64,000 nucleotides of DNA from Saccharothrix obliqua (GTDB lineage: Bacteria > Actinomycetota > Actinomycetes > Mycobacteriales > Pseudonocardiaceae), in NCBI RefSeq assembly GCF_019375475.1, contig NZ_JAHXGQ010000013.1, positions 62,001-126,000 on the forward strand, written 5' to 3'. The position numbers were made by a program, and so were the translations under genes. A model generated the notes under the pieces. That model was not told the origin of the DNA. It saw only the letters and a list, made by a program, of their open reading frames with translations, and made no database searches. How positions within the stretch are numbered: the first letter of the stretch is position 1; every line of letters starts with the position of its first letter. Positions 1 through 64,000 of this stretch are shown piece by piece.

Positions 1-1344
1 CTCCCGGTCGGCGCGCTGGAGGCCGATGCAGATCCGGTAGGTCAGGAAGTAGGCGACCGGCGGGATCACCAGCATGCCGATGCGGCCCATCCACGTGGTC
101 GCGTTCAGCGACACGTCGAACTTGTACGCGAAGATGTCGTTCGCGCCCATGACCAGCAGGACCAGGAAGTACGAGATGGCCATGACGCCCAGCGACGTCC
201 GGACCGGCACGTCGCGCGGACGCTGGAGCAGGTTGTGGTGCGCGTAGTCCTTGGTCATCTTCCGCTCGATCCACGGGTACACCGCGGCGATGCCGGTGAG
301 CAGCGGCAGGCCGAGGATGAACGGCCAGAACGGCGCCGGGATCGTGTAGTCGCCGAGGTACATCTCCCACGCGGGCCACGCGCGGACCAGGCCGTCGGTC
401 CAGCCCATGTACCAGTCGGGCTGCGAGCCCGCCGACACCTGGGACGGGTTGTACGGGCCGATGTTCCAGATCGGGTTGATCTGGAAGATGCCGCCCATGA
501 TCGCGGTGACCGCGACGACGACCGCGAAGAACCCGCCGCCCTTGGCCGCGAACACCGGCATGATGCGCACGCCGACGACGTTGGTCTCCTTGCGGCCGAC
601 GCCCGGGAACTGCGTGTGCTTCTGGTACCAGACCAGGCCCAGGTGCACGGCGATCAACGCCAGGATGATGGCCGGGATGACCAGGATGTGCAGCGTGTAG
701 AGGCGCGGGATGATCTCCGTGCCGGGGAACTCGCCGCCGAACGCCAGCCAGTTCAGCCACGTGCCGATCACCGGGAAGGAGATCAGCAGGGCCGCCATCA
801 CGCGCAGGCCGGTGCCGGACAGCAGGTCGTCGGGCAGCGAGTAGCCGAGGAAGCCCTCGATCGCGCCCAGCATGAACAGCACGATGCCGATGACCCAGTT
901 GATCTCCCGCGGCCGGCGGAAGGCGCCGGTGAAGAAGATCCGGAACATGTGGATCACGATCGCGGCCATGAACAGCAGCGCCGACCAGTGGTGGACCTGC
1001 CGCACGAACAGGCCGCCACGCACGTCGAAGGAGATCTCGAGCGTCGACTCGAACGCCCGCGACATCTCCATGTTCTGCATGTTCACCAGGCTGCCGTGGT
1101 AGACGACCTCCTCCATGGAGGGGTCGAAGAACAGCGCCAGGTACGTGCCGGACAGCAGCAGGATGATGAAGCTGTACAGCGCGATCTCACCGAGCAGGAA
1201 CGACCAGTGGGTCGGAAACACCTTGTTGAGCTGTTTCCGCATACCACCGGCCATGTGGAACCGGTCGTCGGCCCACTTCGCGGCACCGCCCGCCACCCTG
1301 GCGGCGGCGTTGGGCCGCTTGGTCGGCGTCGTGATGCCGCTCAT
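1..1344 (-). CDS. qcrB: Cytochrome bc1 complex cytochrome b subunit QcrB (3' end beyond window)
   Basis: Membrane cytochrome b of the actinobacterial bcc (menaquinol:cytochrome c) complex. It oxidises menaquinol and passes electrons to the Rieske protein and the diheme QcrC. The reverse strand reads [20 protein letters not shown], then several hydrophobic helices with the haem-binding histidine segments ([24 protein letters not shown]) and the Qo-site PDWYMGW segment. About 448 residues are present and the frame is still open at base 1, so the C-terminus is missing. The ATG overlaps the qcrA stop by four bases (ATGA), which suggests translational coupling in a qcrC-qcrA-qcrB operon. Identification rests on family sequence and gene order; confidence is high. 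Confidence 0.96.
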
Positions 1345-2465
1345 GACTTACGCTCCCAGAACGCCGGACCCACAGCCTCGATGAAGTCGCTGCGGGCGAT
1401 CAAGTATCCGTCCTCGTCCACCGTGATCGGAAGCTGGGGCAGCGCGCGCGTCGCGGGGCCGAACCGGGGCTTGCCGTAGTGGAAGACGTCGAACTGCGAC
1501 TGGTGGCACGGGCACAGCAGCAGACCGGTCTGCTGCTCGTACAGCGAGGTCGGGCAGCCCAGGTGCGTGCAGATCTTCGAGTAGGCGTAGAAGTCGCCGT
1601 AGTTGAAGTCCTCCTGGCCCTCGCGCTTGACGACCTGCTGGCCGGGGCGCAGGCGGATGAGCATGACCGGGGTGTCGGCCCGCTTCATGGCCGCGACCAG
1701 GGCTTCCTCGTTGCCGCGCTCGGACTCGCGGAACGGGAACACCGTCTCGAAACCACCGGCGTCGAGGTCCTCGGGGCGGACCAGGGCGACCTCGTGCAAC
1801 CGGCCGGTGCTGCGGCGCAGGTAGACCTTCTCGCCGTTCTCCGACTTCCAGCCGGTGTGCCACAGCGAGTCCTTGCTCTCGCTGTCCGCCCACGGGTTGC
1901 GGACCAGCGCGCCCAGCGGCACGGCGAGCACGCCGAGGCCGAACACGCCCGCGCCGAGGCCGGCCGTCCGCTTGATCAGCGACCGGCGGGCGATGGTGGA
2001 GCGGGCGCCCGCGTCCGCCAGCTCGGCGACGACGGTCGCCTTGTCGACCTCCGGCGAGCCGCCGTCGTGGCGCTGCTGGACGGCGATCTCGTCCGGGATG
2101 AACTTCTTGGTGTAGAGCAGGGCGCCGATGCCCAGGGCCAGGATGGACAGGCCCAGCGTCGCGCCGATGATCGGGTTGTACAGCGAGTACAGGAAGTGGC
2201 CGGACGTGTTCGGCGCCTCGTACTTCCACGGCCAGAACAGGAAGGCCGCGAGGAACGCGAGACCCGCGACGGCGGCGAGGGTGAACCACAGGGCGACGGC
2301 GCGCTCGGCGCGCTTCTCCGCGCGGGTGCCCTTGACCGGCCACCGCTCCTGGTAGTGGACCAGCTCGACGCCGTCCAGGTTGGTGCCGAGCTTCACCAGC
2401 TCGTCCCGGCTCATCCCGGCGAGTTCGGCCTCGTCGGGCAGCTCCTTCGGCTTCTCGCCGCTCAT
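1341..2465 (-). CDS. qcrA: Cytochrome bc1 complex Rieske iron-sulfur subunit QcrA
   Basis: Rieske [2Fe-2S] subunit (374 aa) that takes electrons from menaquinol at the Qo site and delivers them to QcrC. The cluster motifs are CTHLGC (C299, H301) and CPCH (C318, H321), with C304 and C320 placed for the structural disulfide. Three hydrophobic segments lie in the N-terminal half, the usual actinobacterial three-helix arrangement. The start ([10 protein letters not shown]) is chosen because its ATG overlaps the qcrC stop as ATGA. An upstream extension of the frame would run through qcrC and is not real. It lies in the middle of the qcrC-qcrA-qcrB operon, with four-base overlaps on both sides. Confidence 0.97.
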
Positions 2466-3265
2466 GCCTTGGCTCCGATCCAGAGGGTCACGCCGATCAG
2501 GGCGGCGATACCCACGATGAACGCGATCAGACCCTCCGATACCGGCCCGAGGCCGCCGAGGGGGGCGCCGCCGGGGTTGTTGTTCCCGTCGGTCACCGAC
2601 TTGATGTACGCGATGATGTCCTGCTTCTCCTCCGGCGTGAGCTGCCGGTCGGAGAACTTCGGCATGTTCTGCGGACCGGTGAGCATCGCCGTGTAGAGCT
2701 GCTCCTCGGTCACGCCGTCCAACTCGGGTGCGAACTTGCCGGACGACAGCGCCCCGCCGCGACCGGTGAAGTTGTGGCACGCCGCGCAGTTGAGGCGGAA
2801 CAGCTCGCCGCCACGCGCCGGGTCCTCGCCGCGCAGCGCCTCGCCGCGCTTCTCCGGCGTCTGCGGCCCGCCGCCGCGGGTCTGGATGAACGCGCCGAGG
2901 GCGTCGATCTCCTCGGCCGTGAACACGGCCGGCTTCCGCTGGGCCTGCGCCTCCTGGCGCGCCATCGGCATCCGGCCGGACGACACCTGGAAGTAGACGG
3001 CCGCCTCGCCGACGCCGATCAGGCTCGGGCCGCGGTCCTGCACGCCGTCCAGGTTCTTGCCGTGGCAGGAGATGCAGGTGTTGTTGTAGAGCTGCTCACC
3101 CAGCCGCACCTGGGCCGGGTCGTCCTGCGCCTGCGCGGTCTGCGGCTGCGGCGCCAGCGCGCTGAACAGGAAACCCGCGGACAGCAGCGCGAAGCCCAGC
3201 GCGAGCAGGCCCGAGATCCGCCTGCGCAGCTTCGTGCCGCGCTTGCGCTTGGTGTTGGTGGTCAT
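2462..3265 (-). CDS. qcrC: Cytochrome bc1 complex diheme cytochrome c subunit QcrC
   Basis: Diheme cytochrome c (267 aa) that bridges the bcc complex to the aa3 oxidase in actinobacteria lacking soluble cytochrome c. Two haem-binding motifs are visible, CISCH at residues 64-68 and CAACH at 160-164. Residues 1-45 form a basic, hydrophobic signal/anchor segment, and a C-terminal membrane helix starts near residue 244 ([20 protein letters not shown]). The gene begins 48 bp downstream of ctaE on the same strand, so ctaE-qcrC-qcrA-qcrB is probably one operon. Length and architecture match the family. Confidence 0.97.
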
Positions 3266-3312
3266 GTGTGCAGCAACCCTTGCTGGAGTGAGTTCGGGGT
3301 TCGTGCTGGTCG

Positions 3313-3921
3313 TCAGGGCACGATGTAGATGATGGCGAACAAGCCGATCCAGACGACGTCCACGAAGTGCCAGTAGTACGACACGACGATGGCCGAGGTG
3401 GCCTGGGCCGGCGTGAACTTGCTCAGCTTCGTGCGGACCAGCAGGTACCCGAACGCGATCAACCCACCGATCACGTGCAGGCCGTGGAAGCCGGTCGTCA
3501 GGAAGAAGACGGTGCCGTACGCGGACTCGGCGATCGTCGTGCCCTCCTTCACGAGGGTCACGTACTCGCCGGCCTGGCCGGCGACGAAGATCGCACCCAT
3601 GATCAGCGTCACCAGGTACCAGCGGCGCAGGCCGAACACGTCACCGCGCTCGGCGGCGAAGACGCCCCACTGGCAGGTGAACGACGACGCCACCAGGATG
3701 GTCGTGAAGAACAGTGCGTAGGGCACGTTCAACTCGGTCGGCTCTGGTGGCCAGTGCCCTTCGTTCTGGGCCTTGACGGTGAAGAACATCGCGAAGAGGC
3801 CCGCGAAGAACATGAGCTCACTGGACAGCCAGACGATCGTGCCGACGCTGACCATGTTCGGGCGGTTCAGCGAGTGCACGCGCTGGCCGAGGGAGGGCGC
3901 TGCCGTTGTCACACGACGCAT
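3313..3921 (-). CDS. ctaE: Cytochrome c oxidase subunit III CtaE
   Basis: Subunit III of the aa3-type cytochrome c oxidase (202 aa, about five membrane helices). It begins [20 protein letters not shown] and contains the family segments [28 protein letters not shown] and the C-terminal [11 protein letters not shown]. The start is the ATG at 3921; no clear Shine-Dalgarno precedes it, and a GTG four codons in is an alternative. It is first in the ctaE-qcrCAB run, which fits the bcc-aa3 supercomplex of actinobacteria. The 5' side is divergent from the hypothetical gene at 4005. Confidence 0.96.
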
Positions 3922-4004
3922 TATTGCTTGCAGGTTTTCGCTCCGCCCATCGGGTCCGGCGCTGATCGGCCGGTCACCGGGGCCGTACTCGCGGTGAGGA
4001 CACC

Positions 4005-4403
4005 ATGGGGTTGTTGCGCAGGTTGCGGGATCGACTGGTCCGGCGGGGCGAACCCCCACCGGAGATCGATTCACCCGACCTGGAGGTGGTCGCCGAGGCG
4101 TTCGACTTCGCCGAGGCCGACTCCGCCGTCCTGGCCCGCTCCCCCGGCCTGCGCCCGGAAGCCCCGGCCGTGCTGCGCCACCACCTGCGCATCCCTCCTG
4201 ATCAGCGGGGACGGGCGGCGGAGATCCTCGCGCAGGACGACTGGGAGTTCCGGGCCGGTGAGGTCTGCCACGCGTTGCGGGTGCAGGTGCTGACCGCGTT
4301 GTCGTGCGCCCAGGAGCGCTCGCGGATGGCGAGCCTGGCCCAGCGCCTGGACGGCGAGTGGCTCGGCTGGGACGCTCTCCAGGTCCGGCAGGGGTCCGCG
4401 TAG
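4005..4403 (+). CDS. Conserved hypothetical protein next to ctaE/trpD
   Basis: A 132-residue, charged, soluble protein beginning [19 protein letters not shown], with no signal peptide or membrane segment. It is rich in Arg, Glu and Leu and probably helical. No catalytic motif is recognised. The ATG at 4005 is preceded by GAGG (3995-3998) at suitable spacing. It is divergent from ctaE and lies 56 bp upstream of the receiver-like protein at 4460, so the two may be cotranscribed with trpD. Third codon positions are strongly GC, which supports coding. Function is unknown. Confidence 0.75.
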
Positions 4404-4459
4404 GTGCGCCGGATAACATCAGCGGCACCTGGCACCCGACCCGCCGGAGGATCACGCAG

Positions 4460-4870
4460 ATGAGCACGCAGACGACCAGGATCCTGGTGTTCAGCCACCG
4501 CCCCGAGGTGCGTGAGACGATCATCACTGCGGTGGGCCGCCGACCGGCCCCGGACCTGGGCCGGGTGGAGTACGTCGAGGTCGGCGCGATCGCCGACGTC
4601 CTCTACGAGATGGACCACAACCAGGTGGACCTCGCCATCCTCGACGGCGAGGCGCAGCCGACGGGCGGCATGGGCCTGTCCCGGCAGCTCAAGAACGAGA
4701 TCACCGATTGCCCCCCGATCGTGGTAGCCGTCCGCCGCAAGGACGACCGCTGGCTGGCGACCTGGTCCCAGGCCGACGCCGTGCTGGTCCACCCCCTGGA
4801 CCCGCTGGCCGCCGCCGAGACCGTGGCCGAGGTGCTGCGCTCGGCGTCGGTGCCGGCCGTGCGGAGCTGA
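4460..4870 (+). CDS. Atypical response-regulator receiver protein (Rv3143-like)
   Basis: Stand-alone receiver-fold protein (136 aa) with no output domain. The phospho-acceptor position is kept in [15 protein letters not shown], but the acidic pair expected after the first strand is replaced ([11 protein letters not shown]), and the C-terminal lysine region reads VLVHPLDP. The metal and phosphate chemistry is therefore probably altered. The sequence resembles the single-domain regulator Rv3143 of M. tuberculosis as I remember it. The ATG follows a good GGAGG (4446-4450). It lies five bases upstream of trpD, so cotranscription is likely. No histidine kinase is nearby. Confidence 0.82.
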
Positions 4871-4875
4871 GGGCG

Positions 4876-5931
4876 ATGACCGAGCGCACGTGGCCGTTAC
4901 TGCTCAACCAGCTCATCGACCGGACCGACCTCTCCGAGGACGACACGGCCTGGGCGATGGACCAGATCATGTCCGGTGCGGCGACGACGGCCCAGATCGG
5001 CGCCTTCGCCGTCGCGCTCCGGGCGAAGGGCGAGACGCCCGCCGAGGTCGACGGCCTGGCCACCGCGATGCTCAAGCACGCCCGCCGCTTCACCGTGCAG
5101 GCGCGGGCCGCGGACATCGTCGGCACCGGTGGTGACAACTCGCAGTCGGTGAACATCTCCACCATGGCCACCCTGGTGACCGCGGCGGCCGGCGTGCCGA
5201 TCGTGAAGCACGGCAACCGCAGCGCGTCCTCCAAGTGCGGCACCGCCGACGTCCTGGAGGAACTGGGCGTGGCCATCGACCTGCCGCCCCTGGGCGTGCA
5301 GGCGACGGTCGAGGAGCTGGGCATCGGCTTCTGCTTCGCACCCGTCTTCCACCCGGCGTTCCGCCACACCCTGGGCCCCCGGCGCGAACTGGGCATCCCG
5401 ACGTCGTTCAACCTCCTGGGCCCGCTCACCAACCCGGCCCAGCCCGAGGTCGGCCTGATCGGCTGCGCCCGAGCCGCCGCGGCGCCCCTGATCGCGGGCG
5501 TCTTCGCCCGACGCGGCAACACGGCCCTGGTGGTACGCGGCGACGACGGGCTGGACGAGATCACCACCACGACCACCACCACCGTCTGGGCGGCCCGGGG
5601 CGGCACCGTCCGCGAGGACCGGATCGACCCCTCGGCCTTGGGCATCAGCCCCGCGCTGCCGGAGGACCTGCGTGGCGGCGACGCGGCGGTCAACGCCGAG
5701 GTCGTGCGCAACCTGGTGGCCGGCAAGCCGGGCCCCGTGCGAGACGCCGTGCTGCTCAACGCGGCAGGCGCCATCGCCGCCCACACCGGCCTGACCGACG
5801 ACCTGCACGCGGACCTGGCCGGCGCCCTGACGAGAGCGGCCGAGGCAATCGACTCGGGGGCCACCGCCACCCTGCTGAACAAGTGGGTCACCCGTTCGAC
5901 GGAACTAAAGGCAGAACTGACCGCGGACTAG
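4876..5931 (+). CDS. trpD: Anthranilate phosphoribosyltransferase TrpD
   Basis: Transfers the phosphoribosyl group of PRPP to anthranilate, the second step of tryptophan synthesis. The 351-residue protein has the glycine-rich PRPP loop [13 protein letters not shown] near residue 80 and the [15 protein letters not shown] segment that follows it. An acidic DDGLDEI segment and a GPLTNPA loop are also present. The start ATG at 4876 gives [13 protein letters not shown], the usual N-terminus. It is followed directly by a repeat-rich intergenic stretch, and its TAG stop overlaps the first repeat unit. The other trp genes are not in the window. Confidence 0.96.
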
Positions 5932-6065
5932 CAACACCGGGCAAGCCGCACGCGACAGCAACACCGGCCAACCGCACGCGACAGCAACACCGCCAAACCA
6001 CAGGCGACAGCAACACCGGCCAAGCCGCAGGCAACAGCAAGCGGCCACGCCGCACGCCCCACCCC
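5930..6065. repeat. Tandem 26-27 bp repeats after trpD
   Basis: Four to five imperfect copies of a 26-27 bp unit with the core AGCAACACCGGCCAAGCCG lie end to end: 5930-5956, 5957-5982, 5983 onward, with a degraded last copy near 6035. The first copy overlaps the trpD stop codon. No gene is seen here. The array abuts the palindromic element at 6066. Confidence 0.7.
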
Positions 6066-6250
6066 GCTGCGTGTCATCCCCGTATGGCCTGCGCGCCAGC
6101 GAACCGCGCTCGTTCCCAGGGCGCAAACACGCACTTCGTTTGCGCCCTGGGAACGAGGGTGGTTGTCTTGACCAGGCCATACGGGGATGACACGCAGCCC
6201 GCCTTTGATCGTCATCCTTGGCGGTCTGCCAGTCCGGCGAGGACGCTTTT
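6066..6250 (+). repeat. Dispersed double-palindrome element, copy 1
   Basis: Nested inverted repeats. The outer 26-bp arms (6066-6091 and 6173-6198) are perfect, and the inner 20-bp arms (6109-6128 and 6138-6157) are perfect around a 9-base loop. A 17-base tag TCCTTGGCGGTCTGCCA follows at 6215-6231. The whole unit recurs in reverse orientation at 44912-45076. It carries no credible gene and looks like a non-autonomous mobile or MITE/REP-like element, or a structured intergenic RNA. Confidence 0.8.
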
Positions 6251-6291
6251 AACCCAGACCCCCCAACCCACCGAAAGGGATGCCTGCCGCC

Positions 6292-6963
6292 ATGCTCTAC
6301 ACGGTGATGAAGCGGGTGGTGGCCCCAACCGCACGCATGGTCTGGCGCCCGACGGTCGAGGGCTTGGAGAACGTGCCCACCACGGGCCCGGTGATCCTCG
6401 CCCCGAACCACCTGTCGTTCATCGACAGCATCGTGATCCCCATGGTGGTCCCCCGCCGCGTGTCCTTCCTCGCGAAGGCCGAATACTTCGAGGGCACCGG
6501 CGTCAAGGGCGCCCTCTCCCGGTACTTCTTCGGCTCGCTGGGCCACGTTCCGGTACGCCGGGGTATCGGTAGGGCGGCCCGCGCTTCCCTGGACACGGCG
6601 GCCGAGATCCTGGCCGGCGGCGGCGCGTTCGCCATCTACCCCGAGGGCACCCGCTCGCTGGACGGCCACCTGCACCGCGGCCGGACGGGCGTGGCCCGCA
6701 TGGCGTTGGAATCGGGTGCGCCCGTCGTCCCCGTGGGCCTCATCGGCACGGACAAGGTCCAGCCGGTGGACGCGAAGCTCCCTCGCATCCGCCCCATCAC
6801 GATCCGGTTCGGCAAGCCCCTCGACTTCTCCCGGTACGCGGGGATGCACGAGTCGCTGCCCGTGCTGCGCTCCGTCACCGACGAGATCGTGTACCGCATC
6901 CTCGACTTGTCGGGGCAGGACTACGTCGACAGCTACCAGGCGTCAAAGGACGCCGCCGCCTAG
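6292..6963 (+). CDS. 1-acyl-sn-glycerol-3-phosphate acyltransferase (PlsC family)
   Basis: Acylates lysophosphatidic acid to phosphatidic acid at the membrane. The family motifs are NHLSFID (the catalytic NHx4D box), a VPVRRG segment, EGTRS and the late GAPVVPVGLIG segment. The 223-residue length fits a compact PlsC. ATGs exist at 6280 and 6292; AAAGGG ends directly before 6280, so the ATG at 6292 (MLYTVMKRVV) has better spacing and matches family N-termini. The gene is flanked by repeat DNA upstream and a strong hairpin downstream. M. tuberculosis has a similar protein (Rv2182c) in this neighbourhood. Confidence 0.9.
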   Translation: MLYTVMKRVVAPTARMVWRPTVEGLENVPTTGPVILAPNHLSFIDSIVIPMVVPRRVSFLAKAEYFEGTGVKGALSRYFFGSLGHVPVRRGIGRAARASLDTAAEILAGGGAFAIYPEGTRSLDGHLHRGRTGVARMALESGAPVVPVGLIGTDKVQPVDAKLPRIRPITIRFGKPLDFSRYAGMHESLPVLRSVTDEIVYRILDLSGQDYVDSYQASKDAAA

Positions 6964-7027
6964 GAAACCGAACTCGAACAGCAACAGGGCCGCGCCCAAA
7001 CAACAGGGCCGCCCCCCGAACAGCAAA

Positions 7028-7055
7028 AGGGCCGCCCCACCAGGGGGGCGGCCCT
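7028..7055. terminator. Bidirectional hairpin terminator
   Basis: A perfect 11-bp GC-rich stem (7028-7038 with 7045-7055) lies between the convergent plsC-like and ctaF genes. It is preceded by short repeats of the type ACAACAGGGCCGC at about 6976-7030. Confidence 0.75.
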
Positions 7056-7074
7056 CAAGCACGAACGGCCGGAT

Positions 7075-7491
7075 TCAGTCGTGGTTGGGCCCGGTGTGGT
7101 ACTCGAACACCAACCCGCCCACCGCGATCAACACCACGACCACGGCGATCACCAGCATCCACACGTGCCAGAACGCGAGCGCCACACCGGCCAACGCCGC
7201 CGCGGCCGCGAGCGCGACCGGCCAGTACGAACCGGGGCTGAAGAAGCCCAGCTCACCGGCGCCGTCGGAGATCTCGGCGTCCGCGTTGTCCTCGGGGCGC
7301 ACCTCGATGCGCCGGGCCACGAACCGGAAGTACGTGCCCACGATCAGCGCCAGGCCGCCGCTGAGCGCGAGGGCGATGGTGCCGATGGGTTCCAGGTGCC
7401 CGGTGTCGGCCCACGTCCAGTAGCCGTACACGACGGCGATCAGGAACGAGAACCCCATGACCAGGTCGAAGATGCGGGCTTCGATCTTCAT
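7075..7491 (-). CDS. ctaF: Cytochrome c oxidase subunit IV CtaF
   Basis: Small actinobacterial subunit IV of the aa3 oxidase (138 aa, four hydrophobic helices). It begins MKIEARIFDLVMGFSFLIAV and ends FEYHTGPNHD, both typical of the family. The ATG at 7491 lies 17 bp after the ctaC stop, with AGGAGGA just upstream, which indicates a ctaC-ctaF operon. A strong hairpin follows the gene. Confidence 0.95.
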   Translation of the reverse strand: MKIEARIFDLVMGFSFLIAVVYGYWTWADTGHLEPIGTIALALSGGLALIVGTYFRFVARRIEVRPEDNADAEISDGAGELGFFSPGSYWPVALAAAAALAGVALAFWHVWMLVIAVVVVLIAVGGLVFEYHTGPNHD

Positions 7492-7508
7492 CGCAGCGTC
7501 CTCCTCCC

Positions 7509-8444
7509 CTACTTGTTGCCGGCGCCGGACGCCTCGCGGACGGTCCGGTCGGTGTCGAACGGCTTGGTGGTGACCGCGAACGGCGTGCACAGCTCACCGC
7601 AGTCCAGCTCGGTCAGCGCTTCGGCGGCGCTGTACGGCTGGCCGGTCTTCGGGTTGTCCTTCGCCCGCAGGTCCATGTACCGGTCGAAGACCGCCGGTTC
7701 CAGCGCGCGCACCTCGAAGTTCATCACGGCGTGGTAGACGCCGCACAGCTCGGCGCAGCGGCCGACGAACGAACCCGTCCGGTCGATCTGGCTGATCTCG
7801 AACGCGTTGTCCTGGTTGTTCTTGTGCGGCTTCGGGAAGACGTCCCGCTTGAAGTGGAACTCCGGCACGTAGAACGAGTGGATGACGTCGGTCGACTCCA
7901 GGTTGAACCGGATGGACCGGCCCTGGGGCACCACCAGCAGCGGGACCTCGCCGGACGTGCCGATGGTGCTCACCGGCTGGTTGTCCCGGGCGGTCTTGTA
8001 CTCCGGGTAGCGGAACTCCCAGTTCCACTGGAAGCCGATGACGTCGACCGTCACGTCCACGTCGCCGGTCTTCTTCGTGACGTAGTTCTGGGTCACCGCG
8101 GTGAAGTAGAACAACACCGCCACGATGACCGTCGGCACGACGATGAGCACGAGTTCCAGCGGCAGGTTGTAGGCGACCTGGCGGGGCAGTTCCTCGCTCT
8201 TCTTGCGGTGGAACGCGACCGACCAGAGGATCAGCCCCCAGACGATCACACCGACCGCGAGCGCGGCGACGACCGACCACGTCCACAGCTCGCGCATCCG
8301 CTCGGCCTGCGGCGTCACGGCCACCGGCCAGCCGAAGCGCAGCACCTCATCCGTGGAGCAACCCGTGGCCCCGACGCCGACCAGGCCGACCAGCCCGACG
8401 ACCTTCGCCAGCCGCGCTGCCCTGGTGCCCTCCTTCAGGCCCAC
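7509..8444 (-). CDS. ctaC: Cytochrome c oxidase subunit II CtaC
   Basis: CuA-bearing subunit II (311 aa) that accepts electrons from the QcrC haems. The CuA ligands are in GRCAELCGVYHAVMNFEV (C-x3-C-x3-H-x2-M). An N-terminal signal ends in a cysteine (GVGATGCSTD), consistent with a lipoprotein although the lipobox is weak. Two membrane helices follow (WTWSVVAALAVGVIVWGLIL and LELVLIVVPTVIVAVLFYF). The GTG at 8444 is chosen because GAGGAGG sits nine bases upstream; a farther ATG at 8492 lacks such a site. Divergent from asnB, with about 195 bp between them. Confidence 0.95.
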   Translation of the reverse strand: MGLKEGTRAARLAKVVGLVGLVGVGATGCSTDEVLRFGWPVAVTPQAERMRELWTWSVVAALAVGVIVWGLILWSVAFHRKKSEELPRQVAYNLPLELVLIVVPTVIVAVLFYFTAVTQNYVTKKTGDVDVTVDVIGFQWNWEFRYPEYKTARDNQPVSTIGTSGEVPLLVVPQGRSIRFNLESTDVIHSFYVPEFHFKRDVFPKPHKNNQDNAFEISQIDRTGSFVGRCAELCGVYHAVMNFEVRALEPAVFDRYMDLRAKDNPKTGQPYSAAEALTELDCGELCTPFAVTTKPFDTDRTVREASGAGNK

Positions 8445-8638
8445 TGCTCGCCGCCTCCTCGTTGAAAGCTCGCAGGCAAGGGCGAACCTCAAACCCCTTG
8501 CCGGATCATGCGGGAGCGTAGCTCAGGCGATGCGTCCCCACCCCTCGGGGGCAGGCCCCGCCTGGTGCAGTTTCGGTCACACAACGGCGTCCCGGCATAC
8601 TGGGAACTTCTCCACACCCCACGAAAGGTGCTGAAGCC

Positions 8639-10567
8639 GTGTGCGGCCTGGTTGGACTGGTTTGCCCTGGCGAGAACGAAGCCGAGCACGCGCGCCCGGC
8701 GGTTGCCGCCGCCATGCGCTGCCAGCGGCACCGCGGGCCTGACGAGACGGGCACCTGGCAGGGCGGGGAGGTGGTCTTCGGCTTCAACCGGCTGTCGATC
8801 ATCGACATCGAGCACTCGCACCAGCCCCTGCACTGGGGCCCGCCGGAGCTGCCCGGCCGGTACACCATCAACTTCAACGGCGAGATCTACAACTACCTGG
8901 AGCTGCGCGCCGAGCTGACCAAGCAGTTCGGGGCGGTGTTCGCCACGGACGGCGACACCGAGACCATCGTGGCGGCGTACCACTACTGGGGCCCGGCCGC
9001 GGTGGGGAAGCTGCGAGGGATGTTCGCGTTCCTCATCTGGGACTCGGAGCGCAAGGTCGTCTTCGGCGCGCGCGACCCGTTCGGCATCAAGCCGCTGTAC
9101 TACGCGACCGGACCCGGCGGCGTGGCGTTCTCCAGCGAGAAGAAGTCCGTGCTGGAGCTGGCGGGCACCATCGGCATCCGCCCCGAGCTGGACCGCAAGG
9201 CGCTCCAGCACTACCTCATCCTCCAGTACGTGCCCGAGCCGGAGTCGCTGCACGGCCAGGTGCACCGGATCGAGTCCGGCACCTCGTTCACCGTGCAGCC
9301 GGGTGGCGCCCCGGTCGTGGAGCGGTACTTCCCGGCCACCTTCCGGCCGCGCGCCGTGCACGGCGAGGCCGACGCCAACCGCCTCTACGACGAGATCACC
9401 GAGGCGCTGCGGGACTCCGTGGCCAAGCACATGCGCGCGGACGTGACGGTCGGCTCGTTCCTGTCCGGCGGCATCGACTCGACCGTGGTCGCGGCGCTGG
9501 CCAAGGAGCACAACCCGGACCTCATCACGTTCACCACCGGGTTCGAGCGGGCCGGGTACTCGGAGATCGACGTCGCGGCCGAGTCGGCGGCGGCGATCGG
9601 CGTGAAGCACGTGGTCCGGGCGGTGACGGCGCAGGAGATGATGGACGCCCTGCCGCTCATCACGTGGTACCTGGACGACCCGGTGGCGGACCCGGCCCTG
9701 GTGCCGCTCTGGTTCATCGCCCGCGAGGCGCGCGAGCACGTGAAGGTGGTGCTGTCCGGCGAGGGCGCGGACGAGCTGTTCGGCGGGTACACCATCTACC
9801 GCGAGCCGCTGTCGCTGGCGCCGTTCGAGAAGGTTCCCGGCGCGCTGCGCAAGGCCATGGGCCGGGTGTCCACGAAGATCCCGCAGGGCGTGCGCGGCAA
9901 GGACCTGCTCCGCCGGGGCGCGCTCACCCTGGAGGAGCGCTACTACGGCAACGCGCGCATCTTCCTGGACGACCAGCTCCGGCAGGTGCTGCGGACGTAC
10001 GACCCGAACGTGTCACACCAGGACGTGACCGCGAAGCCGTACCGCGAGTCGCAGGGCTGGGACCCGGTGACCCGGATGCAGCACGTCGACCTGTTCACCT
10101 GGTTGCGCGGTGACATCCTGGTCAAGGCCGACAAGATGACCATGGCCAACTCGCTGGAGCTGCGCGTCCCGTTCCTGGACCCCGAGGTGTTCCGGATCGC
10201 GTCGCAGGTCCCGTCCGAGCTGAAGCTCACCAAGGAGACGACCAAGCACGCGCTGCGCCGCGCGATCCGCGACATCGTGCCCGCGCACGTGCTCAACCGG
10301 CGCAAGCTGGGCTTCCCGGTGCCGATCCGGCACTGGCTGAAGGACGAGATGCACGAGTGGGCCGTGGACACCGTGCGCCAGTCGCAGACCGACCAGTACA
10401 TCGACAAGGCCGCGGTGCTGCGGATCATCGAGGAGCACCGGTCCGGGGTCGCCGACCACAGCCGGCGGATCTGGGCGCTGCTGGTGTTCATGATCTGGCA
10501 CGGCATCTTCGTCGAGGGCCGCATCCGGCCGGTCGTGCCGGAGCCGCACTACCCGGTGAAGCTCTGA
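8639..10567 (+). CDS. asnB: Glutamine-hydrolysing asparagine synthase AsnB
   Basis: Makes asparagine from aspartate, ATP and glutamine. The GTG start leaves the catalytic cysteine at position 2 (MCGLVGLV), and the class II glutaminase domain fills about residues 2-220 (RGPDETG, FNGEIYNY, DGDTETI). The synthetase domain carries the PP-loop SFLSGGIDST and the LSGEGADELFGGY segment. The 642-residue length matches the long actinobacterial AsnB (Rv2201 type, which is also next to ctaC). The gene ends in a strong hairpin shared with the converging MerR gene. Confidence 0.95.
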   Translation: MCGLVGLVCPGENEAEHARPAVAAAMRCQRHRGPDETGTWQGGEVVFGFNRLSIIDIEHSHQPLHWGPPELPGRYTINFNGEIYNYLELRAELTKQFGAVFATDGDTETIVAAYHYWGPAAVGKLRGMFAFLIWDSERKVVFGARDPFGIKPLYYATGPGGVAFSSEKKSVLELAGTIGIRPELDRKALQHYLILQYVPEPESLHGQVHRIESGTSFTVQPGGAPVVERYFPATFRPRAVHGEADANRLYDEITEALRDSVAKHMRADVTVGSFLSGGIDSTVVAALAKEHNPDLITFTTGFERAGYSEIDVAAESAAAIGVKHVVRAVTAQEMMDALPLITWYLDDPVADPALVPLWFIAREAREHVKVVLSGEGADELFGGYTIYREPLSLAPFEKVPGALRKAMGRVSTKIPQGVRGKDLLRRGALTLEERYYGNARIFLDDQLRQVLRTYDPNVSHQDVTAKPYRESQGWDPVTRMQHVDLFTWLRGDILVKADKMTMANSLELRVPFLDPEVFRIASQVPSELKLTKETTKHALRRAIRDIVPAHVLNRRKLGFPVPIRHWLKDEMHEWAVDTVRQSQTDQYIDKAAVLRIIEEHRSGVADHSRRIWALLVFMIWHGIFVEGRIRPVVPEPHYPVKL

Positions 10568-10573
10568 CCGAGT

Positions 10574-10600
10574 GGGCCGGGTGAGGACATCACCCGGCCC
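10574..10600. terminator. Hairpin terminator between asnB and the merR-type gene
   Basis: A perfect 10-bp stem, GGGCCGGGTG (10574-10583) with CACCCGGCCC (10591-10600), followed by TCTCTT on the asnB side. It overlaps the last codons of the convergent MerR gene, so it probably serves both. Confidence 0.75.
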
Positions 10601-11066
10601 TCTCTTGCGGCTCTGCGCCGCCAGGCTCTCCAGAACCAACCAGCTCCGCGCCACCAATCGACTCCGCGCCACCACAAGCAGCCACAGCACGCTTGTCCGC
10701 CATGATCGCCCCGACATCGGCGACCAGCCGCTCCAGGTGCCCCTTGCTGCGCTCCAACTGCCCGATCCGGGTGTTCACCGCGGCCAACTCCTCCTGGAGC
10801 ATCTCCAGCAGCGGCACGCACCCCGCCTCGTCCTCCGGCAGCTCGATCTCCTCGTCGAACGCGTGGGCGAGGACCAGCCGCGCCAGCCGCACGTTGAGCC
10901 CGGACGAGATGAGGCACCGCACGCTGCGCACGCGCTCCACGTCGGCCTCGTCGTACACGCGGTAACGCGAATCGGTCCGTTGGGGGCGCAGGAGCCCCTG
11001 CTGGTCGTAGTAGCGCAACATGCGCACGGTCGCGCCCGTCCGCTCGCTCAACTCGCCGATCAGCAC
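10590..11066 (-). CDS. MerR-family transcriptional regulator
   Basis: A 158-residue regulator. The N-terminal winged helix-turn-helix reads IGELSERTGATVRMLRYYDQ, followed by the MerR wing RYRVYDEADVERV and a C-terminal coiled coil (LLEMLQEELAAVNTRIGQLE). No cysteine pattern for metal sensing is seen, so a small-molecule or drug ligand is more likely. The GTG at 11066 is chosen for the GGAGGTGG just upstream. It is divergent from the MFS gene at 11148, and the intergenic region has a MerR-type promoter. It probably controls the exporter. Confidence 0.92.
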   Translation of the reverse strand: MLIGELSERTGATVRMLRYYDQQGLLRPQRTDSRYRVYDEADVERVRSVRCLISSGLNVRLARLVLAHAFDEEIELPEDEAGCVPLLEMLQEELAAVNTRIGQLERSKGHLERLVADVGAIMADKRAVAACGGAESIGGAELVGSGEPGGAEPQERAG

Positions 11067-11108
11067 GTATTCCCACCTCCGGGCAGAAGAGCCGTCGATC
11101 ACCCAAGC

Positions 11109-11140
11109 TTGACCCTGACGTCAGTGTCACACTTTAGCGT
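11109..11140 (+). promoter_or_regulatory. MerR-type overlong-spacer promoter and operator
   Basis: A TTGACC -35 (11109-11114) and a TAGCGT -10 (11135-11140) are separated by 20 bp, the overlong spacing typical of MerR-activated promoters. The dyad TGACCCTGACGTCAGTGTCA (11110-11129) lies across the -35 and spacer. The GTG of the MFS gene follows the -10 by seven bases, so the transcript is probably leaderless. Confidence 0.7.
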
Positions 11141-11147
11141 CACGGCC

Positions 11148-12329
11148 GTGATCGCTCTCGTCCTGATGTTGTGCGCCTTCGCCGTCGGCACCTCCGAGTT
11201 CATCGTGGTCGGCGTGCTGCCCGAGGTCGCCGCCGACCTCGACGTCGCCCTGCCCACCGCGGGGCTGCTGGTGACCGCGTACGCGGTGTCCGTCGCCGTC
11301 GGCGGACCCGTGCTGACCGTCCTCACCGGGCGCCTGCCGCGCCGGTCCCTGCTCATCGCCGTGATGGTGCTCGCGCTGCTGGCCGCCGCGGCGTGCGCGC
11401 TGGCGGGCGACTACCCGACCCTGATGGCGGCCCGCATGGTGGCGGCGCTCGCGCAGGGCCTGTTCTTCGCCGTCGCGTCCCAGGTCGCGGTGGCCGCCGT
11501 GCCGCCGGAGAAGCAGACCGCCGCCATCGCCAAGGTGGTGAACGGCGTGGCGCTGTCCACCATCCTCGGCATCCCGGTCGGCACCTTGGTCGGCCAGAAC
11601 TTCGGCTGGCGGGCGTCGTTCGCGCTGGTCGCCACGCTCACGCTGATCGGGCTCGTGGGCGTCGCCCTCGGTGCGCCGAAGGTCGAGCACGAGCCGGACC
11701 CCGGCGTGCGGGCGAGCCTGTTCGCGTTCGGCAAGCGGACCGTGCTCCTCGGGCTGCTCACCACGATCCTCGCGTTCACCGGCATGATCACCGCGTTCAC
11801 CTACGTCGCGCCCGCGCTGCGGGACGTGACCGGTTTCAGCCCCGGCTGGGTGACCGGCGTCCTGCTGGTCTACGGCCTCGGCACCATGGTCGGCAGCACG
11901 ATCGCGGGCCGCGTGCGGCCGGAGTCCATCCCGCGGGTGCTGCCGGTGCCGCTCGCCGTGCTGACCGTGCTGCTGCTGGTCCAGGGCTTCCTGCTGGAGA
12001 CGAAGGTGACGGCCGTGCTGGCGGTCTTCGTGCTGGGCGCGGCGGCGTTCGCGTCGGGACCGCTGCTGCACACGTTCCTGATGGGTCAGGCGGGGTCGGC
12101 CGCGGGCCTGGTCGCGTCGGTGAACATCTCGGCGTTCAACGTGGCGGCGGCGTTCGGGCCGCTGATCGGGGGCGCGGTCATCGCCAACGGGCTCGGGTTC
12201 CAGTGGATCGCGGCGGTCGGCGCGGTGCCCGCCGTGCTCGGTGTGCTGGTGGCGCTCCTGATCGGCAGGCTGGCCCGCCGGGGCGCCGCGCCGGCGACAC
12301 CCGTTCCGGTGACGTTGGCGCATATCTGA
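11148..12329 (+). CDS. MFS efflux transporter (AraJ/arabinose-efflux-like, DHA1)
   Basis: A 12-helix major facilitator protein (393 aa), probably a proton-driven drug or metabolite exporter. The first helix reads AFAVGTSEFIVVGVLPEVA, typical of the AraJ/CmlR group. The loop 2-3 motif is GPVLTVLTGRLPRRSLL, and a motif C-like GIPVGTLVGQNFGWRASF follows. The GTG at 11148 is supported by a well placed -10 seven bases upstream. It pairs divergently with the MerR regulator. In M. tuberculosis the asnB-erpA interval holds different genes, so this pair looks like a local insertion. Confidence 0.9.
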   Translation: MIALVLMLCAFAVGTSEFIVVGVLPEVAADLDVALPTAGLLVTAYAVSVAVGGPVLTVLTGRLPRRSLLIAVMVLALLAAAACALAGDYPTLMAARMVAALAQGLFFAVASQVAVAAVPPEKQTAAIAKVVNGVALSTILGIPVGTLVGQNFGWRASFALVATLTLIGLVGVALGAPKVEHEPDPGVRASLFAFGKRTVLLGLLTTILAFTGMITAFTYVAPALRDVTGFSPGWVTGVLLVYGLGTMVGSTIAGRVRPESIPRVLPVPLAVLTVLLLVQGFLLETKVTAVLAVFVLGAAAFASGPLLHTFLMGQAGSAAGLVASVNISAFNVAAAFGPLIGGAVIANGLGFQWIAAVGAVPAVLGVLVALLIGRLARRGAAPATPVPVTLAHI

Positions 12330-12355
12330 CGGTCCGTTCCGGCGATGCGGCCCTG

Positions 12356-12374
12356 CCGAGCGACTACCGCTCGG
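12356..12374. promoter_or_regulatory. Inverted repeat downstream of the MFS gene
   Basis: CCGAGCG (12356-12362) and CGCTCGG (12368-12374) form a 7-bp dyad around ACTAC. It could be a weak terminator for the MFS gene or an operator for the small gene at 12416. There is no T-tract. Confidence 0.4.
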
Positions 12375-12415
12375 TAGGGCTGTCGTCGTCCGGGAATCAC
12401 GCCTACGGTCCCACC

Positions 12416-12586
12416 GTGACGACATTGGACGCGGACACGCTCGACGACCTGATCGACGACTGCACGGCGCTGCCCGCGGAGCTGCGGCCCACCGACCAGC
12501 CCCGACCCGCACCGCCCGCCGCCGAGCCGTGGCAGGTCACCGACGCCTGCGTCGCCCAGGTCGTGGGCATGGACACCTACGTGTAG
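12416..12586 (+). CDS. Small acidic peptide of 56 residues, unknown function
   Basis: GTG-initiated 56-codon frame. It has an acidic N-terminal half (TTLDADTLDDLIDDCTALPA), a Pro-rich middle and a C-terminal block WQVTDACVAQVVGMDTYV. Nearly every codon ends in G or C, which supports real coding. A TACGGT -10 (12404-12409) ends six bases before the GTG, so a leaderless transcript is plausible. The leader-like acidic half and short tail recall RiPP precursors, but no modification enzyme is adjacent. A strong hairpin follows. I do not recognise the family. Confidence 0.55.
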   Translation: MTTLDADTLDDLIDDCTALPAELRPTDQPRPAPPAAEPWQVTDACVAQVVGMDTYV

Positions 12587-12608
12587 TTCCTCCGGCTCCA
12601 CACACACC

Positions 12609-12638
12609 AACGGCCCCCACCACCAGGCGGGGGCCGTT
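12609..12638. terminator. Hairpin terminator (convergent)
   Basis: A 10-bp stem AACGGCCCCC / GGGGGCCGTT (12609-12618 and 12629-12638) lies between the small peptide gene and the converging erpA. Confidence 0.75.
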
Positions 12639-12660
12639 CGCGTGGTGCCCTCGGCGCGAC

Positions 12661-13035
12661 TCAGTGGAAGGAGTCGCCGCAGGCGCAGGAGCCGCCCGCG
12701 TTCGGGTTGTCGATCGTGAAGCCCTGCTTCTCGATCGTGTCCACGAAGTCGATCACCGCGCCCTCGACGTACGGGGCGCTCATGCGGTCCACGGCCACCT
12801 TGAGGCCGTTGAAGTCGCGCAGCGCGTCACCGTCGAGCGTGCGCTCGTCGAAGAACAGCTGGTAGCGCAGACCGGCACAACCTCCGGGCTGGACGGCGAT
12901 GCGCAGGTGCATGTCGTCACGGCCCTCCTGGTCGAGGAGCGCCTTGGCCTTCACGGCAGCCGCGTCGGTCAGCGTCACGCCGTGGGTGGGCGGGGCGTCA
13001 GGAGTCGAGGTGACTGCGTCCTGAGCGGTCGTCAT
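12661..13035 (-). CDS. erpA: Iron-sulfur cluster insertion protein (HesB/ErpA, A-type carrier)
   Basis: A-type Fe-S carrier of 124 residues. It has the three conserved cysteines of the family: one in QPGGCAGLRY and two in the C-terminal GGSCACGDSFH. It delivers [Fe-S] clusters to apo-enzymes; candidate clients in this window include LipA and QcrA, but that is inference. The ATG at 13035 follows GGGAGAG. The first 20 residues are a Thr/Pro/Ala-rich extension common in actinobacteria. It corresponds to Rv2204c by context. Confidence 0.93.
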   Translation of the reverse strand: MTTAQDAVTSTPDAPPTHGVTLTDAAAVKAKALLDQEGRDDMHLRIAVQPGGCAGLRYQLFFDERTLDGDALRDFNGLKVAVDRMSAPYVEGAVIDFVDTIEKQGFTIDNPNAGGSCACGDSFH

Positions 13036-13125
13036 AGCTCTCCCTCAGAGGTCCTTTGCGGGCATCTATTCCCTGCAAACACGGGCAGCACCCGCTTTGT
13101 TCCTCACTCCATCGTCCCACAGCCG

Positions 13126-14145
13126 TCAGGGACGGGGGTGTGACCACTGCCTCGCGACGTCCGCGGCCAGCGCCGCGAGGGCTCCCGCGGGGTCGTCCAG
13201 CGACTTCGCCACCGACCCCGCGTGCTCGCTGACCGAGTACGACTCCTGCACTCCCACCGCGCCCGCTTCACGCCGCCCCACGCTCACCTGACCGGCCACG
13301 ACCAGGCACGGGATGCCGCGCTCGGCCGCCGCGCCCGCGACGGCGGTGACCAGCTTCCCGCGCAGCGACTGCCAGTCGAACGAGCCCTCGCCGGTGATCG
13401 CCAGGTCGGCGGCGTCCAGCGCGGCGTCCAACGCCGTCAGCGAGCGCACCAGCCCGGCGCCGGAGGTCGTCGTCGCGCCGAGCGCCAGCAACGCCGCGCC
13501 CAGCCCGCCCGCGGCGCCCGCGCCCGGCACGTCACGCACCCGGTCCAGTTCCGCCATCCCGGCCAGCCGCGCCTCCAACCGCGTCACGGCCTCGGGTGAC
13601 GCGCCTTTCTGCGGCCCGAACGCGGCGGCGGCGCCGTGCGGGCCGAGCAGCGGGTTCACCACGTCCGCGGCGGCGACGAGGGCGACGTCCACCGAGGTCA
13701 GCACCTCGCGCAGACCCGCGCCGCCGTCGGTGGTCGCCGTGCCGCCCAGCCCCACCACCACGGTGTGCGCGCCCGCGTCGACGGCCGTGCGGATCAGTTC
13801 GCCGACGCCGCGCGTGGTGGCCGTCTCCGCCGTGGCGGGGCGTTCGTCCTCGGGGACGAGGTGCAGGCCGCACGCCTGCGCCGATTCGAGGTACGCGGTG
13901 CCGTCGTGCTCCAGCCACCGCGCGGTCACCGGCTCGCCACGCGGGCCCGTGACCGCGGTCGCGTGGACCTCGCCGCCGAGCGCGGCGTGCAGCACGTCCA
14001 CGAATCCCGGTCCGCCGTCGGCCAGCGGGCGCAGCAGCAGTTCGTCGTCCGGCGCGGTCCGCCGCCAGCCCCCGGCGATCGCCTCGGCGGCCTCGCGCGC
14101 GGTGAGGGTGCCGCCGAAGCAGTCCGGCGCAATAACAACTCGCAC
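13126..14145 (-). CDS. Glycerate kinase family protein (GlxK type)
   Basis: A 339-residue member of the glycerate kinase fold. It starts MRVVIAPDCFGGTLTAREAA and has ATTRGVGELI, the glycine-rich GLGGTATTDGGAGL and TGEGSFDWQS segments. The usual N-terminal lysine motif (APDSFKGSL) is changed to APDCFGGTL, as in the related actinobacterial Rv2205c group, so the true substrate is uncertain. The start is GTG at 14145, seven bases after a TACCCT -10 on the reverse strand, which suggests a leaderless mRNA. It is divergent from the DUF3043 gene. Confidence 0.88.
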   Translation of the reverse strand: MRVVIAPDCFGGTLTAREAAEAIAGGWRRTAPDDELLLRPLADGGPGFVDVLHAALGGEVHATAVTGPRGEPVTARWLEHDGTAYLESAQACGLHLVPEDERPATAETATTRGVGELIRTAVDAGAHTVVVGLGGTATTDGGAGLREVLTSVDVALVAAADVVNPLLGPHGAAAAFGPQKGASPEAVTRLEARLAGMAELDRVRDVPGAGAAGGLGAALLALGATTTSGAGLVRSLTALDAALDAADLAITGEGSFDWQSLRGKLVTAVAGAAAERGIPCLVVAGQVSVGRREAGAVGVQESYSVSEHAGSVAKSLDDPAGALAALAADVARQWSHPRP

Positions 14146-14152
14146 CTCGCGA

Positions 14153-14181
14153 AGGGTACGTAACGGCCCATCTCCTACTCT
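14153..14181. promoter_or_regulatory. Divergent leaderless -10 elements
   Basis: On the reverse strand TACCCT (14158-14153) ends seven bases before the GTG of the glycerate kinase gene. On the forward strand TACTCT (14176-14181) ends six bases before the GTG of the DUF3043 gene. Both fit the actinobacterial TANNNT leaderless layout. The -35 regions are weak. Confidence 0.6.
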
Positions 14182-14187
14182 TGGGGT

Positions 14188-14817
14188 GTGAGGTTCCTGC
14201 GCCGCAACGCCGACGAAGCCACCCCGACCGCCGAGGAGAGCCCGGCGGAGCTGACGCCCGCCGAGTCCTCGCGCACGCCGGGCAAGGGCAGGCCGACCCC
14301 CAAGCGCCGGGAGGCCGAGGGCAAGCGCCGGGGCCCCGTGCCGCCGCCGCCCCGCACGCAGCGCGAGGCCCTCAAGCGGATGCGCGGCAACAAGCAGAGC
14401 AAGGAGGAGCGCCGCGCCGCCAACGCCGAGCGCCGGGAACGCATGATGGCGGGTGAGGACAAGTACCTGCTGCCGCGTGACCGCGGGCCGGTGAAGGCGT
14501 ACGTCCGGGACGTCGTCGACTCGCGCCGCAACCTCATGGGCCTGTTCATGCCGCTGGCGATCCTGGTGTTCGTGGCGCTGCTGGTGCCGTCGGCCGCCAT
14601 CCAGCAGTACGCGACGCTGCTCACCGCGTTCATGCTGCTGGCCATGGTCATCGAGGGTGTCGTGCTCGGCCGCATGGTGGTCAAGCGCGTGCGCGCGCGG
14701 TTCCCGAAGGACACCACGCGCGGGTTGTCCCTCGGCTGGTACTCGTTCATCCGGGCGAGCCAGCTCCGCAGGCTGCGGGTGCCCAAGCCACGCGTGTCCT
14801 ACGGCGCGGACATCTGA
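14188..14817 (+). CDS. DUF3043 family membrane protein
   Basis: A 209-residue actinobacterial protein. It has a highly charged, disordered N-terminal half (Lys/Arg/Glu/Pro, residues 1-90). Two adjacent membrane helices follow (LMGLFMPLAILVFVALLV and YATLLTAFMLLAMVIEGVVL), then a basic tail. The YLLPRDRGPVKAYVRDVVDS block before the helices is characteristic of DUF3043 (Rv2206 by context). Function is not known. It is probably leaderless from the GTG at 14188. Confidence 0.9.
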   Translation: MRFLRRNADEATPTAEESPAELTPAESSRTPGKGRPTPKRREAEGKRRGPVPPPPRTQREALKRMRGNKQSKEERRAANAERRERMMAGEDKYLLPRDRGPVKAYVRDVVDSRRNLMGLFMPLAILVFVALLVPSAAIQQYATLLTAFMLLAMVIEGVVLGRMVVKRVRARFPKDTTRGLSLGWYSFIRASQLRRLRVPKPRVSYGADI

Positions 14818-14824
14818 CCCCCGC

Positions 14825-14863
14825 AGCGTTCATTAGCTACCCGAACGAACGCTGACCTAGACT
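14825..14863 (+). promoter_or_regulatory. Promoter with dyad before the aldo-keto reductase gene
   Basis: TAGACT (14858-14863) ends seven bases before the ATG at 14871, consistent with leaderless transcription. The dyad AGCGTTC (14825-14831) / GAACGCT (14847-14853) covers the -35 region and may be an operator. Confidence 0.5.
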
Positions 14864-14870
14864 CCGCGAC

Positions 14871-15857
14871 ATGGAGTTCCGACGCCTCGGCCGCAGCGGC
14901 CTCAACATCAGTGAGATCTCGTACGGCAACTGGCTGACCCACGGTTCCCAGGTCGAGGAGGAGCAGGCCACCGCCTGCGTGCGCGCCGCGCTGGACGCCG
15001 GCATCACCACCTTCGACACGGCCGACGTGTACGCCAACACCAAGGCCGAGGAGGTGCTGGGCCGCGCCCTCGAAGGGCAGCGCCGCGCCTCGTACGAGCT
15101 GTTCACGAAGGTCTTCTGGCCGACCGGTCCGGGCGGCCCCAACGACAAGGGCCTCGGGCGCAAGCACATCCTGGAGTCGATCGACGGGTCGCTCAAGCGC
15201 CTGAAGACCGACTACGTCGACCTGTACCAGGCGCACCGCTACGACCGCACCGTCCCGCTCGAGGAGACGATGCTGGCGTTCGCCGACATCGTGCGCCAGG
15301 GCAAGGCGCTCTACATCGGCGTCTCCGAGTGGAACGCCGAGCAGATCGCGCGTGCCGCCGAGCTGGCCCGCGAGCTGCACGTCCCGTTCGTCTCGAACCA
15401 GCCGCAGTATTCGATGCTGTGGCGGGTCATCGAGTCCCAGGTGGTGCCGGTGTCCGAGCGCGAGGGCGTCAGCCAGATCGTGTGGTCGCCGATCGCGCAG
15501 GGCGTGCTCACCGGCAAGTACCTGCCGGGGCAGCCGGTGCCCGAGGGCTCGCGCGCCACCGACCAGAACGGGTCGAAGTTCATCGCCCGCTTCCTCAACG
15601 ACGACGTGCTGACCAAGGTCCAGCAGCTCAAGCCACTCGCCGCGGACGCCGGGCTCAGCCTGGCGCAGCTCGCCGTCGCGTGGGTGCTCCAGAACCCGAA
15701 CGTGGCCAGCGCGATCATCGGCGCGTCCCGCCCGGAGCAGGTGCACGAGAACGTCAAGGCCGCCGGCGTGAAGCTGGACGCCGACCTGCTGGCGAAGATC
15801 GACGAGATCCTGGGCGACTCCGTGGAGACCGACCCGCGGCTCACGGTCACCCCGTGA
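14871..15857 (+). CDS. Aldo/keto reductase
   Basis: NADP-dependent aldo-keto reductase (328 aa, TIM barrel). The catalytic tetrad is visible as Asp and Tyr in FDTADVYANTKAEE, Lys in LFTKVFW and His in LYQAHRYD. The C-terminal ASAIIGASRPEQ is the cofactor-binding segment. The sequence is of the Kv-beta/YghZ-like group, but the physiological substrate cannot be inferred. It is transcribed from its own likely leaderless promoter. Neighbours give no pathway clue. Confidence 0.92.
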   Translation: MEFRRLGRSGLNISEISYGNWLTHGSQVEEEQATACVRAALDAGITTFDTADVYANTKAEEVLGRALEGQRRASYELFTKVFWPTGPGGPNDKGLGRKHILESIDGSLKRLKTDYVDLYQAHRYDRTVPLEETMLAFADIVRQGKALYIGVSEWNAEQIARAAELARELHVPFVSNQPQYSMLWRVIESQVVPVSEREGVSQIVWSPIAQGVLTGKYLPGQPVPEGSRATDQNGSKFIARFLNDDVLTKVQQLKPLAADAGLSLAQLAVAWVLQNPNVASAIIGASRPEQVHENVKAAGVKLDADLLAKIDEILGDSVETDPRLTVTP

Positions 15858-15900
15858 CCCACCCGCCCGGCGCGCCGGCGGCGGCGCGCCGGGTGGACCG

Positions 15901-16101
15901 CTACTCGGCGGGCGACAACGACATCGGCCCGTAGACCTCCGACTCGCTGCGCAGCAACGTCACCTGGGCCACGCCGGCGTCGGCCAGCTCCGGCCACGCG
16001 GCGCTGAACCAGGCTTCGGCTTCCTCCTGGTCGCCGAACCGCACGTCCGGCCCGTCGACCTCGCGCCCGAGCGCGTCCTGGTACCGCCACCGGTAGTCCA
16101 T
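15901..16101 (-). CDS. Small conserved hypothetical protein (66 aa)
   Basis: A short acidic soluble protein, MDYRWRYQDALGREVDGPDV to MSLSPAE, with no recognised motif beyond an aromatic N-terminus and an EEAEAWFSAAWPELADAG helix. The ATG at 16101 has GGGGAGG just upstream, and codon third positions are GC-rich, so it is likely real. It converges with the aldo-keto reductase and is divergent from cobU. Confidence 0.7.
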   Translation of the reverse strand: MDYRWRYQDALGREVDGPDVRFGDQEEAEAWFSAAWPELADAGVAQVTLLRSESEVYGPMSLSPAE

Positions 16102-16171
16102 GACGGCCTCCCCTGCGTCGTTGATCCTTATCCCGTCAGGCTATGTCGCCGATGAACGCTTGGAGTGCGGT

Positions 16172-16729
16172 GTGACGCGTCGGACACTGGTCCTGGGCGG
16201 TGCGCGTTCGGGCAAGTCCGCCCATGCCGAGGGCGTGCTCGTCGACGAGGTCGTCACCTACGTCGCGACCGGCCGCCGCTACCCGGACGACGCGGAGTGG
16301 GAGCTGCGCATCGCCCGGCACGTGGCCCGCCGGCCGCCCACGTGGCACACCGTCGAGGCGCCCCGCCCGGACGACCTGATCGCCCTGCTCACCGCCACCG
16401 CCGTGAACGACCCGCCGATCCTGGTGGACGACGTGGCGACGTGGCTCACCGGCGCGTTGGACGACGCGGGCGCGTGGGAGGGGCACGGGCTGGACGACGT
16501 GGAGCGGCTGTGCGCGCGCCTCGTGGAGGCGGTGTCCACGACCCGGGCCCGCCTGGTGCTGGTGTCGGCCGAGGTCGGCCTCGGCGTCGTACCGGGCACC
16601 GCTTCTGGCAGGCTCTTCCGCGATCACCTCGGCTCGCTCAACGCGCGGCTGGCCGAGGTCTGCGACGAGGTGCTGCTGGTCGTCGCCGGAATCCCACTGC
16701 GACTGCGCGAAGCCGGAGGTAGTCGGTGA
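16172..16729 (+). CDS. cobU: Adenosylcobinamide kinase / adenosylcobinamide-phosphate guanylyltransferase CobU
   Basis: Bifunctional enzyme that phosphorylates adenosylcobinamide and adds GMP, late in cobalamin assembly. The 185-residue protein begins [20 protein letters not shown] with the P-loop GGARSGKS. It has the guanylylation-site histidine region ([19 protein letters not shown]) and an [11 protein letters not shown] strand. The GTG at 16172 has GGAG seven bases upstream. The stop overlaps the start of cobT (GTGA), and cobS follows, forming a cobU-cobT-cobS operon. Confidence 0.93.
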
Positions 16730-17796
16730 CCATCGTGTTCCCGCCCGTGGAGCCGCCGAACGACGACGTGCGCCGCCAGGCCGTCGCGCGCCACGGCGTG
16801 CTGACCAAGCCCGCGGGTTCCCTGGGCAGGCTGGAGGAGCTGGGCGTCTGGGTGGCCGCGTGCCAGGGCCAGTGCCCGCCGCGGCCGTTCACGCGGCCTC
16901 GCGTGGTCGTGTTCGCGGGTGACCACGGGGTCGCCGCGCACGGCGTGTCGGCGTACCCGAGCGAGGTCACCGGTCAGATGGTGGCGAACTTCCTCGCGGG
17001 CGGCGCGGCGGTGAACGTGCTGGCGGCGGTCGCCGGCGCGACGGTCCGCGTGGTGGACGTGGCGGTCGACTCGGACACCCAGGTCGGCGACCACAAGGTC
17101 CGGCGTGGTTCGGGTTCGATCGACCGCGAGGACGCGTTGACGCGCGAGGAGGCGGAGCGGGCGGTCGAGCTGGGCCGCAAGCTCGCCGACGACGAGGTGG
17201 ACGGCGGCGCGGACATCCTGGTCGCCGGTGACATGGGCATCGGCAACACCACCCCGTCGGCGGTGCTCATCGCCGCGTTGACCGGCGCCGAGCCGGTGGC
17301 CGTCGTCGGCCGCGGCACGGGCATCGACGACCGGGGCTGGATGCGCAAGACCGCGGCGATCCGCGACGCCCTGCGCCGTGCCCGGCCGGTGATCACCGAC
17401 CCGGTGCGGCTGCTCGCGACGTCGTCCGGCGCGGACATCGCCGCCACGGCGGGTTTCCTGGCGCAGGCGGCCGTGCGCCGCACGCCGGTCATCCTGGACG
17501 GGCTGGTGGTGGGCGCGGCGGCGATCGTCGCCGAGGAGCTGGCGCCGGGTGCGCGCGAGTGGTGGCTGGCCGGTCACCGGTCGGCCGAGCCGGCGCACGC
17601 CCTGGCGCTGGAGCACCTGGGCCTGGAACCGCTGCTGGACTTCGGGTTCCGGCTCGGCGAGGGTTCCGGCGCGGTGGCCGCCCTGCCGCTGGTCGCGATG
17701 GCGACGAAGGTGCTGGCGGAGATGGCGACGTTCGAGGGCGCGGGCGTGTCCGGCCCGGCCGACGAGGCCACCCGGCCGGCGTCCGACCCCACGTGA
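16726..17796 (+). CDS. cobT: Nicotinate-nucleotide:dimethylbenzimidazole phosphoribosyltransferase CobT
   Basis: Makes alpha-ribazole phosphate for the lower ligand of cobalamin (356 aa). Family segments include [51 protein letters not shown] and [20 protein letters not shown] glutamate in this last segment is the usual catalytic base. The GTG start overlaps the cobU stop by four bases, so translation is probably coupled. A small hairpin lies in the 57-bp gap to cobS. Confidence 0.95.
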
Positions 17797-17853
17797 TGCC
17801 CTCCCCCGCCCTCGATGCGGCCCGCCACCACGCGGGCCGCCCGGTGCGTTGAC

Positions 17854-18570
17854 ATGCGGCTCGCCCTGTCGTGGTTGACCGTCCTGCCGGTCCGGGTGGA
17901 CCACGTGGACGCGCGGTCGGCGGCGCGTGCCATCACCTGCGCACCGCTCGTCGGCGTGCTGCTGGGCCTGGTCGCCGCCGGTGTGCTGCACCTGCTCACC
18001 GCGGTCCTGCACGCGCCGCCGATGCTCGCGGGTTTCCTCGTCGTGGGCGGGCTGGCGCTGGCCACCCGCGGGATGCACCTCGACGGCCTCGCGGACACCG
18101 CCGACGGCCTCGGCTGCTACGGCCCGCCCGAGCGGGCCCTGGCGGTGATGAAGGACGGCGGCGCGGGGCCGTTCGCCGTGGTGGCGTTGATCGTCGTGCT
18201 CGGCGGCGAGGCGGCGGCGCTGCCCGCGGTTCCCTGGGGCGCGGTGGTGCTGTCGTTGGCCGCCGGGCGGGCCGCGTTCGTGCTGTGCTGCGTGCGCGGC
18301 GTGCCGGCGGCCCGGCCCGAGGGGCTCGGCGCGCTGGTCGCGGGTTCGCAGCACCCGGTGGTGGCGGTCGCGTGGTGGCTGGTGCTCGCGGTGGCGGGGT
18401 TCTTCGTCGCGCCGTGGCACGGCCCGGTCGCGGTGCTGCTGGCCGCCGGGCTGGTGCTGTTGCTGGTTCGCCACGTGCGGCGGCGGTTCGGCGGCGTCAC
18501 CGGGGACGTGCTGGGCGCGGCGGGTGAGACGGCGAGCCTCACCGTGCTCGCCGTCTGCGCGCTGGCCTGA
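17854..18570 (+). CDS. cobS: Adenosylcobinamide-GDP ribazoletransferase (cobalamin synthase) CobS
   Basis: Integral membrane enzyme that joins adenosylcobinamide-GDP with alpha-ribazole, the last assembly step. The 238-residue protein has about six helices and the family motif RGMHLDGLADTADGLGCYG, whose acidic residues bind metal. The ATG at 17854 gives MRLALSWLTVLPVRV, a normal CobS N-terminus. It is last in the cobU-cobT-cobS operon and converges with ilvE with only three bases between them. Confidence 0.93.
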   Translation: MRLALSWLTVLPVRVDHVDARSAARAITCAPLVGVLLGLVAAGVLHLLTAVLHAPPMLAGFLVVGGLALATRGMHLDGLADTADGLGCYGPPERALAVMKDGGAGPFAVVALIVVLGGEAAALPAVPWGAVVLSLAAGRAAFVLCCVRGVPAARPEGLGALVAGSQHPVVAVAWWLVLAVAGFFVAPWHGPVAVLLAAGLVLLLVRHVRRRFGGVTGDVLGAAGETASLTVLAVCALA

Positions 18571-18573
18571 TCG

Positions 18574-19674
18574 TCAGGCCAGCTCGGACATCCAGCCGTG
18601 GGTGTCCTCGACGAGACCCTGCTGGATGCCGGTCAGCCGCCCCCGCAGGCGCATGGTGACCTCACCGGTCGCGCCACCGGAGACGCTGAACTCGCCACCC
18701 GCGTGCTTCACGTGGCCGACCGGCGTGATCACGGCCGCCGTGCCGCACGCGAACACCTCGGTCAGCTCGCCCGACTCGGCCTTCTTCTCCCACTCCTCGG
18801 TGGAGAAGCGGCGTTCCTCGACGCCGTAGCCGAACTCGGCGGCGAGCCGCAGCAGCGAGTCGCGGGTGATGCCCGGCAGCAGCGCGCCGGACAGCTCGGG
18901 CGTGACGACCCGCGCGTCGGCCCCGGAGCCGAGGACGAAGAACAGGTTCATCCCGCCCATCTCCTCCACCCAGCGGCGCTCCACGGCGTCCAGCCAGACG
19001 ACCTGGTCGCAGCCCTGCTCGGCGGCCTGCGCCTGCGCCACCAGGGACGCCGCGTAGTTGCCCGCGAACTTCGCCGCGCCGGTGCCGCCGGGCGAGGCGC
19101 GCACGTACTCGGTGGACAACCACACCGTGACCGGCTTCAGGCCACCCGCGAAGTAGGAGCCGGCGGGCGACGCGATGAGCACGTACAGGTACTCGTTCGC
19201 GGGCCGCACGCCGATGTGCTTCTCCGTGGCGTAGAGGAACGGCCGCAGGTACAGCGACTCCTCGGCGTCGGAGGGCACCCAGCGCCGGTCGACGTCCAGC
19301 AGTTCCCGGATGCTGCCGAGGAACAGCTCGTCGGGCATCTCGGGCATGGCGAGGCGGCGGGCGGACGCGCGGAAGCGCTCCGCGTTCGCCTCGGGGCGGA
19401 AGGACGCGATCGATCCGTCGGGCCGGCGGTACGCCTTGAGCCCTTCGAAGATCGCCTGGCCGTAGTGCAGCACCATTGCCGCCGGGTCCAGCTCCAGCGA
19501 GTGGTAGGGCTCGACTGCGGCGTCGTGCCAGCCCTGTTCGCGGTTCCAGCGGATCGTCACCATGTGGTCGGTGAAGTGCTGCCCGAAGCCCGGCTTGGCG
19601 AGTACCTCCGCGACCCGCTCCGGGGTCGCCGGCTGCGGGTGCGGGGTCCGGGTGAAAGGCAACGCGGTCGTCAT
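18574..19674 (-). CDS. ilvE: Branched-chain amino acid aminotransferase IlvE
   Basis: PLP enzyme (366 aa) for the last step of Val, Leu and Ile synthesis. The PLP lysine lies in [16 protein letters not shown]. Other family marks are [26 protein letters not shown] and the cofactor-binding [12 protein letters not shown]. The ATG at 19674 is six bases downstream of a TACTGT -10 (19686-19681, reverse strand), so a leaderless mRNA is likely and a longer frame upstream is not used. It matches Rv2210c in context. Confidence 0.96.
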
Positions 19675-19824
19675 GTCAGCACAGTAGCTCCCACTCGGAC
19701 ATCGGAAAATCGTTGTCCCGATGCTCGGTCCTCCGATTTCCCGCGGCACGCCGACAAAATGCCCCCGCACCCCGTCCGCGGGACCGCCGAGCCGCCTCGC
19801 TCCGCCGACACCGGCGGCGGACCG

Positions 19825-21015
19825 CTAGCCGATTCGGCGGCGGACCCGGTTGAGGCTCAGCAGGGCGGTGCCGGCGGCGAGGGCCGCGGCGGTCAGCAGC
19901 AAGGCGTCCGTGGGCGCGCTCATCGCCAGGAGCACGCACAAACCCAGGCCGAGGCACGCGGTGCGCATCGGCCACGTCCGCTCCTCGTGCAGCAGCACCC
20001 GCGCGGACGCGTTCGTGAAGCCGTAGTAGAACGCCGTGCCGCACGCGCCGACCGCCAGCGCCGTGCCGGTCGGCAGCGCCAGGAACACCACCAGCGCGAG
20101 CCCGACCGCCACCACGTCCAACGGCCAGTCGGCGCGGACCCGCGGCAGGTCGCCGTGCTCCACCAGCCCGCGCAACGTCCGGCGGGCGGAGGCGAGGACG
20201 AACACCAGCGCCGACCCCGCCGCGACCAGCACGCCCACCGCCAGCACCGGCACGAGCGAGCGCCCGTCGGCGGCGGCCAGCGCGTCGCGCAGCGGTGCGG
20301 GTGACAGGGCGAGCCGCGCGGGCCCGAGCTGGCGCAGCACCGCCCAGCCGACCGCCAGCGCCACCACCAGCACCACCCCGACCAGCACCGGCACGGCGGC
20401 CCGCAACGCACGCGCCGGGAACACCGGGTCACCGCGCTCCGGGGCGGTCACCCGCTCGAACCCGGTGAACACCGCGAACAGCAGGCCGGCCGCGCCCATG
20501 ACGCCGTCGAACCCGACCTCGCCGCCGGGCGGGTTGGCGGGCGGCGCGACGGAGAACGCGACCGCCACCACCACGCCCAGCGCGACGAGCACCACGACCA
20601 CGGCGGCCAGGCCGATCCACCCGGCGGCGAACCGCCCGAGCCCGCCGACGACGACCAGCAGCACGACACCGGCCACGACCCGGTCGGCGGGGAACGCGTA
20701 CGCGCCGAACGCGCCCGCGAGCGCGGCGGCCAGCCCGGCGCGGCCGACGAGGTGCGCGCTCGCGCCGATCCGCGCGGGCCACGGCCCGAGCTGGTGGCGG
20801 ATGTAGGAGTAGCCGCCGGCCGCGTCCGGGTAAGCCCGGTGCTGGTCGGCGGTCGAGTACGCGCAGCAGAGCGCGGCAACGGCCGCGAGGGCGAGCGCGG
20901 GGAGGAACCAGGGGCCCGCGAGGGCGGCGGCCGGGCCGAATCCCACCAGGACGCCGGCACCGAGGGTCGCGCCGAGGGCGAGCACCACGGCCCCGGCACG
21001 GGGCGTGACTGTCAC
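19825..21015 (-). CDS. APC-superfamily amino acid permease
   Basis: A very hydrophobic 396-residue protein with about 12 predicted helices. The N-terminal [22 protein letters not shown] carries the glycine-rich first helix of amino acid-polyamine-organocation permeases. [20 protein letters not shown] is the helix 2-3 signature, and [16 protein letters not shown] marks helix 6. The substrate is unknown. The GTG at 21015 is chosen because the only upstream ATG would add a Cys/Arg-rich non-membrane leader. It is divergent from pepA. Confidence 0.85.
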
Positions 21016-21212
21016 CGGTACACAATCGCATGTGGACCGGGTGCGGACCGACAACCGCACGACTGACCCGCGCCCTTGTTAATTGTTACTCCCCGCTGTC
21101 GAAGGGACCGACGGCGAACGGTCCTACGAGACCTTTAGCATTCGTCACGATCCACCCACGTTCCCGCCGCACGACCAGGAAGTGCCGGGAGGACCACCGT
21201 CAAGGAGCCGAC

Positions 21213-22709
21213 GTGACCGCGCCCAAGCTGGCCATCACCGACAGTGAGCTGAGCACCACCGCCGCCGACGCAGTGGTGGTCGGCACCATCCAGGGCCCGG
21301 ACGGCCTCGTCCTCGCCGGCGGGGCCGAAGCGGTCGACGCCGCGTTCGACGGCGGACTGCTGGACGTCCTGGGCACGCTGGGCGCCACCGGCAAGGCCGA
21401 CGAGGTCGTCACGCTGCCGACCTTCGGCAAGCTCGCCGCACCCCTCGTGGTCGCGGTGGGCCTGGGCAAGCCGACCGCCGAGGGCGTCGGCGAGGAGCAG
21501 GTGCGCCGCGCCTCCGGCGCCGCCGCCCGCGCGCTGACCGGGAAGAAGCGCGCCGTGACCACCCTGTCCGCGCTCCACCTCGGCCCGGCCGCCGAGGGGA
21601 CGCTGCTCGGGGCGTACCAGTTCACCGCCTACAAGACCGCCGCCGGCGACGCGCCCGTCGCCCGCGTCGACCTGGTCGCGCCCGCCGAGGGCACGACCAA
21701 GGCGCACCGCGCGACCGTGAAGGCGTCGACCGCCATCGCGGAGGCCGTGGCCGACACCCGCGACCTGATCAACACCCCGCCGAACGACCTGTACCCGGGC
21801 TCGTTCGCGGACCGCGTCACCGCGCTGGCCAAGGGCCTGGCCGGCGTCGAGGTGGAGGTGCTGGACGAGAAGGCGCTGCGCAAGCAGGGCTTCGGCGGCA
21901 TCCTCGGCGTCGGCGGCGGCTCGTCGCGCCCGCCGCGCCTGGTCCGCGTCACCTACCGCGGCCCGAAGGCGGGCAAGAAGGTCGCGCTGGTCGGCAAGGG
22001 CATCACGTTCGACACCGGCGGCATCTCCATCAAGCCCGCCGCCGGCATGGACGAGATGACCTCGGACATGAGCGGCGCGGCTGCGGTGGTCGCCACGGCG
22101 CTGCTCGCGGCGAAGCTGAAGTTCCCGCTGGAGGTCACCGCGTGGGCCCCGCTGGCGGAGAACATGCCGTCCGGCACGGCGTACCGGCCGGGTGACGTGC
22201 TGACCATGTACGGCGGCAAGACCGTCGAGGTGCTCAACACCGACGCCGAGGGCAGGCTGGTGCTGTCCGACGCGATCGCGCGTGCGTGCGAGGACGGCCC
22301 GGACTACCTGGTCGAGACCTCCACCCTGACCGGCGCGGCGGTCGTGTCGCTGGGCAAGCGCACGGCGGGCGTGATGGGTTCGGACGAGTTCCGCGACCGC
22401 GTCGCCGCGCTCGGCCGCGCGGTCGGCGAGCAGGCGTGGGCCATGCCGCTGCCGGAGGAACTGCGGGCCGACCTCGACTCGCGGGTGGCGGACATCGCGA
22501 ACGTGGCCGGGCACCGGTTCGGCGGGATGCTCGCGGCGGGCCTGTTCCTGCGTGAGTTCGTGGCCGAGGGCGTGCCGTGGGCGCACGTCGACATCGCGGG
22601 CCCGGCGTTCCACAGCGGTGGCGCGTACGGCTACACGACCCGCGGTGGCACCGGTGTGCCGGTGCGGACGCTGGCGGCGCTGCTGGCCGACATCGCGGCC
22701 AACGGCTGA
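21213..22709 (+). CDS. pepA: Leucyl aminopeptidase PepA (M17)
   Basis: Cytosolic two-metal aminopeptidase (498 aa, normally hexameric). The M17 signature NTDAEGRL is at residues 342-349. The metal-binding [14 protein letters not shown] and [11 protein letters not shown] segments and the C-terminal [20 protein letters not shown] are intact. The GTG at 21213 follows AAGGAG with five bases spacing. About 150 bp of AT-richer sequence separates it from the divergent permease. A strong hairpin follows. Confidence 0.96.
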
Positions 22710-22722
22710 GCGAACCCGACCG

Positions 22723-22756
22723 GAACGCCCCGCCCGGAGGTCGGGCGGGGCGTTCC
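22723..22756 (+). terminator. pepA terminator hairpin
   Basis: A perfect 15-bp stem (22723-22737 with 22742-22756) with a four-base loop, 14 bp after the pepA stop. Confidence 0.8.
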
Positions 22757-22783
22757 GCGTGTTGCGGCCAGGGCCTGCCCTGG

Positions 22784-23089
22784 AACTTTCAGGCAGGCTT
22801 CCTGAAAGTTTCGCGGGGCAACAGCCCCCAGGACCACCCCGGCCGGCGCGCGAGCGCGGTGATCGGGGCAGGGCGCTAACTTTCAGGCAGGCTCCCTGAA
22901 AGTTTCGCGAGGCAACAGCCCAGGACCACCCCGGCCGGCGCGGGAGGGCGGTGGTCGGGGCAGGCGCTAATTATCAGGCAGGCTCCCTGAAAATTACGCG
23001 AGGCGACAGCCCCCAGGACCACTCCAGCCGGCGCGCGAGGGCGGTGATCGGGGCAGGGCGCTAACTATCAGGCAGGCTCCCTGAAAGTT
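22784..23089. repeat. Tandem array of four ~94-bp units with a conserved hairpin
   Basis: A 27-base inverted repeat of the type AACTTTCAGG - 7 nt - CCTGAAAGTT occurs at 22784-22810, 22878-22904, 22969-22995 and 23063-23089. Start-to-start spacing is 94, 91 and 94 bases. The 65-67 base interval sequences are also alike (shared CAACAGCC, GGACCACCCCGGCCGGCGCG and TCGGGGCAGG), so this is a tandem repeat and not CRISPR. The third copy has AATTATCAGG/CCTGAAAATT arms with one mismatch. No gene is seen between 22710 and 23178. Confidence 0.85.
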
Positions 23090-23178
23090 TCGTGCCACTG
23101 CTCGTCGGTCAACCCATGCCCGCACACCACGCACCCAAGATCACAGCGGATCAACCGCAGCAGCTCCGAGGGCAGGCC

Positions 23179-23787
23179 CTAGTAGCCGACGGCGACGGCG
23201 TGACCGGTGGTCGCCGGGTCGTCCAGGCAGCCGACGACCAGGTCCGCCAGGTCGCCCCGCGAGATGGTGGTCCCCCGCCGCAGGTTGGTGTCGACGGCCG
23301 TGCGGTACTTCCCGGTGCGCGGTCCGTCGGTGAGGCGGGGCGGCCGGACGATCGTCCACTCCAGACCGCTGGCCCGCACCACGCGCTCCATGTCCGCCAT
23401 GTCGGCCCACGGGTGCTTGAACACACGCCGCAGGATCGGCTTCACCACGTAGCGGCTCAGGGCGTCGTCGTGCTCGTCCACGACCATGCCGCTGTTGCTC
23501 ACCACGACCAGCCGCCGCACGCCGTGCGCCTTCATCGCCTCGACGATGCTCGCCGTGGTGTCGGTCTGCACCGTGGTGGGACCACGCCCCCTGGCGCCGA
23601 TGGCCGTCACGACGGCGTCGGAGCCCGCGATCACCGGCCCGATCGAGTCCGGGTCCAGCACATCGGCGACCACGTCGCGCCCGTTGGCCGTGCGCACGAC
23701 GGCGACGACGTCGTGCCCCGCCGCCTGTGCCCGCGCGACGACCCGCGTGCCGGTCCCCCCGGTCGCGCCGAAGACGGTCACCTTCAT
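23179..23787 (-). CDS. NAD(P)-binding atypical SDR (NmrA/SDR_a5-like)
   Basis: A 202-residue Rossmann protein that starts MKVTVFGATGGTGTRVVARA with the GATGGTG dinucleotide loop. It has the DxxD-like DVLDPDS after strand 3, VVVSNSGMV in strand 5 and SGLEWTIVRPPRL near the C-terminus. This is the NAD(P)H-binding family often linked to flavin reductases or redox sensing, and the substrate is unknown. The start at 23787 is preferred over one five codons upstream because it fits the family N-terminus. It reads toward the 94-bp array. Confidence 0.87.
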   Translation of the reverse strand: MKVTVFGATGGTGTRVVARAQAAGHDVVAVVRTANGRDVVADVLDPDSIGPVIAGSDAVVTAIGARGRGPTTVQTDTTASIVEAMKAHGVRRLVVVSNSGMVVDEHDDALSRYVVKPILRRVFKHPWADMADMERVVRASGLEWTIVRPPRLTDGPRTGKYRTAVDTNLRRGTTISRGDLADLVVGCLDDPATTGHAVAVGY

Positions 23788-23847
23788 GCATCCCTCTTCC
23801 ACCCGGCGACGGCACCGGCCGCACGAGGCGTTCCGACCGTCGGGTCG

Positions 23848-24168
23848 TCAGCCCTGCTGGTTCTTGCGGCGCGAGAACTCGCGCATCCGCTTCGGGTAAC
23901 CGACGATGCCCGCGTCGTAGATCGGGATGCCCAGCTTCTTCGCCAGCTTCTTCGCGCCCTCGACGCCGTCGATCCGCCGCCGGGTCCACTCGCCGTCGTG
24001 GGCGACCAGCACCACCGTGGTTTCCGTCACGGTCGTCTTGGGCTCCACGTACGCCTCGACCCCGCGACGTGCGGCGGCCCACTGCTCCAGGTGGCCGGTG
24101 TCCGTGGACGTGGCCGCGCGCAACACGCCTGGGCGTTGCTTCCTGCGAAAACGGTCGAACAGGCCCAC
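23848..24168 (-). CDS. Conserved hypothetical protein (106 aa), divergent from lpdA
   Basis: A small basic protein beginning GLFDRFRRKQRPGVLRAATS. It has a central EAYVEPKTTVTETTVVLVAH segment and an ending of GIVGYPKRMREFSRRKNQQG. No signal or membrane helix is seen. The GTG at 24168 has GGAGGT six bases upstream, which decides the start over a much longer spurious frame. Similar proteins are sometimes labelled oxidoreductase without evidence. The function is not apparent. Confidence 0.75.
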   Translation of the reverse strand: MGLFDRFRRKQRPGVLRAATSTDTGHLEQWAAARRGVEAYVEPKTTVTETTVVLVAHDGEWTRRRIDGVEGAKKLAKKLGIPIYDAGIVGYPKRMREFSRRKNQQG

Positions 24169-24343
24169 CGGGCCACCTCCTGTTGCGACGCGAGACGACC
24201 ATGGTGCCGGCGCGCGTGTGAAGGCGTGGCCAAATCCTCCCAAGAGGACACCGCGTCGCCGTCTCCCGCGAAGTAGTGACAAGATGGCAATCACCCGCGC
24301 GCACCCGCGCGAAGTAAGGCAACAAGCTCTCCAGGGAGATCCC

Positions 24344-25714
24344 GTGACCGACACCTCCGCCGACCTTGTGATCCTCGGTGGCGGCTCGGGCGGCTACGCC
24401 TGCGCGTTCCGCGCGGCGGAGCTCGGCCTGTCCGTCGTCCTGGTCGAGAAGGACAAGCTGGGGGGCACCTGCCTGCACCGCGGCTGCATCCCGACCAAGG
24501 CGCTGCTGCACGCGGCGGAGGTCGCGGACACCGCCCGCGAGGGCGACCAGTTCGGTGTGAAGTCCTCGCTCGAGGGCATCGACATCGCCGGTGTGAACTC
24601 GTACAAGGACGGCGTGATCAGCCGCCTCTACAAGGGCCTCCAGGGCCTGGCGAAGGCCAACAAGGTCACGCTGGTCGAGGGCGCGGGCACGTTCGTCGGC
24701 GGCACCACCGTCGAGGTGAACGGCGACCGGTACACCGGCAAGAACGTCGTGCTGGCCACCGGTTCCTACGCGCGCAGCCTGCCCGGCCTGGAGATCGGCG
24801 GCCGGGTCATCACCAGCGACCAGGCGCTGAACCTGGACTTCGTGCCGGAGAAGGTCGTCGTGCTGGGCGGCGGCGTGATCGGCGTGGAGTTCGCCAGCGT
24901 GTGGGCCTCGTTCGGCGCGGACGTGACCATCGTGGAGGCGCTGCCCCGCCTGGTGCCCGCCGAGGACGAGTACGCGTCCAAGCAGCTGGAGCGCGCGTTC
25001 CGCCGGCGCGGCATCAAGTTCAAGACCGGCGTGAAGTTCACCGGCGCGACGCAGACCGACTCGGGCGTCTCCGTGACGCTGGAGTCCGGCGACGTGCTGG
25101 ACGCCGACCTGCTCCTGGTCGCCGTCGGTCGCGGCCCGAACACCGCGGGCCACGGCTACGAGGAGGCGGGCGTCAAGATCGAGCGCGGTTTCGTCGTCAC
25201 CGACGAGCGGCTGCGCACCAGCCTCCCGAACGTGTACGCCGTCGGCGACATCGTGCCCGGCCTCCAGCTCGCGCACCGCGGGTTCCAGCAGGGCATCTTC
25301 GTGGCGGAGGAGATCGCCGGGCAGCAGCCGAAGGTCATCGACGAGGCGGGCATCCCGCGCGTCACCTACTGCAAGCCGGAGGTCGCGTCGGTCGGTCTGT
25401 CCGAGGCCGCGGCCAAGGAGAAGTACGGCTCCGCGGAGACGTTCGTCTACGACCTGGCGGGCAACGGCAAGTCCCAGATCCTGAAGACCGCGGGCGGCGT
25501 CAAGCTGGTCAAGGCGCCGGACGGCCCGGTGGTCGGTGTCACCATGGTCGGCGAGCGGGTCGGCGAGCTGATCGGTGAGGCCCAGCTGGTCTACAACTGG
25601 GAGGCTTACCCCGAGGACGTGGCTCCGCTGATCCACGCCCACCCGACCCAGACAGAAGCCCTCGGCGAGGCGTTCCTCGCCCTGGCCGGCAAGCCGCTGC
25701 ACGTGCACGGCTGA
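24344..25714 (+). CDS. lpdA: Dihydrolipoyl dehydrogenase (E3) LpdA
   Basis: FAD disulfide reductase (456 aa) that reoxidises dihydrolipoamide in 2-oxoacid dehydrogenase complexes. The FAD loop is [18 protein letters not shown], the redox disulfide is C43-x4-C48 in [17 protein letters not shown], and the second dinucleotide loop is [16 protein letters not shown]. The C-terminal histidine motif HAHPTQTE is intact. The GTG at 24344 has AGGGA upstream. It lies 53 bp upstream of the E2 gene, so E3 and E2 are probably cotranscribed. M. tuberculosis keeps its lpd elsewhere. Confidence 0.96.
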
Positions 25715-25767
25715 CCGTCGACACCCCAGTCAGCCGATATCCGACACGCACGAGGAGTCAGCGAACG

Positions 25768-27501
25768 ATGGCCTTCTCCGTCCAAATGCCCGCACTCGGC
25801 GAGAGCGTCACCGAGGGCACGGTCACCCGCTGGTTGAAGCAGGAGGGTGACCGCGTCGAGGTCGACGAGCCGTTGCTGGAGGTCTCGACCGACAAGGTCG
25901 ACACCGAGATCCCGTCGCCCGCGGCGGGTGTCCTCCAGAAGATCGTCGCCCAGGAGGACGAGACCGTCGAGGTCGGCGCGGAACTCGCCGTCATCGGCGA
26001 CGGCGACGGCGGCGAGACCGCGCCCACGACCGCGCCGGCGGAGGAGGCCGCGCCCGAACCGCAGTCGGCCCCCGAGCCGCAGTCCGCGCCGGAGCCCCCC
26101 GCCGCGGAGCAGCCCGCGCCGTCCGGCGGCGGTGCCGCCGAGGGCACCCCGGTGACCATGCCGGCGCTCGGCGAGAGCGTCACCGAGGGCACCGTGACCC
26201 GCTGGCTCAAGCAGGTCGGCGAGCAGGTCGAGGTCGACGAGCCGCTGCTGGAAGTCTCGACCGACAAGGTCGACACCGAGATCCCGTCCCCGGTGGCGGG
26301 CACCCTGCTGGAGATCAGCGCGGAGGAGGACGCCACGGTCGAGGTCGGCGGACAGCTCGCCGTCATCGGCTCCGGCTCCCCCGCGCCCGCCAAGCAGGAG
26401 GCGCCCAAGCCCGCGCCCGCTCCGGAAGCGCCGAAGCCGGCACCGGCCCAGGAGGCGCCCAAGCCCGCACCGGCTCCCGAGGCGCCCAAGCCCGCCGCGC
26501 AGCCCGCACCGGCCGCGCAGCCCGCGCCTTCTGCGTCGTCTGCGTCGTCTTCGGACGACTCCAACGGCGCGCCCTACGTGACCCCGCTGGTCCGCAAGCT
26601 GGCCTCGGAGCACGGCGTCGACCTGTCGACGCTGAAGGGCACCGGCGTCGGCGGCCGGATCCGCAAGCAGGACGTGCTGGCCGCCGTCGAGGCGGCGAAG
26701 GCGCCCGCGCCCGCCGCACCCGCGCCGTCGGCGCCCGCCCAGCGGGTCGCGAGCACGCCCGCCCCGGACGCCGGCGGCAAGCGCGGCACCGTGCAGAAGC
26801 TGCCCCGCCTGCGGCAGATCGTGGCGCAGCGGACCCGTGAATCGCTCCAGGTCTCGGCGCAGTTGACCCAGGTGTTCGAGGTGGACGTCACCAAGATCGC
26901 CCGGCTGCGCAACCGGGCGAAGGCGGCGTTCGAGCAGCGCGAGGGCACCAAGCTCACGTTCCTGCCGTTCTTCGCCAAGGCGGCGGTGGAGGCGCTCAAG
27001 CAGCACCCGGTGCTGAACGCGTCCATCGACGAGGAGAAGAAGGAGATCGCCTACCACGGCGCCGAGCACCTGGGCGTGGCGATCGACACCGAGCGCGGCC
27101 TGCTCAACGCCGTGATCTCCAACGCGGGCGACCTCAACCTGGCCGGTCTCGCGCACAAGATCAACGACCTGGCGACGCGCGCGCGGGCGAACAAGCTGAC
27201 GCCGGACGAGCTGACCGGCGGCACCTTCTCGCTGACCAACCTGGGCAGCAACGGCGCGTTGTTCGACACCCCGATCATCCAGCAGCCGCAGGTCGGCATC
27301 CTGGGCGTCGGCGTGGTCCGCAAGCGCGCCGTGGTGATCACCGACGAGAACGGCGACGACACCATCGCGATCCGCTCGATGGCCTACCTGGCCCTCACCT
27401 ACGACCACCGCCTGGTGGACGGCGCGGACGCGGGCCGGTTCCTCACCACCGTCAAGAACCGCCTGGAGGAGGGTTCGTTCGAGGCCGACCTCGGCCTCTG
27501 A
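25768..27501 (+). CDS. sucB: Dihydrolipoamide acyltransferase E2 with two lipoyl domains (SucB/DlaT)
   Basis: E2 core of the pyruvate or 2-oxoglutarate dehydrogenase complex (577 aa). Two lipoyl domains carry the attachment lysines K43 and K167 in the repeated motif [14 protein letters not shown]. Ala/Pro/Glu linkers follow, with PKPAPAPEA repeats near residues 205-265. The peripheral subunit-binding domain is at about 268-305 ([20 protein letters not shown]), and the C-terminal catalytic domain has His547 in [14 protein letters not shown]. In M. tuberculosis the protein in this position (Rv2215, DlaT) serves pyruvate dehydrogenase. Nearby aceE, lipA and lipB favour the same role. Confidence 0.95.
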
Positions 27502-27519
27502 GCGCACACCGCACCACGC

Positions 27520-27552
27520 GAAGCCGCCCCGGACCAGCTCCGGGGCGGCTTC
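27520..27552 (+). terminator. Terminator after the E2 gene
   Basis: A perfect 14-bp stem (27520-27533 with 27539-27552) and a five-base loop, 18 bp after the sucB stop. Confidence 0.8.
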
Positions 27553-27606
27553 GGCCATTGCGGGGGTTGTTGTGCATCGGCGGGGTCGCTGCGAGACGAT
27601 CAACCC

Positions 27607-28491
27607 ATGCGGGTAGTGGTGGCGGGTTCGTCGGGCTTCATCGGCACGGCACTGGTGGCCGCGCTGCGCGGGGCGGAGCACGAGGTGGTGCGCCTGGTCC
27701 GCCGCCGGCCGGCCGCACCGGACGAGCGGGGCTGGGACCCGCCCGCCGGGCGGATCGACGCCGGCGCGCTGGACGGCGCGGACGCCGTGGTGAACCTGTG
27801 CGGCGCGGGCGTCGGCGACAAGCGCTGGAACCACGCCCGCAAGCAGGTCCTGCTGGACAGCCGCACCGCGCCGACCGAGGTGCTGGCCGCCGCCGTGGCC
27901 GAGCACGGCGTGCCCACGCTGGTCAACGCGAGCGCCATCGGCTACTACGGCGACACCGGTGACGCCGTGGTGGACGAGACCGCGCCGTCCGGCACGGGTT
28001 TCCTGGCCGAGCTGTGCCGCCAGTGGGAGGCGGCGACGGAAGCGGCGGCCGAGCAACGCGTGGTGCGGCTGCGCACGGGCCTGGTGATCAGCGGTACGGG
28101 TGGGCTGTTCGGCAGGCTGACGCCGTTGTTCCGGTTCTTCCTCGGCGGGCGGCTGGGTGACGGCCGCCAGTACATGCCGTGGATCTCGCTGGACGACGTG
28201 ATCGGGGCGATCGTGTTCGTGCTGGAGCACGAGGCGATCTCCGGCCCGGTGAACCTGACCGCGCCGAGCCCCGTCACCAACGCCGAGTTCACCCGCACCC
28301 TGGCGCACGCGCTGCACCGGCCCGCGCCGTGGGTGGTGCCCGGGTTCGCGTTGCGCGCCGTGCTCGGCGAGATCGCCGGCGAGGGTGTGCTGGCGGGTCA
28401 GCGGGCGGTGCCGAAGGTGTTGGAGCGCCACGGTTTCCACTTCCAGCACCCGGCGCTCGGCGCGGCCGTCGCGGTGGCCGTCAACGGATGA
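27607..28491 (+). CDS. TIGR01777-type NAD-dependent epimerase/dehydratase
   Basis: A 294-residue extended SDR related to YfcH. It starts MRVVVAGSSGFIGTALVAAL with the dinucleotide loop. The family blocks VNLCGAGVGDKRW, NASAIGYYGDTGD and PWISLDDVIGAIVF are all visible. The reaction is unknown. In M. tuberculosis the equivalent (Rv2216) also sits between dlaT and lipB. The ATG is preceded six bases upstream by GACGAT, a weak leaderless-type -10. Its stop overlaps the next start (ATGA). Confidence 0.9.
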   Translation: MRVVVAGSSGFIGTALVAALRGAEHEVVRLVRRRPAAPDERGWDPPAGRIDAGALDGADAVVNLCGAGVGDKRWNHARKQVLLDSRTAPTEVLAAAVAEHGVPTLVNASAIGYYGDTGDAVVDETAPSGTGFLAELCRQWEAATEAAAEQRVVRLRTGLVISGTGGLFGRLTPLFRFFLGGRLGDGRQYMPWISLDDVIGAIVFVLEHEAISGPVNLTAPSPVTNAEFTRTLAHALHRPAPWVVPGFALRAVLGEIAGEGVLAGQRAVPKVLERHGFHFQHPALGAAVAVAVNG

Positions 28492-29105
28492 CCGGTGACC
28501 GCGCCGCGAAGGCGTACCTGGGCGGGCTCGGCGTGGTGCTGGTGTTCGCCTCGGTGCTGCTCGGCTTCACCGTCAACCGGCACACGCCGGAGCTGGACGT
28601 CGTGCTGCACGGGCACGCGGTCGCGCTGGGTCCCGGTTTCACGCGCGTGGCGGCGGTGGTCAGCTTCGTGCTGAGCCCCGGCATGGCGGTGCTCGCCGTG
28701 GTGTCGCTGGGATTGCGGTCGGTGTTGGCACGGGACCCGTTGGTGTTCAAGGTGACCGTGCTGCTGGGTGTCTCGTGGTCCACGATCACCGCCCGGTACG
28801 TGTACGACCGGGTGCGGCCGGTGGCGTACGACCTGCCGTCGTACCCGAGCGGGCACGTCACGGCGGTGACCGCGGTGGTGTTCGCGGGCGTGGTGCTGTG
28901 CGCCCACCTCGCCCGTGCCCACCTGCGCAGAGCCGTGGTCGTGGCGGTGCTGGCGGTGGCGGCGACGGCGGCCAGCCGGGTGGTGCTGGAGATGCACTGG
29001 TTCACCGACACGGTGGGTGCCGTGCTCGCCACCACGGGTGTCGGACTGCTCGCCACCCTGGCCCTGCGACTGCTGCCCGCAGGCGTAGGGTCGAGGCGTG
29101 AGTGA
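28488..29105 (+). CDS. PAP2-family membrane phosphatase
   Basis: Five- to six-helix PAP2 phosphatase (205 aa). The tripartite active-site signature is present: DRVRP (after YVY) at about residue 107, YPSGH at about 121 and [12 protein letters not shown] at about 163. It probably dephosphorylates a lipid phosphate or pyrophosphate on the outer membrane face. The ATG overlaps the stop of the preceding epimerase gene, and its stop overlaps the lipB start by eight bases, so it is embedded in that run. It appears to be an insertion relative to the mycobacterial order. Confidence 0.88.
29086..29091 (+). promoter_or_regulatory. -10 element of a leaderless lipB promoter
   Basis: TAGGGT ends six bases before the lipB GTG at 29098, inside the 3' end of the PAP2 gene. 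The identical hexamer and spacing occur before lipA (32740-32745). Confidence 0.5.
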
Positions 29106-29835
29106 ACTCTCCTGCCGCACCTCCTCGGACCCGATCGAGGTGCGCGAGCTGGGCACCATCGACTACCTGGCCGCGTGGGACCTGCAACGCGAACTCGCCG
29201 AAGCACGCGCGGACGGCGCCATCGGCGACACGATGCTGCTGCTGGAGCACCCCCCGGTGTACACGTGCGGTCGGCGCACCGAACCGGAGGAGCGGCCCGT
29301 CGGCGGCGACGTCCCGGTGATCGACGTCGACCGCGGCGGCAAGATCACCTGGCACGGTCCGGGCCAGTTGGTCGGCTACCCGATCGTGGGGCTGGCCGAG
29401 CCGCTGGACGTCGTCCAGTACGTCCGCCGCCTGGAGCAGGCGTTGATCCACGTCTGCGACCAGCTCGGCGTGCACACCGGCCGGGTCGAGGGCCGCAGCG
29501 GCGTGTGGGTGCCGGCGGACGACCGGGGCGTGGAGCGCAAGGTGGCCGCGATCGGCATCCGCGTGCAGCGCGGCGTGACGATGCACGGCTTCGAGATCAA
29601 CTGCGACGCCGACCTGGCCGCGTTCGGCGACATCATCCCGTGCGGCATCCGGGACGCGGGTGTCGCGTCGCTGTCCGAGGAGCTGGGCCGGGTCGTGCCG
29701 GTGGCCGAGGTGCTGCCGCTGGCCCGGCAGGCGGTCGTCGACGCGCTCAACGGCGACCTGCCGTTGACCGACCGGACGCTCATCCGTCAACAGCCGGTGG
29801 CGGCGGGCGTCACGTTCGCGGTCCGCGCCGGCTGA
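29098..29835 (+). CDS. lipB: Lipoyl(octanoyl) transferase LipB
   Basis: Transfers octanoate from acyl carrier protein to lipoyl-domain lysines (245 aa). Family blocks are [31 protein letters not shown] and GVWV. The catalytic lysine K148 is in [12 protein letters not shown] and the acyl-thioester cysteine C182 in IIPCGI. The GTG at 29098 overlaps the PAP2 stop. Together with lipA (32752) and the AcpP and E2 genes in this window, it completes the endogenous lipoate route. Confidence 0.96.
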
Positions 29836-29894
29836 CAACCCCGAACCACCCCCTCTAGGTTCCGGAGCACGGACTACCAGAGGGGAGATTCGTC

Positions 29895-30788
29895 GTGCTC
29901 CTGACTCGACGGCACCTGCTCTCCGCCTGTGGTGCGGTGGGTGGCGCCCTGCTGCTGCCCATCCCGACCGCGGCGGCCGATCCACGACCGGGCTCACCGG
30001 CCGTCGTGCTGGACGACGGCCGCGGCGGTCGGTTGGCCCACCACGCGCACGAACCCCGGCCGTTGGGTGGCACGGTGCGGCTCCTGCACCTGGCCGCGTA
30101 CGGCCTGGCCCTGGACCGGGGCTTGGCCGTGCCCGGCGAACCGGTGCGCGTGGGCGACTGGGAGCGTTACCGGTCGCCGTTCGACGACGGTCACGCCGCG
30201 GCCCTGCGTGCGCTGGACCTCAAGTCCACCAACGGTTCCACCGCCGACGACCCGAACGCCCGGGTGTCGTTGGCCGACCTGGTCGGCGTCCTGGCGGAGC
30301 ACGGCGACCACGCCGCCGCCGACTACCTGCGGCACCGCCTGGGCGACGACGTGCTGCGCGCCGCGGCCGGCCGGTCGACCTTCCCCGTGCCGGACCTGCT
30401 GGGTGACGCGCTGCACGCCGTCCTCGGCCGACCGGTGACCGCCGAGCAGTACGTGGGCGATCCCCGGCTCCAGCTGGAGGTGATCGGCCGCCGACCGGAC
30501 GCCCACCCGCCCGCCGGGACGGGCGGCCTCGGCACCGCCGCGGAACTGCACCGGCTGCTGCGGTCGGCGGGTCGCTCGCCGGGGGTGGCCGGGCACCCGG
30601 GTCGGGCGCGGGTGCTCGGCGACGCGTGGTCCGGCGGGTTCGCGGTGTGGGTGCGGTGGTCGGACGGCCGGGTCGGCACGGCCGTCGTGCTCACCGGACC
30701 GGGTGCGGCGGGCGACCTGGTGGGCGCGGTCCGGTCCGCGTTGCTCGACCCGGCCGCGTTGCACGACCTCCGGGCCTCGCTCGGCTGA
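29895..30788 (+). CDS. Tat-exported beta-lactamase-fold-like protein, probably inactive
   Basis: A 297-residue exported protein. The signal MLLTRRHLLSACGAVGG has a twin-arginine motif and a likely cleavage after TAAADP. The body resembles class A serine hydrolases in helical pattern (HLAAYGLALDRGL and DHAAADYLRHRLG) and length. However, neither the Ser-x-x-Lys nor the Ser-Asp-Asn catalytic motif is visible, so enzymatic activity is doubtful. The GTG at 29895 follows AGGGGAG. It converges with the LLM oxidoreductase gene. A binding or scaffolding role is possible but not shown. Confidence 0.72.
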   Translation: MLLTRRHLLSACGAVGGALLLPIPTAAADPRPGSPAVVLDDGRGGRLAHHAHEPRPLGGTVRLLHLAAYGLALDRGLAVPGEPVRVGDWERYRSPFDDGHAAALRALDLKSTNGSTADDPNARVSLADLVGVLAEHGDHAAADYLRHRLGDDVLRAAAGRSTFPVPDLLGDALHAVLGRPVTAEQYVGDPRLQLEVIGRRPDAHPPAGTGGLGTAAELHRLLRSAGRSPGVAGHPGRARVLGDAWSGGFAVWVRWSDGRVGTAVVLTGPGAAGDLVGAVRSALLDPAALHDLRASLG

Positions 30789-30796
30789 GCGCGCCG

Positions 30797-31738
30797 TCAG
30801 CCCCGCAGTTGGGGCGCGACCTCGGCCGCCACCAGCTCCAGGTGGTCGAGGTCGGACAGGTCGAGCACCTGGAGGTAGACGCGGCTGATGCCGGTCTTCG
30901 CGTGCCACTCCCCCAGCCGCGCCACGACCTCGGCGGGCGTGCCCGCGAGACCGTTCTGCTTCAGCTCGTCCACCTCGCGCCCGATGGCGGCGGCGCGGCG
31001 GGCGACCTCCGCGTCGTCGCGGCCGACGCAGAGCACGAGCCCGACGGACCGGGTCATGGTGGCCGGGTCGCGGCCGATGTCGCGGCACGCGGCGTCGACG
31101 CGCGCGAACTGCGCGGTGGCGAAGTCGACGTCCACGAACGGCAGGTTGAACTCGCTCGCGTACCGGGCGGCCAGCGCCGGGGTGCGCTTCGCGCCCATGC
31201 CGCCGATCACGACGGGCACCGGGCTCTGGGTCGGCTTGGGCAGGGCGGGCGAGTCGGTGAGCCGGTAGTGCTCGCCGTCGAACGAGAACGTCTCGCCGAC
31301 CGGCGTCGACCACAGGCCGGTGATGATCGCCAGCTGCTCCTCGAACAGCTCGAAGCGCTCGCCCAGCGCCGGGAAGCGCAGGCCGTAGGCGGCGTGCTCC
31401 TCGGCGAACCACCCGGACCCGAGCCCGAACTCGACCCGGCCGCCGGACATCTGGTCGACCTGCGCGACGGAGATCGCGAGCGGACCGGGGTGGCGGAAGG
31501 TGGCCGCGGTGACCAGCGTGCCGAGGCGGATGTCCTTCGTCTCGCGGGCCAGGCCGGCCAGCGTGATCCACGCGTCGGTGGGTCCGGGCAGGCCGTCCGC
31601 GGAGCCCATCTTCAGGTAGTGGTCGGACCGGAAGAACGCGCCGTAGCCCGCGTCCTCGGCGGCACGGGCGACTCGCAGCAGGTCGTCGTAGGAAGCCCCC
31701 TGCTGGGGCTCGGTGAAGATGCGCAGCTCCAGTTCCAC
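30797..31738 (-). CDS. LLM-class F420-dependent oxidoreductase
   Basis: TIM-barrel luciferase-like protein (313 aa). It begins VELELRIFTEPQQGASYDDL and has FFRSDHYLKMG, GGRVEFGLGSGWFAEEH and VVIGGMGAKRTP, all typical of F420-dependent actinobacterial members. The substrate is unknown. I chose the GTG at 31738 over the TTG at 31747 because TAGCTT (31751-31746, reverse strand) ends seven bases upstream, the leaderless layout seen elsewhere here. It is divergent from the SDR at 31820. Confidence 0.9.
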   Translation of the reverse strand: MELELRIFTEPQQGASYDDLLRVARAAEDAGYGAFFRSDHYLKMGSADGLPGPTDAWITLAGLARETKDIRLGTLVTAATFRHPGPLAISVAQVDQMSGGRVEFGLGSGWFAEEHAAYGLRFPALGERFELFEEQLAIITGLWSTPVGETFSFDGEHYRLTDSPALPKPTQSPVPVVIGGMGAKRTPALAARYASEFNLPFVDVDFATAQFARVDAACRDIGRDPATMTRSVGLVLCVGRDDAEVARRAAAIGREVDELKQNGLAGTPAEVVARLGEWHAKTGISRVYLQVLDLSDLDHLELVAAEVAPQLRG

Positions 31739-31819
31739 GTGCCCCAAGCTAACCGCCGCCCCGGGCCGCCCTCACCGCGGGCTCGCCAGGAGCACCGGAC
31801 CGCGGGTTTAGTGGTGACC

Positions 31820-32737
31820 ATGAAGTGGACCGAGCGCGACATCCCCGACCAGACCGGCCGCACCGCACTGGTGACCGGCGCGAACTCCGGGCTGGGCCTG
31901 CGCACCGCCGAGGTCCTGGCCGCCAGGGGCGCGCGCGTGCTGCTCGCCTGCCGCTCCCCCGAGCGCGGGCGTGCCGCGCTGGACCGCGTGCGCACGGCGG
32001 GCGCGGCCGACCTCGTCCCGCTGGACCTGGCCGACCTCAAGTCGGTGGCCGACGCCGTGGCGGAGGTCCGCGACCGCGTCGACCGGCTCGACGTGCTGGT
32101 GAACAACGCCGGGGTGATGGCGGTGCCGCCGGGGCGCACCGCCGACGGCTTCGAGCGCCAGTTCGGCACCAACCACCTGGGGCACGCCGCGTTGACGTGG
32201 CAGCTGATGCCGCTGCTGCGGACCACGCCCGGCGCGCGCGTGGTGACCGTGTCCAGCCTCGCGCACCGGTCGGGCGCGATCGACTTCGCGGACCCGAACT
32301 TCGAGGCGCGGCGGTACTCGGCGTGGGGCGCGTACAGCCAGTCCAAGCTGGCGAACCTGCTGTTCGCCGGTGAGCTGGACCGGCGGTGCCGCGCCGCGGG
32401 CCTGGACGTGACGTCCGTCGCGGCGCACCCCGGTCTCACCTCCACCGAGCTGAGCGCGACCATGGCCCGCGAGCAGCGCAACCCCCTGCTGGCGATCGGC
32501 GCGAAGATCACCGACGTGTTCTCCCAGGGCGTGGCCCGGGGCGCGTTGCCGCAGCTCTACGCGGCGACCGCGGCGGAGGTCGAGGGCGGCGGCTACTACG
32601 GCCCGGACGGGTTCCGGGGCCTGGCCGGGCACCCCGCGCCGGCGACCTCCGCGCCCGCCGCGCGGGACGAGCGGGCGGCGGCCCGGCTGTGGGCCCTGAC
32701 GGCCGAGCTGACGGGCGTCGCGCCCGACCCCTCGTGA
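31820..32737 (+). CDS. Short-chain dehydrogenase/reductase (WWOX/retinol dehydrogenase-like)
   Basis: Classical SDR of 305 residues. The cofactor loop is ALVTGANSGLGLRTAEVLAA, the structural NNAG motif is in VLVNNAGVMAVPP, and the catalytic Ser (VSSLAHRSG) and YSQSK residues are intact. The long C-terminal region resembles the retinol dehydrogenase/oxidoreductase group common in actinobacteria. The substrate is not evident. The ATG at 31820 is used here; a GTG two codons upstream is possible. It lies just upstream of lipA, with 14 bp between them. Confidence 0.92.
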   Translation: MKWTERDIPDQTGRTALVTGANSGLGLRTAEVLAARGARVLLACRSPERGRAALDRVRTAGAADLVPLDLADLKSVADAVAEVRDRVDRLDVLVNNAGVMAVPPGRTADGFERQFGTNHLGHAALTWQLMPLLRTTPGARVVTVSSLAHRSGAIDFADPNFEARRYSAWGAYSQSKLANLLFAGELDRRCRAAGLDVTSVAAHPGLTSTELSATMAREQRNPLLAIGAKITDVFSQGVARGALPQLYAATAAEVEGGGYYGPDGFRGLAGHPAPATSAPAARDERAAARLWALTAELTGVAPDPS

Positions 32738-32739
32738 CG

Positions 32740-32745
32740 TAGGGT
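32740..32745 (+). promoter_or_regulatory. -10 element of a leaderless lipA promoter
   Basis: TAGGGT ends six bases before the lipA GTG at 32752. This is the same hexamer and distance as at lipB. No Shine-Dalgarno is seen. Confidence 0.55.
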
Positions 32746-32751
32746 TGGGAC

Positions 32752-33753
32752 GTGACCGTCGTACCTGAGGGTCGGAAGCTGCTGCGACTGGAAGTCCGCA
32801 ACAGTCAAACGCCCATCGAGAAGAAGCCCTCGTGGATCAAGACCAAGGCGAAGATGGGTCCCGAGTACCGGGAGCTGAAGGGCCTGGTCAAACGCGAGGG
32901 CCTGCACACGGTGTGCGAAGAGGCCGGATGTCCCAACATCTACGAGTGCTGGGAGGACCGGGAGGCCACCTTCCTGATCGGTGGCGAGCAGTGCACCCGG
33001 CGCTGCGACTTCTGCCAGATCGACACGGGCAAGCCCGCCGACCTGGACCGCGATGAACCGCGGCGGGTCGCCGAGTCCGTCCAGGCGATGGGCCTGCGCT
33101 ACTCCACCGTCACCGGTGTCGCGCGGGACGACCTCGCCGACGGCGGCGCGTGGCTGTACGCGGAGACCGTCCGCCAGATCCACGCCATGAACCCGGGCAC
33201 GGGCGTCGAGCTGCTGATCCCCGACTTCAACGCGGTCCCGGAGCAGCTGGCCGAGGTGTTCGCGTCCCGGCCCGAGGTGCTCGCGCACAACGTGGAGACC
33301 GTGCCGCGGATCTTCAAGCGCATCCGCCCGGCGTTCCGCTACGAGCGGTCGCTGGAGGTGATCACCCGCGCCCGCGAGGCCGGCCTGGTCACCAAGTCGA
33401 ACCTGATCCTCGGCATGGGCGAGACCCCGGACGAGGTCACGACGGCGCTGCGCGACCTGCACGCCGCGGGCTGCGAGATCATCACCATCACGCAGTACCT
33501 GCGGCCCTCGCCCCGGCACCACCCGGTCGAGCGCTGGGTGAAGCCGGAGGAGTTCGTGACGCACAAGGAGACCGCCGAGTCGATCGGCTTCTCCGGCGTC
33601 ATGGCGGGTCCGCTGGTGCGCTCCTCCTACCGGGCGGGCCGCCTGTACGCGCAGGCCGTCCAGAAGCGCGGCGACGTGCTGCCCGACCACCTGCACCACC
33701 TGCTGACCGCGGGCGGCGCGGCGCAGGAGATCACGTCGCTGCTGTCCCGCTAG
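32752..33753 (+). CDS. lipA: Lipoyl synthase LipA (radical SAM)
   Basis: Inserts two sulfurs into octanoyl-lipoyl domains (333 aa). The auxiliary [4Fe-4S] cluster is bound by C55, C60 and C66 ([12 protein letters not shown]) and the radical SAM cluster by C81, C85 and C88 ([10 protein letters not shown]). The C-terminal Arg-Ser-Ser-Tyr motif is present in LVRSSYRAG. It starts with GTG and shows no Shine-Dalgarno, but a well placed -10 suggests leaderless expression. A 17-bp hairpin follows. Partners in the window are LipB, ErpA, AcpP and the E2 protein. Confidence 0.97.
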
Positions 33754-33760
33754 CGCGTTG

Positions 33761-33797
33761 CGCGTCCCGGGCACCCGACCCGGGTGCCCGGGACGCG
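33761..33797. terminator. Strong hairpin after lipA
   Basis: A 17-bp perfect stem (33761-33777 and 33781-33797) with a three-base loop, followed by AAAAA on the plus strand. It has no U-tract in either direction but is very stable. Confidence 0.75.
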
Positions 33798-33837
33798 AAA
33801 AACCGCACGGGAATGCGTGGCGGAATGCAGGCGGGAA

Positions 33838-34020
33838 TCAACCGCGGTGGACGCCCGGTCGGCCCGGCGCGCGGGCGGCCGGTTCGAAGTTGGTCAACCG
33901 CAGGCACACGTCGGGCACGCCCCACAGTTCCAGCAGGCTGGACACGGCCAGGCAGATGCCCTCGTAGCTCTCGCTCGGCAGGTCGGCGGGGAGCCGCACA
34001 CGTAGCTCCGGGTTGCGCAT
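33838..34020 (-). CDS. Small hypothetical protein (60 aa)
   Basis: Frame beginning MRNPELRVRLPADLPSESYE and running through ICLAVSSLLELWGVPDVCLR to an Arg/Pro-rich tail. GC-rich third positions and a plausible amphipathic helix suggest coding, but the Shine-Dalgarno is weak and no family is recognised. It lies between the lipA hairpin and the tRNA gene. Confidence 0.5.
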   Translation of the reverse strand: MRNPELRVRLPADLPSESYEGICLAVSSLLELWGVPDVCLRLTNFEPAARAPGRPGVHRG

Positions 34021-34169
34021 GGGTCCAAGCGTCCCGACGGGCAGACGGTCGCGCAATGCCCTGATCGGGGTTCCCCGAATGATTGATCAGACCGAATGGG
34101 AATCGCCCCGGGAGGTCAGCCGGGGCCATTTCGATCATTTTCCGGGTAAAACTGTGAAAAAGACCACAG

Positions 34170-34241
34170 TGGGCGCGACAGGATTCGAACCTGCGACCGC
34201 TCGGGTGTAAACCGAGTGCTCTTCCGCTGAGCTACACGCCC
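34170..34241 (-). tRNA. tRNA-Val (anticodon TAC)
   Basis: The reverse strand folds into a cloverleaf of 72 nt. The acceptor GGGCGTG pairs with CGCGCCC. The D-arm is GCTC/GAGC. The anticodon stem CTCGG/CCGAG closes a seven-base loop TTTACAC with anticodon TAC (Val, GUA codons). The T-arm is GCAGG/CCTGT around TTCGAAT. The discriminator is A and CCA is not encoded. Confidence 0.95.
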
Positions 34242-34282
34242 CGGGGGCGCCGACCCGGGCGGGTGCGGCGCCGAAAACGCTA

Positions 34283-34747
34283 TCAGGACTTCAACGCGGC
34301 CACGGCCTTCTTCCACGCGTCCTGGTCGCGCGGCTCGCCCGGCCCGTTCACCTCGGCGTACTTCACGACACCGGCGGTGTCGATCAGGAACGTGCCGCGG
34401 TTCGCGAGGCCCGCGGCCTCGTTGAACACGCCGTACCGCTCGGCCACCGCGCCGTGCGGCCAGAAGTCCGAGAGCAGCGGGAACTGGTAGCCCTGCTGCT
34501 CGGCCCACGCCTTCAGGCTGAACGGCGTGTCCACGGACACCCCGATCACCTGGACGTTCTCGTCCTCGTACGCCGCCAGCTCGTCCCGCACCTGGCACAG
34601 CTCGCCGGTGCAGATCCCGCTGAACGCGAACGGGTAGAACACCAGCAGCACGTTGCGCTCACCGCGGAACGACGACAGCGCCACCGGCTGCTTGTTGTAG
34701 TCGTTGAGCGTGAAGTCCGGAGCCTCCGTACCGACCTCGACCGCCAT
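34283..34747 (-). CDS. ahpE: Peroxiredoxin, AhpE-like with an extra cysteine
   Basis: Thiol peroxidase of 154 residues. The peroxidatic cysteine C46 is in [13 protein letters not shown], and [20 protein letters not shown] is diagnostic of the actinobacterial AhpE group (Rv2238c by context). A second cysteine, C51, lies five residues after C46, the spacing of the resolving cysteine in BCP/PrxQ enzymes. The mycobacterial AhpE I recall has no cysteine there. The start [16 protein letters not shown] is normal. It lies 24 nt after the DUF3052 stop with 79 bp to the start, and may be cotranscribed with it. Confidence 0.92.
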
Positions 34748-34826
34748 GCCTCGCCCTTCCGCTCGCCAGCCCGAGAAGACGGGCCCCACGTGCGTGGAGC
34801 CCGCCGTCGAGCCTAGCGGGCCGGCG

Positions 34827-35258
34827 TCAGCGCTTGGACTTGGCCGACTTCGGCGACACCAGCCGGGTGGCCGTCCAGTCACCGCCGGCGTTGATGTTGG
34901 AGGTCTGGGCCAACCCCGCGGTGGACACGGCCTCCGCGATGTCGCTGGGCTCCACGTGGCCGTCCCGGCCCGTCTTCGGCGTCAGGACCCAGATCACGCC
35001 CTCGTCGGCCAGCGGGGTGGTGACGTCCACCAAAGCGTCGACCAGGTCGCCGTCCTCCTCGCGCCACCACAGCAGCACCACGTCCACGACCTCGTCGGCG
35101 TCCTCGTCGAGCAGATCGCTACCGATGCGCTCTTCGATCGCGGCGCGGAGGTCGTCGTCGACGTCCTCGTCCCAGCCGATCTCCTGGACCACGCTGCCCG
35201 GTTCGATCCCGAGCCTGTCGGCGACACCGATCTTGCCGGCGTCTTCCGCGGCGACCAC
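34827..35258 (-). CDS. DUF3052 family protein
   Basis: A 143-residue acidic soluble protein with the family blocks [36 protein letters not shown] and [16 protein letters not shown]. It ends in a Lys/Ser-rich tail. It is equivalent to Rv2239c in the ahpE-DUF3052-aceE arrangement. Function is unknown. I chose the GTG at 35258 (MVAAEDAG) because GGAGGA lies nine bases upstream; a GTG at 35267 would abut that site. Confidence 0.88.
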
Positions 35259-35553
35259 GGCTTCCACTCCTCCAAGTACACAAGAGCGGCAGCCGGGTTC
35301 GACTGCCGCGCGTTGTCACTACCAGTCGCGGTTAGCGAACACTGTCGGACCTGCTAAGCGCAACCGTAAGCGGGGAGACACGCCGCATCGGGTACCCCGG
35401 GATGCGCTCCGCCGACCGCATGAGGCACGCTCTACATACCTCCTATTCGCGCGCGCGAGGGACACGATCCAGAACTACTCACCGGTAGCGGTGCGGGGAT
35501 CGGGCCGGCCGGGTGACGATGGGAGTCAGCGAACCCCGGAACGAGGAGATCCC
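35259..35553. promoter_or_regulatory. Divergent promoter region of DUF3052 and aceE
   Basis: A 295-bp intergenic region without a credible gene. It includes GGAGGA for DUF3052 (35268-35273), a TACATA-containing stretch near 35434-35440 that could be a -10 for aceE, an alternating CGCGCGCG tract near 35449-35457, and GAGGAG (35543-35548) as the aceE ribosome site. Promoter placement is tentative. Confidence 0.45.
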
Positions 35554-38301
35554 TTGAGCCCCCAGAACACTCCCGAGCGGGTGCATGTCATCCGTGACGG
35601 CCTCGCAGCCCACCTCCCGGACATCGACCCGGAGGAGACCGCGGAGTGGCTGGAGTCCTTCGACGCCGCGCTCAAGGGCGGCGGCCAGTTGCGCGCCCGG
35701 TACCTGATGCTGCGCCTGCTGGAGCGGGCCCGGGAGAGCAACATCTCGGTACCCGCGCTGACCAGCACGGACTACGTCAACACCATCCCCACCGAGCGGG
35801 AGCCGTGGTTCCCCGGCGACGAGGAGGTGGAGCGCCGCTACCGCGCCTGGATCCGGTGGAACGCGGCGATCACCGTGCACCGCGCCCAGCGGCCCGGGGT
35901 GGGCGTCGGCGGCCACATCTCCACCTACGCCTCGTCCGCGAGCCTCTACGAGGTGGGCTTCAACCACTTCTTCCGGGGCAAGGACCACCCCGGCGGCGGT
36001 GACCACGTCTACATCCAGGGCCACGCCTCCCCCGGCGTGTACGCGCGGGCGTTCCTGGAGGGCCGGCTGACCACCGAGCAGCTGGACGGCTTCCGCCAGG
36101 AGTTCTCCCACGCGGGCCCCGGCGGCGGCCTGCCGTCGTACCCGCACCCCCGGCTGATGCCGGACTTCTGGGAGTTCCCCACCGTGTCCATGGGCCTCGG
36201 CCCGATGAACGCGATCTACCAGGCGCGGTTCAACCGCTACCTGCACGACCGCGGCATCAAGGACACCTCGCAGCAGCACGTGTGGGCCTTCCTCGGCGAC
36301 GGCGAGATGGACGAGCCCGAGTCGCGCGGCCTGCTCCAGATCGCCGCCAACGAGCAGCTCGACAACCTGACCTTCGTGGTCAACTGCAACCTCCAGCGGC
36401 TCGACGGCCCGGTACGCGGCAACGGCAAGATCATCCAGGAGCTGGAGTCGTTCTTCCGCGGCGCGGGCTGGAACGTCATCAAGGTCATCTGGGGCCGCGA
36501 GTGGGACGCCCTGCTGCACGCCGACCGCGACGGCGCACTGATCAACCTGATGAACCAGACGCCGGACGGCGACTACCAGACGTACAAGGCCAATGACGGC
36601 GCGTACGTCAAGGAGCACTTCTTCGGGCGCGACCCGCGCACGAAGGAGCTGGTCGCGCCGATGACCGACGACGAGGTGTGGAACCTCAAGCGCGGCGGTC
36701 ACGACTACCGCAAGGTCTACGCGGCCTACAAGGCGGCCACGGAGCACCAGGGCCAGCCGACGGTCATCCTCGCCAAGACCATCAAGGGCTACGGCCTGGG
36801 CCCGCACTTCGCCGGGCGCAACGCCACGCACCAGATGAAGAAGATGACCCTGGAGGACCTGAAGCTCTTCCGGGACAGCCTGCGCATCCCGATCGCGGAC
36901 GCGGACCTCGACCCGTACCTGCCGCCGTACTACCACCCCGGCCAGGACGCGCCGGAGATCCAGTACCTCCAGGAGCGCCGCCGCCAGCTCGGCGGGTACG
37001 TGCCGGAGCGCCGCACCAAGTCCAAGGCGCTGGTGCTGCCGGGCGACAAGGTCTACGAGGCGGTCCGCCGCGGCTCGGGCAAGCAGGAGGTCGCCACGAC
37101 GATGGCGTTCGTCCGGCTGGTCCGCGACCTGGCCAAGGACCCCGAGATCGGCGGCCGGATCGTGCCGATCATCCCGGACGAGGCACGCACGTTCGGCATG
37201 GACTCGATGTTCCCGGCGCAGAAGATCTACAACCCGAACGGCCAGCTCTACACGTCCGTGGACGCGCAGCTCATGCTGGCGTACAAGGAGTCCGAGCAGG
37301 GCCAGATCCTGCACGAGGGCATCAACGAGGCCGGTTCGACGGCGTCGTTCACGGCGGCGGGCACGTCCTACGCCACGCACGGCGAGCCGATGATCCCGAT
37401 CTACATCTTCTACTCGATGTTCGGGTTCCAGCGGACCGGCGACGGCCTGTGGGCGGCGGCGGACCAGATGGCGCGCGGCTTCGTGCTGGGCGCGACGGCG
37501 GGCCGCACCACGCTCACCGGCGAGGGCCTCCAGCACGCCGACGGGCACTCGCTGCTGCTGGCGCACACCAACCCGGCCGTGATCGCCTACGACCCGGCGT
37601 GGTCGTTCGAGGTCGCGCACATCGTGCGGGACGGCCTGCGGCGGATGTACGGCGAGAACGCCGAGAACGTCTTCTACTACATCACCGTCTACAACGAGCC
37701 CTACCAGCAGCCGGCCGAGCCGGCGGGCCTGGACGTCGAGGGCCTGCTCAAGGGCCTGTACCGCTACCGCGAGGCGTCCGGCACGGGTCCGCGCGCGCAG
37801 GTGCTGGCGTCCGGCGTGGCGATGCCGTGGGCGCTCAAGGCGCAGGAGCTGCTGGCCGAGGACTGGGGTGTGCAGGCCGACATCTGGTCCGCGACGTCCT
37901 ACTCCGAGCTGCGGCGCGAGGCGGTCGAGGTGGACCGCCACAACCTGCTGCACCCCGACCAGGAGCCGCGCGTCCCGTACGTCACGCAGGTGCTGTCCGA
38001 CGTGGCGGGCCCCGTGGTCGCGGTGTCCGACTGGATGACGGCCGTGCCGGACCTGATCCGCCCGTACGTGCCGACCGACATGACGACGCTGGGCACGGAC
38101 GGCTTCGGCTTCTCCGACACCCGGCCGGCGGCGCGGCGGCACTTCCTGGTGGACGCCGAGTCCGTCGTGGTCGCCACGCTGGCGGCGCTGGCCAAGCGCG
38201 GCGAGATCCAGCAGTCGCTGGTCGTGCAGGCGGCGCGGAAGTACCGCATCGACGACGTGAGCGCGGCCGGGCCGTCCACCACGGACGCCGGGCTCGCCTG
38301 A
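35554..38301 (+). CDS. aceE: Pyruvate dehydrogenase E1 component, homodimeric AceE
   Basis: Thiamine diphosphate-dependent E1 (915 aa) that decarboxylates pyruvate and acylates E2. The ThDP/metal motif [12 protein letters not shown] ... [14 protein letters not shown] is present, as are the AceE blocks [40 protein letters not shown] and [18 protein letters not shown]. The start is TTG at 35554, with GAGGAG five bases upstream; the first GTG is nine codons in. A canonical terminator follows. With lpdA, the E2 gene, lipA and lipB nearby, the region supplies the whole PDH machinery. Confidence 0.95.
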
Positions 38302-38314
38302 CGGGTGACATCGG

Positions 38315-38350
38315 GAACGGGACTCCACTCGATCGAGTGGGGTCCCGTTC
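38315..38350 (+). terminator. aceE Rho-independent terminator
   Basis: A long hairpin, with GAACGGGAC pairing with GTCCCGTTC and an inner CCACTCGATCGAGTGG palindrome (38315-38350), followed by GCTTTTTGCG. Confidence 0.9.
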
Positions 38351-38578
38351 GCTTTTTGCGGACTTCGCCGGCCGGGGACGCTCTTACGATCGGCCCATGG
38401 CTCCGCAGGGTGACGGGACGGGGCCGTAGAGGCCCCTCAGAGCCGCGTGGCGGCCGTGCGGCGGCAAGCGCGGGTAAGGGGACCGGAGAGGTGATCCGGG
38501 GCGGTAGGCGGGCCGGACGGCCGGCTTCGGTGTGACACGGGCCATAGAATGGTGCGGAAGACTCCGACGAGGGGGGCA

Positions 38579-40630
38579 ATGGGGACGCCGCGGCCCGCGG
38601 TCCACCGGACGATGTTGGCGGTGGACGTCTCGGGCTTCGGCGCGCTCGACCGCAACGTGCAGCAGGCCGTGCGCAACGGCCTGTACCGGGCGCTGGAGTC
38701 GGCGTTCACCGAGTGCGGCATCCGGTGGGACGACGAGTGGGACGGCACCTACCACGAGGATCGCGGCGACGGGCTGTTCGTGCTGGTGCCCGCCACCGTG
38801 CCGAACGCACGCGTGGTGAGCGCGCTGCCGCACGTCCTGGTCGGCGAGCTGCGCAGGCAGAACGCGGTGCTGCCGCCGGGCGGCGCGATCCGGCTGCGTG
38901 CCGCGATCACCTCGGGCGAGGTCCTCAACGACGGCAACGGCGTCATGGGCGACGGGCTGGTGCTCGCGTTCCGGCTGCTGGACTGCGCCGCCCTGCGCGA
39001 CGAGCTGCGCAGGCGGCCCGGCGAGCTGGCGCTGATCGTGTCCGACCGGTTCTACCGGGACGTGATCGACAACGACCCCGCCTGCGACCCGCTGTCGTAC
39101 CGGCGGGTGGACGTCGCGGTGAAGGAGGTGCGCGACACCGCGTGGATCACCCGGCCCGACCACCCGCCCGCCGTGGCGGCGCCGAAGCGGTCCTGGTTCG
39201 CCCGGCCCGTCCTGCGGCGCCTGCGGTGGAGCCTGCCCGCGCTGGTGGTGCTGCTGGCGGCGCCGGTGTCGTGCGACGCGCTGCTCGCCACGCCCGTGCC
39301 CACGCCGCCGTGCCCGGACCCGGTGCAGCTCAACGTGTTGACGTCGGCGGAGAAGGCGGACGTGGTCGGCGCGCTGGCGGTCGACTTCGAGGACGCGTCG
39401 CGGTCGTTCGAGGACGCCGGCGGCTGCAAGCAGGCCGACGTGCACGTGGCGGTCGGGCCGTCCGAGCGCTCGGTGGCGGCGCTCGGCCGCGGCTGGCCGG
39501 ACGGCGACGTGGCGGCGCTCAGCCCGGAGCCGCACGTGTGGCTGCCCGACACGTCGTGGGAGGTGGCGGAGACCCGGCAGGTGCTGGCGGCGGGCGGGCG
39601 CGACGACGTGGTGCTGGTCGACCGCGGCCCCGTCGCGCACTCGCCGCTGGTGCTCGGCGTCACGCCCGACCGGGCGCGGGAACGGGTGTTCCAGTGGCAC
39701 GACCTGGCCGCCTTCCGCCCGCTGGGGCCGGTCGACGCGGCCGACAGCGGCGCGGGCCTCGCGGCGGCGGCGGCGTTGGCGCACGCCGCGCTGGGCGTCA
39801 CCGCCCTCGGCGGGCCCACGCTGGGCGGGCCCGACGTGGTGCGGCGGCTGCGGGAGGCCGCGTTGCGCACCGCGCGCGACCCCGTCGACCCGTGCCCGGC
39901 GGCCGGGGTCGCCGTTCTCGGGTCGGAGAAGGCCGTGCGTGACCTGACGTGCCTCAAGCCCCTGTACCCGGCGGGCGGGACGCTCGACCTGGACCACCCG
40001 TTCGTCGAGGTGCGGCGGACCGACCGGCCGAACGCGCGGCGGGAGGCGGTCGCGGGCGCGTTCCACGCGTTCCTGGTGGACGGGCCCGCGCAGGCCGTGC
40101 TGCGGCAGGCCGGGTTCCGGGACCGCGGGTGGGTGGTCGCGCCGCACGACGACATCCGCCCCAAGCCGCCGCCCGAGCTGGCCCTCACCGTCGACGCGGC
40201 CGGTGTGCGCGCGGCGTGGGAGGCGGCGCGCGCGCTCACCCGGGTCGTGGTCGCCGTCGACGGGACGGACCGGGCGGCCGTGTTCGCCGACCGGCTCACC
40301 GCGCTGGTCGGCGAGCACGGCGACGTGCGGCGGATGACCTACGCGCCCGCCGACCTGCCGCGCGTCGTGGAGCGCGCGGTCGGCGAGCACGGGGCCGACC
40401 ACACGGTCGTCGTGGTCGTCGGCGGCACGCCGCCCGCCGCCACGACGCAGCCCGCCGTGTCGGCCGCGCAGGTCACCGTGCTCGGCGTCGGGTTCACCGA
40501 CCGCCCGTGCACGGCGGCCGACCAGCTCGGCGCGTTCCAGGCGTCGTACCGGGGCGGCTGCTACACCGAACCGGACGTGGACCGGGCCGTGGACCGGGTG
40601 GCCGAGGGGTTGTGGGGAGCGCATGGCTGA
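38579..40630 (+). CDS. Cyclase-like / membrane helix / substrate-binding / vWA-like fusion protein
   Basis: A 683-residue protein. Residues about 10-180 resemble a class III nucleotide cyclase. The metal-binding aspartates are kept (MLAVDVSGFG, EDRGDGLFVLV), but the transition-state Asn position reads GDGLVLAFRLLD, so catalysis is doubtful. One membrane helix follows (WSLPALVVLLAAPVSCDALL). The outer part has a solute-binding-like domain (CPDPVQLNVLTSAEKADVV, PEPHVWLPDTSWEVAE), then a vWA-like fold without the Asp-x-Ser-x-Ser site (VVVAVDGTDRAAVFADRL). The ATG at 38579 follows AGGGGGG. The next gene encodes a solute-binding protein, suggesting a signalling pair. Function is unknown and the domain calls are inferred by eye. 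Confidence 0.75.
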   Translation: MGTPRPAVHRTMLAVDVSGFGALDRNVQQAVRNGLYRALESAFTECGIRWDDEWDGTYHEDRGDGLFVLVPATVPNARVVSALPHVLVGELRRQNAVLPPGGAIRLRAAITSGEVLNDGNGVMGDGLVLAFRLLDCAALRDELRRRPGELALIVSDRFYRDVIDNDPACDPLSYRRVDVAVKEVRDTAWITRPDHPPAVAAPKRSWFARPVLRRLRWSLPALVVLLAAPVSCDALLATPVPTPPCPDPVQLNVLTSAEKADVVGALAVDFEDASRSFEDAGGCKQADVHVAVGPSERSVAALGRGWPDGDVAALSPEPHVWLPDTSWEVAETRQVLAAGGRDDVVLVDRGPVAHSPLVLGVTPDRARERVFQWHDLAAFRPLGPVDAADSGAGLAAAAALAHAALGVTALGGPTLGGPDVVRRLREAALRTARDPVDPCPAAGVAVLGSEKAVRDLTCLKPLYPAGGTLDLDHPFVEVRRTDRPNARREAVAGAFHAFLVDGPAQAVLRQAGFRDRGWVVAPHDDIRPKPPPELALTVDAAGVRAAWEAARALTRVVVAVDGTDRAAVFADRLTALVGEHGDVRRMTYAPADLPRVVERAVGEHGADHTVVVVVGGTPPAATTQPAVSAAQVTVLGVGFTDRPCTAADQLGAFQASYRGGCYTEPDVDRAVDRVAEGLWGAHG

Positions 40631-40742
40631 ACCGGTGGATTTCGCGGTGTGCGAGGGGTCGTGGGAGCGCATGGCTGAACCGGTGGGTTTCGCGGTGTGC
40701 GAAGGATTGTGGGGAACGCATGGCTAAACGACTGGCGTTGGC
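40598..40742 (+). repeat. Triplicated 48-49 bp gene-boundary repeat with bridging 34-codon frame
   Basis: Three head-to-tail copies of a 48-49 bp unit begin at 40598, 40647 and 40695. Each contains an ATGGCT and TTCGCGGTGTGCGA-like end. The first is the 3' end of the upstream gene and the third the 5' end of the downstream gene. The duplication creates an ATG frame at 40623-40727 (MAEPVDFAVCEGSWER... 34 aa). Its start overlaps the upstream stop and its stop overlaps the downstream ATG, so it could relay ribosomes. Confidence 0.7.
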
Positions 40743-41985
40743 GGTGCCGGTGGGATTCGCGGTGTGCGCGGTCGCCGCGGTGCTCAGCGCCGCGTTCGGC
40801 GCGCACGTGGAACCCGCGCGCGGCGCGACCGGCCGGATCACGTTCGTCGACGCGCAGGACCTGTCCGCCAACCGGCGGATCAAGCAGCGGGTCGAGGAGT
40901 GGAACGCCCACGCCCGGAGGCACGAGCAGGTCACCTACGTGTCGCTGCCGACGCCCACCGACGCGTACCGGGCGCAGCTCGTGGCCCGCGCGCAGGACCT
41001 CGCCGGCGCGCGTGGCGACGTGCGGTCCCGGTGCTACGACGTGGTGGCGCTGGACGCGGTGTGGACCGCCGAGTTCGCCGAGGCGGGCCGCCTCGCACCG
41101 CTGCCCCGCGAGCAGTTCGACGTCGACCGCTTCCTGCCCGCGTCCCTGGAGTCCGCCACCGTCGACCGGCGGCTGTGGGCGGTGCCGTGGCGTGCCGACG
41201 TGGGGGTGCTCTACTACCGGTCCGACGTGCTCGCCGCCGAGGGCGTCGGGCCCCCGACGTCGTGGCCGGAGCTGGAGCGGATGGCGCGCGACATCGCGCC
41301 CCGGCACCGGCTGCACGGGTACGTCGGGCAGCTCGGCCGGTACGAGGGGCTGACCGTCAACGCGCTGGAGGCGGTCTGGGCGCACGGCGGCGACGCCACC
41401 GCCCTCGACTCGCCGGCGGCCAGGGCGGGCGTCGAGATGCTGGCCCGCGGGTTGCGGGACGGCTGGATACCGCAGGACGCGCTGAACCACACCGAGTCCG
41501 AAGCGCTGGCCGAGTTCTCCGCCGGGCGCGCGTTGTTCATGCGCAACTGGCCGTACGCGCGGGAGCAGCTCGCCGCGTCGCCGTTGAGCGGGTCGTTCGG
41601 GATGGCGGCGCTGCCGGGGCACGCCGCGCTGGGCGGGTGGAACCTCGCCGTGTCGCGGTGCTCGGCGCACCAGGCGACCGCGTGGGCGTTCATCCACCAC
41701 CTGACCACCGACGACGTCGAGCGCGCGCTGCTGGAGCAGGGCGGTTACCCGCCGACGTTGCGCGCGCTCTACGACGACCCGGCGTTGAACGCCCGCCTCC
41801 CCCACCTGACGGTCCTGCGAGCGGCGTTGGAGGCGGCCCGCAACCGGCCGGCGACCGCCCACTACGACGAGGTGACGCGGCTCGTGCAGGCCGCCGTGCA
41901 CAGCGCGCTGGGCAAACCCCAGTCGATCGAGTCCGAGCTGAGACGGCTCGCCGTGGACGTGAAGCGGGCGTTCAGCGGGAGGTGA
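40720..41985 (+). CDS. Orphan extracellular solute-binding protein (family 1-like)
   Basis: A 421-residue exported protein. It has an N-terminal hydrophobic signal (MAKRLALAVPVGFAVCAVAA) without a good lipobox, then a sugar-type binding fold: RITFVDAQDLSANRRIKQRV, CYDVVALDAVWTAEFAEAGR, WAVPWRADVGVLYYRSDVL and GGWNLAVSRCSAHQATAWAF. No permease or ATPase gene is adjacent. Its partner is the cyclase/SBP/vWA-like gene just upstream. A sensory or complex-forming role seems likelier than classic uptake, though it could use a remote transporter. Confidence 0.82.
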   Translation: MAKRLALAVPVGFAVCAVAAVLSAAFGAHVEPARGATGRITFVDAQDLSANRRIKQRVEEWNAHARRHEQVTYVSLPTPTDAYRAQLVARAQDLAGARGDVRSRCYDVVALDAVWTAEFAEAGRLAPLPREQFDVDRFLPASLESATVDRRLWAVPWRADVGVLYYRSDVLAAEGVGPPTSWPELERMARDIAPRHRLHGYVGQLGRYEGLTVNALEAVWAHGGDATALDSPAARAGVEMLARGLRDGWIPQDALNHTESEALAEFSAGRALFMRNWPYAREQLAASPLSGSFGMAALPGHAALGGWNLAVSRCSAHQATAWAFIHHLTTDDVERALLEQGGYPPTLRALYDDPALNARLPHLTVLRAALEAARNRPATAHYDEVTRLVQAAVHSALGKPQSIESELRRLAVDVKRAFSGR

Positions 41986-42001
41986 CCCGGGCCGCGAGCG
42001 C

Positions 42002-42622
42002 TCAGGCCGCCGCGAGCGCCGCCCGCTTGGCCTCGCGGTTCCAGTCGATCCAGCCGCGGATCACCAGGAACGCGAACACCGAGTAGACGAGGGCGCTGAA
42101 GTACAGCTGCGAGTGGATCTGGAGCGGTACGCCGATCGCGTCCACCACCAGCCAGACCAGCCAGAACTCGACCAGGCCCAGCCCCTGGAGCGCGAACGCC
42201 AGCACCGTGCCGACGAAGATCGCCGCGTCCGGCCACGGCGCCCACGACGCGTCCAGCGCGTCCAGGACCAGCGCGAACCCCGACGTGCCGAGCACGAACA
42301 CGACCCCCACCGCGATGCGCTCGCGGACCGTGCCCTTGCGGACCACGACCCCGAACACCGGGTCCCGCCGACGTGTCCACGCCCACCAGCCGTAGATGGT
42401 GATCAGGGCGATCACCACCTGCCGCGCCGCCGTGCCGCCCAGGTGCGCCGACAGGTAGACGACGAAGAGCAGGCTGACGGAGAGGAGCTGCACGGGCCAC
42501 GTCCACAGCGTCCGCCGCTGCGCCAGGTAGACCACCACCAGCGCGAACACCTGGCCGATGAACTCGGCGTAGGACACGAATTGGCCGAACACCGTGAATC
42601 CGTTGTCCACCAGGACGCGCAT
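42002..42622 (-). CDS. pnuC: Nicotinamide riboside transporter PnuC-like
   Basis: A 206-residue membrane protein with about seven helices. The PnuC-type segments are YAEFIGQVFALVVVYLAQRR, IYGWWAWTRRRD and VEFWLVWLVVDAIGVPLQI, with the aromatic/Asp residues that line the substrate path. It probably imports nicotinamide riboside for NAD salvage by facilitated diffusion. The ATG at 42622 follows GGGAGA. No riboswitch is recognised upstream. It converges with the solute-binding gene. Confidence 0.9.
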   Translation of the reverse strand: MRVLVDNGFTVFGQFVSYAEFIGQVFALVVVYLAQRRTLWTWPVQLLSVSLLFVVYLSAHLGGTAARQVVIALITIYGWWAWTRRRDPVFGVVVRKGTVRERIAVGVVFVLGTSGFALVLDALDASWAPWPDAAIFVGTVLAFALQGLGLVEFWLVWLVVDAIGVPLQIHSQLYFSALVYSVFAFLVIRGWIDWNREAKRAALAAA

Positions 42623-43202
42623 CGCGGTCTCCCATCCGTCTCTACGCCGGGGAACACCGCCGGGGCGCTCCCGATTCCCAACGTAACGGGTGCCACAGGC
42701 GTGTTGGTTGCTCTTTCCCGGGAGGTGGAAGGCGGTGCTCTGAGGTGCGGGTTCGGTGGTAGGGGGTGCGTGGGCGAGCCGGGGCGCGGGGCACGGGTTC
42801 GCGGTGGGTGGCCGCGCGGGTGGCTCCGGTCGTGTCGCCGCGCCGAGCGGCTTCGCGCTGGCCCCCTCCAGGCCCTCACCCCACCGCTCCACCGCACCGC
42901 CCATCACGCCGTCCCGTCAGCCCCTCGCCGCGCCGCCGACCTCCGCCAACCCCGCCTTGCCGCCGCGCCCCACCGCGCCGTCCCCAATCCACCGCGCCAC
43001 CGCGCCGCCGCGCCCCACCCCGCCGCGCCCCACCGCGCCGCCGACCCCCGAGTGCACCGCCCCTGGTGAAGCGACCCCACGAAAGGGTGACTGGCGTGGC
43101 GCGTCCGCCGTGGACAGTCCAGAGTGGAGCCACCGGTGGGGACCGGGGAGAGGGAAACGCCCGGCGCGCTCAAGGCGTGCCGGGCGTTTCCGTTGCCGGG
43201 GG
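42623..43202. other. Intergenic low-complexity region
   Basis: About 580 bp without a credible gene. Positions 42900-43060 are built of short C-rich units such as CCGCGCCCCACCGCGCCG repeated irregularly. The only other structure seen is the hairpin at 43153-43191. Confidence 0.6.
43153..43191 (-). terminator. Terminator of the secreted peptidase gene
   Basis: A perfect 13-bp stem GGAAACGCCCGGC / GCCGGGCGTTTCC (43153-43165 and 43179-43191), 12 bp beyond the stop at 43203. Confidence 0.75.
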
Positions 43203-44789
43203 TCAGTGGAGGGGGCCGACCCGCAAGCTGTCCACAAAGGATTGGGCGTTGGCCGGCGCGTCATCGCTCGGCCGCGGGTCGCCGGGGCAGGTGGAGTGGC
43301 TGTCCGGCAGCACCCCGTCCACCAGGTAGCGGTCCACGGCGGTGGTCACGCAGCGGTTGCCGCTGCCGTAGAGGCCGTGCTTGCCCTCGTCCACCACGGT
43401 GATCAGGCTGTGCCCGAGCCGGGCCGCCATGGCGGGACCGCTCTCGTACTGCGTCTGCGTGTCGCCCTCGGCCTGCACGACCACCCCGATCGGGTACCCC
43501 TCGCGCCGTAGCTGGACCGGCGGCTCGGGCGGCGTGAAGCTGCGGAACGTGCACGTCGCCGGCGCGGCGCGGGCCACCCCGAAGCCGTACGGGTAGCGCT
43601 CCCGGAAGACCCGCATGTCCTCGTAGTAGGTCTCCAGGTCGGTGGGCCAGTCGGCCTCGCAGACGACGGTGTTGAAGACACCCGGCACCAGCTCGGTCTG
43701 CTGGACGTCCGCGAGGAGGTGGAGCGCGGTGGCCGGCGCGGCGGTGTCGAGCCGGCGGACGGCGGTCGCGATCTCGCCCCACAGCGGGCGGAAGCGCGCA
43801 CCCGTGCCCACCGCGGCGTCGAAGGCGGTCCGGGTGTGCCCGCCGATCGGCTGCGCCACCAGCCGCGCCGCGACCCGCTCCACGCTCGCGATCACCTCGG
43901 CGGCGGTCTTGCCCAGGTGGAACTTCGGGTCCCGGGCCGCGACCCACTCGGACCAGGCGTCCACGTTCCGCCGGGTCGCCACGGCTTGGCCCTTCACCTG
44001 CTCGCGCCACACCCAGTCCGGGTGCACGGAGGAGTCCAGGACGCTGCGGTCCAGGCGGTCCGGGAAGAGGCTCCCGTAGACCGCCCCGAGGTAGGTGCCG
44101 TACGAGTAGCCCAGGAAGTTGATCTTCTGCTCACCCAGGACGATGCGGATGACCTCCATGTCGCGGGCCGTGTTCGCCGTGTTGATGTGCGCCCGGATGC
44201 CGCCGCCCGAACGCCGGCACGCGTCCTCCGCCGCCCGCGCCTCGGCCGCCCACTTCGGGAAGTCGGCGTCCGCGGGCCGTGAGTCGGTGATGGTGAACAC
44301 GGGTGCCTTGCGGCAGTTCAACGCCGTTGACGCGCCCACGCCTCGCGGGTCGAACCCGATCAGGTCGTAGACGGCCGCCGGGGCCGATCGCGCGAAGAAG
44401 GCGGGGAGCGTGAGACCGGCCCCACCCGGCCCGCCCGGGTTGAGCATCAGAACGCCCCGGCGGCGGGTCGGGTCCGACGCCTTGAGCCGGCTGATGCGGA
44501 CGGAGATGTGGTCGGTCCCGGGATTCTGGTAGTTCAGCGGGACGGTGATGTCCGCGCATTCCAGGTTGTTCTCACACGGGGTCCAGGTGGGGTGCTGGGT
44601 GGTGTAAGGCGTGAGGTCCGGTGGTGTTCGGGGTGCGGTTGTGGTGGGTGCGGGTGTCGTGGGTGTGGGTGCGGGTGTTGTGGGTGTTGGGGTCTGCGCG
44701 GTTGCTGAAGAGGCCGGGAGAAGAGCGGCCATGACGAGCGCGGTGGCGGACAGCAGTGCCGCTGGATGCGGTGAAGCACACCTTCGCAC
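43203..44789 (-). CDS. Secreted alpha/beta-hydrolase, tripeptidyl aminopeptidase (TAP) family
   Basis: An exported serine peptidase-like protein (528 aa). It has a signal peptide (VRRCASPHPAALLSATALVM ... ATAQ), then a Thr/Pro-rich linker. The hydrolase domain has the oxyanion loop MLNPGGPGGAG, YDLIGFDPRGVGAS and the nucleophile in FLGYSYGTYLGAVYG. The TAP-like C-terminal domain has AEGDTQTQYESGPAMAARLG and EGKHGLYGSGNRCV, with the catalytic His. The GTG at 44789 is chosen because GGGAGG lies seven bases upstream; an ATG at 44822 precedes that site. The palindromic repeat lies between it and fasR. Confidence 0.92.
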   Translation of the reverse strand: MRRCASPHPAALLSATALVMAALLPASSATAQTPTPTTPAPTPTTPAPTTTAPRTPPDLTPYTTQHPTWTPCENNLECADITVPLNYQNPGTDHISVRISRLKASDPTRRRGVLMLNPGGPGGAGLTLPAFFARSAPAAVYDLIGFDPRGVGASTALNCRKAPVFTITDSRPADADFPKWAAEARAAEDACRRSGGGIRAHINTANTARDMEVIRIVLGEQKINFLGYSYGTYLGAVYGSLFPDRLDRSVLDSSVHPDWVWREQVKGQAVATRRNVDAWSEWVAARDPKFHLGKTAAEVIASVERVAARLVAQPIGGHTRTAFDAAVGTGARFRPLWGEIATAVRRLDTAAPATALHLLADVQQTELVPGVFNTVVCEADWPTDLETYYEDMRVFRERYPYGFGVARAAPATCTFRSFTPPEPPVQLRREGYPIGVVVQAEGDTQTQYESGPAMAARLGHSLITVVDEGKHGLYGSGNRCVTTAVDRYLVDGVLPDSHSTCPGDPRPSDDAPANAQSFVDSLRVGPLH

Positions 44790-44911
44790 GGGCAACCTCC
44801 CAGGGGTGGTGGCGGATGCCATCCGAAGGTAGGGCGGTTGCGTGGGTAGCGTCGGATGATGTCACTCGACCAGGCGGGTGGGTGGTTAAGCGAAAAACAA
44901 CGCTCGCCGCT

Positions 44912-45076
44912 TGGCAGACCGCCAAGGAGAACATGTGAAAGCGCCGTCGTGTTCTCCCCGTATGGCCTGGTCAAGACAACCACCCTCGTTCCCAGGGCGC
45001 AAACGAAAAGCGTGTTTGCACCCTGGGAACGAGCGCGGTTCGCTGGCGCGCAGGCCATACGGGGAGAACACGACGG
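44912..45076 (-). repeat. Dispersed double-palindrome element, copy 2 (inverted orientation)
   Basis: This is the reverse complement of the element at 6066-6250. Outer 26-bp arms 44944-44969 and 45051-45076 are perfect. Inner 20-bp arms 44985-45004 and 45014-45033 have one mismatch. The TGGCAGACCGCCAAGGA tag is at 44912-44928. Relative to copy 1 the outer arms differ at several positions on both sides, and pairing is kept. Confidence 0.8.
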
Positions 45077-45349
45077 GGTGACACCCTGGGTTGGGGAACC
45101 CGACCGAACACCCGATTGGGTGCCCCATCTAAGGGATGGACCTGGTAGCGCGAATATGTCCCCGGTCGGGTATTAACCGATCGGGAGCATATCGACCCAA
45201 CCAGACCTGGCTCGGCCGCCGCGCACCTCGGCAGCCCACACCTCCCCTCCCCACTCCCCTCCTGTTTCACTCCCCCACTCCCCACCCCTGCTCCGCACCT
45301 CAACTCCCCATTCGGCTCGGAGGTCGGAGGGGCGTGCGATCGTGGGGGC
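45077..45349 (+). promoter_or_regulatory. fasR upstream region with a G-poor pyrimidine-rich tract
   Basis: No gene is seen. Positions 45236-45313 are almost free of G on the plus strand (repeats of CTCCCC and CCCCAC). A GATCGT (45338-45343) lies six bases before the fasR ATG and could be a weak leaderless -10. Confidence 0.4.
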
Positions 45350-46534
45350 ATGAGCGGGTCTGTGGAGGGAGCGGCGCTTTCGCCGGAGACGTTGCGGATG
45401 TTGCAGCGGGCCTCCGGGGAGCTGGCCACCGCCAGCGTTGCCGAGATGGAGGAGCGCCTGCCCTGGTTCCGGCGGATGCCCGCCGCGCAGCGGGCCGGGG
45501 TGTTGTTGCTCATCCAGAGCGGTGTCGCGGGGTTTGTTTCCTGGTTGCACGATCCGCAGCAGGCGGTTCGGCTCACGGCCGAGGCGTTCCGGTCCGCGCC
45601 CAAGGACATCTCGCGCTGGGTCAGCCTCCGGCAGACCGTGGAGCTGGTGCGGATCGCGCTCGAACTGTTCGAGCACCTGCTGCCGCGGCTGGCCGCCGAC
45701 GAGGCCGAGCGCGCCCTGCTGACCGAGGGCGTCCTCCGGTACGGCCGGGAGATCGCGTTCTCCGCCGCCACCTCCTACGCCGCCGCCGCCGAGGCCCGCG
45801 GCGCGTGGGACGCCCGGCTCGAAGCGCTCGTCGTCGACGGCATCGTGCGCGGCGACGCCGAGGAGTCCCTGCTCTCCCGCGCCACCGCGCTCGGCTGGGA
45901 CCCGGCGGCCGAGGCCACCGTGCTGGTGGGCAACCCGCCCTCGGACGACCCGCCCGCCGTGGTGTTCGAGGTGCGCAGCCGGGCCGCCCGGATGTCGCGC
46001 CCGGTGCTGCTGAGCGTCCAGGGGTCGCGGCTGGTGGTGGTGCTCGGCGGGGAGACCGAGGGCGGTGACGCGCTGGCCCGGCTCGCGGACGCGTTCGGGG
46101 CGGGCGCCGTGGTCGCCGGGCCCTCCGTGTCGAGCCTGGCCGACGCCCACCGCAGCGCCAGCGACGCCCTCTCCGGGCTGCGCGCGGTGGTGGGCTGGCC
46201 CGCCGCGCCGCGCCCCGTCCGCTCCCTGGACCTGCTGCCGGAACGGGCCCTGGCGGGCGACCCGGAGGCGGAGTGGCAGCTGGTCGACCGGATCGCCCGG
46301 CCGCTGGAGGACGCGGGCGGCGCGTTGTTGGAGACCGTGGACGCCTACCTGGAGGTGGGCGGTGTGCTGGAGGCGTGCGCGCGCAAGTTGTTCGTGCACC
46401 CCAACACGGTCCGCTACCGGCTGCGGCGGGCGACCGACCTCACCGGGCGCAACGCCAACGACCCCCGGGACGCCCTCGTGCTCCGCGTCGCGTTGTCCGT
46501 GGGCCGTCTCGCCCGTGCTCGGGGGCTGTGGTGA
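45350..46534 (+). CDS. fasR: PucR-type regulator of fatty acid synthesis (FasR-like)
   Basis: A 394-residue regulator. It has an N-terminal helical domain (ASVAEMEERLPWFRRMPAAQ) and a middle GGDEF-like/CdaR region. The C-terminal PucR helix-turn-helix reads YLEVGGVLEACARKLFVHPN followed by TVRYRLRRATDLTGRN. It lies directly upstream of fabD-fabH-acpP-fabF, the position of the Streptomyces FasR activator and of mycobacterial Rv2242, so it probably activates that operon. Binding sites may lie in the 176-bp gap before fabD. Only the position, not an experiment, supports the target. Confidence 0.9.
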   Translation: MSGSVEGAALSPETLRMLQRASGELATASVAEMEERLPWFRRMPAAQRAGVLLLIQSGVAGFVSWLHDPQQAVRLTAEAFRSAPKDISRWVSLRQTVELVRIALELFEHLLPRLAADEAERALLTEGVLRYGREIAFSAATSYAAAAEARGAWDARLEALVVDGIVRGDAEESLLSRATALGWDPAAEATVLVGNPPSDDPPAVVFEVRSRAARMSRPVLLSVQGSRLVVVLGGETEGGDALARLADAFGAGAVVAGPSVSSLADAHRSASDALSGLRAVVGWPAAPRPVRSLDLLPERALAGDPEAEWQLVDRIARPLEDAGGALLETVDAYLEVGGVLEACARKLFVHPNTVRYRLRRATDLTGRNANDPRDALVLRVALSVGRLARARGLW

Positions 46535-46626
46535 CCCCCGATCAGGTGTGACCGATCCCATTTGAGGCGTAATGCGACGCCATCGACAACACGGCACGTC
46601 GTTCGACGTTCATCTTTGCGTCACGT

Positions 46627-46643
46627 TTGTAGGAACCCTACAA
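46627..46643 (+). promoter_or_regulatory. Candidate operator before fabD
   Basis: TTGTAGG - AAC - CCTACAA is a perfect 7-bp dyad 68 bp upstream of the fabD start and about 90 bp after the fasR stop. Its position makes it a candidate FasR or other lipid-regulator site. Confidence 0.5.
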
Positions 46644-46710
46644 CGGCTGGGTTCGCGTTTCGTCTGTGGCGGCATCCCGTCAACCCGCCGAAAGCGTGTT
46701 CAGTGAGCGG

Positions 46711-47634
46711 GTGATCGCGCTTCTCGCCCCCGGACAGGGTTCCCAGACGCCCGGCATGTTCGTCCCCTGGCTCGACGTCGAGGGGGCCGGGCAGCGCATC
46801 GCCGCGTGGTCCGACGCGACCGGCCTCGACCTGCTGCGACTGGGCACCGAGGCGGACGCGGAGGAGATCAAGGACACCGCAGTCACGCAACCGCTCGTGG
46901 TCGCGCTGGCGCTGCTCGCCTTCGAGGAGCTGCGCCGCCGCGTGGACCTGCCGGCGGACACCGTCGTGGCCGGCCACTCGGTCGGCGAACTGGCCGCCGC
47001 GGCCGTCGCCGGCGTGCTCGACCCGGACGACGCGGTGGCGCTGGCCGCCGTGCGCGGTCGCGAGATGGCCGCCGCCTGCGCGCTCGCGCCCACCGGCATG
47101 GCGGCCGTGCTCGGCGGTGACGAGGACGTCGTGCTGGCCCGCCTGTCCGAGCTGGGCCTGGTCGGCGCGAACCGGAACGGCGCGGGGCAGATCGTCGCCG
47201 CCGGACCGCTCGCGGCGCTGGACGAACTGGTCGCGAACCCGCCGGAGCGGGCGAAGATCCGCAGGCTCCAGGTCGCGGGCGCGTTCCACACCGAGCACAT
47301 GGCGCCCGCCGAGGAGGCGTTGCGCGCCCGTGCCGCGGACATCGCGGTGGCCGACCCCGTGCTGCCGCTGCTCTCCAACGCCGACGGGAACCGGGTGACC
47401 ACCGGTACCGAGGTGCTGGAGCGACTCATCTCCCAGGTGACCCGCCCCGTGCGGTGGGACTCCTGCCAGGCGACGCTGGGCGCCCACGGCGTGTCGGCGG
47501 TGGTGGAACTGCCACCGGCCGGCACGTTGACGGGCCTGGCGAAGCGCGAACTGAAGGGCACTCCCACGTTGGCTCTCAAGACCCCCGACCAGCTCGACGC
47601 GGTCGTGGCGCTCATCGGGGAGGCCGCCGCATGA
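46711..47634 (+). CDS. fabD: Malonyl-CoA:ACP transacylase FabD
   Basis: Loads malonate onto ACP (307 aa). The nucleophile S90 is in VVAGHSVGELAAAAVAGVL, and the catalytic H193 is in GAFHTEHMAPAE. The N-terminal LLAPGQGSQTPGMF is intact. The GTG at 46711 gives VIALLAPGQG, the usual actinobacterial N-terminus; GTGs at 46666 and 46696 are in frame but add residues without support. Its stop overlaps the fabH ATG. First gene of the fabD-fabH-acpP-fabF operon. Confidence 0.96.
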   Translation: MIALLAPGQGSQTPGMFVPWLDVEGAGQRIAAWSDATGLDLLRLGTEADAEEIKDTAVTQPLVVALALLAFEELRRRVDLPADTVVAGHSVGELAAAAVAGVLDPDDAVALAAVRGREMAAACALAPTGMAAVLGGDEDVVLARLSELGLVGANRNGAGQIVAAGPLAALDELVANPPERAKIRRLQVAGAFHTEHMAPAEEALRARAADIAVADPVLPLLSNADGNRVTTGTEVLERLISQVTRPVRWDSCQATLGAHGVSAVVELPPAGTLTGLAKRELKGTPTLALKTPDQLDAVVALIGEAAA

Positions 47635-48608
47635 CCTCCTTCGCCGTCCCCACCGGCTCACCCGGCGCGCGCATCCTCGGCATCGGCAGCTACCAGCCGG
47701 AGACCATCGTCAGCAACCACGACCTCGCGCGGACGATGGACACCTCGGACCAGTGGATCCGGGAACGGGTGGGCATCGTCAACCGCCGGTTCGCCAAGCC
47801 GGACGAGAAGCTGGTCGACATGGCGGTCGAGGCGGGCGCGAAGGCCGTCGCCGACGCCGGGCTGGCACCGACCGACATCGGCGCCGTGCTGGTCGCGACG
47901 TGCACCATGCCGTCGCAGATCCCGAACGCCGCGGCGCAGGTCGCGGACCGCATCGGCGTGACCGGCGCGCCCGCGTTCGACCTCAACGCCGCCTGCGCGG
48001 GCTTCTGCTACGCCCTCGCGATGGCCTCCGACCTGGTCCGCGCGGGCACCGCCCGGCACGTGCTGGTGATCGGCGCCGAGAAGCTCACCGACTGGGTCGA
48101 CCCGGTCGACCGGTCCACGGCGATCATCTTCGCCGACGGCGCGGGCGCGGCGGTCGTGGGACCGTCCGACACCGCCGCGATCGGCGCGGTCGCCTGGGGC
48201 AGCGCGGGCGACCTGGTGGACATGATCCAGATCCCCGACCGGCACTCGTTCGTCCACCAGGAGGGCCAGTCGGTCTTCCGCTGGGCCACCACGCAGATCG
48301 CCCCGATCGCGTTGCGCGCGGTCGAGCTGGCGGGCATCGAGGTGTCCGATGTGGACGTCTTCGTGCCGCACCAGGCGAACCTGCGGATCGTAGAGGCGAT
48401 CGCGAAGCGGTTGCACGCCAAGGGTGCGCGTGAAGACCTCGTGATCGCACGTGACATCGTGGACTCCGGCAACACGTCCTCGGCGTCCATCCCGCTCGCG
48501 CTGGACCACATGCGCGCGGCGGGCGAGGTGCGCAGCGGGGACGTGGCGCTGCTCGTCGGCTTCGGGGCCGGGCTGTCCTACGCGGGACAGGTCGTCCGAC
48601 TGCCGTGA
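47631..48608 (+). CDS. fabH: 3-oxoacyl-ACP synthase III FabH
   Basis: Initiates fatty acid synthesis by condensing a short acyl-CoA with malonyl-ACP (325 aa). The catalytic triad is seen as C122 in DLNAACAGFCYAL, His in VFVPHQANLRIVEAIAKR and Asn in DSGNTSSASIPLAL. It overlaps fabD by ATGA. This Streptomyces-like order differs from M. tuberculosis, where fabH lies elsewhere. In related bacteria such enzymes accept branched primers, but selectivity cannot be read here. Confidence 0.96.
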   Translation: MTSFAVPTGSPGARILGIGSYQPETIVSNHDLARTMDTSDQWIRERVGIVNRRFAKPDEKLVDMAVEAGAKAVADAGLAPTDIGAVLVATCTMPSQIPNAAAQVADRIGVTGAPAFDLNAACAGFCYALAMASDLVRAGTARHVLVIGAEKLTDWVDPVDRSTAIIFADGAGAAVVGPSDTAAIGAVAWGSAGDLVDMIQIPDRHSFVHQEGQSVFRWATTQIAPIALRAVELAGIEVSDVDVFVPHQANLRIVEAIAKRLHAKGAREDLVIARDIVDSGNTSSASIPLALDHMRAAGEVRSGDVALLVGFGAGLSYAGQVVRLP

Positions 48609-48669
48609 CCCGACACCAGACTCCGGTGGGACAGCCCAGCCGGCGGGAGCTAGAAGGAAGGGATTTTCA

Positions 48670-48909
48670 GTGAGCAACGAGGACATCCAGAAGGGGCTCG
48701 CCGAGATCGTCGAGGAGGTCGCCGGTGTCGAGGCGGCCGACGTGACGTCCGACAAGTCCTTTGTGGACGACCTGGACATCGACTCGCTGTCCATGGTGGA
48801 GATCGCCGTGCAGGCCGAGGACAAGTTCGGCGTGAAGATCCCGGACGACGAGCTGGCCAACCTCAAGACCGTGGGCGATGCGGTCACCTACATCGCCAGC
48901 AACGCATGA
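48670..48909 (+). CDS. acpP: Acyl carrier protein AcpP
   Basis: A 79-residue acidic ACP whose phosphopantetheine serine is S39 in DDLDIDSLSMVEIAVQAED. It carries growing acyl chains for FAS II and also octanoate for LipB. The GTG at 48670 is preceded by GAAGGAAGGG. The stop overlaps the fabF ATG by four bases. Confidence 0.96.
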   Translation: MSNEDIQKGLAEIVEEVAGVEAADVTSDKSFVDDLDIDSLSMVEIAVQAEDKFGVKIPDDELANLKTVGDAVTYIASNA

Positions 48910-50141
48910 CCACTGGCAACGACGTCGTCGTCACCGGGCTGGGCGCCACGACCCCGCTCGGTGGCGACGTCGCCTCCACCTGGGACGCCCTGCTCGCCGG
49001 CCGCAGCGGTGTGATGCCGCTGGACGCCGACTGGGCGGTGAAGTACGAGCTGCCGGTGCGGATCTCCGCGCCGCTGGCCGTCGAGCCCACCGAGGTGCTG
49101 CCCCGCGTCGAGGCACGCCGGCTGGACCGCTGCGAGCAGGTCGCGGTGGTCGCCGCCCGCCAGGCGTGGGCGGACGCCGGGCTCGGTGACGACGGCGTCG
49201 ACCCGGAGCGGCTGGGCGTCGTGGTGGGCACCGGCATCGGCGGCGCGATGACGCTGCTGGGCCAGGACGACCTGATCGAGACCGCGGGCCTGCGCAAGGT
49301 CTCCCCGCTGACCGTACCCATGCTCATGCCCAACGGCCCGGCCGCGCACGTCGGCCTGGACCTGAAGGCGCGGGCCGGTGTGCACGCGCCGGTCTCGGCG
49401 TGCGCGTCCGGCGCGGAGGCGCTGGCCTGGGCGTGGCGGATGCTGCGCGCGGGCGAGGCCGACGTGGTCGTGGCGGGCGGCGCGGAGGCGTGCATCACCA
49501 CGATCACCATGGCGGGCTTCATCCAGGCCCGGACCATGAGCACCCGCAACGACGAGCCGGAGCGTGCTTCGCGCCCGTTCGACGTCGACCGGGACGGTTT
49601 CGTGCTCGGCGAGGGCGCCGGGATCCTGGTGCTGGAGCGCGAGGAGTTCGCCCGCGCCCGCGGCGCGCGGATCTACGGCAAGCTCGCGGGCATCGGCACC
49701 AGCTCCGACGGCCACCACATCACGGCGGCCGACCCGGAGGGCATCGGCCAGTCCCGGGCCATCGCGGCGGCGCTGCGCAGCGCGGGCGTCTCACCCGCCG
49801 ACGTCGGCCACGTGAACTGCCACGCCACGTCCACCCAGGTGGGCGACGTGATCGAACCGCAGGCCGTGCGCCGCGCGATCGGCGACCACCCGGTGCTGAC
49901 CGCGCCCAAGGGCCACCACGGCCACCTGCTCGGCGCGTCCGGCGCCGTCGAGGCGATCACCACGCTGCTGTCGGTGCGCGACGGCGTCGTGCCGCCGACC
50001 CTCAACCTGGAGAACATCGACCCGAAGGTGCAGCTGGAGGTCGTCACCGGCGAACCGCGCAAGGTCGAGCTGACCGCGGCGGTGAACAACTCGTTCGGCT
50101 TCGGCGGGCACAACGTCTCGCTGGTCTTCACCAACGCCTGA
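48906..50141 (+). CDS. fabF: 3-oxoacyl-ACP synthase II FabF (KasA/KasB type)
   Basis: Elongating ketosynthase (411 aa). The catalytic C166 is in APVSACASGAEALAW, H306 is in VNCHATSTQVGD, and the APKGHHGHLLGASG segment carries the Lys and second His. The C-terminal NNSFGFGGHNVSLVF is conserved. Last gene of the fab operon, followed by a strong hairpin. In Streptomyces a DUF3145 gene follows fabF; here the lanthipeptide cassette separates them. Confidence 0.96.
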   Translation: MTTGNDVVVTGLGATTPLGGDVASTWDALLAGRSGVMPLDADWAVKYELPVRISAPLAVEPTEVLPRVEARRLDRCEQVAVVAARQAWADAGLGDDGVDPERLGVVVGTGIGGAMTLLGQDDLIETAGLRKVSPLTVPMLMPNGPAAHVGLDLKARAGVHAPVSACASGAEALAWAWRMLRAGEADVVVAGGAEACITTITMAGFIQARTMSTRNDEPERASRPFDVDRDGFVLGEGAGILVLEREEFARARGARIYGKLAGIGTSSDGHHITAADPEGIGQSRAIAAALRSAGVSPADVGHVNCHATSTQVGDVIEPQAVRRAIGDHPVLTAPKGHHGHLLGASGAVEAITTLLSVRDGVVPPTLNLENIDPKVQLEVVTGEPRKVELTAAVNNSFGFGGHNVSLVFTNA

Positions 50142-50156
50142 GCGATCGGTGCGCCG

Positions 50157-50187
50157 AGGGCCGCTCCCCAGCGCGGGGAGCGGCCCT
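50157..50187. terminator. Terminator after fabF
   Basis: A 13-bp perfect stem (50157-50169 and 50175-50187) with a five-base loop, between the converging fabF and 50195 genes. Confidence 0.85.
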
Positions 50188-50194
50188 TCGTGCG

Positions 50195-50767
50195 TCAGCA
50201 GGCGGTGAACTGCGAGCCCGCGCCCTCGGTGCCGAAGTCGACGCGGAGCGAACCGGACTCCTCCTGCACCGGGTAGACGACGCGCCAGCGGATGCAGTCG
50301 GCCTGGAGTTCGGCGGGCGCGTTGGCCAGGTCCTGGGTGCTGACGAACGTCATGAGCACCCGCAGCCGGGTCGGTGACACGGTTTCCACGCGGTGCACGG
50401 CGATGGTGCCGTCGTGGGTGGACCGGTAGTCGGCCAGCCAGCGGTCGCGCGGCGTGCGGGTGACCCGTTGGGTGGTCACCGTCCGCGCCCACCGCTCGTA
50501 CTCGTGGTCGTTGATGGCGTCGAAGTAGCGCTGGAGCAGGTCCCGGACGCGTTCGCCGTCCGGGTGGCGCGCCGCGTCCGGGCTCAGCTGCACGGCGGCG
50601 CTGCCGGGCTGCGCGGACCGCGGCACGGCGGACGTGCCGGACGGCACGGCGATCCGCCCGCCCGCCGCCACGGCCGGCCGCTGGTACGCGTCACGCGCCA
50701 CCAGGCCGGTCGCCGCGGTCACCGCGACGAGCACCAGCACCAGGGGCAGCAGCAGCCGGGACGACAC
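50195..50767 (-). CDS. Membrane-anchored or secreted protein with NTF2-like domain
   Basis: A 190-residue protein with one N-terminal hydrophobic helix (RLLLPLVLVLVAVTAATGLV). An extracytoplasmic domain follows whose pattern VRDLLQRYFDAINDHEYERW suggests the SnoaL/NTF2-like fold. Two cysteines in the last third (LQADCIRW and the C-terminal QFTAC) could form a disulfide. The GTG at 50767 is my choice because the signal helix then starts at residue 4; the Shine-Dalgarno is weak. Function is unknown. It borders the lanthipeptide cassette but reads away from it. Confidence 0.72.
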   Translation of the reverse strand: MSSRLLLPLVLVLVAVTAATGLVARDAYQRPAVAAGGRIAVPSGTSAVPRSAQPGSAAVQLSPDAARHPDGERVRDLLQRYFDAINDHEYERWARTVTTQRVTRTPRDRWLADYRSTHDGTIAVHRVETVSPTRLRVLMTFVSTQDLANAPAELQADCIRWRVVYPVQEESGSLRVDFGTEGAGSQFTAC

Positions 50768-51255
50768 GCGGATCAGGTTGCCACATGCCGCCGAACGCGG
50801 GCTTGACCACCCGGACGGACCAGCGGCGGACCCGATCACTGCGGTCCAGACCACTGCCACTGGTTCGAAAAATCGGCGAACCCGAATTCGGGATCCCCTT
50901 TCCACCCCCTTTCGGAGCATTACCGGGACCAGCTCGCCGGACCAATCGCCCGATCGGCCCATCGGTGCCACCAATGGCCGACGTCCGCAGTTCTGCGGAA
51001 TTTAGCGGACCTCCGCAGGTCACCACGTGACCCGACCGGTTCCGTTTAGCTACGGCATTCCGCAGAAACAGTCGGAGCAACGTCAAACCTGGCGAACGGG
51101 TGAACCCCACTGCATCCGATACAACCCACCGTGGCCGGATGGCCCTGGTGAGACGCACGAACGGCCCAGTCAACTCCCCGATCTGGCGGATGGCCTTCCG
51201 CTGACCGACATGCGGGAATATGCCGGTCCCAAAAAGCGCAAGGAGGCGAATTGAC
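50768..51255 (+). promoter_or_regulatory. Lower-GC regulatory region upstream of the lanthipeptide cassette
   Basis: About 490 bp clearly poorer in GC than the flanks. An 11-bp inverted repeat TTCTGCGGAAT (50991-51001) / ATTCCGCAGAA (51057-51067) flanks further CCGCAG and GTTTAGC/ATTTAGC motifs. AAGGAGG (51240-51246) is the ribosome site for the synthetase gene. A 75-codon frame (51027-51254) has poor codon usage and is not called. Confidence 0.55.
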
Positions 51256-53781
51256 GTGGATCTCCGCTATGAGGCTTACTGCTTCGCGGATCGCCTCTTC
51301 TACGACGTGCAAAGCGCCGCGGAAACCGCTCCGGACGATTTTTCCCGGGTGCTGCCCGAGCTGCCCGCAGACTGGGTGAGCAGCGACCTGACCATCTGGC
51401 GCTACCTCCAGCCGAAGGACGCGGAGCTGCCGCGGCAGGGCTGGAAGATCCACGTCTCGGCCACCGTGCGCAACGCCGGCGAGGTGCTGCTCGCCGTGCA
51501 CCGGCACCTGGTGGCGCGCCGCATACCGTTCAAGTACCTGCGCACCCAGGCCATCGTGCTGGCCCGCAACTCGAAGTACGCGCCACGCGAGGCCAGCGGC
51601 AAGCTGATCACCGTCTACCCGGCCGACGAGGCGCAGCTGGAGACCACCCTCCGCGAGCTGGACGAGCTGATCGGCGGCAAGCCCGGCGCGTACATCCTCA
51701 GCGACCTGCGCTACGGCGCCGGTCCCCTCTTCGTCCGCTACGGCGGGTTCGTGGAGCAGTGGCTGGAGGTCGACGGCAAGCGGGTGCTCGCGATCGAGGG
51801 CCCGGACGGCGAACTGGTGCCGGACCTGCGCAAGCCCACGTTCTCCGTGCCGGCGTGGATCACCCCGCCCGCGTTCCTGGCCGAGCACGTCGCGGCGCGG
51901 GCGGCGGGCGACGCCGAGGCGTTCCCGTACCGCGTCACGCAGTCGCTGCACTTCTCCAACGGCGGCGGCGTGTACCGGGCGACCCGCAAGTCCGACGGCG
52001 TCGACGTGGTGCTCAAGGAGGCCCGCCCGCACGCCGGGCTGGACCGCGACGACGTGGACGCGGTCACCCGGCTGCGCCGCGAGCACGACATCCTCACCCT
52101 GCTGCGCGGCGTGCCCGGCGTGCCCGCGGCGCACGAGCACTTCACCGCGTGGGAGCACGAGTTCCTGGCGATGTCGCCGGTGCCGGGCAGGCCCATCGGC
52201 CAGTGGCTCGGGCAGCACTACCCGCTGACCCACCACGAGGTCGGCGACGTCACCGGGTACGCGCGGCGGGCGATGGCGATCGTCGCGGCCGTCGAGCGCA
52301 TCGTCGCGGCCGTGCACGCGCGCGGCGTCGTGTTCGGCGACCTGCACCCCCTCAACGTGCTGGTGGACGACGACGACTCGGTCTCGCTGATCGACTTCGA
52401 GCTGGCGTCGCGGGTCGAGGAGGGCCGCAAGCCGACGCTGGGCTCACCCGGTTTCCAGGCGCCGCCGGACCGGTCCGGGTTCGAGATCGACGAGTTCGCC
52501 CTGGCCGCGCTGCGCCTGTACGTGTTCCTGCCGCTGAACGCGGTGGTCGAGCTGGCGCCCGCCAAGCTGCGGCACCACGTCGAGTTCATCCGCCGCCGGT
52601 TCGACCTGCCCGCCGACTACTGCGACGGGATCACGGCGGTGCTGACGCCGCGCGTCGACCCACCCGCCCCGGTGTCGACGCCGCTGGACGAGCCCGCGCC
52701 GGACTGGGCCGTGGTGCGCAAGTCGGTGGCCGTCGCCATCCTCGCCTCCGCCACGCCGCACCGGCTGGACCGGCTGTTCCCCGGCGACGTCGAGCAGTTC
52801 GAGGTCGGCGGCGCGTGCTTCGCGCACGGCGCGGCGGGCGTGCTGCACGCCCTGCACGTGGCGGGCGAGGGCCGCTACCCCGAGCACGAGCGGTGGCTGC
52901 TGGACTCGCTGCGCCGCGACCCGCCCAAGGAAGCGGGTTTCTTCACCGGCGCGCACGGCATCGCGCACGTGCTCGACGAACTCGACTACCGCGACGAGGC
53001 CGACGAGCTGGTCCGCGCGTACGCCGACCTGCTGCCCGGCATCGGCGACCACGGCCTGAGCGCCGGGTTGTCCGGCATCGCCCTGAACCTGCTGCACTTC
53101 GCGCGTTCCCGGGACGACGGCGCGCTCGCCGAGCAGGCGCTCACCGCTGGACGGCGGCTGACCGACGCGCTCGCCACCGCGCCGCCGCCCGGCGACAAGG
53201 CCCGCGCGGGCCTGCTGCACGGCTGGTCCGGGCCTGCCCTGCTGTTCGTCCGGCTGCACGGCCTGACCGGCGACCCGGTGTGGCTGGAGCACGCGGAACG
53301 CGCGCTGGAACGCGACCTCGCCGAGTGCATGACCGCGCTGGACGGCTCCACCCAGGTCCGCGACGGCAACTTCCGCACCCTGCCCTACGTCGGGGTGGGC
53401 AGCGCCGGCATCGCGTTGGCGCTGCACGAGTTCGCGCGGGTCGCGCCGGACGCCGACTGCGCGGCCCGGCTGCCGGAGCTGCTCGGCGGGCTCACCGGCG
53501 AGTTCGTCATCCAACCCGCGCTGGTGCTCGGCCGGGCGGGGCTGCTCGCCGTGCTGGCCCACGCGGGCGGGCCGCGGGCCGCCGTCGACCGGCACCTGGC
53601 GGCGCTGGCCTGGCACGCCGTGCCCTACCAGGGCGGCACCGCGTTCCCCGGCATCCAGCTCCGCCGGCTGTCCATGGACCTCAACACCGGTGGCGCGGGC
53701 GTGCTGCTCGCCCTCGCCACCGCGCTGGACGGCACGCCCGTGCTGCCGTTCCTCGAAGCCCCGGCCCGCGAGGGCCGGTAG
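51256..53781 (+). CDS. Class III lanthionine synthetase LanKC (RamC/AmfT-like)
   Basis: Three-domain enzyme (841 aa) that phosphorylates Ser/Thr of a precursor, eliminates phosphate and cyclises onto Cys. Residues 1-210 are the RamC-type lyase region (YEAYCFADRLFYD, YLQPKDAELPRQGWKIHVSA, GAYILSDLRYG). Residues about 230-440 are a kinase domain (VVLKEARPH, VVFGDLHPLNVLVDD, IDFELAS). The rest is a LanC-like alpha-toroid (AHGAAGVLHAL, GLLHGWSGPALLFV) without the Cys-Cys-His zinc ligands, which places it in class III. The GTG at 51256 is nine bases after AGGAGG. The precursor gene follows 33 bp downstream. Confidence 0.93.
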   Translation: MDLRYEAYCFADRLFYDVQSAAETAPDDFSRVLPELPADWVSSDLTIWRYLQPKDAELPRQGWKIHVSATVRNAGEVLLAVHRHLVARRIPFKYLRTQAIVLARNSKYAPREASGKLITVYPADEAQLETTLRELDELIGGKPGAYILSDLRYGAGPLFVRYGGFVEQWLEVDGKRVLAIEGPDGELVPDLRKPTFSVPAWITPPAFLAEHVAARAAGDAEAFPYRVTQSLHFSNGGGVYRATRKSDGVDVVLKEARPHAGLDRDDVDAVTRLRREHDILTLLRGVPGVPAAHEHFTAWEHEFLAMSPVPGRPIGQWLGQHYPLTHHEVGDVTGYARRAMAIVAAVERIVAAVHARGVVFGDLHPLNVLVDDDDSVSLIDFELASRVEEGRKPTLGSPGFQAPPDRSGFEIDEFALAALRLYVFLPLNAVVELAPAKLRHHVEFIRRRFDLPADYCDGITAVLTPRVDPPAPVSTPLDEPAPDWAVVRKSVAVAILASATPHRLDRLFPGDVEQFEVGGACFAHGAAGVLHALHVAGEGRYPEHERWLLDSLRRDPPKEAGFFTGAHGIAHVLDELDYRDEADELVRAYADLLPGIGDHGLSAGLSGIALNLLHFARSRDDGALAEQALTAGRRLTDALATAPPPGDKARAGLLHGWSGPALLFVRLHGLTGDPVWLEHAERALERDLAECMTALDGSTQVRDGNFRTLPYVGVGSAGIALALHEFARVAPDADCAARLPELLGGLTGEFVIQPALVLGRAGLLAVLAHAGGPRAAVDRHLAALAWHAVPYQGGTAFPGIQLRRLSMDLNTGGAGVLLALATALDGTPVLPFLEAPAREGR

Positions 53782-53814
53782 CAGTAACGGTTCCCCCGAT
53801 CGAAGGAGTCCGAC

Positions 53815-53979
53815 ATGGAGTTCATCCTCGACCTTCAGGACCTGGAGACCCCCGAGGTCCAGTCCAACGCGATGGCCAGCGGCGGCAGCAGCGGCGGTGG
53901 CGGCGGCAGCACGACCGCGTCCAACGCCTCCCTGCTGCTCCCGTGCAGCCACTCCACCGTGAGCCTCATCCTCTGCTGA
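53815..53979 (+). CDS. Class III lanthipeptide precursor (SapB/AmfS-like), 54 aa
   Basis: A 54-residue peptide with GAAGGAG (53802-53808) before its ATG. The leader has the class III recognition helix MEFILDLQDLETPE, then a Gly/Ser-rich spacer (residues 22-32). The core region TASNASLLLPCSHSTVSLIL ending in Cys54 resembles SapB (RASLLLCGDSSLSITTC). Ring motifs are S36-x2-S39-x4-C44 and S47-x2-S50-x3-C54; the second is the canonical S-x2-S-x3-C and the first is one residue longer. SapB-type products are surfactants that help aerial hyphae emerge; the same role is inferred here. Confidence 0.92.
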   Translation: MEFILDLQDLETPEVQSNAMASGGSSGGGGGSTTASNASLLLPCSHSTVSLILC

Positions 53980-54133
53980 CACACCGGCGGATGAGCACGG
54001 GGTGAGCGGCGCAGGCGAAGTGCGCCGCTCACCGACCTCGCGAGGGTCCGGCGACGGCCACCCCGGGCGCACACCCGGGACGGCCGGAGCCGGGCCCTCG
54101 CCCATGATGCGCCACCGACCCGCTGGAGCCCCG

Positions 54134-55726
54134 ATGTTGTTGAGATCGGTCGTGCTGCGCGACCCGCGCTGGCTGCTGCTCGCGGTGAACGCGCTGCTCG
54201 CCACGGCGGCGGGCCTGCTGCTGCCCGCGGCGCTGGCGGGTGCGGTGGACGCGGCGCTCGGCGGGCGGCTGGACCCGCCCGCCGTGCTGCGGCTGGTGGC
54301 GTTGGCGGGCGTGGAGCTGATCGGCGACGCGATCGGCGTCGTGCTGGCGGCGGCGATCACGGCACGCGGCACGGCGTGGCTGCGGCACCGGCTCACCACG
54401 CGGCTGCTGGCGCTGGGCCACCCCGGGCGGTTCGAGGCCGGTGACGCGGTGAGCAGGCTGACCGGCGACAGCGCCATCGCGGGCGGGTTCGCCGTGCTGC
54501 TGGTGAACCTGGGCATCTCGCTGCTCACGGCGGTCGGCGCGGTGACGGCGCTGGCGCTGCTGGACTGGCGGCTGGCCGCGGTGTTCCTGCTCAGCGTGCC
54601 GCTGGCGCTGCTGCTGGTGCGGTCGCACCTCCGGCTGACCGCCGACGACGTGGCGACCTACCAGGAGGTGTCGGGCGAGCTGTCCGCCCGGCTGCTGGAC
54701 GCGGTCGGCGGGTTGCGCACCATCGCCGCCGCCGGCCGGGCCGACCAGGAGGCCGCGCGGGTGTTGCGCCCGCTGCCCCGGCTCGCGGCGGCGGGCGTCG
54801 GCATGTGGCGCACGCAGGCGCGGATGATCTGGCGGGCGGGGCTGCTGCTGCCCGCCGTGGAGCTGGCGGTGCTGACCGCCGCCGGGTTCGGCGTGGTCGC
54901 GGGTCGGTTGAGCGTGGGCGACGTGCTGGCCGCGCTGGGCTACGCGGGCCTCGGCATGGCGGTCGTGGGTCAGGCGCAGGTGCTGACCGCCGTGCAACGC
55001 GCGCGGGCCGCCGCGGCGAGGGTGGCCGAGGTGCTGGACGCCGAACCCGCGCCGGCGCCCGCGCCCGCCGACGCGCCGCCGGGCGTGGTGGAGCTGCGCG
55101 GGGTGTGCGTGCCGGGCGCGCTGCACGACGTGGACCTGGTGGTGCCCGCCGGGGCGTGCGTGGCCGTGGTGGGCCGTTCGGGCAGCGGGAAGTCGGCGTT
55201 GGCGGCGGTGATCGGCGGGCTGACCGCGCCCGCGTCCGGGCAGGTCGCCCGGGGCGGCTCCGTGGGTTACGCGTTCGAGCGGCCCGCGTTGCTCGGCGGG
55301 ACCGTCGCGGACGGCGTGGGTTACGGCGTCACGCCGGACCGGGACCGGGTGGTCGCCGCGTGCCGGGCGGCGCAGGTGCACGACGTGGTGGTGCGCCTGC
55401 CCGACGGCTACGACACGCCCATGGCGGACGCGCCGCTGTCCGGGGGCGAGGCGCAGCGGCTCGGGCTGGCGCGGGCCGTCGTGCGCGACCCGCAGGTGCT
55501 GGTGCTGGACGACGCGACGGCCAGTTTGGACACCGTCACGGAGTCCACCGTGGAGCACGCGCTGGCGTCCGCGCTGCCCGGCCGCACCAGGGTCGTGGTG
55601 ACGCACCGGGCGGCGACCGCGCGCCGCGCGGACCTCGTGGTGTGGCTGGCGGGCGGTCGGGTGCGCGCGGTGGACGCGCACCGGTCGTTGTGGGAGGACG
55701 CGGAGTACCGGGCGGTGTTCGGCTGA
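54134..55726 (+). CDS. ABC transporter half-unit of the lanthipeptide cassette (RamA/AmfB-like)
   Basis: Fused membrane and ATPase half-transporter (530 aa). Six membrane helices fill residues 1-310. The nucleotide-binding domain has Walker A VVGRSGSGKSALAA near residue 345, the signature LSGGEAQRLGLARAV, Walker B VLVLDDATASLD and an H-loop VVVTHRAA. The start is the ATG at 54134 (MLLRSVVLRDPRWL), with GGAG five bases upstream; longer frames from 54002 have Arg/Pro/Gly-rich leaders. Its stop and the next ATG overlap (TGATG). It probably exports the modified peptide as a heterodimer. Confidence 0.9.
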   Translation: MLLRSVVLRDPRWLLLAVNALLATAAGLLLPAALAGAVDAALGGRLDPPAVLRLVALAGVELIGDAIGVVLAAAITARGTAWLRHRLTTRLLALGHPGRFEAGDAVSRLTGDSAIAGGFAVLLVNLGISLLTAVGAVTALALLDWRLAAVFLLSVPLALLLVRSHLRLTADDVATYQEVSGELSARLLDAVGGLRTIAAAGRADQEAARVLRPLPRLAAAGVGMWRTQARMIWRAGLLLPAVELAVLTAAGFGVVAGRLSVGDVLAALGYAGLGMAVVGQAQVLTAVQRARAAAARVAEVLDAEPAPAPAPADAPPGVVELRGVCVPGALHDVDLVVPAGACVAVVGRSGSGKSALAAVIGGLTAPASGQVARGGSVGYAFERPALLGGTVADGVGYGVTPDRDRVVAACRAAQVHDVVVRLPDGYDTPMADAPLSGGEAQRLGLARAVVRDPQVLVLDDATASLDTVTESTVEHALASALPGRTRVVVTHRAATARRADLVVWLAGGRVRAVDAHRSLWEDAEYRAVFG

Positions 55727-57423
55727 TGGGACCGTACTTCCGGGCACTGGCCGGCCGGCGGCGGGCGGTGCTGGCGCTGCTGGGCTGGTCGGTGCTGGAG
55801 GGCGTGCCGGCGTTGCTGTCCGGGCGGCTGGTCGGGTTGGCCGTGGACCGGGGGTTCGCGGTCGGCGACGTGCGCACCGGGGTGGCGTGGCTGGTGGCGT
55901 TCGCGGTCGTCGCGGTGCTCGGCGGTTTCGGGTTGCGGCAGGTGTTCACGCGGCTCGGCGACGTCGTCGAACCACTGCGTGACGCGCTGGTCACGACCGT
56001 GGTGCGCGGTGTCCTGCATGACGGCCGCGCACACCGCCGGCGGCCCGACGCGAGCGCCGTCGCGCGGATCACCCGGCACGTGGAGGTGGTGCGCGACGCG
56101 ACCGCCGGGCTGCTCGTGCAGGCCCGCGCGTTGCTGGTGACCACGACCGCCGCGCTGGTCGGCCTGGCCACCACGGTGTCCTCCGTGGCGTGGCTGGTGG
56201 TGCTGCCCGTGGTGGCGGCGCTGCTATTGTTCGGCGCCCTGCTGCCGTCGCTGGCGCGCGGCCAGCGCGCGCTGGTGCTGGCGGACGAGGGCGCCGCCGA
56301 GGCCGCGGGCGCGGTGCTGCTCGGGGTGCGCGACGTCGTGGCGTGCGACGCGCGGGACCACGCCGCGGCGGACGTGCGGCGGCAGGTGGACCGGCAGGCG
56401 CGGGCGGCGGTGCGGGTGGCGTGGGCGTCCGCGCTGCGCGGCGCGGTCATCGGGGTCGGCGGTTTCCTGCCGCTGGCGCTGCTGCTGGTGCTCGCGCCCG
56501 GCATGGTCGCGCGCGGCGCGCTGAGCGCGGGCGACGTGCTGGCCGCCGTCGTGTACCTGGGCACCAGCGTGCAGCCGGCGTTGCGCCGGCTCGCGGACAC
56601 CACCAGCACGGTCGTGCTGCGGCTGGCGGTCGCGTTGCGCCGGCTCGCCGAGGTCGCGCCGGACGTGCCGCCCGCGGGCGACCTGGTGCCCGACGGCGGC
56701 GGCGTGGAGCTGCGCGGCGTGACCTTCGGGTGGGGCGAGCACGCCGAGCCCGTGGTGCGTGACCTGGACCTGGCGCTGCCGCCCGGCACGCACCTCGCCG
56801 TGGTCGGCCCGAGCGGCATCGGCAAGTCGACGCTCGCGAGCCTGGTCACCGGCCTGGTCGAGCCGCGCGCAGGCGTCGTCCTGCTCGGCGGCGCGCCGGT
56901 GCGGCTGGTGCGGCCGGCGGAGCGGAGCAGGCGGATCGCGCTGGTGCCGCAGGAGACGTACCTGTTCACCGGGACCGTGCGGGAGAACCTGGCGTTGTTC
57001 GCGCCGGACGCGTCGGACGACGAGCTGCTGGCGGCCGTGGCCGCGGTCGGCGCGGCGGACGTCGTGGACCGGCTCGGCGGGTTGGCGGGCGAGGTCGGTC
57101 ACGCCGGTGGCGGGTTGTCCGCGGGCGAGGCGCAGCTGCTGGCCGCGGCGCGGGTGTACGCGTGCCCGGCGGACGTGGTGGTGCTGGACGAGGCGACGTC
57201 CAACCTGGACCCGGCGGCGGAGGCCGTGGTGGAGCGGGCGTTCGCCGCGCGGGGCGGGGTGCTGGTGGTGATCGCGCACCGGCTGTCGTCGGCGCTGCGG
57301 GCCGACCGGGTGCTGGTCATGGACGGCGGCGCGCCGCTGCTCGGCTCGCACGACGAGCTGATGGCGGGATCGGCCGCGTACGCCGAGCTGATGGCCGCCT
57401 GGCAGCCGGTCTCGGCGGGGTGA
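55726..57423 (+). CDS. ABC transporter half-unit of the lanthipeptide cassette (RamB/AmfA-like)
   Basis: Second half-transporter (565 aa). A membrane domain begins MGPYFRALAGRRRAVLALLG. The ATPase domain has Walker A VVGPSGIGKSTLAS near residue 361, a Q-loop in LVPQETYLF, a modified signature LSAGEAQLLAAARVY, Walker B VVVLDEATSNLD and H-loop VIAHRLSS. It overlaps the preceding gene by one base. No peptidase C39 domain is present, so leader removal must use another protease, as in other class III systems. A 16-bp hairpin follows. Confidence 0.9.
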   Translation: MGPYFRALAGRRRAVLALLGWSVLEGVPALLSGRLVGLAVDRGFAVGDVRTGVAWLVAFAVVAVLGGFGLRQVFTRLGDVVEPLRDALVTTVVRGVLHDGRAHRRRPDASAVARITRHVEVVRDATAGLLVQARALLVTTTAALVGLATTVSSVAWLVVLPVVAALLLFGALLPSLARGQRALVLADEGAAEAAGAVLLGVRDVVACDARDHAAADVRRQVDRQARAAVRVAWASALRGAVIGVGGFLPLALLLVLAPGMVARGALSAGDVLAAVVYLGTSVQPALRRLADTTSTVVLRLAVALRRLAEVAPDVPPAGDLVPDGGGVELRGVTFGWGEHAEPVVRDLDLALPPGTHLAVVGPSGIGKSTLASLVTGLVEPRAGVVLLGGAPVRLVRPAERSRRIALVPQETYLFTGTVRENLALFAPDASDDELLAAVAAVGAADVVDRLGGLAGEVGHAGGGLSAGEAQLLAAARVYACPADVVVLDEATSNLDPAAEAVVERAFAARGGVLVVIAHRLSSALRADRVLVMDGGAPLLGSHDELMAGSAAYAELMAAWQPVSAG

Positions 57424-57434
57424 GCGGGCGGCCG

Positions 57435-57471
57435 GCCCCCGGCCGCGTCCGGTGTGGACGCGGCCGGGGGC
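57435..57471. terminator. Terminator between the cassette and DUF3145
   Basis: A 16-bp perfect stem (57435-57450 and 57456-57471) ends one base before the DUF3145 stop codon. It probably acts in both directions. Confidence 0.85.
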
Positions 57472-57975
57472 TCAGCCGACGCGGTGCAGCCAGGTGACGG
57501 GCGCGCCGTCGCCCGCGCGCCGGAACGGTTCCAGGGCGTCGTCCCACGCCGCGCCGAGGATCTCGTCAACGCCGTGCGCGAACGACTCGCCGCCGCGGCT
57601 GCGGGCGGCCAGGGCCCGCAACTGGTCCTCGGAGACCACGATGTCGCCGTTCGCGCTGGTCCGGGCGTGCCACAGGCCGAGCACGGGCGCGAAGCAGTAG
57701 CGGACGCCGTCGACTCCCGGGCTCGGGTCCTCGGTGACCTCGAAGCGCAGCATCGGCCACGCGCGCAGCGCGGCCACGAGTCGGGCGCCGGTGCCGGCGT
57801 CGCCGGACCACGCGCACTCGGCGCGCAACTGGCCCGGCGCGGCGGGCTGCGCCGCCCACTTCAGGTCCGCCCGTTCGCCGAGGGTGCCCGAGATCGCCCA
57901 CTCGACGTGCGGGCAGACCGCAGACGGCGACGAGTGGACGTAGACCACGCCACTGGTGCTGCCACGGGTGCTCAT
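57472..57975 (-). CDS. DUF3145 family protein
   Basis: A 167-residue soluble actinobacterial protein. It begins MSTRGSTSGVVYVHSSPSAV and has CPHVEWAISGTLG, LRFEVTEDPSPGVDGVRYCF and AWDDALEPFRRAG, typical of DUF3145. In Streptomyces this gene follows fabF, as I recall, so here the conserved pair is split by the lanthipeptide cassette. The ATG follows GGAGG. Function is unknown; linkage to fatty acid synthesis is only contextual. Confidence 0.9.
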   Translation of the reverse strand: MSTRGSTSGVVYVHSSPSAVCPHVEWAISGTLGERADLKWAAQPAAPGQLRAECAWSGDAGTGARLVAALRAWPMLRFEVTEDPSPGVDGVRYCFAPVLGLWHARTSANGDIVVSEDQLRALAARSRGGESFAHGVDEILGAAWDDALEPFRRAGDGAPVTWLHRVG

Positions 57976-58220
57976 TGCTGACCTCCGCTACTCGACGAGG
58001 GACGTCTTCCCCTACGACCTGTCGAAGCGGACGATCTTGTGAATTCCCGACTTGGTCATTCTGCCCGCTGGGGCAGCGGTCCGCCAGAAGAACCAGCACG
58101 TTCATCACCCGGGCGGGTCAGATACAGGACTTTCGACCCCAAAGCCGCGACCGCCGGGAGGCGGCCCGCGCCCGGCCGCGCAGCGCTACCGTGTTCGACC
58201 GTGAGGAACGGTGTGATCTT

Positions 58221-59465
58221 GTGCGGCTGATCCGACTCGGTGCCGAGCCGACCCGGGTCGGCGTGGACGTCCGGGCCGCCCTGAGCGCCTGGGGCGTCGG
58301 TGACGCCGTGCTGGGCGGTGTCGCCATGCTGGGCGTCACCCCGCCGGACTGCCCGCGCCCGCTGGACGCGGTGGTGGTCCTGCCGCGGGGCGTGCTGGTC
58401 GTGGTGGGCGTGGACCTGCCGGACCCGGCCGTGCGCCTGGAGGCGCCGCTCGCCGGGCAGTGGAAGATCGACGGCTGGCCGCTGAGCCGCCCGGACGGCG
58501 CGACCAACCCGGCCGCCGAGGCGTTGGAGGCGGCCACGGCGGTGGCGCGGCGCATCCAGGACATGCGTGGCGAGCCGCTGCCGGTGACGACCGTCGTCGC
58601 GGTCGGCCCGTACGTGAGCCAGGTCGTGCAGCCCACCGGCGACCTCAACCGCGGCGTGCGGGTGCTGCACCCCAAGCCGACCACGCTGCTCGCCGCCGCC
58701 CGCGAGCTGGCCACCAGCGACCGCCCGTGCTCCGCCGAGCACGCCGCCAAGCTGCTCGCCGTCCTCGCGCCCACCGGCACGCCGCCGGACCACCGGCGGC
58801 TGCGTGACGAGGGCTTCCCGGACGCGGCGGCCGATCTCGCGTCGGCGAGCACCATGCTGCTACCCAAGGTCGTGCCCGCCCGGCGGCGCCCCGGGTGGCT
58901 GCCGTACGCGGCAGCCGCGGTCGTGGCCGTGCTCGTCGTGGTGGCGGTGGTCGTCGTGCTCGTGTCCGGTGGTTCGCCCGCGTCCTCGACGTCCACCACC
59001 GCCGCGCCGGAGCCGACGACCGTGGTCGTGGACGGGCGCAACTTCGCGCCCAAGGGCGCGGACCGCACGGAGGACTGCGCCGCGCACGCGTTCGGCGACG
59101 TGCAGGCGTGGCTGTCCGGGCACATGTGCCTGCAACTGCGCCGCGCCCAGTACGAGACCTCCGTCGACGGCCGGAAGGTCGGCATCGCGGTGGCCGAGCT
59201 GAGCCTGCCGGACGCGACCCGCGCGGGCGAGCTGCACCGGGTCGCGTCGGCCGCCGGCTCGGGCGGCGTGGTGGCGCTGGTCAAGGAGGGCCGCGAGTGG
59301 GCGGGTGGTCCCGCGTCGTTCGACCGGTCCGCCATCCGGACCGCGCTGACGAACGCCCGGGTCCGCATCGCGCAGGCGGTGTGGGCGGAGGGCGACGCCA
59401 ACCCGGCGGACCCGGCCCTGGTGGCGTTGGCCGAGCAGGCGTTGCGGCTGCCCGCGGCGCAGTGA
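58221..59465 (+). CDS. Single-pass membrane protein of unknown function
   Basis: A 414-residue protein. Its cytosolic N-terminal half has an LDAVVVLPRGVLVVVGVDLP segment faintly like a NERD nuclease fold, but no catalytic set is evident. One membrane helix follows near residue 230 (YAAAAVVAVLVVVAVVVVLV), then a Ser/Thr linker and an outer domain with a cysteine pair (DCAAHAFGDV and HMCLQL). A -10 TACCGT (58187-58192) places transcription just upstream of the GTG at 58221; a GTG at 58191 is the alternative start. It reads toward the membrane protein at 59473. Confidence 0.75.
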   Translation: MRLIRLGAEPTRVGVDVRAALSAWGVGDAVLGGVAMLGVTPPDCPRPLDAVVVLPRGVLVVVGVDLPDPAVRLEAPLAGQWKIDGWPLSRPDGATNPAAEALEAATAVARRIQDMRGEPLPVTTVVAVGPYVSQVVQPTGDLNRGVRVLHPKPTTLLAAARELATSDRPCSAEHAAKLLAVLAPTGTPPDHRRLRDEGFPDAAADLASASTMLLPKVVPARRRPGWLPYAAAAVVAVLVVVAVVVVLVSGGSPASSTSTTAAPEPTTVVVDGRNFAPKGADRTEDCAAHAFGDVQAWLSGHMCLQLRRAQYETSVDGRKVGIAVAELSLPDATRAGELHRVASAAGSGGVVALVKEGREWAGGPASFDRSAIRTALTNARVRIAQAVWAEGDANPADPALVALAEQALRLPAAQ

Positions 59466-59472
59466 GCGGTGC

Positions 59473-59844
59473 TCAGCGGCCGGTGCGCGCGAGCCCGAAC
59501 GCGATCAGCCCGAACGCCACGTGCAGCACGATCACCAGGCCGGCGACCGTGCACAGGGTCTCGGTGCCCGGCCGGCCCGCCAGCGCGCCGCAGGAGAACA
59601 GCCACCCCGCGACGGCCACCGCGGAACCCGCCCACAGCAACGCCTTGGGCACGTGCGCGATGCACAGCAGGGCGGTGGACCGGGCCCGCAGGAGGGTGTG
59701 CGCGACGACGGGCGCGACCAGGAAACCCGGCAGGTAGGCGGCGATCGGCGCGAGCGTCGGCCCGTCGGGCGGCACCGAGGTGCCGATGACGAACGCGCAC
59801 CAGAGGACCGCCGCGGTGGCGATGACGACAGTCCCCCTGGTCAC
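59473..59844 (-). CDS. Small four-helix membrane protein
   Basis: A 123-residue hydrophobic protein (MTRGTVVIATAAVLWCAFVI start) with about four helices and no known motif. The GTG at 59844 lies six bases after TACACT on the reverse strand, so the mRNA is probably leaderless and starts at the GTG. No family is recognised. Confidence 0.72.
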   Translation of the reverse strand: MTRGTVVIATAAVLWCAFVIGTSVPPDGPTLAPIAAYLPGFLVAPVVAHTLLRARSTALLCIAHVPKALLWAGSAVAVAGWLFSCGALAGRPGTETLCTVAGLVIVLHVAFGLIAFGLARTGR

Positions 59845-59850
59845 TTCCGC

Positions 59851-59856
59851 AGTGTA
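59851..59856 (-). promoter_or_regulatory. -10 element for the small membrane protein gene
   Basis: Reverse-strand TACACT ends six bases before the GTG at 59844, the same TANNNT spacing found at other leaderless genes here. Confidence 0.55.
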
Positions 59857-59952
59857 GTGAGCAAAACCGCGGAAGTTCGGAAGTGGCCCCTGATGGAGCA
59901 GCGGCGGTAGAACCGTTGGCCCAGCGCGAATCCGGTGCGTGAGCGCCGCCGG

Positions 59953-61329
59953 TTACAACCCGTACGCCTCCAGCAGCCGCAGCCACACCTCGCTGATCGT
60001 CGGGTAGGCGGGCACGGCGTGCCACAGCCGGTCCACCGTCACCCCGCCGACGATCGCGATCGTCGCGGCGTGGAGCAGTTCCGCGGTGTCCGGGCCGACG
60101 AACGTGACGCCGACCAGGGTCCGCGTCGTCTCGTCCACCACCATCCGCGCCTTGCCGCGGTAGCCGTCGGCGTGCAGCGACGACCCGGCGACGGCGATGT
60201 CCAGGTCCACCACGCGGATGGTGAGCCCGGCCGCGCGCGCCTCCGCCGCGGTGCGCCCGACCGACGCCACCTCGGGGTCGGTGAACACCACCTGCGGCAC
60301 GGCGGTGTGGTCGGCGGTGGCCACCGGCGCGGTCCACGGCGCGGGGTCGGTCGCGCCGGTCACGATGGCCGTGCCGACCGCGCGGGCGGCGTACTTGCCC
60401 TGGTGGGTCAGCGGTGCGCGGCCCGTGACGTCGCCCGCCGCGTACAGCCAGTCGACGCCCTCGACGCGCCCGGTGTCGTCCACCGGCAGCGCGTGCCCGG
60501 CGGTGTGGCCGAACAGCTCCACGCCGAGGTCGGTGGTGGCCGGTCGGCGGCCGGTGGCGACCAGCAGGTGCGCGCCGGAGACCGAGGAGCCGTCGGACAA
60601 CGCGAGTCCGACGCCGCCGTCCACGGCGGAGACCCCGGTCGCCCGCACGCCGAGGCGCACGGTCACGCCGTCCGCGCGCAGGCCCTCCACCACGAGGTCG
60701 CCGGCGAACGGCTCGAAGCGGGGCAGCGGGCGCTCGCCGGACACGACGAGCGTCACCTCGGAGCCCAGGCGGGCCCACGCCTGCGCCAGCTCGACGCCGA
60801 CGACGCCGCCGCCGAGCACCACGAGCGACGACGGCACCTCGTGCGCCGACGTGGCGTCGCGTGAAGTCCAGTAGGGCACGTCGGAGAGCCCCGGCAGCGG
60901 CGGGATGTTGGGGACGCTGCCGGTGCACACGACGACCGCGCGGGACGCGGTGAGCACGCGACCGCCGACCTCGACCTGCCGTTCGCCGACGAGCTTCCCG
61001 TGGCCGCGCAGCACCTCCAGGCCCGCGCCCTCGGCCCACTCGACCTGGCCGGAGTCGTCCCAGTCGGAGGTGAACGAGTCGCGGCGCTTGAGCACCGCGG
61101 CCGCGTCCAACCGGTCGCCGACCGGCACGCCGGGCACGCGCCGGGCGGCGGCGAGCGCGTGACCGGGGCGCAGCAGCGCCTTGCTGGGCATGCAGGCCCA
61201 GTACGAGCACTCGCCACCGAGCCGCTCGGCTTCCACCAGCGCGGTCCGCAGGCCACCGGCGGCGGTCCGGGCGGCGGCGTTCTCGCCCACCGGTCCGCCG
61301 CCGATCACGATCACGTCGTAGTCGCTCAC
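59953..61329 (-). CDS. FAD-dependent pyridine nucleotide-disulfide oxidoreductase
   Basis: Class I flavoprotein disulfide reductase (458 aa) with FAD loop VIVIGGGPVGENAAARTA. The redox pair is in GGECSYWACMPSKALL (C-x4-C), the NAD loop is LVVLGGGVVGVELAQAWARL, and the C-terminal interface segment is HAVPAYPTISEVW. It resembles mercuric reductase/LpdA-like enzymes of unknown substrate rather than true E3, since the disulfide surroundings and final motif differ from LpdA at 24344. The GTG at 61329 is chosen because it places the FAD loop near residue 10. The TetR gene lies just upstream on the same strand. Confidence 0.9.
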   Translation of the reverse strand: MSDYDVIVIGGGPVGENAAARTAAGGLRTALVEAERLGGECSYWACMPSKALLRPGHALAAARRVPGVPVGDRLDAAAVLKRRDSFTSDWDDSGQVEWAEGAGLEVLRGHGKLVGERQVEVGGRVLTASRAVVVCTGSVPNIPPLPGLSDVPYWTSRDATSAHEVPSSLVVLGGGVVGVELAQAWARLGSEVTLVVSGERPLPRFEPFAGDLVVEGLRADGVTVRLGVRATGVSAVDGGVGLALSDGSSVSGAHLLVATGRRPATTDLGVELFGHTAGHALPVDDTGRVEGVDWLYAAGDVTGRAPLTHQGKYAARAVGTAIVTGATDPAPWTAPVATADHTAVPQVVFTDPEVASVGRTAAEARAAGLTIRVVDLDIAVAGSSLHADGYRGKARMVVDETTRTLVGVTFVGPDTAELLHAATIAIVGGVTVDRLWHAVPAYPTISEVWLRLLEAYGL

Positions 61330-61365
61330 CGGTCCACCCCACACCACCCGGACCGGGGCGGCAAG

Positions 61366-62016
61366 TCACGCCGGGTCGAACACACCCGACAGCAGCCGCA
61401 GGATCACGCCGTCCGCGGTGCGCAGGACCACCGGGCGCTCGGCGGGTTCGACGCGCTCGGCGAGCTTGTACATGGCGTCGGCGGTCTGGGTCGCCATGCG
61501 GAAGGTCAGGTCGACCGGCGCGTCACCGCGCACGCCGAACCGGCCAACGAACAGCTCGCGCAACCGTTCCGCCATCAGCTCGTACTGGTCCACGCTGGCG
61601 TCGAGGCGGTGCCCGTCGAACAGGTCGCTGAACCGGACGCGGCCGAAACCGGGCATTTCGGCCAGCATCCGCAGGTAGACACCGACCACCTGTTGCACGG
61701 CTTCCCGCCAGTTCGCGGCGAGTTGCCCTTCGTTGAAGAGCGTTTCGACCCGACCGAGGTACTCCTCCATGCCGCGCAGCGCCAACGCGTGCACAACAGA
61801 ACGTTTGTCCGGGAAGTATTGGTAGAACGAGCCGATTGGCACGCCGGCCAGCTCCACGATACGGGCAGTGGTGATGTCGTCGTAGTCGTACTCGTTCAGC
61901 AACTGCGCACACGCGTCGACAATCGCGGTGACGGTGGCGGCGCCACGCTGCTGGACGGGCTGCCGGCGCATCACCTTGGCTAAGCGGTTTTCGGCGGGAT
62001 TTTCAGGCACGCGCAC
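61366..62016 (-). CDS. TetR-family transcriptional regulator
   Basis: A 216-residue regulator with the N-terminal helix-turn-helix ITTARIVELAGVPIGSFYQYF. The C-terminal ligand domain is rich in helices and has no diagnostic residues. I chose the GTG at 62016 because TATCCA (62029-62024, reverse strand) ends seven bases upstream; the ATG at 61971 (MRRQPVQQRG) is a good alternative that gives 201 residues. It lies 36 bp upstream of the flavoprotein gene on the same strand and may control it and itself. Confidence 0.88.
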   Translation of the reverse strand: MRVPENPAENRLAKVMRRQPVQQRGAATVTAIVDACAQLLNEYDYDDITTARIVELAGVPIGSFYQYFPDKRSVVHALALRGMEEYLGRVETLFNEGQLAANWREAVQQVVGVYLRMLAEMPGFGRVRFSDLFDGHRLDASVDQYELMAERLRELFVGRFGVRGDAPVDLTFRMATQTADAMYKLAERVEPAERPVVLRTADGVILRLLSGVFDPA

Positions 62017-62238
62017 ATCTTGATGGATACGGACCGGTAAGCCCAAACACAGGATTGGCACCAGCTTCATCACGGATCGTCGCACGTATGCGCAGGACTG
62101 CGGTCTCCACGTGAGCGGTGCTCATCTTTCCTGAACCACCTGCCGAAAGGACGACGTGCCACACGCGCAGGTGGCAGCGCAATTACCGCCGAAACCATTG
62201 TTGACCGGACAATCGTCGGTACCGACCGGTAACCGCCG

Positions 62239-62925
62239 CTAGCCCGCCGATGGGCGGGAAGTGGCCGGCGAGACCTCCGCCGGCGCCGGGCGCGGGGACG
62301 GCAAAGCGTGATCGAAACTTGACGTCCCCGGGCCTTCTTTCGGTTCAGAACGCGAGCGTGGCGGCTTGGTCACATAGGGTTTGAGCAAACCGGTGATCAC
62401 CAAGCCGGGCGCGATCAACGGCACCACGGCCGACAAGGCGACCGCCGTCGCCGCCGCCCGCGCCACGTCCTTGGGGATGATCGCGATCCGGTCCACCACG
62501 AACGCCCGCCGGCCGGGAATCGAGAGCAGCCCCAGGACCACGAGGAACACGGCGAGCGTGAGCAGCGCGCGGTGCACCGCCCCATATCCCACCGACTCGG
62601 CCGCGAACATGACCGCCAGCCACCCCAGCAACCCCGACAACTGCTGCCGCGCGGTGGTCATGGCCCACAGCAACCCGCCCGCCACGGCGAGCCACCCCGT
62701 GCGGCCGGCGCACCAGGCGCCGACGGCGTCCAGCCAGTCAGCGGGCACGTCCGCCCAGCCGAGGGCGAGGCGCACCACGTCCAACGGCCCCGGCGCGCCG
62801 AAGGGTTGGGACACGACCCACGCCAGCACCCACGCGGACACCAGCACCGCGAACAAGAGGTGCGTCGGCGACCGGTCCACCGCGACCCTGCTGAGCCGCA
62901 CCAACTCCTGCCGATGTTCCTTCAC
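62239..62925 (-). CDS. Multi-pass membrane protein, unknown function
   Basis: A 228-residue protein with about five helices (LLFAVLVSAWVLAWVV, GWLAVAGGLLWAM, ALLTLAVFLVVLGLLSI and others). It has a short basic N-terminus and a Pro/Ser-rich cytosolic tail. No catalytic motif is seen. The GTG at 62925 starts KEHRQELVRLSRVAVD; the long frame upstream of it is repetitive Pro/Arg sequence with no membrane character and is not believed. Confidence 0.68.
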   Translation of the reverse strand: MKEHRQELVRLSRVAVDRSPTHLLFAVLVSAWVLAWVVSQPFGAPGPLDVVRLALGWADVPADWLDAVGAWCAGRTGWLAVAGGLLWAMTTARQQLSGLLGWLAVMFAAESVGYGAVHRALLTLAVFLVVLGLLSIPGRRAFVVDRIAIIPKDVARAAATAVALSAVVPLIAPGLVITGLLKPYVTKPPRSRSEPKEGPGTSSFDHALPSPRPAPAEVSPATSRPSAG

Positions 62926-63629
62926 CCCGCCAGCCTGCCGGGCCACCCCCCACCCCGCCCAGCGCTTCACCCACGCGCCCCACCCGCTGCCGCTCAACGG
63001 GTGGCGCCCGATCACCGGGAGCGAGCGGTACGAGACGACCAGACCACCGGCACCCGGCTCGGGCGCGACTCGGCCCGCTTCGCGGTCCGGACGGGCGATC
63101 CCGGCCAACGCCGCGGGCGGACAGCCGGGAGAGCCGGACCGGCACGCCACCCGCCGCACGGACGGCGAGCGGGGCGGGGGTCGACCGGATCGAGGCCACA
63201 GGTGTGCAGGGCGCGACGGAACGGCACGGCGAAACAGGCACGGCGAAACAGGCACGGCGGACCCCGCGGGCGGCGAACACAGACCCGGCGTCCGCCGGGT
63301 CTGCCCCGGCTCGCGGGCGGTGCGACTCGGCGCAGGTGCGACTCGGCGCAGGTGCGGTCGGCGCAGGTGCGGTCGGACACCAGGCAGTCCCGGGCAGTCC
63401 CGGGCACTGGCGCGGCTCGGACACCGGACCCTCGCCCGCGGGCACCGGGGCGGGTCGGAACCCCCGACCGGCGACACCGGGCGCACCCGCACCAAAACCC
63501 GACGAACGCGCCACACATGGAGGCACCGGGGCCGTCGAACGTGTAGATTGGACTTTCTGCGCGCGCAGAGAGAGGTCAGGCGAAAAGCGGCACAGCCTGA
63601 TATACCACGCTATCCAGAAATGAGGCACG
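62926..63629. other. Intergenic region with short tandem repeats
   Basis: About 700 bp with no credible gene. It contains ACGGCGAAACAGGC-type units near 63224-63263 and units of GCGACTCGGCGCAGGT or GCGGTCGGCGCAGGT at 63321-63377. A CTGCGCGCGCAG palindrome lies at 63558-63569, about 60 bp before the helicase gene. Confidence 0.6.
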
Positions 63630-64000
63630 TTGTCAAGCCCCTCCGCCGACCTCCGACTCGCGGAAATCGAGTCGGAGCAGGAATACGTGTCGATGCTGTA
63701 CGGCAGGCTGGACGACCTGCGCGCCCAGAGTTCCAAGCGACTCTCGGGCGCGCTCCGCGAAACCGGCGGCACGCACCAGATGCGCTCCGAGCGGGACACC
63801 TCGGTGGCCATGTACTCCGACCAGCTGGCCCAGTACAGCGCGGTGGAGAACGGCCTGTGCTTCGGCCGCCTGGACTTCCACACCGACGACCGCTTCTACA
63901 TCGGCCGGATCGGCTTGTTCGACGAGGAGCGGGACTACGAGCCGCTGCTGATGGACTGGCGCGCCCCCGCCGCGCGCCCGTTCTACCTGGCCACGGCCGC
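63630..64000 (+). CDS. HelD-like UvrD/Rep-family helicase, N-terminal part (runs off window)
   Basis: First 123 codons of a HelD-type RNA polymerase-associated ATPase. An N-terminal coiled-coil begins LSSPSADLRLAEIESEQEYV, and the diagnostic block FYIGRIGLFDEERDYEPLLM then DWRAPAARPFYLATA follows. HelD proteins remodel RNA polymerase, and some actinobacterial members (HelR) protect it from rifamycins. The start is TTG at 63630 with GAGG four bases upstream; an in-frame stop immediately precedes it. The helicase motifs lie beyond the window. Confidence 0.88.
   Translation, partial: MSSPSADLRLAEIESEQEYVSMLYGRLDDLRAQSSKRLSGALRETGGTHQMRSERDTSVAMYSDQLAQYSAVENGLCFGRLDFHTDDRFYIGRIGLFDEERDYEPLLMDWRAPAARPFYLATA

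Follow-up and report, generated by a model that had tools for sequence, protein, structure and literature searches.

A SapB/AmfS-type class III lanthipeptide cassette at a conserved chromosomal site in Saccharothrix obliqua, with a candidate hairpin between its precursor and transporter genes

SapB-type peptides are surface peptides that help filamentous soil bacteria to grow into the air. The closest described systems, ramCSAB/ramR of Streptomyces coelicolor (SapB) and amf of Streptomyces griseus (AmfS), resemble the locus studied here in gene order, in a LanKC synthetase without zinc and in two half-transporters (PMC4255298, PMC13380574; all articles are cited here from excerpts). An earlier survey described SapB-like clusters as sporadic outside Streptomyces and, in the portion available, ramR as present in streptomycetes only (PMC4255298). 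From the genus Saccharothrix itself, a different class III cluster, tam, has been published in Saccharothrix tamanrassetensis (PMC10206099). Such noursin-type clusters (nor, tam) also encode a class III LanKC. However, the NorA core, with its single Cys, yields one labionin plus one histidinobutyrine, whereas the core described below has two Cys in two SapB-like units; NorKC groups separately from RamC (PMC10206099), and tam is set apart from our locus by its description. In the excerpts of PMC10206099 and PMC8317367, content related to Saccharothrix or SapB concerns other clusters or strains, and we found no title or abstract describing the present cassette or its hairpin.

We analysed a 64,000-nucleotide stretch of S. 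obliqua DNA, here called the window. On its plus strand, genes for LanKC, a precursor peptide, half-transporter 1 and half-transporter 2 follow each other in the order ramC-ramS-ramA-ramB, as the original prediction had stated. Family models and gene order together bear out its claim of a complete class III cassette: judged by sequence, this is a complete gene set for a SapB/AmfS-type class III lanthipeptide. While this SapB-like identity stands, the presentation of the locus as a singular find was overstated, because the precursor belongs to a family that already has entries in NCBIfam and Pfam, and because the cassette counts as near-core for its genus. The cassette is thus a further SapB/AmfS relative, and the new element appears to be its putative cis-control, namely a hairpin, SL1, and an upstream motif pair, A/B. 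Unlike ram and amf, it is fixed at a fab locus, carries SL1 and the A/B motifs, has no linked RamR-like gene and contains no TTA codon in its four genes.

The lanKC gene (51256..53781, plus strand) starts with GTG at 51256, preceded by AAGGAGG. Its product, a class III lanthionine synthetase (lyase-kinase-cyclase), matches the class III model NF038151 over its full length with 1031.7 bits (cut-off 575) but the class IV model with just 361.9 bits (cut-off 650). The RamC_N domain is recognised at E 1.3e-75, and in structure alignment the nearest solved structures are class III LanKCs. Kinase and lyase residues, which the original prediction had left for an alignment to check, are in place, with K107, K116, K254, D362, N367 and D380 invariant in nine homologues. 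Their catalytic roles are ones that we presume, except for the lyase lysines and the DF(G/E) motif. These latter are discussed for ThurKC in PMC10604976. When the sequence is aligned by eye with ThurKC, using the mapping from the same article, Gly713, Val757 and Leu758 occupy the former zinc-ligand positions and the five Cys of the protein lie outside them, in agreement with the predicted cyclase domain free of zinc ligands.

The precursor gene (53815..53979, plus strand) encodes the expected 54 residues with the leader motif ILDLQDLE. Comparison with class III families, which had been proposed, gave matches above cut-off to the SapB/AmfS model NF033212 (51.6 bits; cut-off 25) and to PF19402 RamS (41.2 bits; cut-off 24.3), and its likeness to SapB and AmfS is set by these family models. 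A Gly/Ser-rich linker of variable length joins the leader to a core of two hydrophobic Ser/Ser/Cys units, SNASLLLPC (S36xxS39xxxxC44) and STVSLILC (S47xxS50xxxC54). Across 23 loci (the window, 21 congeners and the genome G031), the second unit is always SxxSxxxC, and the His directly before it is kept in 22. The first unit is SxxSxxxxC in 19 of these loci and SxxSxxxC in four. The excerpt of PMC13380574 calls SxxSxxxC common, whereas the first unit in the window has four residues before Cys; Amycolatopsis has this spacing too, so it is no strain oddity.

Both predicted ABC half-transporters lie downstream of the precursor. The RamA-like half-transporter 1 (54134..55726, plus strand) most likely starts at ATG 54134 rather than at GTG 54002 of the longest frame, because the preceding interval varies in length and frame among loci and carries stem-loops, and because GGAG stands just before this ATG. 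A CATGATG sequence was also considered as the start; by eye, it is in frame in the window but out of frame elsewhere and thus gives no shared start. The RamB-like half-transporter 2 (55726..57423, plus strand) overlaps its neighbour through TGATG. Among 17 nearby reading frames, Pfam recognised no protease beside the cassette, which matches the original prediction; for class III leaders, M1 proteases with genes elsewhere in the genome have been documented to perform the cleavage, and an unlinked protease is usual (PMC10885120). The nearest peptidase-like gene, a candidate TAP-like secreted peptidase (43203-44822, minus strand), lies beyond the fab locus as seen from the cassette. It is not tied to the cassette, since it also stands beside the empty sites of two cassette-free congeners (G008 and G015).

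To the left, outside the cassette, lie genes for a PucR-type regulator, fabD, fabH, acpP and fabF (45350..50141, plus strand); we take the regulator to be FasR. A DUF3145 gene (57472..57975, minus strand), likewise outside the cassette, forms the right border of the conserved site. Between fabF and DUF3145 there is also a conserved unnamed ORF (50195-50974, minus strand), which is present in cassette-free genomes as well. Its product has 43-71% identity in four relatives and a hydrophobic stretch at the N terminus, matches no Pfam family at E 0.001, and is probably a secreted or membrane-anchored protein.

Of 25 same-genus genomes, 22 carry the cassette between this ORF and DUF3145, as does G031. 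Such a recurrence of one gene set at one site among congeners is beyond chance. The three remaining congeners (G008, G015 and G019) have an empty site, with just 74-262 nt between the ORF and DUF3145, and no RamC_N match in their genomes. Among ten additional loci belonging to other genera or families, both border genes stand side by side without the cassette in eight, fabF directly adjoins DUF3145 in one, and DUF3145 alone was recognised in one. Among 80 named LanKC loci, 16 share the fab/DUF3145 site (five Saccharothrix, ten Lentzea and one Umezawaea); for the other 64, no DUF3145 match was found in the stretches examined, some of them short. Cassettes of Amycolatopsis, Actinokineospora, Streptoalloteichus and other Pseudonocardiaceae have a LanKC 53-61% identical to that of the window (SL1-matching loci checked) and share the precursor type, SL1 and a CATNNT tail. 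In contrast, they lack the A/B pair, and they appear to occupy another site, because the stretches examined contain no DUF3145 match.

Distances between LanKC proteins follow those between housekeeping proteins (r 0.923, n=31; none of 2,000 permutations as high), which by sequence shows mostly vertical inheritance of a near-core trait in the genus. In a tree of five housekeeping proteins, G008 and G015 are nested well inside the genus and G019 falls within cassette-bearing lineages (support 0.885); these positions suggest that the cassette-free congeners arose by at least two losses. In two loci (L058 of G003 and L059 of G001), LanKC groups with L053 and L055 while the housekeeping genes place the genomes elsewhere, and the first ring unit differs, so that some exchange of cassettes is possible. 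These results document SapB-type peptides as a near-core trait, for the most part vertically inherited, which Saccharothrix, Lentzea and Umezawaea carry at a single chromosomal site, and the cassette-free species offer natural comparison material.

Between precursor and transporters, SL1 (54001..54033, plus strand; GGTGAGCGGCGCA-GGCGAAG-TGCGCCGCTCACC) forms a stem of 13 bp with a 7-nt loop. It is followed by a second stem-loop, SL2 (54042..54099, plus strand), which varies among species and is weak or absent as such in L041, L042, L046 and L047, and by a conserved CATGATGCGCC motif (54103..54113, plus strand). The SL1 core pattern and the motif CAT[GC]ATG[CG]G each occur in all 34 loci of a Saccharothrix/Lentzea/Umezawaea group, from which L138, L139, L141, L142 and L147 were left out as repeats or near repeats. 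The precursor-transporter region folds better than its shuffled versions (z -6.46; 0 of 200 shuffles as good). In an alignment of 31 of these loci (all but L050, L056 and L060), 95.3% of cells in SL1 and SL2 are paired and 8 of 23 pairs show two-sided change; against 500 shuffles, four covariation measures were reached by none and the number of further pair types by 16. A family-wide alignment of 21 chosen SL1 copies gave 97.3% pairing and two-sided change in 9 of 13 pairs. Here, too, four measures exceed all shuffles, but the variety of pair types does not (462 of 500 shuffles), which counts against covariation. Pairing of CATGATGCGCC with an SL1 arm was considered and rejected, as in Lentzea SL1 reads GGCATA/TATGCC while the motif keeps TGCGCC (by eye).

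We searched 50 chosen LanKC sources with an SL1 covariance model built from 11 copies. At E <=0.01, it matched 20 other LanKC loci, 14 outside the model alignment and six in it, all within about 320 nt after lanKC. Their genera are ones that we take to belong to the Pseudonocardiaceae, the same-family genome G033 needing no such assumption. The model matched at the cassette in 21 of 24 same-genus genomes, the three without a match being cassette-free. At E 1e-5, the model has matches in 38 of 150 family genomes, 36 of them with SL1 10-70 nt behind a SapB/AmfS precursor (adjacency judged by eye); G184 and G185 have an SL1 match and no precursor match. Conversely, a precursor-family match is present in 76 of the 150, above the cut-off in 74, and 40 of the 76 lack SL1 at E 1e-5, which counts against a general association. 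The stricter filters of this search do lose some copies, because G033 was missed here yet matches in the 50-locus search. In 14 of 18 loci from other genera, CATNNT follows SL1 within 20 nt, compared with 383 of 20,000 random 20-mers. Rfam gave no credible match to the region; its one hit, to a microRNA over the precursor gene (E 0.89), is due to chance. In the S. obliqua genome, the exact form of SL1 occurs in one place, plus one with two mismatches, which set aside a general repeat; the model also reports a single weak hit there (32 bits), and weak hits in some other genomes.

Upstream of lanKC, the sequence has mostly diverged among 22 aligned loci but keeps CGTTTAG and AAACNTNGC with CGGGTG, 42-45 bp apart. 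In the window these are motif A (CGTTTAG, 51043..51049, plus strand), about 213 bp before the lanKC start, and motif B (AAACCTGGCGAACGGGTG, 51085..51102, plus strand), about 171 bp before it; by eye, motif B approximately repeats the motif A region in inverted orientation. Motif A is present in 27 and motif B in 33 of the 34 group loci. Used as a pattern, chosen after the upstream alignment had been seen, the pair occurs in 26 of the 34 group loci, in none of 65 other LanKC loci and in one of 212 window tiles (both strands). A sigma-70 scan flagged no promoter. With the regulator beside the Kitasatospora cassette L193 as probe, called RamR-like from its position and type, no RamR-like gene was found at E 1e-10 in window positions 40001-64000 or in 22 cassette stretches (L040-L061). 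The linked RamR-type regulator of a ram/amf-type locus is therefore missing, as predicted, and none of the 39 matches in the S. obliqua genome lies on the contig of the window. The further claim that control must differ from that of Streptomyces went too far. Different control is plausible, given the upstream motif pair and because all Saccharothrix, Lentzea and Umezawaea stretches examined are without an adjacent RamR-like gene, but it is unproved. Together, the A/B motifs and SL1 provide two testable cis-elements for an operon that would run without a linked RamR. Matches to the L193-type regulator do lie near cassettes in Microbispora, Planotetraspora, Micromonospora, Kribbella and others, including the same-family genome G032 (L132), and seven Micromonospora stretches (L177, L178, L184, L186, L192, L194 and L198) each have two neighbouring RamR-like response regulator matches. 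Such neighbours in other families would extend the earlier survey, as far as its excerpt goes (PMC4255298).

We favour, with a probability of about 0.72, a SapB-like morphogen cassette in which a hairpin keeps transporter levels below those of the precursor. A regulator acting at the A/B motifs would start transcription upstream of lanKC, and SL1, with SL2, would partly terminate or protect the lanKC-precursor message, so that the precursor would be made in excess over the transporter. LanKC would then bind the ILDLQDLE leader, phosphorylate Ser/Thr and eliminate, and, independently of zinc, close one ring (labionin or lanthionine) at each of SxxSxxxxC and SxxSxxxC. Export of the peptide would need both half-transporters acting together, the leader would be trimmed by an unlinked protease of the host, and the hydrophobic product would coat hyphae and aid aerial growth, like SapB in Streptomyces. 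Against this account, three congeners live cassette-free and one cassette (in G013) has a frame-broken LanKC.

SL1 itself is best read as an RNA hairpin that would separate the lanKC-precursor message from a weaker transporter message. It has the GC-rich stem of an intrinsic terminator; a terminator scan did not flag it. A T-rich tail follows it in 9 of 19 loci of other genera (one cut by a contig end), compared with 98 of 5,000 random 20-mers, but in just 3 of 34 loci of the Saccharothrix/Lentzea/Umezawaea group, which speaks against termination there. Clustered hairpins can terminate with less need for poly-U, and tandem hairpins are cited in Mycobacterium smegmatis (PMC8355165, excerpt). 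The same letters could instead form a DNA operator, the palindromic site of a dimeric regulator: the palindrome is perfect, 9 of its 13 pairs are invariant within the group, so that letters are conserved besides symmetry, the model matches both strands, and compensatory change would also fit a symmetrical operator. We consider this rather unlikely in view of the T-rich tails in other genera, the single exact copy in the genome, which argues against a wider SL1 regulon, and the position of SL1 just behind the precursor stop, where other actinomycete cassettes bear hairpins of unrelated letters. In those cassettes, a perfect stem of at least 10 bp lies within 150 nt of the precursor in 19 of 43 loci compared with 8 of 1,720 shuffles; 54 loci were scanned, the precursor pattern was found in 43 and not in 11, and mismatched stems, as in Amycolatopsis, were missed. 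A bolder reading of the RNA, which we regard as distinctly doubtful, is that SL1, SL2 and the CATNNT tail form a dedicated control element of Pseudonocardiaceae SapB-type operons beyond a leaky terminator. If so, it might sense a developmental cue or bind a protein and switch the transporters on, thereby timing morphogen release in a group without linked RamR.

Control by a RamR-type regulator encoded elsewhere in the genome is suggested by two unlinked genes that match the L193 regulator at 49% and 47%, other matches being at 43% or less. Neither candidate tracks the cassette across 60 genomes, which makes this quite improbable. Close orthologues of the candidate on contig C47 are present in all three cassette-free congeners and missing from nine cassette-bearing ones (G002, G003, G004, G007, G012, G014, G016, G023 and G024); the candidate on C12, which by our own reading follows a histidine-kinase-like frame, also occurs in the cassette-free congeners, and G004, G010, G012 and G014 lack its close form. 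Work by Gaskell et al. in 2012 on SapB regulation may bear on control within the operon. As for the product, other class III peptides differ in activity, and noursin binds copper (PMC10206099, excerpt), so it might serve mainly as an antimicrobial or signalling lanthipeptide. We judge this unlikely, since the best matches are to the SapB/AmfS family models, the core is strongly hydrophobic and contains two SapB-like units, and the near-core, mostly vertical spread in hypha-forming genera is unlike that of a patchy weapon. By analogy with SapB, a surface morphogen is the likeliest product.

Two observations lie beside this argument. In G013 (L060), the RamC_N match is split over two frames, and LanKC therefore looks broken or misassembled; a run of N stands between precursor and first transporter in the same locus. 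The S. obliqua genome also encodes a second lanthionine synthetase (L063:8604-11159, contig C23), nearest to class IV LanL with 622.1 bits (cut-off 650).
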